44,190 bases of DNA from Sulfurovum sp. (GTDB taxonomy: Bacteria; Campylobacterota; Campylobacteria; Campylobacterales; Sulfurovaceae): assembly GCA_026982075.1 (NCBI GenBank), contig JALSHU010000094.1, forward strand, positions 1 through 44,190, in the 5' to 3' direction. A model generated the notes under the pieces. The model searched no databases. It had not been told where the DNA came from and saw only the letters and a program-made list of their open reading frames with translations. Numbering within the stretch: position 1 is the stretch's first letter; each line of letters starts with the position of its first letter. Positions 1-44,190 of this stretch are shown in pieces. Both the position numbers and the translations under genes were made by a program.

Positions 1-351
1 ATTTGTTATCGTATTTGCCCTACAGGAGCACTTAGTAGTGATGGAAAGTTTTCATTGATCCATTTTGATGCAATGCTTTGTGTGAAGTGTCGTTTGTGTC
101 ATGATGTCTGTGAACCTGATGCTATACAATTACAAGCAGGATTTGAGATCAAAGAATTTTTTGAACCAAGCCAGAGAACGTTGGCAAAGTTTGACATTAA
201 ACGTTGTAATGAATGTGGTAATAATTTTACGTATACGACTGGGGAACAGACTTGTCCCCGTTGCAGGATAGAAGAAGAAGAAGCCATGTTCTTACATAAC
301 AATGCCAAAAAGATGCAAGATTTTTTAGAAGATAAAAAAGAGGAGGATTAA
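1..351 (+). CDS. 4Fe-4S ferredoxin-like protein with C-terminal CxxC..CxxC zinc-ribbon-like segment (5' truncated by window edge)
   Basis: Frame 1 is open from base 1 (ICYRICPTGAL...CVKCRLCHDVCEPDAI), then RCNECG...CPRCR; stop at 349-351. The ORF track start at 55 is internal. Confidence 0.8.
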   Translation: MCYRICPTGALSSDGKFSLIHFDAMLCVKCRLCHDVCEPDAIQLQAGFEIKEFFEPSQRTLAKFDIKRCNECGNNFTYTTGEQTCPRCRIEEEEAMFLHNNAKKMQDFLEDKKEED

Positions 352-831
352 GTGCAACCACACGAGATAAAACCTGATACAAAATTATGTACCATACTTG
401 GTTATAATGCACAAACAGGTTATATGCGACGTTATTTTAATAGAATAATGAAACATAATGGTCAAAATGCAACGGCTATAGCACTTAATATTACAGATGA
501 ACATTTTGAGTTTACTATGCGCAGTGTAGGGCAGTCAAAAGTAGATAAAATGATGATTGAACGTGAGTTTTCTGAGCAGGCTATTTCTTATTGTGAAAAT
601 CTTGATCGTTGTGCTACAAGAGAAGGTCGTGTTGATTTTATAGAAGTAAGAGAAGGTAAAGTATATGGATATTGCCTAGAAGATGAAGCACATGCTTTAT
701 TTGATACACCTAAGTATTTAGATGATCAAACAGTGTTTGTAGCCAAAATGATGATTCTTGCTTCCCGTTGGTATGGTACGAAGATAGATATTGATGATAT
801 TCCACTATTGATAGGAGATAGAGATGCGTGA
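352..831 (+). CDS. hypothetical protein
   Basis: GTG start directly after the upstream stop, GAGGAGG RBS; ORF overlaps the next gene by 8 bp, operon-like. Confidence 0.65.
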   Translation: MQPHEIKPDTKLCTILGYNAQTGYMRRYFNRIMKHNGQNATAIALNITDEHFEFTMRSVGQSKVDKMMIEREFSEQAISYCENLDRCATREGRVDFIEVREGKVYGYCLEDEAHALFDTPKYLDDQTVFVAKMMILASRWYGTKIDIDDIPLLIGDRDA

Positions 832-1285
832 TATGGATGATTTAAGAAAAGAATTTGAGAATTTTGATGATAAAAACTTTGCTCAATTTGGTGGAGATGG
901 TCAATGTGCTACAGAAAATGAAGTGGACTTAAAAGACTATCCTTCATACACAGAAGCACTGTATGCTAAGCTCATAGCACCCTATGTTTCTGGTATTTAT
1001 ATCTCTCGTTGGGATATTAAAGATATCGCATTGGTTGCGGGCGACTCTATGGCGATTCATCCACGTAAACGTATGTTTGAATTGTTGATGAAGTATGCAA
1101 CAAGTAAAGAAAATATGCAGTCTGTACTTGATGCACTTAAAGCACATATGGAAGATAAAATCGCTATTTATAATGAGTTTATATCAAACTATCCAAGTTC
1201 AGCTGAAGTTTTCCAGCCTAAAATTGATAAAGCTAGAAAAACCATGAAGATTTTCCCTCAGATTATCCAAGAGTATTTTGAATAA
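824..1285 (+). CDS. hypothetical protein (possibly a TorD-like redox-enzyme chaperone; weak)
   Basis: 153-aa ORF overlapping the previous gene; alpha-helical composition, ferredoxin in the same operon. Confidence 0.6.
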   Translation: MRDMDDLRKEFENFDDKNFAQFGGDGQCATENEVDLKDYPSYTEALYAKLIAPYVSGIYISRWDIKDIALVAGDSMAIHPRKRMFELLMKYATSKENMQSVLDALKAHMEDKIAIYNEFISNYPSSAEVFQPKIDKARKTMKIFPQIIQEYFE

Positions 1286-1305
1286 TCCAAGTAATATAAG
1301 ACATT

Positions 1306-2700
1306 TTATAATTGTGCAAAAATAGCTTCTGCACTCTCCTTGGCATCCCCAAATAACAAGCGCGTATTGTCTTTATAAAAGAGTGGATTATCTACACCAG
1401 AGTATCCTGTAGCCATAGAACGTTTCATGACTATGACATGTTTGGCATTCCATACTTCAAGTACGGGCATACCTGCAATAGGGCTTGTCGGATCATCTAA
1501 TGCTCCTGGATTTACGATATCGTTGGCACCAATGACTAAAACAACATCTGTTTTAGAAAAATCTTCATTGATTTCATCCATTTCAAGTACAATGTCATAA
1601 GGTACTTTTGCTTCAGCTAAAAGTACATTCATATGTCCGGGTAAACGTCCAGCTACTGGATGGATGGCAAAGAGAACCAGTACATCTTGGTGTTGAAGTT
1701 TTTTTACAATATCAGATACGATATGCTGTGCTCTTGCTACTGCCATACCATATCCTGGAACAACGATTACTTTTTTAGCATCTTGAAAGAGTTGTACCGT
1801 TTCTTCAACTGTCGTAGATAGAGCTTCACCATGTTCTACATCTTGATTATTGCCACTAGCACTTACTGTAGTTCCAAATCCACCTGCAATGACTGAAATA
1901 AAACTACGGTTCATCGCACGACACATGATATAAGAAAGGATAGCACCAGAACTTCCTACTAATGCACCAGTAATAATAAGGAGATCATTGGAAAGCATAA
2001 ATCCCGTTGCTGCTGCTGCCCAACCTGAGTAACTGTTAAGCATAGAAACGACGACAGGCATATCTGCTCCTCCAATAGATAAAACCATGTGTACTCCAAA
2101 GAGTAGGGCTATAAAAGTCATAAATAATAAAGAAGATATAGCTATTGTAGAACTTTGTGCATCGATAAAAATGATAAGTAAGTAAATGGATAAGAGAAGC
2201 ATCAATACATTCAACCAATGACGTGCAGGTAACAAGATAGCTTTACCAGAGAGAACCCCCTGCAATTTTCCAAAAGCAATCAGAGATCCTGTAAAGGTGA
2301 CAGCACCAATGAATACACCAAGATATATTTCAACATTATGAATGGTTTTTTCTACACCATAAAAATGTGAAGAAGGATCAAGGTAGGTTGCAAAGCCTAT
2401 GAGTACAGCTGCTAGACCAACAAAACTATGTAGCATAGCTACAAGCTGCGGCATACCTGTCATTTCTATTTTTTTGGCAACATACATACCTGTGAGTATT
2501 CCAATAATCATTGCTGAGAAAATAACACCATAAGAAGTAACCTGACTGCCAAGAATAGTGGCAACAATTGCGATAAACATCCCCAGCATAGCATAGATAT
2601 TTCCACGACGTGCACTCTCCTGTCGGCTGAGTCCACCAAGACCTAAAATAAATAAAATACTAGCAATAATATATGCAGCAGTAATCATACCTTCTGTCAT
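1306..2700 (-). CDS. pntB: NAD(P) transhydrogenase subunit beta
   Basis: 464 aa, multi-TM N-terminus, C-terminal NADP domain with [13 protein letters not shown]...[18 protein letters not shown]...[10 protein letters not shown]. Confidence 0.95.
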
Positions 2701-4286
2701 TATTTTCTCCTCCTATCCACTTGTTGAAACATTTTTAACATACGATGGGTGACGAAAAAACCACCACTTATGTTGATGGTAGCTACCAAAATAGCTATAG
2801 CAGAGAGTACTGTAACTGTAGTTGAAAGTTCGTTAGAGACTTGAATCAAGGCCCCTAAAACGATGATTCCACTAATGGCATTAGTCACAGACATAAGTGG
2901 TGTATGTAATGCAGGAGTGACATTCCATACGACATGATATCCCACAAAGCAACTTAATACAAAAACTGTAAAGTGTGCCATAAAGTTTGATGGTGCGACG
3001 CTGCTTAATGCTAAGAGTAAAAGAGCAGCAATTAACATAGAAAGTGCATTGAACCAGCTTGTAGATTTCTTTTTTCTTTTTTCTCTAAAAGGGGGTGCTT
3101 TTACAGCAAGTTTAGGTGGCTTGGAAACTGCTTGTATTTGTGGTGCAGGTGGAGGCCATGTTATCTCCCCTTTTTTAATAATGGTAGCTCCACGTATGAC
3201 TTCATCATCCATATCTACATCTATTTGTCCATCTTTTGTTTTACATAAATCATGAAGTAAGTGACGAAGATTTGTTCCATAGAGTTGGCTTGACTGTGCA
3301 GGGAGTCTGCTTGGTAAGTCTGTGTATCCTATAAGTGTGACACCATGCCTAACGATGACTTCCCCAGGTTCAGTAAGAGTACAGTTTCCCCCTTGTTCCG
3401 CAGCGAGATCAACAATGACACTCCCTTCTTTCATGGATTCAACCATACCAGCAGTGATAAGTTCAGGTGCTTTTTTACCAGGTATTAAAGCTGTGGTGAT
3501 GATGATATCAACTTCCATTGCTTGGCGTGCAAAAAGTTCCATTTCTGCTTTGATAAATTCCGGACTCATCACTTTTGCATATCCCCCAGCACCTGAACTG
3601 TCTTCATCTGTTTCAATCCATAGAAATTCAGCACCCAAACTTTCTATTTGTTCTTTTACTTCAGGACGTGTATCAAAAGCTCTAACAACAGCACCTAAGC
3701 CATTTGCAGCTGCGATGGCTGCCAATCCAGCTACTCCTGCACCAATAACCAATACAGTTGCAGGAGGCATTTTACCAGCAGCGGTAATTTGTCCTGTAAA
3801 AAAACGTCCGAAATGATTTGCAGATTCGATAACAGCACGGTAACCAGCAATGTTTGCCATAGAACTCAAGGCATCAAACTTTTGTGCCCGTGAAATTCTA
3901 GGTATACTGTCCATCGCAAGTACTGTTGCTTTTTTATTAACAAGCATTTGCATTAATTCAGGGTTAATAGAAGGCCAAATAAAACAGATAAGATAGGCTC
4001 CTTCTTTTAAAAGTTCAACTTCATGTAATGCAAGAAAGGGGTGTGCTTCGGGTGCGCGTACTTTTAAAATGACATCTGAGTGTTCCCATAATGTTTTTGT
4101 ATCTTGGACGATTTCAACACCCATTTCATCATAGAGGTCATCAGAGAAGTGGGCATTTTCTCCAGCCCCAGTTTCAATAGCAACAGAAAAACCAAACTTC
4201 TTTAGCCATGTGACTGTCTCGGGTGTTGCGGCAACACGTTTTTCTTCCTCATGAATTTCTTTTGGAATCCCAATTTTTAAAGACAT
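2700..4286 (-). CDS. pntA: NAD(P) transhydrogenase subunit alpha (full-length, with C-terminal TM part)
   Basis: [25 protein letters not shown]..., [33 protein letters not shown]-terminal TM segment; abuts pntB. Confidence 0.95.
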
Positions 4287-4458
4287 GTTTTCTCCTCATT
4301 TGAGCTTGTGAGCAAATAAAAAATGTGATACTTCTACTTTTGTAAGTACACTTTTATTGATTGTAGCAAAGTTAGACTAAGTACTATGCTTAATATAAAT
4401 TAGTAAAAATTCATAAAAAGTATTATTTTGTGAAGGAAAGAAGTTTTATTGTTGATTT

Positions 4459-4500
4459 ATACTACTTGATGGTAGTATCCTCAACATATTTATGTATAAT
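4459..4500 (+). promoter_or_regulatory. Putative promoter (-10 TATAAT at 4495-4500) with dyad ATACTAC-N6-GTAGTAT (4459-4478) at the -35 region
   Basis: Perfect 7-bp arms read directly; TATAAT 27 bp before the malic enzyme ATG. Confidence 0.45.
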
Positions 4501-4527
4501 ATTTGATATTTATAAACAAGGTAGAAC

Positions 4528-5808
4528 ATGTCAGAAATAACTAAAGAAAAAGTGCTTGAATATCATAAAAATGGTAAAACCGGTATTGATTTAACCAAGC
4601 CCTGCACATCACAATATGAGCTTTCATTAGCCTATACACCAGGAGTGGCTATCCCCTGTCTTGAGATAGAAAAAGATGAAAATCTTGCTTTTGAATATAC
4701 CAATAAAGCAAATCTCGTAGCAGTCATCTCCGATGGTACAGCGGTACTTGGGTTAGGAGATATTGGACCACTGGCATCTAAGCCAGTGATGGAAGGCAAG
4801 GCGGTACTTTTTAAGAAATTTGCGAAAGTTGATGCGTTTGATATCGAGTTAGATGTGCATTCGGTTGAAGAGATTGTCGCAACATGTAAAGCGATTGCAC
4901 CTACATTTGGGGGGATAAACCTTGAAGATATTTCTGCACCAAGATGTTTTGAGATAGAACGTATTCTTAAAGAAGAACTTGATATTCCTGTTTTTCATGA
5001 TGACCAACATGGAACAGCTATCATTACCACAGCTGGCTTGATGAACGTGCTGGAATTGACAGGGAAGAAAGTGCATGAGATTAAGATTGTTATTAATGGT
5101 GCAGGTGCAGCGGGGATATCTTGTGCAAAAATGTATAGAGACTTAGGTGTTAGAAATATCATTATGTGTGACTCTAAAGGTGTTATTAATACAAACAGAA
5201 CAGATTTGAACAAATACAAGATGCAGTTTGCTGTTGAAACTGCTGCGGATAGGTTGTATGAAGCAATAGAAGGGGCAGATATGTTTTTAGGACTTTCAGT
5301 GGCTGGTGCATTGACGAAAGAAATGGTGGCTAAAATGGCGCCAGAACCAGTGATATTTGCTTTATCAAACCCTGTACCTGAGATATTGCCAGAAGAAGTC
5401 ATGGAAGTAAGAGCTGATGCAATTATTGCTACAGGACGTTCAGATTATCCAAATCAGACTAACAATGTTTTGGGATTCCCTTTTATTTTTAGAGGAGCAT
5501 TGGATGTACGTGCGAAAAAAATAACAGAAAATATGAAGATGGCGGCGGCAAGAGCACTTGCAGATTTGGCAAAAGAGCCTGTTCCCTATTATGTTAAAGC
5601 AGCATATCATAATGAAAATATCGAATATGGGAAAGAGCATATTATACCTTTGCCATTTAATAAAGAGGCACTTATTTGGGTTGCATCAGCTGTGGCACAA
5701 GCAGCTGTTGATGAAGGTGTTTCACGGGTTGATTCTTATGATCATGAAGGATATAAAGAACACTTAAGATGTCTTATTTACAATACTACAGAAGAGGAAA
5801 CAGTCTAG
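4528..5808 (+). CDS. Malic enzyme (malate dehydrogenase, oxaloacetate-decarboxylating), short form
   Basis: Motifs LAYTPGVA, SDGTAVLGLGDIGPLASKPVMEGKAVLFK, HDDQHGTAI, VINGAGAAG. Confidence 0.93.
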   Translation: MSEITKEKVLEYHKNGKTGIDLTKPCTSQYELSLAYTPGVAIPCLEIEKDENLAFEYTNKANLVAVISDGTAVLGLGDIGPLASKPVMEGKAVLFKKFAKVDAFDIELDVHSVEEIVATCKAIAPTFGGINLEDISAPRCFEIERILKEELDIPVFHDDQHGTAIITTAGLMNVLELTGKKVHEIKIVINGAGAAGISCAKMYRDLGVRNIIMCDSKGVINTNRTDLNKYKMQFAVETAADRLYEAIEGADMFLGLSVAGALTKEMVAKMAPEPVIFALSNPVPEILPEEVMEVRADAIIATGRSDYPNQTNNVLGFPFIFRGALDVRAKKITENMKMAAARALADLAKEPVPYYVKAAYHNENIEYGKEHIIPLPFNKEALIWVASAVAQAAVDEGVSRVDSYDHEGYKEHLRCLIYNTTEEETV

Positions 5809-5881
5809 AACAAAGGCAATTAAATAATATTTATTGAGATGGAAGGAAAAGGTTTTAAATGCATAAAGAGAAAATGATTCT

Positions 5882-7258
5882 ATGAATTTAAAATCTTATT
5901 TGGATCTTTATGAACTACTTAAAAATGATGTCTCAAGCAGAGAAGAGAGGCGGGCATTTGGATTATCCTATGGTTTAGGGAAGAGTCCTCTTGACCAAGT
6001 GATTACTTGGACTTCTAGATATTACAAAAAATTGAAATCACCATTACTCAGTGAGACTTTTTCTTCGTATATGTATGGGGTAACAATGACACTGGTTATT
6101 ATTGCTTTTTTCTTGGGGGTCTTTTCTGGTATTACACTGCTTAGTTATAATGGACATGAACCTGTGAATGTAGTTTATTTTATGGCTATGGTTATTGTAT
6201 TACCACTTTTTACTATGCTATTGACCGTATTATCTATGATAAGGTCACAGAGTGCTCAAAGTATTTTAGTACATATATCCCCCGCATATTGGTTGGAAAA
6301 AATGTTGGGATTATTACCCAATGCTATGCAAAAAAGTATAGAAACATTCAAAATCAACCCCTTGCTCTCAAATTGGATAGTCATTAAACGTTCACAGCTG
6401 CTAGCTATATTTTTTTCTTTGGGTTTGTTGCTCTCACTTTTAGCTGTCGTAGCTACAAAAGATATTGCTTTTGCCTGGAGTACAACATTGCAAATTACTC
6501 CAGAGGTATTGCATAGGTATCTTAATTTATTGGCTTTTCCTTGGAGAGAGTTTATCCCAACAGCCGTACCTTCACTGGAGTTGATAGAACAGAGTCAATA
6601 TTTTAGATTGGGTGATTCCCTGAGTGATGAGATGATACACAATGCCTCAAAGCTTGGGGAGTGGTGGAGATTTTTGGTTTTTGCTACACTTTTTTATGCA
6701 CTGTTTCTACGTTTTGTTTTATATCTTGTCTCTCTTTTGGGTTACCATCTGGCACTGCAAAAATCATTGATGGGTTTAGAAGGGGTAAACACTTTATTGC
6801 GTGATATGAATGAGCCTATTATTTCTACACACGCATTACATGTAGAGAAGATATCCTCTGCTGTGCAGAAAAACATACAACATATCCAAAAATTGGATAC
6901 TTCATATGATGTCGTACAAGGATGGGCGATACCTCTTTCAAAACTTACTGTGGTAATTGACAGTATGGAGGTGATTACTCCAAATATTTTTGAAGTAGGA
7001 GGTGGAAATACTCTGGAAGAAGACAGTGAAATTGTGCATAAAAGTTTTGGAGAGGTTTTATTGTATGTAAAAGCATGGGAGCCACCAACCATGGATTTTT
7101 TAGATTATCTTGAGATACTTTTAGAATCTGTAGATAAAGTTATCGTTTGTCCCATCGGTACAGAAGAAGAGTCATACAAGGCAAAAGCAAAATGGGTAGA
7201 TATTTGGGTTCAAAAACTCTCTTTACTTCACAATAAAAAACTATGGGTCAAGATATGA
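5882..7258 (+). CDS. DUF2868-type multi-TM membrane protein
   Basis: 458 aa with several TM segments; overlaps the downstream DUF3482-like GTPase, the usual neighbour of this family. Confidence 0.75.
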   Translation: MNLKSYLDLYELLKNDVSSREERRAFGLSYGLGKSPLDQVITWTSRYYKKLKSPLLSETFSSYMYGVTMTLVIIAFFLGVFSGITLLSYNGHEPVNVVYFMAMVIVLPLFTMLLTVLSMIRSQSAQSILVHISPAYWLEKMLGLLPNAMQKSIETFKINPLLSNWIVIKRSQLLAIFFSLGLLLSLLAVVATKDIAFAWSTTLQITPEVLHRYLNLLAFPWREFIPTAVPSLELIEQSQYFRLGDSLSDEMIHNASKLGEWWRFLVFATLFYALFLRFVLYLVSLLGYHLALQKSLMGLEGVNTLLRDMNEPIISTHALHVEKISSAVQKNIQHIQKLDTSYDVVQGWAIPLSKLTVVIDSMEVITPNIFEVGGGNTLEEDSEIVHKSFGEVLLYVKAWEPPTMDFLDYLEILLESVDKVIVCPIGTEEESYKAKAKWVDIWVQKLSLLHNKKLWVKI

Positions 7259-8652
7259 TGAAAAAACATCCACGTTTCGCCGTTGTCGGGCATCCTAACA
7301 AAGGAAAAAGTTCTATTGTTTCTGCTTTGGCATTGGATGATACCGTACAAATATCTGATATCCCTGGCACAACGAATAAACAAAGATCTTTTCCTTTGAA
7401 AGTGGATGGAAAAATACTCTATGAACTTATAGACACTCCAGGATTTCAAAGAGCAAGACGTGTTTTAGCATGGTTAGAAAAACATGATGTTTCTGCAGAT
7501 AAAAAGCATGACGTTGTACAAATGTTCATCACTGAGCATAGAGGTGACTCTCAGTTTAATGATGAATTAGAATTATTGGAGCCTATTATGCAAGGAGCAG
7601 GGATTATCTATGTTGTAGATGCTTCTAAACCTTATGGAAAAGAGTACGAGGCAGAGATGGAAGTATTACGTTGGACTGGGCAACCTTCTATGGCATTGAT
7701 TAATCATATAGAAGAAACAGATTATTCGTCTGAATGGAAGAGGGCTCTTGGACAATATTTTAAAATGGTACGTACTTTTAATCCTATGACAACAAATATA
7801 GAACAACATGTCAGTATTCTAGAAAGTATGGCTCAATTAAAAGAAGAGTGGATAGCACCTGTTAAAGAGTCCATAAAACTTTTTGAGAGGTATCAAGAAC
7901 AAAGAATCGAAGAGAGTAGTCAAGTCATTACACAATTGATTTATGATGCACTTTCTCATGTGGAAGAACTCTCCTTGTCAGAGGAAGAAACTACTACAGA
8001 TGAGAAAGAGAGGCTTGAAGAACAGTACAAACAATATCTCCGAAAGCTTGAAATAGCCACACAAAAGAAGATAGAAAAAATATGGAATCATGATAATTTA
8101 CAAAAAAAGCAAACATTTTTGACTTTTAAAAATTTAGATCTTTTTTCTGAAGAATCTGCATCAGTATTTGGTTTGACACGTAAAGAACTTTTGATTACTG
8201 GAGCAACAAGTGGTGCCATAACAGGAGCAGGGATAGACTTGTTATTTGCTGGACATACTCTTTTACTTGGCGGTACAATAGGGGCTCTAGTCGGAGGGGC
8301 AGGAGCATATTTTGGTTTTAATGAACTTTCAGAGATAAAAGTAATGGGACAGCTGTTAGGGAAGCGTTATTTACAAATGGGTCCTATGAAAAATAGAAAT
8401 TTTTCTTATATTATATTGGGACGTGCTCTTTTTCATACAAGTAGTATTGCTACACGTTCACATGCAATACGCAGCGTGGCAGAACTTTCTATGGAAAATG
8501 CATTCAAAGAGAAATGGTTAGATGATAGCTTAAGAACATCTTTGGAAAAATATCACAAAAAATTTCGCTCTTTAGATGAAATAAATAATGAAACTTTGAA
8601 AGAGTATGAAACACTTATTAAAAATATATTATTCAAGTTGATAAGGCATTAA
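7255..8652 (+). CDS. Era/HflX-like GTPase with C-terminal DUF3482-type domain
   Basis: G1 GHPNKGKSS, G3 DTPG, Gly-rich C-terminal hydrophobic hairpin (GATSGAITGAGIDLLFAGHTLLLGGTIGALVGGAGA). ATGA overlap with the upstream stop; alternative in-frame ATG at 7243. Confidence 0.82.
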   Translation: MMKKHPRFAVVGHPNKGKSSIVSALALDDTVQISDIPGTTNKQRSFPLKVDGKILYELIDTPGFQRARRVLAWLEKHDVSADKKHDVVQMFITEHRGDSQFNDELELLEPIMQGAGIIYVVDASKPYGKEYEAEMEVLRWTGQPSMALINHIEETDYSSEWKRALGQYFKMVRTFNPMTTNIEQHVSILESMAQLKEEWIAPVKESIKLFERYQEQRIEESSQVITQLIYDALSHVEELSLSEEETTTDEKERLEEQYKQYLRKLEIATQKKIEKIWNHDNLQKKQTFLTFKNLDLFSEESASVFGLTRKELLITGATSGAITGAGIDLLFAGHTLLLGGTIGALVGGAGAYFGFNELSEIKVMGQLLGKRYLQMGPMKNRNFSYIILGRALFHTSSIATRSHAIRSVAELSMENAFKEKWLDDSLRTSLEKYHKKFRSLDEINNETLKEYETLIKNILFKLIRH

Positions 8653-9143
8653 TAGAGTTTTTCAATACCCATCAATATAATACTTGATAAAAGCCCACCT
8701 GCAACACCTGCAAGTACATCATCTAACATGACTCCTAGACCACCTTTAAGTTCTCTGTCTATCCAGCCTATGGTAGAAGGTTTCCAAATATCAAAAAGAC
8801 GAAAGGCTGCAAAGCTGAAAATAACGGCTAATATTTCTGCATAAGGATAGGGCATTGTAATCGCTGTGGAATATGCAATCATAAGACTTAGCCACATACC
8901 TGCTGCTTCATCTATGACAATATGTTGCTGATCATGTACTCCTGTTTCTTTTTCATATTTATTCACTTCAAAGATACCAATGATGATAATTGCAAGTGTG
9001 AGCATAAAGAGTGTTTCCATGCCTGCATAATAAAGTATGGCAAGTCCTACAGGAAGAGATGCTAAAGTACCAACAGTGCCTGGAGCCTTAGGACTAAGTC
9101 CTGAACCACCAAAAGTTAAAAAAAGTTTTTGTAATGTCATCAT
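8649..9143 (-). CDS. pgpA: Phosphatidylglycerophosphatase A
   Basis: GSGLSPKAPGTVGTLASLPVG, DEAAGMW, FRLFDIWKP, GGLGVMLDDVLAG motifs. Confidence 0.93.
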   Translation of the reverse strand: MMTLQKLFLTFGGSGLSPKAPGTVGTLASLPVGLAILYYAGMETLFMLTLAIIIIGIFEVNKYEKETGVHDQQHIVIDEAAGMWLSLMIAYSTAITMPYPYAEILAVIFSFAAFRLFDIWKPSTIGWIDRELKGGLGVMLDDVLAGVAGGLLSSIILMGIEKLY

Positions 9144-9148
9144 TTTTC

Positions 9149-10330
9149 CTAAGTAAGAGATGAGGTTTGATAGAGTTCAATCAGTTTAAGATAAAACTGT
9201 TCATCACTAGGCTTTTCTAGCAGTCCAGACCCTGGCATTAATGCATAATGCATTTGTTGTAGATTCTCAAAGCGTTCAGGAAAAAGAGCTGCTAAAATAT
9301 TTGCTGAGACTTCTTTCCTAACCAAAATTACAGGGGGGATAACACCAGATTGGATCAACTGCATTATAGAGGCTGAATGGTAGTGTACGTGATGATGTTG
9401 TCCATGTGGACAGGTAGTTGTACTGACAAGTGTATTGCATATATTACAATATACATATTCATCTATAGTTTTTATTTTTATGTTAATGTTTTTACAGTGA
9501 TCAAAGACTGATGCAAGTTTATTTTTATCATAATGGAGACCAAGTCCACTGTGGCTTTTTCCAACAATCAGTTCATGGCAACCATAATTTTTTGCTAAAT
9601 TTGCATCTGAAAATATTTCATTAAATCCTGTAAAGATATAGGTATTTTCAAAAGGGATTATCAGTGTTTTGTTTTTAGGAATATACGTATCAATAAATGT
9701 TTTGAGGGCATTGTATCTTATATCATATCTTAATGCATCCATTGTAAATGGTTTACGTAAAAAGATAATGAGTAAATCTGACTCAGCGATGGTTTGTCTT
9801 ATCATCCTTTCATGTGCACGGTTTAGTGGACTCGCAGTAAGCATAATAGAAGAGACAAACTTGGCTCCAGTTGCAGCTATTATCTCATTTACACGTTTTT
9901 TATTGTCTTCGATAATAGGGTAATCTACATGATATTCCCCACACACAGCCAGTTCTCCAAGTCTGGCCAATGTATTTTTTACACCCGGATGTGAGGGATC
10001 TGTTGTACCATAAATATTTTGAAGCCGTTTTGTAAAATTGATAGGGAATGTTTCATCTACAATAATTTCACCTACCTTTCTTTTTTCACATATAAGATCT
10101 ACAGTTTCACCATGCTCTAGATTTGTAAGTACCCCGTGGTTTTTCTTTCCTTTCGGAGCCAGTACAAAAGCAAAAGGGAAAGGTACACCTTTATATACTT
10201 TTGTTTCATTGACTTCTCTGGCTTCAAGTTTGTTCATGAGCCTGTCAATAGGTGCCATGAGTCCTGCTTGAACTAAGGCCAATGTAGAAAGGGCTTCTGT
10301 ATCTATATAGAGTGATTTACGATTTTGCAT
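9149..10330 (-). CDS. ATP-sulfurylase (Sat)-like protein with altered catalytic motifs
   Basis: Sat-like layout: HPGVKN, RAHE segment, IVGKSHSGLGLHYD, and Cys/His Zn-like region CNICNTLVSTTTCPHGQHHH...; canonical QTRNPxHRAHE reads LTASPLNRAHE. Confidence 0.75.
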   Translation of the reverse strand: MQNRKSLYIDTEALSTLALVQAGLMAPIDRLMNKLEAREVNETKVYKGVPFPFAFVLAPKGKKNHGVLTNLEHGETVDLICEKRKVGEIIVDETFPINFTKRLQNIYGTTDPSHPGVKNTLARLGELAVCGEYHVDYPIIEDNKKRVNEIIAATGAKFVSSIMLTASPLNRAHERMIRQTIAESDLLIIFLRKPFTMDALRYDIRYNALKTFIDTYIPKNKTLIIPFENTYIFTGFNEIFSDANLAKNYGCHELIVGKSHSGLGLHYDKNKLASVFDHCKNINIKIKTIDEYVYCNICNTLVSTTTCPHGQHHHVHYHSASIMQLIQSGVIPPVILVRKEVSANILAALFPERFENLQQMHYALMPGSGLLEKPSDEQFYLKLIELYQTSSLT

Positions 10331-10357
10331 TTTAAATCCTTATTGGAGAAGTATGGC

Positions 10358-11239
10358 TTATTTTTTTTTGAATAAACCATACTTTTTTCTTTTTTCCCAT
10401 AAACTTTTTCTTGAAATACCTAATTTTTTTGAGAGTTCAGTATCTGGAAATTTATATTGAAAACTGTTTACAATAAATTTAACATAGTCGTCAATGGTTA
10501 AAATTTCATTTTGGTCATAAAGCTTTGAATCGGTGTTAAGTGTAATGGTTTCAAATTCTGACTCCAATCCCGAAGTACTGCAAAGTATAAAGTCATAGTC
10601 TTTTAACAGTTCTAGTAAATATTCTTTATCTGATTTTTTAAGTGTCTGTATTTCTGTAACATAGAGTAGAGATTCGCTTGAGCTAGAGAGAATTTTTTCC
10701 TTCCATGCTTTGTCTGAAAGAGGAACAAAAGCTAAAAGTTTATTTTTTTCTTTTGCATATTCGAAAACAATTTTGTCAACCAATCTATGATAGTTTGTTT
10801 CGATGACAAGAGGTGTAAGGATCTTATCGATACGTGCATCTGTTTTGATTTCTTTGAGGAGGTTTTCCAAATACTCTTCATAGAGTATTGTACGTTTTTT
10901 AAGTTGCTGGAATTCTTGATAGTGTCCTATTTTTCGTATCAATTCCTCAATCATAAATGGTTTGACGATATAGTCTTTTGCCCCTTGTTTAAGTGGTCTA
11001 CTTACTGTATCATTGTTAATATAGTTAACCATAAGGATGATAATTTTGTCTTTACATTGTTTAATCAGTGGTTCAGTCGTTTGTCCAGGCATATTGGTAG
11101 AGAGAAGATAAACGTCTCCATTAGATTTCATTGCTTCTTTGGTTGAGCTATAGATTTCTGTTTCAAAGCTATTTTCATTTAATTTTGAAGCAATGCTTTG
11201 CGCCAAATAAAGTTCATTTTCCACAATAATAATTTTCAT
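10358..11239 (-). CDS. Response regulator: receiver domain, degenerate middle domain, C-terminal Fis-type HTH
   Basis: MKIIIVENELYLAQSIASKL; receiver core with LKQGAKDYIVKPF; C-terminal ELSKKLGISRKSLWEKRKKYGL (Fis/NtrC HTH). Confidence 0.82.
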   Translation of the reverse strand: MKIIIVENELYLAQSIASKLNENSFETEIYSSTKEAMKSNGDVYLLSTNMPGQTTEPLIKQCKDKIIILMVNYINNDTVSRPLKQGAKDYIVKPFMIEELIRKIGHYQEFQQLKKRTILYEEYLENLLKEIKTDARIDKILTPLVIETNYHRLVDKIVFEYAKEKNKLLAFVPLSDKAWKEKILSSSSESLLYVTEIQTLKKSDKEYLLELLKDYDFILCSTSGLESEFETITLNTDSKLYDQNEILTIDDYVKFIVNSFQYKFPDTELSKKLGISRKSLWEKRKKYGLFKKK

Positions 11240-12357
11240 AATTTTTTCCAGTTCATATAATGTAAATTTGCAACTGCATGTACAGTCACACCTTCTTTTC
11301 GTCCTACAAAACCAAGCTTTTCTGCCGTAGTTGCTTTAATATTCACATGGTTTTTTCGTATACCCAATAAGTCAGCGAGGGTTGTCCTCATCTTGGACTT
11401 ATAGGGTAAAATTTTTGGGCTCTCCGCCATGATAGTAAGATCAATATTGTTGATAACATACCCAAAGGATTGAATACGTTTTACAGTATCACCCAAGAGT
11501 ACTTTCGAATCAGCTCCTGAATACAGCTGTTCTGTGTCAGGGTAAAGTTCGCCTATATCACCCATACCTGCTGCACCTAAAAGAGCATCTATAAGTGCAT
11601 GGATAGCGACATCCCCGTCACTATGGGCTTTAAAACCATAGTCCACATCTATAGGCACACCACAGAGAAACATTTCCTTCTTATCCTCAAAAGGATGGAT
11701 ATCTATGCCAAAACCAGTGAGTGTTTTGTTAGATGGAGCATGGAGACATGTTACTTTTTGTAGGTCTTCAAGGGTGGTGATTTTATGTGCTTTTGTTGAG
11801 CCTTCCACGAAGTGTATTCTCTCGCCAAGAGAGGCAATAGCAGAAGAGTCATCAGTAAATAGTGTTTCAGTTTGTAATGCTTTTTGAAGAAGTTTTGTAC
11901 GGGAGAGTTGAGGTGTCTGTATCATTTTGACTTTTTCTCTGTCTATGGGTTGGTTGTCAAGGTAGAGTGTATCGGTTACAGGTAGTATGGGGACAACACA
12001 TGAAGCTTTTTCTTTAGCATCCAAGATACGTTGTATCATATCTGAAGGCACACAGCATCTTGCGATATCAGATACTAGTACGTACTCAGAAGTCACGTAT
12101 GCAAGTGCATTTGTGAGAGAAGCTTGTCTACTGTTACCACCCTGCACATAAGTATACTCAGCAAAGTGTTTCATCGCAGTGATTTCTTCTTGTGTAGAAA
12201 CGATGATAATATCATCAAAAGAACTGATACTTTCGAAGCGTTCTGCCACATAGAGCCACAAAGGGGTATCATCGGTATAAATCCACTGTTTTTTAACATC
12301 AGCAGTAAAGCGAGATGAGCTTCCGGCACCTAAAAGTATTAATGTAGTGTTAGACAA
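11236..12357 (-). CDS. ispDF: Bifunctional IspD/IspF (CDP-ME synthase / MEcPP synthase)
   Basis: N-terminal LLGAGSSSRF nucleotidyltransferase; C-terminal GFGIDIHPF...GVPIDVDYGFKAHSDGDVAIHALIDALLGAAGMGDIGELYPD. Confidence 0.95.
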   Translation of the reverse strand: MSNTTLILLGAGSSSRFTADVKKQWIYTDDTPLWLYVAERFESISSFDDIIIVSTQEEITAMKHFAEYTYVQGGNSRQASLTNALAYVTSEYVLVSDIARCCVPSDMIQRILDAKEKASCVVPILPVTDTLYLDNQPIDREKVKMIQTPQLSRTKLLQKALQTETLFTDDSSAIASLGERIHFVEGSTKAHKITTLEDLQKVTCLHAPSNKTLTGFGIDIHPFEDKKEMFLCGVPIDVDYGFKAHSDGDVAIHALIDALLGAAGMGDIGELYPDTEQLYSGADSKVLLGDTVKRIQSFGYVINNIDLTIMAESPKILPYKSKMRTTLADLLGIRKNHVNIKATTAEKLGFVGRKEGVTVHAVANLHYMNWKKL

Positions 12358-12401
12358 AAATATTCCTAATTATTATCTCTATATGTATCAAATAGTAACG
12401 C

Positions 12402-12447
12402 ATTATACACAGGTATAGCTTTATACTTTCTTTTGTCTCAGACAAAA
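12402..12447 (-). promoter_or_regulatory. Putative ispDF promoter (-10 TATAAT on minus strand, 12402-12407) with upstream palindrome TTTTGTCTCAGACAAAA (12431-12447)
   Basis: Perfect 8+1+8 palindrome between divergent ispDF and mrp. Confidence 0.45.
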
Positions 12448-12544
12448 TTTATCTTAAACTAGTGAGATATAGACGTATCTTTCAATCTAATTTAAGATTT
12501 AGGTGGTATAACTCCTTATGAACAATTACGAAAATAGGAATTAA

Positions 12545-13759
12545 ATGATGACAGAAGAAAATGTATTAGAAGCATTAAAGAATGTAATTTATCCAGGATT
12601 TACGAAAGATATTGTAACTTTTGGATTTGTAAAAGATATTGTTGTTGAAGAGAAGACTGTAGGAATTATGTTAGATATAACATCATCAGCAGAAGAACTA
12701 CACGAAGAACTTAAAACCAAAGCAACTGAAGCACTCAAAAAAGCAGGTTTTGAAGAAATTCATGTCAATATTACAGCACCTCAAGCACCAAAACAGATGT
12801 CTAATTCTGTAAGTGGTAAAAATATTGCTCCACATATCAAAAACTTTGTGATGGTAAGTTCAGGTAAAGGTGGTGTTGGTAAATCTACTACTTCAGTGAA
12901 CTTGGCTATTGCTCTTGCAATGCAAGGTAAAAAAGTAGGTCTTCTTGATGCAGATATCTATGGACCAAATATTCCACGAATGATGGGAGTAGATGGACAA
13001 AAACCAGAAATAGAAGGGAATAAGCTTCAGCCACTTAAGGCCTATGGTGTTGAAATTATGTCTATGGGTTCTATTATGGAAGAGGGTGTTGCACTTATCT
13101 GGAGAGGTTCTATGATTATGAAAGCCATTGAGCAGTTCTTAAGAGATATTTTATGGTCTGAACTAGATGTACTTGTTATTGATATGCCTCCAGGAACTGG
13201 TGATGCACAGCTTTCACTCGCACAATCTGTACCTATTACTGCAGGTATTACGGTGACCACACCTCAAGAAGTCTCTTTAGATGATTCTAGACGTTCACTG
13301 AATATGTTTAAAAAACTTGATATTCCAACTGCGGGTATTATAGAAAATATGTCAGGATTTATTTGTCCTTCATGTGATGAAGAGTCAGATATATTTGGTA
13401 TGGGTACAAGTGCTGCAGTTGCAAAAGAATTTGAAACTGAACTTATGACACGCATACCAATAGAGCCAGCTATTAGAATAGGTGGAGACACAGGTATGCC
13501 CGTAGCCTACCATAAACCAGACTCTGAGACAGGTAAACGTTATCAAGAAGCTGCAACTAAACTATGGGAATTTATAGACAAAGTAAATGCTGAAGGTGGA
13601 GCAGATAACTCAGGTGTTCAACCTACAACCCCTCCTGGTGTTTCTGCATGTAGTACAGGTGGAGCAGCAGCGACTCCTGCAAAAGAAGTACCAGAAACAA
13701 AGGCACCTGCTAAAGCAGCAGAGGGCGAAAGCTGTGGTACAGGCTGCGGCTGCCACTAA
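12545..13759 (+). CDS. mrp: Mrp/ApbC-type Fe-S cluster carrier P-loop ATPase with Cys-rich C-terminal tail
   Basis: SSGKGGVGKSTTSVNLAIALA, DADIYGPNIPRMMGV, DMPPGTGDAQLSLAQ, CPSC; tail ends CGTGCGCH. Confidence 0.95.
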   Translation: MMTEENVLEALKNVIYPGFTKDIVTFGFVKDIVVEEKTVGIMLDITSSAEELHEELKTKATEALKKAGFEEIHVNITAPQAPKQMSNSVSGKNIAPHIKNFVMVSSGKGGVGKSTTSVNLAIALAMQGKKVGLLDADIYGPNIPRMMGVDGQKPEIEGNKLQPLKAYGVEIMSMGSIMEEGVALIWRGSMIMKAIEQFLRDILWSELDVLVIDMPPGTGDAQLSLAQSVPITAGITVTTPQEVSLDDSRRSLNMFKKLDIPTAGIIENMSGFICPSCDEESDIFGMGTSAAVAKEFETELMTRIPIEPAIRIGGDTGMPVAYHKPDSETGKRYQEAATKLWEFIDKVNAEGGADNSGVQPTTPPGVSACSTGGAAATPAKEVPETKAPAKAAEGESCGTGCGCH

Positions 13760-13782
13760 ATCACCTCATTTCACTATTTATT

Positions 13783-14032
13783 TGACCAAATTGCTTTATT
13801 GTGTTTGGTCATGCCTGGCACTAAATGCCAATACCCCGTTGCTAAAGTGTAAGAGGGGGTATAAGATACTATCCTTACACTCCCTTTCTCCACTCACACA
13901 ATCCGATTACATCTACAGTAAACCCAGAAGATTTAGAATTTCCACATGATTTGATGCCATCTTCTCTTGAAGGTGGTATATTTCTCAGTAAGGTACAGCA
14001 TGTACGTTCCTTCGTTATCTACCACCCTTCAA
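13783..14032. other. Intergenic block of consecutive inverted repeats (possible structured RNA or terminator/attenuator array)
   Basis: TGACCAAA/TTTGGTCA (13783-13811); TGGCA-CTAAA-TGCCA (13816-13830); AGTGTAAG/CTTACACT (13846-13881); TTGAAGGTGGTA/TACCACCCTTCAA (13967-14032). Confidence 0.5.
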
Positions 14033-14306
14033 AACAAACCTAAGAATCATGAAAGTAAAACTTTCTATGTTTCTTCCTTCACTTTATATATTGCATAGAA
14101 ATCTCAATGGCTAGAATACTTGATTAATTATCCCAAAATAAGAGAAAAATATTACTATAGATACTTCAATTTTTACTAAACAATACTTTTTTAAAATATA
14201 ATAATAGGTAAATCTATAGATTTACTTGACATTAATATTTTATTTTACTATACTTGCACCAATCAAAGCATTTAGAGACTTTGAAATAAAACAATGGAGA
14301 GTATGT

Positions 14307-14453
14307 ATGAGATACAAAGCAAACGAAACAAAAAAAAGACCTATAGAAGCTCCATTGATGATGCGCAGAGTTATATTTTACATAAAAAACCGAGTCAAGG
14401 TTTTCGTTTCATGGATTGAAAATCGTTTAAACATTGAAATTAGATCGTTATAG
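14307..14453 (+). CDS. 48-aa basic small protein (hypothetical)
   Basis: ATG with GGAGA RBS; MRYKANETKKRPIEAPLMMRRVIFYIKNRVKVFVSWIENRLNIEIRSL; stop 17 bp before the DUF2061 gene. Confidence 0.5.
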   Translation: MRYKANETKKRPIEAPLMMRRVIFYIKNRVKVFVSWIENRLNIEIRSL

Positions 14454-14470
14454 GAGAAAGGATAATTGAC

Positions 14471-14701
14471 ATGCATGAAAAAGCGTATAGATCGATAGTC
14501 AAAACAATCTCTTGGAGAGCGCTAGGAACATTGGATACGATTGTTATTTCTTATCTTATCACTGGCAGTTTAGTTATGGCTGCTTCTATCGGTTCTATTG
14601 AGTTGGTTACTAAAATGATCTTATATTATTACCATGAAAGAGCATGGAATAAAATCAACTTAGGTAGGTATGAACCAACCAAAGATGATTATGTGATTTA
14701 G
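14471..14701 (+). CDS. DUF2061-like small membrane protein
   Basis: KAYRSIVKTISWRALGTLDTIVISYLITGS...IELVTKMILYYYHERAWNKI. Confidence 0.88.
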   Translation: MHEKAYRSIVKTISWRALGTLDTIVISYLITGSLVMAASIGSIELVTKMILYYYHERAWNKINLGRYEPTKDDYVI

Positions 14702-14710
14702 GAGAGAAAG

Positions 14711-15412
14711 ATGCAAGTACTGATAGATAGTATTAACAAGTCGCTTCAAAATGCAACTGCGCGAGAAGTACTGGAGTATTTTTTAAAGAGGTATAACAAT
14801 AAAGTATCTCTTTCATCAAGTTTTGGTGCAGAAGATCAGGTTTTAGCCGATTTAATGCTCAGTATTGATAAGAAGGCTCAGATATTTACACTGGATACGG
14901 GGCGTTTACATCCAGAAACCTATGATGTTATGGATGCAACAAATTTAAAATATAACATTAAGGTAGATGTCTATTTCCCAAGGACCCAGAGCGTTGAGGA
15001 ACTTTATCAAACACAGGGGATTAACGGGCACTATGAAAGTGTGGAGAAAAGAAAAAATTGTTGTTTTATACGAAAAATTGAACCTTTACAACGGGCATTA
15101 GCGGATGTTGAAGTATGGGTAACAGGACTTAGAAGTGAACAAAGTGTTACGAGAACACAGATGCCTTTGGTGGAGTATGATGAGAATTTTAAAGTAATTA
15201 AAGTCAATCCTCTCATACATTGGAGTGAAGAAGATGTTTGGGATTACATTAAAAAACATCATGTGCCTTATAACAAATTACATGACCTTGGTTTCCCAAG
15301 TATTGGGTGTGCACCCTGTACAAGAGCTGTAAAAGAGGGTGAAGATGTGAGATCTGGTAGATGGTGGTGGGAAAATCCCGAACATAAAGAGTGTGGTTTA
15401 CACAAGCAATAG
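14711..15412 (+). CDS. cysH: Assimilatory adenylyl-sulfate (APS) reductase, CysH family
   Basis: SSSFGAEDQVL, TLDTGRLHPETYD, CCFIRKIEPL, TGLRSEQS, GCAPCTRAV, ECGLH; the CC...CxxC set marks Fe-S APS-type enzymes. Confidence 0.93.
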   Translation: MQVLIDSINKSLQNATAREVLEYFLKRYNNKVSLSSSFGAEDQVLADLMLSIDKKAQIFTLDTGRLHPETYDVMDATNLKYNIKVDVYFPRTQSVEELYQTQGINGHYESVEKRKNCCFIRKIEPLQRALADVEVWVTGLRSEQSVTRTQMPLVEYDENFKVIKVNPLIHWSEEDVWDYIKKHHVPYNKLHDLGFPSIGCAPCTRAVKEGEDVRSGRWWWENPEHKECGLHKQ

Positions 15413-15424
15413 TAGGAGCAAAAT

Positions 15425-16351
15425 ATGACGAAAAAAGAACCAATAAGTACAGAACGACTAACCCATTTAAGACAGCTTGAAGCTGAGTCCATACACATCA
15501 TGAGAGAAGTGATAGCAGAGTTTGACAACCCTGTGATGATGTATTCTGTAGGTAAGGATTCTGCTGTGATGTTGCATCTTGCGCTTAAAGCATTTGCACC
15601 AGCAAAACTACCTTTTCCTTTGTTACATGTAGATACTACATGGAAATTTAAAGAGATGATTGCGTTTAGAGATCAGCGTGCCAAAGAAGAAGGTTTTGAA
15701 CTTTTGGTACATACCAACCCAGAAGGTCTTGCACAAAATGTTGGGCCATTTACACATGGTTCAGCTGTGCATACAGATATTATGAAGACGCAAGCGCTTA
15801 AACAAGCACTCAATAAATATAAGTTTGATGCCGTGTTTGGTGGTGCCAGACGTGATGAAGAGAAGTCTAGAGCTAAGGAGAGGATTTACTCTTTTAGAGA
15901 TAAAAATCATAGATGGGACCCTAAAAGTCAAAGACCAGAATTATGGAATGTCTACAATGCAAGAGTGCATAAAGGAGAGTCTATTCGGGTTTTTCCTATC
16001 TCAAACTGGACAGAACTTGATGTGTGGCAGTATATTTACCTTGAAGGTATACCTATTGTGCCACTCTATTTTGCAGCCAAGCGTCCTGTAGTAGAGTATG
16101 AGGGAACAAAGATTATGGTAGATGATGAGAGAATGCCTAAAGCGTTAAGAGAAAAAGCCAAATTAGAAACTGTACGGTTTAGGACACTAGGATGTTATCC
16201 ACTCACAGGTGCAGTAGAGTCAACAGCTACGACATTACCTGAAGTGATTCAGGAGATGCTCTTGACTAAAACTAGCGAGAGAGAAGGAAGGGTCATAGAC
16301 AATGACTCAGCAGGATCAATGGAAAAGAAAAAAATAGAGGGGTACTTTTAG
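15425..16351 (+). CDS. cysD: Sulfate adenylyltransferase subunit 2
   Basis: [49 protein letters not shown]. Confidence 0.96.
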
Positions 16352-16352
16352 G

Positions 16353-17762
16353 ATGTCAAATCAAGAAACAAAAATAGCTACAGATATTGTAAGCTATTTA
16401 AAAGAGCATGAAAACAAACAATTATTGAGATTTATCACTTGTGGTTCAGTAGACGATGGAAAGTCTACCCTTATAGGTAGACTTTTGCACGACTCTAAGA
16501 TGATATTTGAAGACCAGCTTGCAGCCATTAAAAAAGACAGTAAAAAAGCAGGAACGACAGAAGGTGAATTTGACCTTGCTTTACTTGTAGATGGTTTACA
16601 AAGTGAACGAGAACAAGGCATTACTATAGATGTGGCATACAGATATTTTACAACAGATAAACGCAAGTTTATCATAGCTGATACTCCAGGTCATGAGCAA
16701 TATACACGGAACATGGCAACAGGTGCTTCCACCGCAGATCTGGCTATTATTTTGATAGATGCCAGACATGGAGTGCAAACACAAACAAAACGACATTCAT
16801 TTATAGCACAGTTACTTGGGATAAAACATATTGTTGTGGCTGTAAATAAAATGGATTTGGTTGATTTCTCAGAAGAAAAATATAATGAAATTTGTGAAAA
16901 CTATTTACGTTTTGCAAAAGAAGTAGAGTTGACAGAAGATATTACGTTGATCCCACTTTCTGCACTCAATGGTGATAATGTTGTCAATTTAAGTGATCAG
17001 TCTCCCTGGTATAAAGGTGAAACCTTAATGCATATACTTGAGACAATAGAGATTGATCAAGACAGAGACTTGGCACACTTTAGGATGCCTGTACAGTATG
17101 TCAACAGACCCAACTTGAATTTTAGAGGTTTTTGTGGAACGGTTGCTTCAGGGATTATAGAAGTGGGCGATGCCATAACGGTTTTACCTTCAGGTAAAAG
17201 TTCAACCATTAAAGAGATAGTCACGTATGATGGAAATTTAGAGTATGCTTATGCACAGCAAGCCATTACCCTCACATTAAATGATGAGATAGATATCTCA
17301 CGTGGAGATGTGATAGTTAAAAGTGATGAACAACCTGACCAGGCAAAAAACCTGGATGTAGATATTGTATGGATGAGTGAAGAACCGCTTATCAAGGGAA
17401 AACAGTATTTTATCAAGAGAGCGTCAACACAGACAGTTGGTACTATTGATCATTTTTATTATAAAACAGATGTTAATACTTTAGAGCAGTCAACAACCAA
17501 TGTTTTAGAGTTAAATGAAATAGGAAGAGCCAAATTAGATTTAGAGCAAAGTATCGCGTATGATTCCTATGATCACATTAAGACTATGGGTGCATTTATA
17601 GTCATTGACAGGATTACAAACAACACCGTAGGTGCAGGAATGATACGTAATAAATCAGAAGACCAAAGTAAAAAAGAGTCAGCATATTCTGATTTTGAAA
17701 TAGAGTTCAATGCACTGGTTAGAAAACACTTTCCACATTGGGAAAGTAAAATTATCACATAG
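16353..17762 (+). CDS. cysN: Sulfate adenylyltransferase subunit 1 (GTPase), no CysC fusion
   Basis: [42 protein letters not shown]; 469 aa. Confidence 0.96.
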
Positions 17763-17771
17763 GATAAGATT

Positions 17772-19373
17772 ATGGCTAAAGAAACAGCAGCACAACGCAT
17801 AGAAAGAATAAAAAGAGAAAAAGATGGTTTGTCTGTCTTGTCAGATATTAAAGCATATGCCAAAGGTGAAAGGGAAATTGATCCAGAAGACATAGATAGA
17901 TTTAAATGGTATGGGCTTTATACACAGAACAAGAATCTGCAAGACGATGATGATGAAAATTTGTACTTTATGTTGAGACTTAAAGTAGAACATGGCTCAG
18001 TTAACATAGAACAGCTTAGATGTGTATCTAACATAGCTAAAGAATTTGGAAGAGGTACAGCAGACTTTACAACAAGGCAAACGATACAGATACATTTCCT
18101 TCATGTCTCGGCATTGCCTGAGATATTTGACCGGCTTAAAAGTGTAGGACTTAGTTCTATTTATGCTGCTGGAGATGTCCCTAGAAATGTTGCTACTTGT
18201 CCAGTCTCAGGCATAGACCATGAGGAGATTGTAGATACAACTGATTTAGCTGTTCAAATTAATGACTATTTGCGTGCGAACAAGACACTTGTGAATTTGC
18301 CACGAAAATATAAAATAGGTATCTCAGGATGTGCAAAACACTGTATGGGGCATGAAATACAAGATTTGTCATTTACAGGTGTAAACATTAATGGTGAGAT
18401 ACTTTTTGATGTCAGTGTGGGTGGAGGTCTTGGATCGAACAAACAAATAGCACTACATCTTGGATATATCAAAGCAGAAAATGTGCTTAAAGTGACACAA
18501 GTTGTCTCTGAGACCTACAGAGATGACGGTCTTAGAAAAAGCAGAAGAAAAGCGAGATTAGGACACCTTATCGATGAATGGGGTATAGAAAAATTTAGAG
18601 ATGTGATAGAAGAGAAGCTGGGATTTCCTTTTATCGTAAAACCAGTACAGTCATACACACCTTATGCAAAAAGAGAACATTTTGGTATACATGCCAGTAA
18701 AGAACAAGGTAAATCATATGTTGGTTGTGCGGTCAACGGTGGGCATATAGGTGCTGAAGGATTATCAAATATTGCGGATGTTTTGGAGAAATTTGGTGCA
18801 ACGACTATTAAGATAACCAATACACAAAATTTTGTGATAAAAGATGTACCTAATGCCCACACAGAAGCTTTATCTGAAGCATTGAAAGTGTTTGACATTG
18901 AAGTACACCCAAGTCCTTTTAAAGCAAGAACTATCTCATGTACGGGTATGAGATTCTGTAAGTTTGCCATAGCTGAGACGAAGAATCAAGCCATTGAATT
19001 GGCATCTTATTTGGAACAAGAATTTCCAGATTTTGAAGAAAATGTTTCTATCTCTCTCAATGGTTGTCCAAACTCCTGTGCGCACCCACATGTTGTTGAC
19101 ATTGGACTTTTGGGTGCCAAGGTAAAAAATGAAGAAGGAAAGTCTGTCCCTGGATTTGAAATCATTTTAGGAGGAAACTTAGAAGGTGAAGTGTCTAATT
19201 TTGGTTTAAAAACAGGTATTAAAATTTTGCCAGAAGATGTGAATTTAACAGTGCAGAAGATTATTAACCAGTACATTCGTAGTGAACAAAACGGACTCAA
19301 TAGATTTTTAAAAGAGAATATTGACAATGAAGCATTTATCCACTCACTAAGCCCTACAAAGGAAGCATTATGA
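17772..19373 (+). CDS. Ferredoxin-type siroheme sulfite/nitrite reductase
   Basis: Siroheme/4Fe-4S motif CTGMRFCKFA...NGCPNSCAHP; TRQTIQIHF; sits in the cys operon. Confidence 0.88.
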   Translation: MAKETAAQRIERIKREKDGLSVLSDIKAYAKGEREIDPEDIDRFKWYGLYTQNKNLQDDDDENLYFMLRLKVEHGSVNIEQLRCVSNIAKEFGRGTADFTTRQTIQIHFLHVSALPEIFDRLKSVGLSSIYAAGDVPRNVATCPVSGIDHEEIVDTTDLAVQINDYLRANKTLVNLPRKYKIGISGCAKHCMGHEIQDLSFTGVNINGEILFDVSVGGGLGSNKQIALHLGYIKAENVLKVTQVVSETYRDDGLRKSRRKARLGHLIDEWGIEKFRDVIEEKLGFPFIVKPVQSYTPYAKREHFGIHASKEQGKSYVGCAVNGGHIGAEGLSNIADVLEKFGATTIKITNTQNFVIKDVPNAHTEALSEALKVFDIEVHPSPFKARTISCTGMRFCKFAIAETKNQAIELASYLEQEFPDFEENVSISLNGCPNSCAHPHVVDIGLLGAKVKNEEGKSVPGFEIILGGNLEGEVSNFGLKTGIKILPEDVNLTVQKIINQYIRSEQNGLNRFLKENIDNEAFIHSLSPTKEAL

Positions 19374-20167
19374 GTAGATTTAAATTACCAATTTCTCTAG
19401 AAATAGGGATTCAAAATTCATCACAGGTCTTTTTGATAGGATGTGGGCTTGGTGATGTAGAGCTGTTAACAATTAAAGCATATAATTGTATCCAGACTGT
19501 AGATGTCATTTTATATGATTATTTAATTTCAGAAGAGATTATGCAGATAGTGCCACCAAGTACTGTGCAAATCTATGTAGGAAAAGAAAAAGACAATCAC
19601 TCTAAACCACAAGAAGAAATCAATGCACTTATACTTGAGTATGTGAAAAAAGGATATACTGTAGCCAGACTTAAAAGTGGAGATCCTTTTATTTTTGGCA
19701 GAGGTGCAGAAGAGTTACTGTATCTAACGCAAGAAGGCATCAAAACAGAAGTGATACCTGGTATATCTTCATCTATTTCTGCTCCATTAATGGCGAACAT
19801 ACCAGTCACAGCTAGAGGATATGCGAGTTCTTTTACTGTGGTATCAGCGCATTTAAAAGGCAGTAAAATCAATCTTGATTGGATTGATTTATTGCATAAA
19901 AAGAATCATACTGTTGTGGTACTCATGGGGCTAAGTTGTATTGAAAAGATTGTAAAGGAAGCTAAGAATCAAGGGGTTGAATTGAGCAAACCTGCTGCCA
20001 TTATTTCAAATGCAAGTAGAGCAAATCAATCGGTTCAACTATGTACACTCCAGAGTGTGGAAGAGAAAGCATTAGATGCATTAAAGCCAGCTATTCTTGT
20101 TTTTGGAGATGTTGTACATTATCTAAAAGTATTGAATACAACTTCTACACATAGGGCAGAAGTTTAA
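19370..20167 (+). CDS. cobA: Uroporphyrinogen-III C-methyltransferase (SUMT)
   Basis: VFLIGCGLGDVELLTIKAYNCIQTVDVILYDYLIS, RLKSGDPFIFGRGAEE, VIPGISSS. Confidence 0.93.
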   Translation: MSRFKLPISLEIGIQNSSQVFLIGCGLGDVELLTIKAYNCIQTVDVILYDYLISEEIMQIVPPSTVQIYVGKEKDNHSKPQEEINALILEYVKKGYTVARLKSGDPFIFGRGAEELLYLTQEGIKTEVIPGISSSISAPLMANIPVTARGYASSFTVVSAHLKGSKINLDWIDLLHKKNHTVVVLMGLSCIEKIVKEAKNQGVELSKPAAIISNASRANQSVQLCTLQSVEEKALDALKPAILVFGDVVHYLKVLNTTSTHRAEV

Positions 20168-20203
20168 AAAACCTAATTTATGTATAATTAAAGTAGGTTT
20201 TTA
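20166..20203. terminator. Bidirectional Rho-independent-type terminator
   Basis: AAAAACCTA (20167-20175) / TAGGTTTTT (20194-20202) between convergent genes. Confidence 0.7.
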
Positions 20204-20209
20204 ATGAGA

Positions 20210-20533
20210 CTACTCTTTTGTTGATGTCTCTTTAGGGGGATTCATATATTTGTCAAAATTTTTGATATAATCATCTAGGTTTTCATCTAACATGAGTTTA
20301 TATTGGTTTAAAAAGAAATCAAGAATTTTTTCTTTTTCATTGGCAAAGTCTTCAACCTTGGCATACCCAGATGCTGCTAGCCATGTATTAAAGCGTGATG
20401 CTGCAAACATAAAAGAATTACTTTCAAAGGTTGGCTCTACTTTAGATTTAACATATCCATTTGCTATGGCAATATGTGTATCTACTCTTGCATAAAATTG
20501 TTCATCTGTTTTTTTTTCTTCAGTTTTGGACAT
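20210..20533 (-). CDS. DUF3144-like protein
   Basis: DEQFYARVDTHIAIANGYVKS...FMFAASRFNTWLAA. Confidence 0.65.
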   Translation of the reverse strand: MSKTEEKKTDEQFYARVDTHIAIANGYVKSKVEPTFESNSFMFAASRFNTWLAASGYAKVEDFANEKEKILDFFLNQYKLMLDENLDDYIKNFDKYMNPPKETSTKE

Positions 20534-20563
20534 AAGTCTTTCCTTATTTTTGAGACATTGTAC

Positions 20564-20580
20564 ATTTTTTTTGCTATAAT
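20564..20580 (+). promoter_or_regulatory. Campylobacterota-type sigma70 promoter (T-tract + GC + TATAAT)
   Basis: CATTTTTTTTGCTATAAT upstream of the 20608 ORF. Confidence 0.6.
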
Positions 20581-20607
20581 TCGACCATACTAATACTAGG
20601 AAATCCT

Positions 20608-20865
20608 ATGACAAATGCTGATAAACTCAAAAATCTTTTAGAACTTGAAATCATCCCTGACTTAGAAGCTGCGATAGATGAACTTTTTGCTGCTATTGAT
20701 AAAGGTAAAAATGCAAGTAAAGCACAAAAAGATGACTTAGAGGAAATGCGTGAAATGCGAACAGAGTGTTTTGCCATTGTTGAAGAGTTGGGGCGAGATG
20801 AACTTGAGTCTGATGAAGTAGATGAACTCCTTGCAGAGTTAGTTGATATGAAAACAGAAGAATAG
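20608..20865 (+). CDS. Small acidic hypothetical protein
   Basis: 85-aa ORF with canonical upstream promoter and AGGAAA RBS. Confidence 0.65.
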   Translation: MTNADKLKNLLELEIIPDLEAAIDELFAAIDKGKNASKAQKDDLEEMREMRTECFAIVEELGRDELESDEVDELLAELVDMKTEE

Positions 20866-20938
20866 ATTGCAGCATTCAACTTTCACATATTTTTTCTTTA
20901 AGAAGACTTTTAACTTATTTATACTATATTGACATTAT

Positions 20939-21052
20939 CAAACCTCTCGGGGCGCTGGCATCTTTGTGAAAGGATGTTTGGCTGAGATAAGCAGTAATGC
21001 TAGTCCCGCTGAACTTGAACTGGTTAAGACCAGCGTAAGGAAGAGATTGTGA
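20939..21052 (+). ncRNA. TPP riboswitch (THI element) #1
   Basis: CTCTCGGGG...GGCTGAGAT...CCCGCTGAACTTGAACTGGTTAAGACCAGCGTAAGGAAGAG; upstream of thiC. An extra stem ATCTTT/AAAGGAT makes P3 longer. Confidence 0.95.
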
Positions 21053-21061
21053 TTCTACAAT

Positions 21062-21108
21062 AAGTGGATAACTTGACTACTTTTTTAAAGTGATGAGATT
21101 ATCCACTT
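21062..21108 (+). promoter_or_regulatory. Long hairpin between aptamer and thiC, candidate expression platform
   Basis: Perfect 10-bp arms AAGTGGATAA (21062-21071) / TTATCCACTT (21099-21108); no clear T-tract. Confidence 0.5.
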
Positions 21109-21153
21109 TACTTCGTATGACACTTCTCTCTTTTCGTATTTTAATTATTATGA

Positions 21154-23055
<1,902 letters not shown>

Positions 23056-23105
23056 ATAATATTGCCGAAGAGATATCTTCGGCTATGAAACAAAGAAGGA
23101 GTACC

Positions 23106-24134
23106 ATGAACATTGGTATCGCAGGTATTGGTCTTGTAGGAAGAGTTTTAGCATTAAATCTGTTACGTCAGGGGCATACTCTCACACTATTTGATGAAGA
23201 TGCAGCTTATGGTGATAAAGCAGCAGGTATGACTGCTGCTGGGATGTTAGCAGTCTTTGCTGAACTAGAAAGTGCGGAGTCTGTGATATTTGAGCATGGT
23301 AATCGTTCTATTGCGCTTTGGCCTGATTTATTAGAGCAGGTGGATGTTTCTGATGCATATCAACAAAAAGGTAGTATTATTACGGCACATCCACAAGACT
23401 ATAATGAACTAGATCATTTTATAGAAACGCTCAAATCTAAAGTGCCAGAAGCCTCAGAAATAAAACTTTTAGACAGGAGAGAACTCACACAGCTTGAACC
23501 AGACTTGGCACAACATGCCAAAGCCTTTTTTATCCCACAAGAAGGACAGGTAGATGCACAACGTTTTATGCAAGCATCAAGTTATTATTTGATGAGACAT
23601 GATAAGGTTAAGTGGCATCAGAATACAAAGGTCTCTGATATCTCTCATGGGGGCATTGTGATAGAAAAAAAAGTGCATCATTTTGATTGGGTATTTGATA
23701 CACGTGGCTTAGGTGCAAATGAACAAGTGGAAAACTTACGTGGTGTAAGAGGAGAAGTGCTTTGGTTAGATGCTCCTGAAGTGAACATTACCAGACCCAC
23801 ACGAATGTTACATCCTCGTTATAAGATTTATATTGTCCCTCGTGAAAATAATCGGTACGTGATAGGTGCTACAGAGATAGAAAGTGAAGATAAAAGTCCT
23901 GTGTCAGTACGCTCTTCTTTAGAATTATTGTCAGCAGTATATAGTATGCACTCTGGATTTGGAGAAGCACGTATCGTTAAGATGCTCACAAATTGTAGAC
24001 CTACACTAAAAGATAACTTACCCAATATAGAACATAGTGAAAAAACAACACGGATTAATGGTCTTTATAGACATGGATATTTACTGGCACCTGCTATAGT
24101 AGAAAAAGCATTAAAGGAAGGAGTTTTAAAATGA
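23106..24134 (+). CDS. thiO: Glycine oxidase ThiO (FAD-dependent)
   Basis: GIAGIGLVGRVLALNLLRQGHTLTLFDED; GAT motif YVIGATEIES; RBS GAAGGAG favours ATG at 23106 over 23085. Confidence 0.88.
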   Translation: MNIGIAGIGLVGRVLALNLLRQGHTLTLFDEDAAYGDKAAGMTAAGMLAVFAELESAESVIFEHGNRSIALWPDLLEQVDVSDAYQQKGSIITAHPQDYNELDHFIETLKSKVPEASEIKLLDRRELTQLEPDLAQHAKAFFIPQEGQVDAQRFMQASSYYLMRHDKVKWHQNTKVSDISHGGIVIEKKVHHFDWVFDTRGLGANEQVENLRGVRGEVLWLDAPEVNITRPTRMLHPRYKIYIVPRENNRYVIGATEIESEDKSPVSVRSSLELLSAVYSMHSGFGEARIVKMLTNCRPTLKDNLPNIEHSEKTTRINGLYRHGYLLAPAIVEKALKEGVLK

Positions 24135-24334
24135 TAGAAGTAATTGTAAATGGAAAAAGAACGACAATTGCAAGTGGCTTAAACATAAAAGAAGCTATCA
24201 CAGCACTTGAGTATAAAGGTGAAGGGTTTGCCTTGGCGCTCAATGGTACTTTTGTGGCAATATCTACTTATGAAACAACCATCGTAAGAGAGAATGACAG
24301 TATAGAAATACTCGCACCTGTTCAAGGTGGATAA
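24131..24334 (+). CDS. thiS: Sulfur carrier protein ThiS
   Basis: 67 aa, ubiquitin-like, C-terminal QGG; between thiO and thiG. Confidence 0.93.
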
Positions 24335-24335
24335 G

Positions 24336-25160
24336 ATGACTAAGTTCATTGAGACGCAACCAGATACATGGGAAATAGGTGGAAAAACTTTAAATTCCAG
24401 GTTGCTCATAGGTTCTGCACTTTATCCAAGTCCTGCCAATATGGAAAATGCCATTAAAATCTCAGGTGCTCAGATAGTCACTGTTTCCCTGCGTCGTCAA
24501 GCAGCAGGGGATACGACATCTAAAGGGGGTCATCAGTTTTGGGATATCATTAAGTCCATGGGGATAGAAGTACTTCCAAATACAGCAGGTTCGCACTCTG
24601 CTAAAGAGGCGATTACTACAGCACAGATGGCACGAGAAGTTTTCGGTACAAATTGGGTCAAACTAGAAGTTATAGGTGATCAGTACAATTTACAACCAGA
24701 CCCTTTTGAGACAGTAAAAGCAGCAGAGATTCTTATAAAAGAAGGTTTTGAGGTATTTCCTTATACAACAGATGATTTAGTAGTGGCTAAAAGATTAGCA
24801 GAGGTTGGATGTAGAATCATTATGCCATGGGGTTCTATGATAGGTTCAGGTAAGGGGCTTATGAACCCAGATAATCTGGTGGCTATTCGTAAACAGTTTC
24901 CTGAACTTAAACTCATTATAGATGCAGGTATCGGCAAACCTTCACATGCTACACAAGCGATGGAACTAGGTTATGATGGCGTGTTGCTTAACTCTGCTAT
25001 AGCTTTAGCACAAGACCCTGTGAAAATGGCTGATGCTTTTAGGGTGGCGGTGGAGGCTGGGCGACTTGGGTATGAAGCAGGGGTAATGAAAGAGAGGGAG
25101 TTTGCTTCACCATCTACACCGACGGTTGGAACACCATTTTGGCATCAATTTGAGGATTAA
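24336..25160 (+). CDS. thiG: Thiazole synthase
   Basis: [58 protein letters not shown] at 24336 preferred over GTG 24327. Confidence 0.95.
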
Positions 25161-25161
25161 A

Positions 25162-25797
25162 ATGAAATTTCCAAAATGTGACCAAATACCTCTAGGTATT
25201 TATCCAGTAGTTGACCGTGCTTACAAATTAAGACCCCTTTATGAAGTAGGCATCACTACAGCACAACTACGGACAAAAGATGCGTTCTCGGGTAAAGAAT
25301 TAGAAGATGAAGTTATAGAAGCTATTAAAATCTCAGAAGAGTTTAATGCACGTTTTTTCCTTAATGACTTTTGGGAATTAGGCATTAAGCATAAAACCTA
25401 TGGTATACACCTAGGACAAGAAGATATCCAAGAAGCAGATGTGAAAGCTATACTTGATGCTGGCATACGCCTTGGTATTAGTTCACATACTCCTAAAGAG
25501 ATAGACATTGCTCTTGGTTTTAAACCAAGTTATTTAGCAATCGGTCCCATTTATGAGCCTATTTCAAAAAAGCTTGTGTATGACACTGTAGGCCCTGAAG
25601 ATTTAAAACATTGGGCTAAAAGTGTGGATTATCCTATCGTAGCTATAGGAGGGATAACTATTGAAAATATTCACAATGTAGCCCAAACAAAAGCAGCATC
25701 TGGGATAGCGATGATTTCAGATGTTTTGGAAAATGGTGAAGTTTCTAAAGAAAAAACTGTTGCATTGATGGAAGTATTTGAAAAATATTCATTGTAA
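25162..25797 (+). CDS. thiE: Thiamine-phosphate synthase
   Basis: TTAQLRTKD, FFLNDFWELG, GIHLGQED, LGISSHT, AIGPIY, AIGGIT; ATG 25162. Confidence 0.93.
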   Translation: MKFPKCDQIPLGIYPVVDRAYKLRPLYEVGITTAQLRTKDAFSGKELEDEVIEAIKISEEFNARFFLNDFWELGIKHKTYGIHLGQEDIQEADVKAILDAGIRLGISSHTPKEIDIALGFKPSYLAIGPIYEPISKKLVYDTVGPEDLKHWAKSVDYPIVAIGGITIENIHNVAQTKAASGIAMISDVLENGEVSKEKTVALMEVFEKYSL

Positions 25798-25823
25798 CAC
25801 AATGTGTTGACGCAAAAATAAAT

Positions 25824-25843
25824 TTATGCTTGATTAAGCATAA
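25824..25843 (+). terminator. Hairpin after thiE (TTATGCTT-GATT-AAGCATAA), possible terminator
   Basis: Perfect 8-bp stem, 4-nt loop; no T-tract. Confidence 0.4.
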
Positions 25844-25871
25844 TACAATCTACTTTAAAGTATAAGTGTTT

Positions 25872-25953
25872 GTCAATCTCTCGGGGTGCTTTTTAGCTGA
25901 GAAAACCCGTTGAACTTGAACTGGATAATACCAGCGTAGGGAAGAGGATTGTA
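25872..25953 (+). ncRNA. TPP riboswitch (THI element) #2
   Basis: CAATCTCTCGGGGTGC...AGCTGAGAAAACCCGTTGAACTTGAACTGGATAATACCAGCGTAGGGAAGAGGATTG. Confidence 0.95.
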
Positions 25954-26010
25954 TATCATTTATTTTTATACACTTCTTTCCTTTATTTAGACATTATTTA
26001 AGGGAATAAT

Positions 26011-28086
26011 ATGAAATCAAAATTTTTAACACTGTCACTTATCGCATCAGTTGCATTATTGGGGACAGCTACATATGCAGAAGAAGTTACACTCGATCCT
26101 ATCGTTGTGGGAGCGGACTTTAGGGAACAAAATCTTTCAAAGGTAGCTGCTTCAGTGAGCATTATTACTGAAGCAGACATTTATGACAAAGCAGCACAGT
26201 CCTTTGTTGAGGTCATTTCGGCTGAACCAAATGTAAACTTTTCTGCAGGTGCATCCAAGGCAAAATTTATCCAAATTCGTGGTATTGGTGAAAGAAGTCA
26301 GTTTGTCACACCTATTAACCCTTCGGTAGGGATAATGGTCGATGGGATTGATTTTTCACAATCTGCTTTGGGTGTGACCATGTATGACTTAAAACAGATT
26401 GAAGTACTTAGAGGACCACAGGGAACTACTTTTGGTGTCAATGGTCTTGCTGGTGTTATTAACATTGAGAGTAATGACCCAACCAGTCAAGCAGGAGGTC
26501 ACCTTGAGGCAACTGTAGGAAATTACAATACTAAAGCATTAGGGTTTACCTTTAATACACCGCTAGTAGAAGATAAATTGCTCGCAAGATTTTCACTTTA
26601 TAAAAATACATCTGATGGTTATATGAATAACGTTTTCTTAGGACGTGAAGATACTCAGAATATTGATGAACTCTCAGCAAAAGCAAAATTTCGTTGGTTT
26701 GCAGCAGATAATCATACGATTGATTTGACATTACAACATATTAATATTAATAATGGTTATGATGCCTTTACTTTTGACAATTCAAGAAATTCTTATGCAG
26801 ATGAGCCAGGGCGTGACACACAGAAAACGAATGCTTTTGCACTTAAGTCTACGTATCAAGTGAATGAAGCGATGCATCTTATTTCTGCTGTGAGCTATAG
26901 TAAATCAGACTTAGAGTATAGTTTTGATGTAGATTGGTCTTATGTAGGTGAGTTTGATGATGCATTAGGTCCTTACAGTGCATTTGATCAGTACTTAAGA
27001 GACAGAGAACAGCTAGATGTAGACATACGTTTGGTTTCAGACGAAGCAGGTCGAATTTTTGCTGGGATGACAGATTGGACTATAGGAGCGTATTATAGAG
27101 ATTATTCTGAAGATTTGTCTCGTAATTATGACTTCATAGCACCGTTTAGTTCACTGTATGATACGAAAAACAAAGCTATCTATGGACAACTTGACACACA
27201 CTTATCTGATAAGTTAACTTTGGTGACAGGACTTAGATTAGAGCAATGGGAGTCTGAATATGCAGACTCTGAGAATGTGGTTATTCAAACGGATGAGTTT
27301 TTGATAGGTGGTAAGATTGGACTTAATTACCAAGCTTCAGCTGAGCGTCTATACTATGTTACTCTAGCCAAAGGGTATAAGCCTGGTGGCGTAAATGCTG
27401 ACAATCGATTATCATTGGCTCAAAGACAATATGAAACAGAGACATTGTGGAATATTGATGTCGGTGTTAATTCAAAATACTTTAACAACAAAGTAAAGAG
27501 TCGTTTTAACCTCTTTTATGGAAAACGTAAAGACCAACAAGTTAATGATTCATTGCTAATTCCACAACCAGGTGGAAGTACAGAATTTGTTGGATATACT
27601 AGTAATGCGGCAGAAGGTAATTACTATGGTTTGGAATCACAGATTGATTATTTTCCTCTTGAAAGCTTACATCTATTTACAAGTTTTGGTCTACTTCAAG
27701 CAGAATTTGATGAATATCCTAATAATCCTACAATGACAGGACGTGCACCTGCAAATTCTCCTGAATATCAGTATAATGTAGGTTTGGATTACCAGTTTTT
27801 GGATGCATGGCTATTCAAAACGAATCTTGAAGGAAAAGCAAGCCAGTACTTTTCAAATAGACATGATGAAAAAGCAGATGCATATAATTTATGGCATGCA
27901 AGTATAGAGTACACTACTGGTACTTTTACGGCATCCTTATGGGTAAGAAACATTACAGATGAAGAGTATCAAACACGAGGATTTGGAACGTTTGGTAACA
28001 ATCCTGGAAATGGATATGCAACAGAACTTTACACACAACTAGGAACACCAAGAACAGCAGGTGTAACACTCTCTTACGATTTCTAG
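26011..28086 (+). CDS. TonB-dependent outer-membrane receptor, putative thiamine/precursor uptake
   Basis: Signal peptide; TonB-box-like EVTLDPIVVGA; plug motif QIEVLRGPQGTTFGVNGLAGVINIES; C-terminal AGVTLSYDF; directly downstream of a TPP riboswitch. Confidence 0.92.
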   Translation: MKSKFLTLSLIASVALLGTATYAEEVTLDPIVVGADFREQNLSKVAASVSIITEADIYDKAAQSFVEVISAEPNVNFSAGASKAKFIQIRGIGERSQFVTPINPSVGIMVDGIDFSQSALGVTMYDLKQIEVLRGPQGTTFGVNGLAGVINIESNDPTSQAGGHLEATVGNYNTKALGFTFNTPLVEDKLLARFSLYKNTSDGYMNNVFLGREDTQNIDELSAKAKFRWFAADNHTIDLTLQHININNGYDAFTFDNSRNSYADEPGRDTQKTNAFALKSTYQVNEAMHLISAVSYSKSDLEYSFDVDWSYVGEFDDALGPYSAFDQYLRDREQLDVDIRLVSDEAGRIFAGMTDWTIGAYYRDYSEDLSRNYDFIAPFSSLYDTKNKAIYGQLDTHLSDKLTLVTGLRLEQWESEYADSENVVIQTDEFLIGGKIGLNYQASAERLYYVTLAKGYKPGGVNADNRLSLAQRQYETETLWNIDVGVNSKYFNNKVKSRFNLFYGKRKDQQVNDSLLIPQPGGSTEFVGYTSNAAEGNYYGLESQIDYFPLESLHLFTSFGLLQAEFDEYPNNPTMTGRAPANSPEYQYNVGLDYQFLDAWLFKTNLEGKASQYFSNRHDEKADAYNLWHASIEYTTGTFTASLWVRNITDEEYQTRGFGTFGNNPGNGYATELYTQLGTPRTAGVTLSYDF

Positions 28087-28095
28087 GAAAATAAA

Positions 28096-28350
28096 ATGGA
28101 AATCTCTGTAGACATCAGCATGTATCCGCTTCAAAAGGATTTTGAAAAACCTATTTCAATTTTTATAAATCTTCTTGAGAAAGAAGAACGTGTTGAGGTA
28201 ATGCGTAATGAACTCAGCACCCAAATACATGGTGACTATAAAGTCATTATGACATTACTTGAGAAAGAGATGTTCTCTGTGTTTACAGAAATTCCAGATT
28301 CTGTATTTGTCCTCAAATTTGTTGGTAATAACAGAAGAGGCATTTATTAA
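28096..28350 (+). CDS. YkoF-like thiamine/HMP-binding family protein (single domain, 84 aa)
   Basis: VDISMYPLQKDFEKPISIFI...MRNELSTQIHGDYKVIMTLL resembles YkoF/thiamine-binding family; no signal peptide. Confidence 0.7.
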   Translation: MEISVDISMYPLQKDFEKPISIFINLLEKEERVEVMRNELSTQIHGDYKVIMTLLEKEMFSVFTEIPDSVFVLKFVGNNRRGIY

Positions 28351-28394
28351 TTTATGCGTTAGTAAACGAACCCTACATTACGGTATAATCCCTT

Positions 28395-29384
28395 ATGTTA
28401 AAAATTTTTACACTATTCTTCTTTATGTCTTTAGTAATCTTTGCTAAGGAAAAACCCATACTTACTATCTATACCTATGACGCTTTTGCCACTTCATGGG
28501 GGGCAGGGCCTAAGATCAAGGAAGTTTTTGACAAAAAGTATAATGTGACAGTTAAATTTATAGGACTCTCTTCTTCAATCGTAGCATTACGTAAGATACA
28601 ACTAGAGGGAAAAAAGAGTAAAGCAGACATCCTTATGGGGATAGATACAAATATCGCAGAAGTGGCAAAAAAAACAGGATTATTTCTACCACATGGGTTA
28701 GACACTTCTAAATTAGAACTACCATTCCCTTATATAGACGATACTTTCGCAGCATTTGATTACTCGTATGTAGCTTTTGTATATAGCCAAAAGAGAGTCA
28801 AAAACCCTCCACACTCTTTTGAAGAGTTAGCCTCCATGTCAAAGGACTTTAAAATAGTCATCCAAGACCCTCGTTCTTCTACTGCAGGCTTGGCATTGCT
28901 CTTGTGGGTAAAATCGGTGTATAGTGACAAAACGTATGAGTACTGGAAACGTTTGGCTCCTCACATACTTACCATTACTAAAGGGTGGTCAGAGGCGTAT
29001 GGCTTGTTTTTAAAAGGTGAAGCAGATATGGTGCTAAGTTACACCACTTCACCTGCCTATCACATTGTAGATGAAAACAGAACAGACATTAAGTCTGCAC
29101 CTTTTAAAGACGGGCACTATGGTCAAATAGAAGTAGCAGGTATCTTAAAGAGCTCAAAACAAAAAGAGTTAGCTAAAAAGTTTTTAGCCTTTATGCATAC
29201 AAAAACTTTTGCAGATATCATCCCTACTAGTAATTGGGCATATTCAGTTGTCAAAGGCTCAAAACCTTTACCTCAAGCATTTGACACGTTACATAAACCC
29301 AAAATGCTTTTGATGAGAGGAGAACGAGTGGAAGCTCAGAGAAAAGCTATTATTAATGAGTGGTTGAGAGCCATACAGAAATAG
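28395..29384 (+). CDS. thiB: Thiamine ABC transporter substrate-binding protein
   Basis: Signal peptide then LTIYTYDAFATSWGAGPKIKEVFDKKYNVTVKFIG; ThiB-like; followed by permease and ATPase. Confidence 0.9.
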   Translation: MLKIFTLFFFMSLVIFAKEKPILTIYTYDAFATSWGAGPKIKEVFDKKYNVTVKFIGLSSSIVALRKIQLEGKKSKADILMGIDTNIAEVAKKTGLFLPHGLDTSKLELPFPYIDDTFAAFDYSYVAFVYSQKRVKNPPHSFEELASMSKDFKIVIQDPRSSTAGLALLLWVKSVYSDKTYEYWKRLAPHILTITKGWSEAYGLFLKGEADMVLSYTTSPAYHIVDENRTDIKSAPFKDGHYGQIEVAGILKSSKQKELAKKFLAFMHTKTFADIIPTSNWAYSVVKGSKPLPQAFDTLHKPKMLLMRGERVEAQRKAIINEWLRAIQK

Positions 29385-29386
29385 AG

Positions 29387-31009
29387 ATGTTACAAAGTTT
29401 ACTTCGATTTAAAGGTGCAGTGTTTCCTGGGGTTTTAATATCCTTCTCGTTACTTTCATTTGCATTTTTACTTTTTATGACATTGTATGTTGCACAAGAT
29501 AGTAACCTTCTTACTGCACTGGACAAACGAATAATCGGACTCTTGAAATTTACCCTTTATCAAGCGTTGTTATCTACTATACTTTCTTTAATTGTGGGTG
29601 CATTATTAGCATGGGCATTGGCACATCAGTCTCAGTTTAAGGGTAGAGGATTGTTGGTAGCATTGTTTTCTTCGTCACTTGTATTGCCTACACTTATCGT
29701 AGTTTTTGGACTCATAGGTATCTTTGGACGTAATGGTTACTTAAACCAGATGGGTCTCTTTCTTTTTGACTACTCTTTTGGTTCCTATCTGTATGGGTTA
29801 GGGGGTATACTCTTAGCCCATGTGTACCTCAATGCCTCTTTTGCATCGCGCGCTTTACTACATAGTTTTGAGTCTATACCAAAAGAGAAATATAAATTAG
29901 CAAAGTCTTTGAATTTCTCTGTGTTTGAACGTTTTTTATATGTGGAGTATCCTGCCATAAAATCTACGCTTTTAAGTATAGGGTCAACTATCTTTTTACT
30001 CTGTTTTACTTCTTTTGCAGTAGTACTTTTGCTTGGAGGGAATCCAAGTTATAACACCTTAGAAGTTGCCATTTATGAAGCAGTGAAGCTTGACTTTGAC
30101 ATAGGACTTGCATTAAAACTTGCACTTGTGCAGTTAGGTATTTCCGCAATGTTGGTGATACTTTCTTCTGGATTTAGAACAGGGCTTGGTAATTTAAAGA
30201 CAAGCCATACGCTTATACCATGGAGAGAGACTCATGTATTGAAAATAGTCCAATGGAGTATTATCACACTTTTTACACTCTTTTTTATCTTGCCTTTGGT
30301 TGTCATTTTTATAGAGGGGATAGGAGCAGATTTTGATCGTATTTTAGTAGAACCATTGTTTGTCAAGTCATTTATAACATCACTATCTTTGGCACTGGCT
30401 TCTAGTTTTTTGACGGTGTTTATTGCTTTGCTTCTAAGTAATGCAAGAAGAAATTTTACGCTCAATACACGTTTAGGTGCTACATTTTTTTCTAAACCTC
30501 TGGATGCCATTATCGCATTTTCTGGTAATCTTTATCTTGCTATACCTTCTTTGGTGATGGGGTTAGGATTTTTTTTGATGTATCAAAAGTATGATGGGTC
30601 ACAGTTGATTTGGTCAACTGTAGCAGTGCTTACTGCAAATGTATTGATGTCCCTACCTTTTGCTCTCTCTGTCTTAGCTCCCGCTATGCAAAAGACAGCC
30701 AAACGCTATGATAAACTTGCCTTTTCACTAGGACTCACAGGCTTACAAAGATGGATATATATAGAATACCCATACATTAAGTCATCACTGGGGTATGTCT
30801 TTGCATTGGCTTTTTGTTTTTCTCTAGGAGATTTAGGTATCATAGCACTCTTTGGGTCTGATGAGTTTAGTACTCTACCTTGGTACTTGTATCAGCTTAT
30901 GGGCTCATACCGTACCACAGACGCAGCAGGTGTAGCCTTGGTACTTCTGCTGTTGGTACTTACAATATTTATTATCATACCACAATTATTTAGGAGTAAA
31001 GTTGCTTAA
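29387..31009 (+). CDS. thiP: Thiamine ABC transporter permease (two fused permease halves)
   Basis: ~540 aa, many TM segments, two EAA-like loops (IPKEKYKLAKSLNFSVFERFLYVEYP; KRYDKLAFSLGLTGLQRWIYIEYP). ATG 29387 follows the thiB stop. Confidence 0.88.
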   Translation: MLQSLLRFKGAVFPGVLISFSLLSFAFLLFMTLYVAQDSNLLTALDKRIIGLLKFTLYQALLSTILSLIVGALLAWALAHQSQFKGRGLLVALFSSSLVLPTLIVVFGLIGIFGRNGYLNQMGLFLFDYSFGSYLYGLGGILLAHVYLNASFASRALLHSFESIPKEKYKLAKSLNFSVFERFLYVEYPAIKSTLLSIGSTIFLLCFTSFAVVLLLGGNPSYNTLEVAIYEAVKLDFDIGLALKLALVQLGISAMLVILSSGFRTGLGNLKTSHTLIPWRETHVLKIVQWSIITLFTLFFILPLVVIFIEGIGADFDRILVEPLFVKSFITSLSLALASSFLTVFIALLLSNARRNFTLNTRLGATFFSKPLDAIIAFSGNLYLAIPSLVMGLGFFLMYQKYDGSQLIWSTVAVLTANVLMSLPFALSVLAPAMQKTAKRYDKLAFSLGLTGLQRWIYIEYPYIKSSLGYVFALAFCFSLGDLGIIALFGSDEFSTLPWYLYQLMGSYRTTDAAGVALVLLLLVLTIFIIIPQLFRSKVA

Positions 31010-31643
31010 GATTCAAAATCTACAATACAAGTACAAAGATGCTAGCGATATATATACGTATAATCTACAGCTATCTCCGGGAGAAATAGGAGGAATAGTA
31101 GGACAAAGTGGCTCTGGAAAATCAACATTACTAGACATCATTGCAGGCTTTATCGAGCCTTATTCTGGTTCAGCTATACTCGATGGAGAGGAACTCATAG
31201 GAAAGCCTATAGAAAAACGTCCCATTACTATACTTTTTCAAAACCATAATTTATTTGAACATCTAAGCGTACAAAAAAATATTCTTTTAGGTATCAATAA
31301 AACCTTGAAAAACAGTAGTGAAGATATAGAAAAAGCAAAAAATATACTCAAGGTTGTAGGGTTAAAAGAGTATGAATATAAACTAGCTTCGCAACTTTCA
31401 GGCGGACAGCAACAGCGTGTGGCACTTGCACGTGTGCTGATGCGAAGAGAACCTATCTTGCTACTGGATGAACCTTTCTCGGGACTAGATGACGCCACAC
31501 GTATAGAAATGCTAGAACTGGTACAAAAAATCACTCAAGCATACAAGCTTCATACCATTATGGTTACCCATGATTTAGATGACTGTGAACGTATAGCCAA
31601 CTATGTCTATAAGATGCAAAATCATACACTTGTAAAACAATGA
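31002..31643 (+). CDS. thiQ: Thiamine ABC transporter ATP-binding protein
   Basis: Walker A GQSGSGKST, LSGGQQQRVALARVL, Walker B LLLDEPFSGLD; TTG start overlapping thiP. Confidence 0.9.
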   Translation: MLKIQNLQYKYKDASDIYTYNLQLSPGEIGGIVGQSGSGKSTLLDIIAGFIEPYSGSAILDGEELIGKPIEKRPITILFQNHNLFEHLSVQKNILLGINKTLKNSSEDIEKAKNILKVVGLKEYEYKLASQLSGGQQQRVALARVLMRREPILLLDEPFSGLDDATRIEMLELVQKITQAYKLHTIMVTHDLDDCERIANYVYKMQNHTLVKQ

Positions 31644-32332
31644 TAGATACACTTAAGAAGCATCCTTTTTTTAATGCTAAAAAGATACAGTCATGTATGC
31701 GTTTAGAACATCAAGGGTATTGTAATGAGAACTATTTACTTGTGGTTGATGAGATAAAATATATTGTTCGTAAGTTATTACGAGAAGACATAAATAGGGC
31801 ATTTGAATGGGAAGTACAAAGTATAGCTTGGAAGCTTGGCATAACAGCCAAACCTCTAGTATATGATGAAGCCAATAGGTTTATGATTTTTGAATTTTTA
31901 GACGGTATACATAAAAATATACTTGATAATCATGCGTTAAAGTTGTTGGCTGTGACATTGGAGAAATTGCATCATATAAAGATAGATGCAAAACCTATAG
32001 AACCATATATAAACAATCGAACCTATAAAGTATTGAAATCTTTTGAAATTATAGAAAAATATCCTAAAGAGTATGTTCTTTGTCATAATGATTTAAACCC
32101 TAAAAATATATTGTTTACTAAGGAGATAAAACTTATTGATTTTGAATATGCAGGCATCAATGATAAGTATTTTGACTTAGCTTCTGTGTGTGTTGAGTTT
32201 CAATTAAACGATGTAATGCAAAAAATATTTATAGATGCTTATTTTCAAGGGAAGGATTTTTTATTAGATAAGTTGGAAGCTTATAAGGTGATTTATAGTG
32301 TTATGTGTGAGGAGTGGTTTCACAACAATTAA
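31640..32332 (+). CDS. APH/choline-kinase-family phosphotransferase, candidate thiamine kinase
   Basis: CHNDLNPKNILF and IKLIDFEYAGINDKYFDLASV; 4-bp overlap with thiQ. Confidence 0.85.
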   Translation: MIDTLKKHPFFNAKKIQSCMRLEHQGYCNENYLLVVDEIKYIVRKLLREDINRAFEWEVQSIAWKLGITAKPLVYDEANRFMIFEFLDGIHKNILDNHALKLLAVTLEKLHHIKIDAKPIEPYINNRTYKVLKSFEIIEKYPKEYVLCHNDLNPKNILFTKEIKLIDFEYAGINDKYFDLASVCVEFQLNDVMQKIFIDAYFQGKDFLLDKLEAYKVIYSVMCEEWFHNN

Positions 32333-32428
32333 AAATTTTTCTATCTAGCATTGATGAAAGTCAAGAGTGAGAATATTGTAATATGTTATAATAATCCAAA
32401 TGATAAAAAATCTTTATTAAGGATTGTG

Positions 32429-32644
32429 ATGTCAGACATAGAAAAAATATTTTCAGATGTTTTAGCTTTGAATACTGAAGATAAGTTACGACTAGCAGAT
32501 AAAATATTAGCATCCTTGTATCCTACTAATCATGGTGTAGATATGGTTTGGGAAGAAGAAGCAGAAGAACGGATCAGTGCTTATAAAGAAGGGAATCTTC
32601 CTGCAGTAGACGAAGAAGAGTTATTTGCTAAGTATAAGAGCTAG
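32429..32644 (+). CDS. Addiction-module antitoxin (Unstab_antitox-like)
   Basis: MSDIEKIFSDVLALNTEDKLRLADKILASLYP...WEEEAEERISAYKEGNLPAVDEEELFAKY; AAGGA RBS supports 32429 rather than 32351. Confidence 0.8.
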   Translation: MSDIEKIFSDVLALNTEDKLRLADKILASLYPTNHGVDMVWEEEAEERISAYKEGNLPAVDEEELFAKYKS

Positions 32645-32647
32645 CGG

Positions 32648-32998
32648 ATGGTACATATACAGTTCTTAGAAGTAGCACAAGATGAGTTAGATGATTTTTT
32701 TGAATCTTATGAGTATAGACAAAAAAATATGGGATTTACATTTGTAAAAGAAGTACAGAATACATTGTATCTCCTAAAAACATATTCAGATGCATGGGGG
32801 GAAAGCTCAAGTCATACATCTAGATGTATGATAAAAGGTTTCCCTTGTGCTATTATGTACCAAAAAGTAGACGATACTATTTGGGTAGTAGCTATTAAAA
32901 ATTTGCATAAAAAACCAACACACTGGGTTTCAAAAAGTGTTTCAGAATACTCAACTAACCGTATTTCTAGTCTTCCTAGCACTATGTATACAAGATAA
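32648..32998 (+). CDS. RelE/ParE-superfamily toxin
   Basis: VHIQFLEVAQDELDDFFESYEYRQKNMGFTFVKEVQNTL...FPCAIMYQKVDDTIWVVAIKNLHKKPTHW; adjacent antitoxin. Confidence 0.82.
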   Translation: MVHIQFLEVAQDELDDFFESYEYRQKNMGFTFVKEVQNTLYLLKTYSDAWGESSSHTSRCMIKGFPCAIMYQKVDDTIWVVAIKNLHKKPTHWVSKSVSEYSTNRISSLPSTMYTR

Positions 32999-33009
32999 TA
33001 GATATAGGT

Positions 33010-33252
33010 TTATATTCTATTCCATTCTATGTAATCTTCAGGAATTCCCAATGTTGAAGTATCAAGCAATGCACCTGTTTCCGGATGTATAACAGATTGA
33101 GTATTATTCTGCACCAAGTCTTTGATAGCAACCCACATATCCTTGTACCCACCTAAATCTTTATCATTATATATTGGATGATAAAGATTATCATCCGATT
33201 TTCCTATATAAAATATGCCTGCGCTTGTTGTGTAAGATAATATATGTTTCAT
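33010..33252 (-). CDS. 80-aa hypothetical protein
   Basis: Intact ORF convergent with the TA operon; no recognised motif. Confidence 0.5.
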   Translation of the reverse strand: MKHILSYTTSAGIFYIGKSDDNLYHPIYNDKDLGGYKDMWVAIKDLVQNNTQSVIHPETGALLDTSTLGIPEDYIEWNRI

Positions 33253-33285
33253 AAATACCTTTGTATTGTTAAATTTAGTTATATG

Positions 33286-35094
33286 TTATTCTACGGTCAC
33301 TGATTTAGCTAAATTTCTTGGCATATCTACATCATTACCCAGTCTTACTGACACTTCAAGTGCAAGTAACTGAGTGACAACCATCATCTCAAAATACTCA
33401 AGCATAGGGTGTGAATCGTAGTGTGTTTGGATAAAATCATCTGCTAGTTCAAATGGTTCTGGGGAGATAGCGAGTATCGTGGCATCTCTAGCAGAGAGTT
33501 CTTCCACATTTGATTTTATCTTATCATAATGCATTGACTTAGGCATAAGTGCGATAGTAAAGAGTTCAGAGTCTGCTAGGGCTATAGGACCATGCTTCAT
33601 CTCTCCTGCTGGATAACCTTCTGCATGCATATAAGAGATTTCTTTGAGTTTAAGTGCACCTTCAAGTGCAAGGGGGAAGAAGATATCTCTGCCTATAAAA
33701 AAGAAACCATGTCCATGTAAATAACGTTTAGAAAGTCTATGTATTCTTTCGTGGAGTTTATCATCTACCAGTACGGCTTTGGGTGCATGTATCATAGCAT
33801 CTATTTCTCTTTTGATAATCTCTTTTGAAATCGTATCTCTTATTTGTCCGACATAAAGTGCTAACATCCAAAGAGTCATACTTTGTGTTGCAAAAGCTTT
33901 GGTACTGGCAACCCCTTTTTCTATACCTGCACGTGTGAGTATAGCTGCATCACTTTCACGGACTATGGATGAGTTGTCCACATTACAAATACTCAGTGTT
34001 TTCATACCTGCACGTTTTGCCATTTTAAGTGCTTCAAGGGTATCTGCAGTCTCACCACTTTGAGAGATGGTGATAAAGAGTGTTTTCTTAGTTAAAAAAG
34101 GTTCTTTGTATCTAAATTCAGATGCGATTTCAACATCACAACGCATTTTACCAATACGTTCAAAAAGGTAGGAACTAGCAAGTGCAGAGTTATATGATGT
34201 ACCACAAGCACAGATAGTAATGGCATAGATACCTTCAAATAAATCTTTGGGGAGTTCTTCAAAGTTGATAGAATCATCTAAAACACGACCCATCATCGTG
34301 TCTGTCATGACTGTACTTTGTTCGTAAATCTCTTTTTCCATAAAGAAACGGTAGCCATCTTTTTGTGCAGAGATTTTGTCAGCAGTAAGTGCTTGTTTGG
34401 TGAAGCTTTTTTCTCCTTTGGCATTGAAGAGTTTCACTGTCCCTTGTTTGGCATAGCCATATTCACCATCTTCAAGATAATATACTTCAGTTGCTTTACC
34501 GATAATAGGCGTATCTGATGATGCAAAATATACATCATCCCCATTAAAACCTATCAGCATAGGTGAACCATTTTTGGCAAAATAAATAGTGTCTGGATCA
34601 GACTCGGTAATTAGGAGAGTTGCGTATGCACCTTCAAGTCTTTGAATCGTTTGTTCAAATGCAGAAAAAACATCAGAGTTGGTTTTATGATTTTTTTCAA
34701 AAAGATGCACGATGGTTTCTGTATCTGTTTGACTTAAAAAGGTCACACCATCATTTTGGAGCTCTGCCTTTAGATTTTGGTAATTTTCAATAATACCATT
34801 ATGTACAACGTAAGAGTAGTCCCCTAGATGTGGGTGTGCATTGAGTTCTGTTGGTTTGCCATGTGTTGCCCAACGGGTATGTCCTATAGATATACCAAAA
34901 CCTTCAGTAGAATAAGATTTTGTTTTTTCGCGTAAGTTTTCTAATTTTCCTATGGCTTTAAAGTTGTTAAGTTTTTTCCCTTCAATAATGGCAATACCCG
35001 CTGAATCATATCCTCTGTATTCAAGTTCTTGTAACCCATCTAAGAGAATTTCTTTTTTTTCGTTAAAGCCTAAATATCCAACTATTCCACACAT
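33286..35094 (-). CDS. glmS: Glutamine--fructose-6-phosphate aminotransferase (isomerizing)
   Basis: MCGIVGYLG N-terminus (Cys2 after processing), TRWATHGKPTELNAHPH, SIS domains, C-terminal DMPRNLAKSVTVE; MCG at 35094. Confidence 0.96.
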   Translation of the reverse strand: MCGIVGYLGFNEKKEILLDGLQELEYRGYDSAGIAIIEGKKLNNFKAIGKLENLREKTKSYSTEGFGISIGHTRWATHGKPTELNAHPHLGDYSYVVHNGIIENYQNLKAELQNDGVTFLSQTDTETIVHLFEKNHKTNSDVFSAFEQTIQRLEGAYATLLITESDPDTIYFAKNGSPMLIGFNGDDVYFASSDTPIIGKATEVYYLEDGEYGYAKQGTVKLFNAKGEKSFTKQALTADKISAQKDGYRFFMEKEIYEQSTVMTDTMMGRVLDDSINFEELPKDLFEGIYAITICACGTSYNSALASSYLFERIGKMRCDVEIASEFRYKEPFLTKKTLFITISQSGETADTLEALKMAKRAGMKTLSICNVDNSSIVRESDAAILTRAGIEKGVASTKAFATQSMTLWMLALYVGQIRDTISKEIIKREIDAMIHAPKAVLVDDKLHERIHRLSKRYLHGHGFFFIGRDIFFPLALEGALKLKEISYMHAEGYPAGEMKHGPIALADSELFTIALMPKSMHYDKIKSNVEELSARDATILAISPEPFELADDFIQTHYDSHPMLEYFEMMVVTQLLALEVSVRLGNDVDMPRNLAKSVTVE

Positions 35095-35163
35095 AAGTTC
35101 TTCCCTATATTTATAAAATTTTCTTACCATTATTCTATTATACAAAAGTCAAAAAAAGTCAAT

Positions 35164-37638
35164 TTAATTGTCCTGTTTTGTCAATTTATCAAGAATTTTA
35201 TCTGTATTATGACAAAAGTTTCCATTCTTCTCGATGAGAAACATATCCCTGGCACGATTTTTAAGCGTATGCACTTTTGCTGTAACAATATCAATATTCA
35301 TTTCATCAAACATATCAATCACAAACGCAAGTAATCCTCTTTGGTTTTTCGTATGCATATGCATCACAGCATAGGTGCGAGAATGTTCACAGTCTATGAT
35401 GATTTCATCTTTACTGATGGTAGGAGCACGAGATATATGATTTGGCTTAGGTTGAAAAGAATTATGAATAATTTCCTTTATGCTCTCTAATTCTTCTTCA
35501 TCTACTTTTTGAGAAAAATCAATTTTAAAGTATTTTAAATCATCAAACAGTTTACATATATCCATATTGGCAACATCAAGGTTAACAAGTTTTCCTAAAA
35601 GAAAACCAAGATGGAAGGGATCTCTTCTAATAATTTCTATGGTTAAATGTTTTTCACTACTAAGAGAGAATTCATAGTTGCTGATTGCAAATGCTTTTGT
35701 TGTGATCGCAAGTATTCTCTGAGGAGAATAGCGTAAGAAGAGGAGGTTAGAGGGAATAGTAAGAATTTTTTTCTGTTTTGTATTGCTGAGTGACATAAAA
35801 GCATTTGTACGCTTGAGAGCTAGAATTTTTTTAAAACGCTTTTCTGCTTCATCTAAAAGATTTGTTTTATCAAGGACTTCAATTGAATGTTTATAGAGTG
35901 TCTTAATTAATTTTGCATTAAATGAATTATAGATACCTTTTCCCACACCATTCATATCAGCGTAGGTTAATATATAGATTAAGTCTAAAAGCTTTTTACT
36001 TTTAAAATGTGAAACAAAAGACAAAATGACAGTTTCATTATAAATATCTTCACGCTGTGCAACTACGCTCATGAGTGTATGATATAAGATGAGTGTTTCT
36101 CCAAGTGTAATAAGAGATGAATCAAAGTGTAGTCTGGTTGCAAAAATTTTAAAAAGTGATGCTCCGACATCATGATGGTTTCGTTTACGACCTTTACCTG
36201 CATCATGTAAAAAAATAACAATTTTCAACATGGCTCTTTCATCTTCATTGAGTGAAGTCCATAGCATTTGTATAAAATTATCTTGAATATTTTCGACATG
36301 ATAAAGACAACGTAATGAGTGAATATCTACAGCATATTGATGATAGCCGTCAAATTGGGGCAGATTGATGACTTTTCGAATAGGGGGAATCGTATACTTC
36401 AGGAGTTTGGCATAAGAAAGTGTTGTTAAAATAGAATAACAATAAGGCATGTAAAATAGTGTTTTAATTGTTGCATAAAGAGAGTCATCAAGTCTTTGTG
36501 GTTTTTCGATATGTATAAGTTTTTGTAAAAAAGTTGGATGTGCATAAAAAGGTTTTTGTGCATATTCTTTCAGTTGTACCAATGTCTCATTAAAAGTTGT
36601 TACTTTATTGCTAGGATAAATATATCGTTTCCCAGAATCATTTTTTTCATAGTCACGTATCAGTATATCAACCCAAATCATGCTGTAGAGTCTAATGATT
36701 TTCAGGCTATCCGTCACTTTTGCCGCAAATTGCATATGAGCCTTCTTACTTGTTTCATATCCTAGAAAGGTAGCAATCTCAGGTATAAGGTCAAGCCGTA
36801 ATTTATCTTCTTTCTTTTTTGCAACGAGATGCAGTGCTGAACGTACACGGAATAAAAACTCTAAAGCAATACGGAATGTTTTATATTCTTTTTCATCAAT
36901 GACATGTAGAGGAATATTTTTAATATTGTCTACATTGTAAAGCAGTTTACCGATCCAATAGACAAGGTTTGCATCACGAAAACCACCAGAACCATCCTTG
37001 AGATTAGGTTCCATGGTTATAGGATATTTTTGATGCTTTAGATCTTGTTCCTCAAGCTTGAGTCGAATAAATTCTTGAGGATTATCGTGGCGTATCTGTG
37101 TGATAGCATTTTGAGTGTCTGTCCATATGAAATGTGAGCCTTCAATGAAACGTGACTCCAAAATAGCTGTTTTAATGGTGATATCAGTTTTAGAAATAGC
37201 GTGGAGTTCTTCAACAGTATGTACGCGATGTCCAAGCTTAAGTCCAGTATCCCAAAGGATATAAAGTATTTTTTCTATCATTAATTTAATGTTGTATCCA
37301 GGAATGTCTTTATACACAATCATTAAATCAATATCTGAATGTACACAAAGCTGTTCCCGACCGTAAGAGCCTAATGCAACCAATGATAAAGGTATAGAGT
37401 TTTTCATAGGTACATAGTCACCAAACATAGATCTAAGCGCTACTTTGAAAATCATCTTTAAAATAGTATCTATTTTTCTAGTATGTTTGACAAGGAAGTC
37501 TTTCCCTCCAGATGTTGAAAAAGTACTTTCAAGTGTGTCAAAGTAAAGCTTGATATCTTCTTTTAAAACTTTAGCTATCTCAAAATCTGAGCCATTTTCA
37601 TGCAGTAGCTCTTCTATTTGTGCTTTAATTTGATTCAC
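35164..37638 (-). CDS. glnD: [Protein-PII] uridylyltransferase / UMP-removing enzyme
   Basis: ALGSYGREQLCVHSDIDLMIVY nucleotidyltransferase, KDGSGGFRD, HD domain FLHDAGKGRKRNHHDVGA, C-terminal ACT-like; GTG start. Confidence 0.93.
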   Translation of the reverse strand: MNQIKAQIEELLHENGSDFEIAKVLKEDIKLYFDTLESTFSTSGGKDFLVKHTRKIDTILKMIFKVALRSMFGDYVPMKNSIPLSLVALGSYGREQLCVHSDIDLMIVYKDIPGYNIKLMIEKILYILWDTGLKLGHRVHTVEELHAISKTDITIKTAILESRFIEGSHFIWTDTQNAITQIRHDNPQEFIRLKLEEQDLKHQKYPITMEPNLKDGSGGFRDANLVYWIGKLLYNVDNIKNIPLHVIDEKEYKTFRIALEFLFRVRSALHLVAKKKEDKLRLDLIPEIATFLGYETSKKAHMQFAAKVTDSLKIIRLYSMIWVDILIRDYEKNDSGKRYIYPSNKVTTFNETLVQLKEYAQKPFYAHPTFLQKLIHIEKPQRLDDSLYATIKTLFYMPYCYSILTTLSYAKLLKYTIPPIRKVINLPQFDGYHQYAVDIHSLRCLYHVENIQDNFIQMLWTSLNEDERAMLKIVIFLHDAGKGRKRNHHDVGASLFKIFATRLHFDSSLITLGETLILYHTLMSVVAQREDIYNETVILSFVSHFKSKKLLDLIYILTYADMNGVGKGIYNSFNAKLIKTLYKHSIEVLDKTNLLDEAEKRFKKILALKRTNAFMSLSNTKQKKILTIPSNLLFLRYSPQRILAITTKAFAISNYEFSLSSEKHLTIEIIRRDPFHLGFLLGKLVNLDVANMDICKLFDDLKYFKIDFSQKVDEEELESIKEIIHNSFQPKPNHISRAPTISKDEIIIDCEHSRTYAVMHMHTKNQRGLLAFVIDMFDEMNIDIVTAKVHTLKNRARDMFLIEKNGNFCHNTDKILDKLTKQDN

Positions 37639-37660
37639 TTAGTAACTCCTTAACTATTAG

Positions 37661-37669
37661 TGTTATAAT
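37661..37669 (+). promoter_or_regulatory. Extended -10 promoter element TGTTATAAT upstream of mqnE
   Basis: TGnTATAAT 30 bp before the mqnE ATG. Confidence 0.5.
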
Positions 37670-37698
37670 ACCCAAAATATCTAAGGGCAAATAACAAT

Positions 37699-38763
37699 AT
37701 GGATTTAGTAGAAAAAGTACGTAACAAAGAGCGTTTGACACAAGAAGATGGTGAAGCACTTTATCACTTAGACTTGTATACTCTAGGGGAACTTGCCGAC
37801 AATATCCGTAGAGAAAAATATGGTAACAAATCTTATTTTAACATCAACCGTCATATTAACCCTACGAATGTCTGTGCAGATGTCTGTAAATTCTGTGCCT
37901 ATTCAGCTACGAGAAAAAACCCAAATCAGTACACTATGAGTCATGAACAAATTTTAGATATTGTAGACAATTCAGTAAAAAATGGTGCCAAAGAGATGCA
38001 TCTAGTCTCTGCACACAATCCTAATGATGGTGTAGAGTGGTATATGGGAGCTTTCAGAAAAATCAAAGCCAAATATCCAGATCTTCATGTGAAAGCAATG
38101 ACAGCAGCAGAGATAGACTTCATTACACGTGAATATGGACATAGTTATGATGAAGTGCTAGATATGATGATAGAAAATGGCGTAGATTCCATGCCGGGTG
38201 GTGGGGCAGAGATATTTGATGAAAAAGTACGAGAGTACCTTTGTAAAGGCAAGGTGACTTCTGCACAATGGCTAGATATACATGAAAAATGGCATAACAA
38301 AGGTAAGCAGTCAAATGCCACCATGCTTTTTGGGCATATTGAAACACGAGCACACCGTATAGACCATATGATACGCTTACGTGATGTACAAGATCGAACA
38401 GGTGGTTTTAATGCTTTCATCCCTCTTGTCTACCAAAGAGAAAACAACTACATGAAAAATTGTAACTATCCTTCTGGACAAGAGATTCTTAAAACCTATG
38501 CCATAAGTCGTATTATCTTAGACAATATCCCACATATTAAGTCTTACTGGGTAACAGCTTCTATAAATCTAGCCCTTATAGCTCAAGAGTTCGGTTGTGA
38601 TGACATGGATGGTACCATAGAAAAAGAGTCTATACAGTCAGCGGCTGGCTCAGAAGGTGCTCATGGCATGAACCTAGATGACTTTGTATCACTTATCAAA
38701 AATGCAGGATTTACACCAGTGGAACGTGATAGCCTTTATAATGAACTAAAAGTGTACACTTAG
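37699..38763 (+). CDS. mqnE: Aminofutalosine synthase (radical SAM, menaquinone futalosine pathway)
   Basis: NRHINPTNVCADVCKFCAYSATRK, GAKEMHLVSAHNP, MPGGGAEIF, LFGHIETRAHR. Confidence 0.95.
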   Translation: MDLVEKVRNKERLTQEDGEALYHLDLYTLGELADNIRREKYGNKSYFNINRHINPTNVCADVCKFCAYSATRKNPNQYTMSHEQILDIVDNSVKNGAKEMHLVSAHNPNDGVEWYMGAFRKIKAKYPDLHVKAMTAAEIDFITREYGHSYDEVLDMMIENGVDSMPGGGAEIFDEKVREYLCKGKVTSAQWLDIHEKWHNKGKQSNATMLFGHIETRAHRIDHMIRLRDVQDRTGGFNAFIPLVYQRENNYMKNCNYPSGQEILKTYAISRIILDNIPHIKSYWVTASINLALIAQEFGCDDMDGTIEKESIQSAAGSEGAHGMNLDDFVSLIKNAGFTPVERDSLYNELKVYT

Positions 38764-38786
38764 GGTGCGTTTGCCAACGTACCTTT
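38762..38786 (+). terminator. Weak terminator-like hairpin after mqnE
   Basis: GGTGCGTT-TGCC-AACGTACC then TTT; 8-bp stem with one G-U. Confidence 0.45.
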
Positions 38787-38798
38787 AAGAATATAGTT

Positions 38799-39245
38799 AT
38801 GCAAAAAATATATTACCCTTACGAAGAATTTAAAGATGACCTTCAAACGCTCACACAAAAAATAGACCAACCTTTTCATGCTATACTTGGTATAGCAAGA
38901 GGTGGTCTAAGTATGGCTCAAATGTTGGGTGAGTTTTATGATGTACGTGAAGTGTATGCTATTAACACTATAGGATACAATGATACACAAAAGAAAGCAA
39001 CTGTTGAAGTTTTTAATATCCCTGATTTAGCATCAATTAAATCTGTATTAATTGTAGATGATATAGTCGATTCAGGAGATACTTTAGCAAAAGTCTTAGC
39101 GATTTTAAATAGTAGGTATTCTGATACTACCTTCTATACCGCCTCACTTTTTTATAAAAAAACTGCTAAAATAACGCCAACATGGTATGTAAAAGAACCT
39201 AAAGGTTGGATAGACTTTTTTTGGTCAGTAGATTTAAGGAATTAA
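38799..39245 (+). CDS. Phosphoribosyltransferase (type I PRTase fold)
   Basis: GIARGGLSMAQMLGE; PRPP-binding SVLIVDDIVDSGDTL. Confidence 0.88.
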   Translation: MQKIYYPYEEFKDDLQTLTQKIDQPFHAILGIARGGLSMAQMLGEFYDVREVYAINTIGYNDTQKKATVEVFNIPDLASIKSVLIVDDIVDSGDTLAKVLAILNSRYSDTTFYTASLFYKKTAKITPTWYVKEPKGWIDFFWSVDLRN

Positions 39246-39250
39246 ACAAT

Positions 39251-39820
39251 ATGGTATTAATGATAGACAATTATGATAGTTTTACTTATAACGTAGTGCA
39301 ATATTGTAGAGAATTGGGTGCTGATTTAAAAGTTATTAGAAATGATGAACTTAGTATTGATGAGATAAAAGCATTGAATCCAGAAAAAATCATACTCTCA
39401 CCTGGACCTTCCACTCCAGATGATGCGGGGGTTACATTAGGTGTTATAAAAGAATTTGCAGATACAACACCTATTTTTGGTATATGTCTTGGGCATCAGA
39501 GTATTGCACAGGCTTTTGGTGGTGATGTTGTGAGAGCTAAAAATATGATGCATGGTAAGACTTCTCAGGTTGAAGTAGATTTTGAAACACCTATATTTAA
39601 AGGCTTACCGAAAGAATTTAGGGCAACACGTTATCATTCTCTTACGGTTAAAAAAGAGACACTACCTGCATCTATTATCGCTACATCCCACAGTAAAGAT
39701 GATGATGAAATCATGTCTTTACAGATTAAGGATAAACCTATTTATGGTGTACAGTTTCATCCTGAGTCTATTATGTCTGAATATGGGTATGAAATGTTAG
39801 ATAACTTTTTAAAGCTCTAG
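39251..39820 (+). CDS. Glutamine amidotransferase component II of anthranilate / aminodeoxychorismate synthase
   Basis: MIDNYDSFTYNVVQY, SPGPSTPDDAG, GICLGHQSIAQAFGG, GVQFHPESI; ATG 39251. Confidence 0.93.
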   Translation: MVLMIDNYDSFTYNVVQYCRELGADLKVIRNDELSIDEIKALNPEKIILSPGPSTPDDAGVTLGVIKEFADTTPIFGICLGHQSIAQAFGGDVVRAKNMMHGKTSQVEVDFETPIFKGLPKEFRATRYHSLTVKKETLPASIIATSHSKDDDEIMSLQIKDKPIYGVQFHPESIMSEYGYEMLDNFLKL

Positions 39821-39827
39821 TGAGACT

Positions 39828-40913
39828 ATGAAAAAACAATACTTTTTTATTGTAGTAATTTTATATACTATTGCTGTTTTTTATTTAAGTATGACAACAC
39901 CTGTAAGTCCACATGAAGCACATATGTTTTATACCTCTTCAGACCTTGTTTCAACGTTGATGCATTGGGGTAGTCATTTTATAGAAGGTTTTCTCGGGCT
40001 GCGAATTTTCTTTATTGGTTTTGGTCTTTTATCTATCGCTCTGTTTTATAAACTGTGTAGAACATATTTTCCTCGTATCGAAGATGCTTATTTGGCAACA
40101 ATTATTTTTATGATTTTGCCAGGTATCCTTACCGCTATTACTTTAGCAAATATATCTATTGTTGTACTTTGTGTTATTCTACTCTTTGTGTTACTCTATG
40201 AAAAAGGTTATTACGCGTTTTTACCTTTTTTGATGTTAATACTTTTTTTCATCCATGAAGCATCAATTATTTTTTTTGTAGCATTATTACTGTATGCAAT
40301 AGTAAATAAAGATAAAAAACTAGCGATAGGTTCATCGGCATTTTTATTGGCATTTATCTATTTAGCAAAAGGTATTGAGATTGGAGGCAGACCTTCGGGA
40401 CATTTTATAGAGATATTTGGCTTATATGCAACAGTGTTTTCTCCTTTATTGTTTTTATATTTTTTTTATGCCATGTATCGTATACTCTTACGTGAAAAGA
40501 AAACATTACTTTGGTATATTTCTTTTACTGCCTTAGTATTTTCTTTGCTTCTTTCATTAAGACAACGTGTTAGCATTACAGATTTCGCACCTTATGTTAT
40601 GATTTCGGTTGTACTGATGTTAAATACTTTAAATAATAGTGTAAGAGTACGTTTACCAGAGTTTCAAAAACGATATAAACAAGGGTTCTATATTGTGATG
40701 ATATCATTGGGTTTAAGTGTTTCTCTTATCATATTCCATAAAGCATTATTTTACCTATTCGTTGACCCTTCACAACATTTTGCAAATAGAATTTATAAAC
40801 CTTATAACTTAGCCAGAGAGCTAAAATCAGAAGGTATTGAGTGTTATGATGGAGCACATGGGAGAGAACGCTTTCAATTAAGATACTATAACATTCTTCC
40901 CTGTCCAGAATAG
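39828..40913 (+). CDS. Multi-TM membrane protein, GT-C (ArnT/PMT-like) glycosyltransferase candidate
   Basis: About ten hydrophobic segments; N-terminal TTPVSPHEAHMF resembles the GT-C PxxDEA-type loop. Confidence 0.6.
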   Translation: MKKQYFFIVVILYTIAVFYLSMTTPVSPHEAHMFYTSSDLVSTLMHWGSHFIEGFLGLRIFFIGFGLLSIALFYKLCRTYFPRIEDAYLATIIFMILPGILTAITLANISIVVLCVILLFVLLYEKGYYAFLPFLMLILFFIHEASIIFFVALLLYAIVNKDKKLAIGSSAFLLAFIYLAKGIEIGGRPSGHFIEIFGLYATVFSPLLFLYFFYAMYRILLREKKTLLWYISFTALVFSLLLSLRQRVSITDFAPYVMISVVLMLNTLNNSVRVRLPEFQKRYKQGFYIVMISLGLSVSLIIFHKALFYLFVDPSQHFANRIYKPYNLARELKSEGIECYDGAHGRERFQLRYYNILPCPE

Positions 40914-41033
40914 CCATAAAATTGTTTCTAAAATACACATAATAACTTTATTAGGAACGCATTGAAATCTCTAAACATAAAGTTGAATCTACTTCATGTT
41001 AGACTTGAAGGAACTAAACTAAAGGAGAACTCG

Positions 41034-42371
41034 ATGGCTCAAAAGGCGATTAGAGAGTATGACGCAAAGTCAATTCTAGCAAAACATTGGGATAAGTATT
41101 TCCCAGATTTTACTTATTCATATGAAACAGTACTGGTACAAAACGGATCAGAACTTAAAGAAGCAGCAAAAACACATAAATGGTTAAATGAAAAAACATT
41201 GGTAGCAAAACCAGATATGCTTTTTGGGAAAAGGGGTAAAAATGGATTGGTACTTTTTAAAGATCAAAAACCTGGTGATGTAACCTTAGAAAAAGCTGCA
41301 AGTTGGATTGATGAAAAAGGTGGAGAGAAACAAGAAGTTTATTTTTCATTTGACGGTGATACTCCAACAGGAGAGCCATCAATTGATTACTTAACACATT
41401 TTTTAGTTGAACCATTTATGCCACACACGCAGGAAGAAGAGTATTATATCTCTGCCACATGTGTGGGTGATGATGATATGTTATATATGTCTGCAGAAGG
41501 TGGAATGGAAGTTGAAGAAGGTTGGGATGAAAAGGTAACAGAAGTTGCTTTTGCTATCACTGATACTGAAGATCAAATAGCCTCTAAGATTAGAGCAAAT
41601 ATACCTTCTGATGTTGCAGACAAAGATAAAGAAGCATATGCAGAGTTTGCTATTGGATTTTTCAAAGCATACCGTGAATTAAACTTTGCATATTTAGAAA
41701 TTAACCCATTTGTTCTTCAAGGTAAAAAAGTTGAGCTTCTCGATATGGTAGCAAAGCTTGATGATACTGCTGGATTTATGATGGTTAACGAATGGGGCAA
41801 TGTTGAATACCCAACTTCATTTGGTATGGAAGAGAAATCTCCAGAAGTATTAGCAGTTGAAGAAGCAGATGCTAAAACAGGTGCCTCACTTAAACTTACT
41901 TTACTTAAGCCAGAAGCTAGAATTTGGACAATGGTTGCTGGTGGTGGTGCTTCAGTTGTATATGCTGATACTATTGCGGATATGGCAGGTATTGAAGATC
42001 TCGCAAATTATGGAGAGTACTCTGGTGGACCAACAACGGGTGAAACAAAATTTTATGCTGAAACACTTTTTGATCTTATGACAAGAGAACCTGATCCAAG
42101 TGGTAGAGGTAAAGTGCTTATTATTGGGGGTGCGATTGCAAACTTTACAGATGTTGCAAAAACATTTACAGGCATTATTCAAGCCTTTGAAAACTACCAA
42201 GATAAGCTCAAAGCAGTAGATGTTAAAATTTATGTAAGACGTGGTGGACCAAATTATGAAAAAGGTCTTAAAGATATTAAAGAAGCAGCTGACAGAATGG
42301 GTCTTTACATCGAAGTATATGGGCCAGAAACACACGTAACAGATATTGTACGTATGGCATTAGAAGCGTAG
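41034..42371 (+). CDS. aclB: ATP-citrate lyase subunit B (rTCA)
   Basis: AQKAIREYDAKSILAKHWDKYFPDF...; ATP-grasp-like; GGAG RBS supports 41034; adjacent to aclA. Confidence 0.93.
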   Translation: MAQKAIREYDAKSILAKHWDKYFPDFTYSYETVLVQNGSELKEAAKTHKWLNEKTLVAKPDMLFGKRGKNGLVLFKDQKPGDVTLEKAASWIDEKGGEKQEVYFSFDGDTPTGEPSIDYLTHFLVEPFMPHTQEEEYYISATCVGDDDMLYMSAEGGMEVEEGWDEKVTEVAFAITDTEDQIASKIRANIPSDVADKDKEAYAEFAIGFFKAYRELNFAYLEINPFVLQGKKVELLDMVAKLDDTAGFMMVNEWGNVEYPTSFGMEEKSPEVLAVEEADAKTGASLKLTLLKPEARIWTMVAGGGASVVYADTIADMAGIEDLANYGEYSGGPTTGETKFYAETLFDLMTREPDPSGRGKVLIIGGAIANFTDVAKTFTGIIQAFENYQDKLKAVDVKIYVRRGGPNYEKGLKDIKEAADRMGLYIEVYGPETHVTDIVRMALEA

Positions 42372-42380
42372 GGAGAAGAT

Positions 42381-44183
42381 ATGGAAAGATTATATACTAA
42401 AGACACACAAGCAATTTTTTGGAATAACAATAAAACAGCTATACAAAGAATGCTAGATTATGATTATACAATTAAAAGAGATACCCCATCAGTAGCTGCG
42501 ATTGTAGCACCTACTTCAAACAATAAGTTTGAAAAGTTCTTTTTTGGAGCAGATGAAGTGATGATTCCACTTTTCAAGTGTACAGCAGATGCAAAAGCTG
42601 CTCAGCCTCAAGCTGATGTACTTTTAAATTTTGCTTCATTTAGATCTGCATATGATGTAACCATGGAAGCACTTGAAGTGGGTGGTTTCTCATCTATGAT
42701 GATTACAGCTGAAGGTATTCCAGAAAGATTAGCGCGTGGTATGAATCAAACAGCAAGAGAACATGGTGTAACCATCATAGGACCTGCAACTGTTGGTGCG
42801 ATTACTCCAGGTGCCTTTAAAGTTGCCAACATTGGTGGTACTATCTCTAATATTATTAATTCTAAACTGCACAGAGCAGGTTCTTGTGGACTCGTAACAC
42901 GTTCGGGTGGACTTTTTAACGAACTTTCTAATATTATTTCTATCAATGCAGATGGCATTGCTGAAGGTGTAGCTATTGGTGGAGACAGATTTGTTGGTTC
43001 CGTATTTATCGACAATCTTCTTAGAATGGAAAAAAACCCAGATGTGAAATATATGATATTACTTGGTGAAGTTGGTGGTACAGAAGAGTACAAAGTAATT
43101 GAAGCAGTTAAAAACGGTACTATTACTAAACCAATTATTGCATGGTGTATCGGTACAATTGCGAAGTACTATGATTCAGGTGTCCAGTTTGGTCATGCAG
43201 GTGCTTCGGCAAATGCTGAGTCTGAAACAGCAGAGTTTAAAAATAAGGCTATGGCTGAAGCAGGTATTCATGTACCGGCTACATTTAATGACCTTCCGGC
43301 AAAAATTAAAGAGGTCTTTGAATCACTTAATCTTGCTCCAATCCCTGAACCAGAGATTAATATTGTGCCAAAAGTTAGAAGAAGTAAAGAGTTTATTTGT
43401 ACTATTTCTGACGATAGAGGTGAAGAGTGTACTTACGCTGGATTCCCTATTTCTTCAGTAGCAACACCAAGTACTGGTAAAGGCATTGGTGATGTTATTT
43501 CACTTTTATGGTTCAAAAAACAGTATCCAGAGTGGGCTACTCAGTTTATTGAAACAGTGATTAAAACAGTTGCAGACCATGGACCAGCAGTATCAGGCGC
43601 GCACAATGCAAAAGTAACTGCACGTGCAGGGAAATCAGTGGTAGAATCACTTGTAACTGGTCTTCTTACAATTGGACCAAGATTTGGTGGTGCTATTGAT
43701 GGTGCAGCGAAATACTTTAAATATGCTGATGATAACAACCTTGATCCAAAAGGTTTCTTGCAGTATATGAAAGGTGAGGGTGTACCAATCCCAGGAATCG
43801 GACACCGTATTAAGTCATTGAAAAATCCAGACCTTAGAGTAACAGGTCTTATGGACTTTGCAAATGAGTATTTCCCAGCTACGCCACTTCTTGACTATGC
43901 AAGAACTGTTGAAGCATTGACAACATCCAAGAAGGAGAATCTCATTCTTAATGTGGATGGGACTATTGGTATCCTTATGGTAGATATGTGGAGAGCCTTA
44001 GGGTACTCAGAAGATGAAATCAATGAATTCATTGAGTCAGGTACACTTAATGCATTCTTTATCGTGGGACGTTCTATTGGATTCATTGGTCATGTACTTG
44101 ATGAAAAACGTCTTGCTATGCCTATGTACAGACACCCTATGGATGATATACTTTACGACGTCCAAAAAGCAGAAAAGATATAA
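42381..44183 (+). CDS. aclA: ATP-citrate lyase subunit A (rTCA)
   Basis: 600 aa: succinyl-CoA-synthetase-like module (FGHAGASA His region) fused to citrate-synthase-like C-terminus (PIPGIGHRIKS, GRSIGFIGHVLDEKR). Confidence 0.95.
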   Translation: MERLYTKDTQAIFWNNNKTAIQRMLDYDYTIKRDTPSVAAIVAPTSNNKFEKFFFGADEVMIPLFKCTADAKAAQPQADVLLNFASFRSAYDVTMEALEVGGFSSMMITAEGIPERLARGMNQTAREHGVTIIGPATVGAITPGAFKVANIGGTISNIINSKLHRAGSCGLVTRSGGLFNELSNIISINADGIAEGVAIGGDRFVGSVFIDNLLRMEKNPDVKYMILLGEVGGTEEYKVIEAVKNGTITKPIIAWCIGTIAKYYDSGVQFGHAGASANAESETAEFKNKAMAEAGIHVPATFNDLPAKIKEVFESLNLAPIPEPEINIVPKVRRSKEFICTISDDRGEECTYAGFPISSVATPSTGKGIGDVISLLWFKKQYPEWATQFIETVIKTVADHGPAVSGAHNAKVTARAGKSVVESLVTGLLTIGPRFGGAIDGAAKYFKYADDNNLDPKGFLQYMKGEGVPIPGIGHRIKSLKNPDLRVTGLMDFANEYFPATPLLDYARTVEALTTSKKENLILNVDGTIGILMVDMWRALGYSEDEINEFIESGTLNAFFIVGRSIGFIGHVLDEKRLAMPMYRHPMDDILYDVQKAEKI

Positions 44184-44190
44184 AAGTCTA

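What the first reader, a model, noticed from the sequence alone, without database searches (positions are those of the whole stretch)
9149..10330. ATP-sulfurylase homolog with eroded active site, co-existing with CysDN
By eye, the Sat motif QTRNPxHRAHE aligns with LTASPLNRAHE: the catalytic Gln, Arg, Asn and first His are replaced, and GRDHAG reads GKSHSG, while the Zn-like CxxC...CPHG..HH region is kept. A genuine ATP sulfurylase (CysDN) lies ~5 kb away. This protein is probably repurposed (other nucleotidyl transfer, or sensing) and likely misannotated as Sat.
Basis: partly seen in the sequence, partly recalled or inferred. Interest (0 to 1): 0.6.

Follow-up and report, generated by a model that had tools for sequence, protein, structure and literature searches.

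The report
Phylum-wide ATP-sulfurylase look-alike, repurposed
A protein labelled as a sulfate-activating enzyme across Campylobacterota has lost the residues that hold sulfate, yet it is kept under strong selection in one conserved operon and scored as essential in Campylobacter jejuni and C. coli, so the label is almost certainly wrong and its real job is unknown.

Summary
The ORF at 9149-10330(-) belongs to a single-copy, monophyletic family found in about 305 of 397 sampled Campylobacterota genomes. The fold is that of ATP sulfurylase. In all 141 members checked the sulfate-binding Gln and Arg are gone, and in nearly all the GRD Asp and the pyrophosphate Arg too. Of the active site only the second His of HxxH is kept (170 of 171); the Zn ligands also stay. 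Conservation has moved from the catalytic domain to domain III, around a new, nearly invariant CPHGxHHHxxY motif. dN/dS is about 0.1, so this is not decay. The gene sits in a conserved ispDF-cemR-[gene]-pgpA operon. About two thirds of tested carriers lack CysN and 48 of 61 lack APS reductase. Six sampled genomes carry a canonical Sat, five of them alongside this gene. RefSeq and published inventories call it Sat. The C. jejuni member (Cj1609) is reported essential in C. jejuni and C. coli by TraDIS, though polarity on pgpA is possible. Most likely it is a neofunctionalised nucleotidyltransferase with another acceptor; the main rival is a non-catalytic Zn/His scaffold or sensor.

The parts
9149..10330 (-). 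Sat-like protein, 393 aa (taken to be the ortholog of C. jejuni Cj1609, from gene order)
   Evidence: ORF; PF01747 158 bits and PUA_2; found in 306 of 397 phylum genomes, one of them (G122) a canonical Sat instead
9935..10321 (-). Domain I, PUA-like (residues 4-132)
   Evidence: Pfam PF14306, 50.7 bits
9293..9901 (-). ATP-sulfurylase Pfam domain (residues 144-346)
   Evidence: Pfam PF01747; AlphaFold model, pLDDT 82, matches Sat structures 8a8d and 1v47 with TM about 0.75
9809..9841 (-). Remodelled QxRN/HxxH loop, residues 164-174 LTASPLNRAHE: sulfate Gln and Arg lost, second His (H173) kept
   Evidence: Alignment of 141-171 family members with 17-18 Sat rows
9545..9562 (-). Remodelled GRD loop, residues 257-262 GKSHSG
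   Evidence: the loop His is lost in many members of genome family f2
9377..9448 (-). Domain III Zn knuckle plus new His/Tyr cluster, residues 295-318 (CxxC..CPHGxHHHxxY)
   Evidence: C295, C298, C307, P308, H309, G310 and Y317 in 171 of 171; H312 in 170, H314 in 169. The three Cys and H309 are shared with most Sats; H312, the HHH run and Y317 are not
9362..9364 (-). Residue 323 (Met), equivalent of the pyrophosphate-binding Arg365 of Sat
   Evidence: M/L/K/F/I in 137 of 141 family members, Arg in all 18 Sat rows
9152..9262 (-). C-terminal tail, residues 357-393, with nearly invariant FY...L, not alignable to Sat
10358..11239 (-). CemR-type atypical response regulator, upstream gene of the operon
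   Evidence: Pfam Response_reg; conserved neighbour
11236..12357 (-). ispDF, first gene of the operon
   Evidence: NCBIfam NF006899, 488.8 bits
8649..9143 (-). pgpA, downstream gene of the operon
   Evidence: Pfam PgpA PF04608, 136 bits
14711..17762 (+). cysH-cysD-cysN, the genome's genuine sulfate-activation and reduction genes (context, not part of the operon)
   Evidence: NCBIfam CysD 535 bits, CysN 747 bits, PAPS/APS reductase 293 bits

Best explanation
This is a Campylobacterota-wide paralogue of ATP sulfurylase that no longer activates sulfate. Shown: the fold is kept, the sulfate and pyrophosphate contacts of Sat are replaced across the family, and selection is strong. Inferred: it still works as a nucleotidyltransferase of the (H/T)xxH superfamily, using H173, but on a different acceptor. 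The new domain III CPHGxHHHxxY cluster, which lies just before the helix that forms the old pyrophosphate site in the Sat alignment, would form part of the new site next to the structural zinc. The acceptor is unknown. Operon position suggests a housekeeping role linked to isoprenoid, phospholipid or energy control rather than sulfur.
For: Structure and profile similarity to Sat. In A. vinosum Sat, Gln199 and Arg201 bind sulfate and Asn202, His205, His208 and Arg365 interact at the pyrophosphate site (PMC3779200). Gln199 and Arg201 are absent from all 141 family members. The active-site residue that is kept is H173 (170 of 171), equivalent to the second His of HxxH. One family member (L057) reads SSFDPFHRAHE and passes the general nucleotidyltransferase Pfam model PF01467 (24.0 against 21 bits); the family profile reaches NMNAT weakly (E 0.07). 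Domain III is the most conserved part (64% mean identity against 49% for domain II), the reverse of Sat (34% against 55%). dN/dS 0.08-0.10 between the window protein and relatives. The family is split from Sat by a long branch with 100/100 support. Operon conserved. Cj1609 reported essential in C. jejuni and C. coli (PMC10077673).
Against: The ribose-contact His of the GRD loop is lost in many members of family f2, so nucleotide binding in the Sat manner is not universal. One sequence (L054) has Gln for H173. The most conserved region is the Zn/His domain, not the nucleotide site. No model coordinates were available, so closeness of the HHH cluster to H173 is inferred from the Sat alignment. 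The family is cleanly absent from several lineages.
Confidence: 0.5

Rival explanations
1. A non-catalytic protein: the Sat fold is a scaffold, and the Zn knuckle with the HHH/Tyr cluster binds a metal, ligand or partner, acting as a sensor or adaptor, perhaps together with CemR, whose gene overlaps or abuts this one.
For: Domain III is the conserved core, and the nucleotide site drifts in the f2 family. Tight coupling to cemR, which controls energy metabolism in C. jejuni and A. butzleri (PMC11334517).
Against: H173 and E174 in domain II stay nearly invariant across the phylum. cemR is kept where this gene is missing, so cemR does not depend on it.
Confidence: 0.36
2. A divergent but genuine ATP sulfurylase, as annotated and as proposed for Sulfurimonas in the literature.
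For: Same fold and Zn site; annotated as sulfate adenylyltransferase; the Sulfurimonas review assigns its Sat-type enzyme to sulfate assimilation (PMC4584964).
Against: Sulfate-binding Gln and Arg missing in all members. No correlation with CysN. 48 of 61 tested carriers have no APS reductase match, so APS would have no obvious user there. Canonical Sat co-occurs with it in five genomes and CysDN in others.
Confidence: 0.06
3. A decaying relic of Sat.
For: Loss of catalytic residues; absent from several lineages; one split copy in G049.
Against: dN/dS about 0.1, nearly invariant motifs, phylum-wide retention and reported essentiality.
Confidence: 0.02
4. A displaced essential adenylyltransferase for NAD, CoA or FAD.
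For: Domain II shares the fold of NMNAT and PPAT.
Against: CoaD and RibF are found in all 37 tested genomes, with and without this gene; NadD passes its cut-off in 34 of 37, two more fall just short of it, and the one without a clear NadD lacks this gene too.
Confidence: 0.02

Closest known systems
Sat-type ATP sulfurylase, zinc-binding (Thermus thermophilus 1v47, Methanothermococcus thermolithotrophicus 8a8d)
   Same: Three-domain fold, PUA-like domain I, Rossmann-like domain II, Zn knuckle in domain III; TM about 0.75, 22% identity
   Different: QxRN Gln/Arg, GRD and SGTxxR motifs replaced; new CPHGxHHHxxY cluster and C-terminal tail; different operon context
(H/T)xGH nucleotidyltransferase superfamily (NMNAT, PPAT)
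   Same: Domain II fold and retained second His; one tested member passes PF01467
   Different: Extra domains I and III; only weak sequence similarity; acceptor unknown
CysDN sulfate adenylyltransferase
   Same: Has the activity that the annotation implies
   Different: Unrelated fold; present in this window as separate genes

Membership tests
Sat-type ATP sulfurylase (EC 2.7.7.4) | Homology and fold (PF01747) | tested here: met
   158 bits against 24.3; Foldseek TM about 0.75
Sat-type ATP sulfurylase (EC 2.7.7.4) | NCBIfam Sat cut-offs | tested here: not met
   154 against 387 and 105 against 323 bits; a canonical Sat from the same phylum scores 422 and 328
Sat-type ATP sulfurylase (EC 2.7.7.4) | QxRN sulfate and phosphate loop | tested here: not met
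   No Gln or Arg in 141 members
Sat-type ATP sulfurylase (EC 2.7.7.4) | HxxH motif | tested here: inconclusive
   Second His in 170 of 171; first His variable across the family, Asn in this protein
Sat-type ATP sulfurylase (EC 2.7.7.4) | GRD loop | tested here: not met
   Asp replaced, Asn in 131 of 141
Sat-type ATP sulfurylase (EC 2.7.7.4) | SGTxxR pyrophosphate Arg | tested here: not met
   M/L/K/F/I in 137 of 141
Sat-type ATP sulfurylase (EC 2.7.7.4) | Catalytic activity | not testable with these tools
   Needs purified protein
(H/T)xGH nucleotidyltransferase superfamily | Rossmann-like domain with conserved second His | tested here: met
(H/T)xGH nucleotidyltransferase superfamily | Nucleotide binding and transfer | not testable with these tools
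   GRD-loop ribose His kept in 136 of 141 but lost in many f2-family members

The most novel reading that the evidence does not exclude
A phylum-specific enzyme with chemistry new to the ATP-sulfurylase fold, built on the retained H173 and a new Zn/HHH/Tyr centre, carrying out a step that C. jejuni and C. coli cannot do without.
Probability: 0.4. Interest if true: 0.75.

Novelty: new variant of a known kind. Interest (0 to 1): 0.57.

Why it matters
It is a core gene of unknown function in a phylum that includes C. jejuni, reported essential there, and hidden behind a wrong name. The label also misleads sulfur-cycle inventories: 305 of 394 sampled Campylobacterota genomes contain a PF01747 protein but only six have a canonical Sat, so a 'sat' call in this phylum is nearly always this protein. 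Published puzzles about an orphan sat in Sulfurimonas and in a Campylobacterales metagenome probably have this explanation.

Tried and rejected
Thiamine link (thiC often nearby): ThiG shows no correlation with gene presence. Sulfate-assimilation link: CysN shows no correlation. Replacement of NadD, CoaD or RibF: those enzymes are present regardless. Literature search for a characterisation of Cj1609 found only the TraDIS paper and one transcriptome mention. The promoter scan was no better than chance. A remnant search in G228 found a broken kdsB-like stretch, not a decayed copy. The first ORF extraction failed because loci were not oriented and was redone. A plasmid record (L212) with a broken Sat ORF was left out of most comparisons.

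Full report
OBSERVATION. The ORF at 9149-10330 on the minus strand is real. It hits Pfam ATP-sulfurylase well above cut-off but falls far below the NCBIfam cut-offs for Sat. The AlphaFold model (pLDDT 82) matches Sat structures best. CysH-CysD-CysN lie about 4-5 kb away on the other strand.

FAMILY. A search of 397 Campylobacterota genomes found it in 306, nearly always once; one of these (G122) is a canonical Sat. PF01747 was found in 305 of 394 genomes; six proteins stood out as canonical Sat (249-281 bits), five of them in genomes that also carry the Sat-like gene. Named relatives place the window in Sulfurovum. The identification with C. jejuni Cj1609 rests on my knowledge of that genome and on the matching order ispDF (Cj1607) - Cj1608 - sulfate adenyltransferase (Cj1609) in papers. 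A tree separates the family from 17 Sats with 100/100 support; those Sats are annotated or motif-complete, not assayed here. Whether the family occurs outside Campylobacterota was not fully tested: the genome scan listed only its best 80 of 516 hits, and the plasmid collection gave one true member, in Sulfurovum mangrovi.

ACTIVE SITE. Residue roles are taken from the A. vinosum enzyme (PMC3779200). Of 141 family members none has the sulfate-binding Gln or Arg; the GRD Asp is Asn in 131; the pyrophosphate Arg is M/L/K/F/I in 137. The loop Asn is kept in 113 and the first His in 29 of this Sulfurovum-heavy set, or 30 of 61 for the His in the phylum-wide set. The second His is kept in 170 of 171. 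The Zn ligands are kept and a new CPHGxHHHxxY motif is nearly invariant. Mean pairwise identity is 64% for domain III and 49% for domain II, against 34% and 55% in Sats. dN/dS is 0.08-0.10 for pairs with the window protein whose synonymous distance is not saturated.

CONTEXT. In 14 regions examined across families, ispDF lies upstream in 13, with cemR recognised between in ten, and pgpA downstream in most. Sulfurovum mangrovi has the same order and RefSeq names the gene sulfate adenylyltransferase. In 11 gene-lacking genomes the order is ispDF-cemR-pgpA with the gene cleanly missing. Presence does not follow ThiG or CysN, and 48 of 61 carriers have no APS reductase match at E 1e-30.

ESSENTIALITY. 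TraDIS calls Cj1609 essential in C. jejuni and C. coli, and core but not essential in the other two species tested (PMC10077673). Insertions might be polar on pgpA. A deletion of the upstream cemR gene is viable (PMC11334517).

INTERPRETATION. That it is not a working sulfate adenylyltransferase is well supported by sequence, not by assay. The step to a nucleotidyltransferase with a new acceptor is inference: from H173, from the match of one member to the general nucleotidyltransferase model, and from the superfamily's tolerance of a non-His first position (own knowledge, as Thr in PPAT). The drift of the GRD loop in family f2 leaves a non-catalytic Zn/His role open.

Noticed in passing
L061:4578-9686, L063:4050-7847: Canonical Sat genes in a few Campylobacterota sit next to an APS kinase and a pyruvate-kinase-barrel protein, with an inositol monophosphatase family protein or a sodium/hydrogen exchanger; possibly a sulfation cluster.
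   Followed up: partly
L070:4050-5298: In genome G049 the Sat-like gene is split into 76 and 331 aa ORFs, a frameshift or assembly error.
   Followed up: no
L198:4037-4959: In G228 the Sat-like gene is gone and the space before pgpA holds what looks like a broken kdsB remnant.
   Followed up: partly
window 5882-8652: Overlapping DUF2868 and DUF3482 GTPase genes beside pgpA, a pair of unknown function.
   Followed up: no
window 21166-25797: Thiamine-type cluster thiC, thiO-like, thiG, thiE; a shorter thiC homologue lies beside ispDF in several relatives.
   Followed up: partly
C. coli OR12, PMC5366326: An aerotolerant passaged strain carried sat A290V among about a dozen mutations; not shown to be causal, and identity with this gene is assumed.
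   Followed up: no
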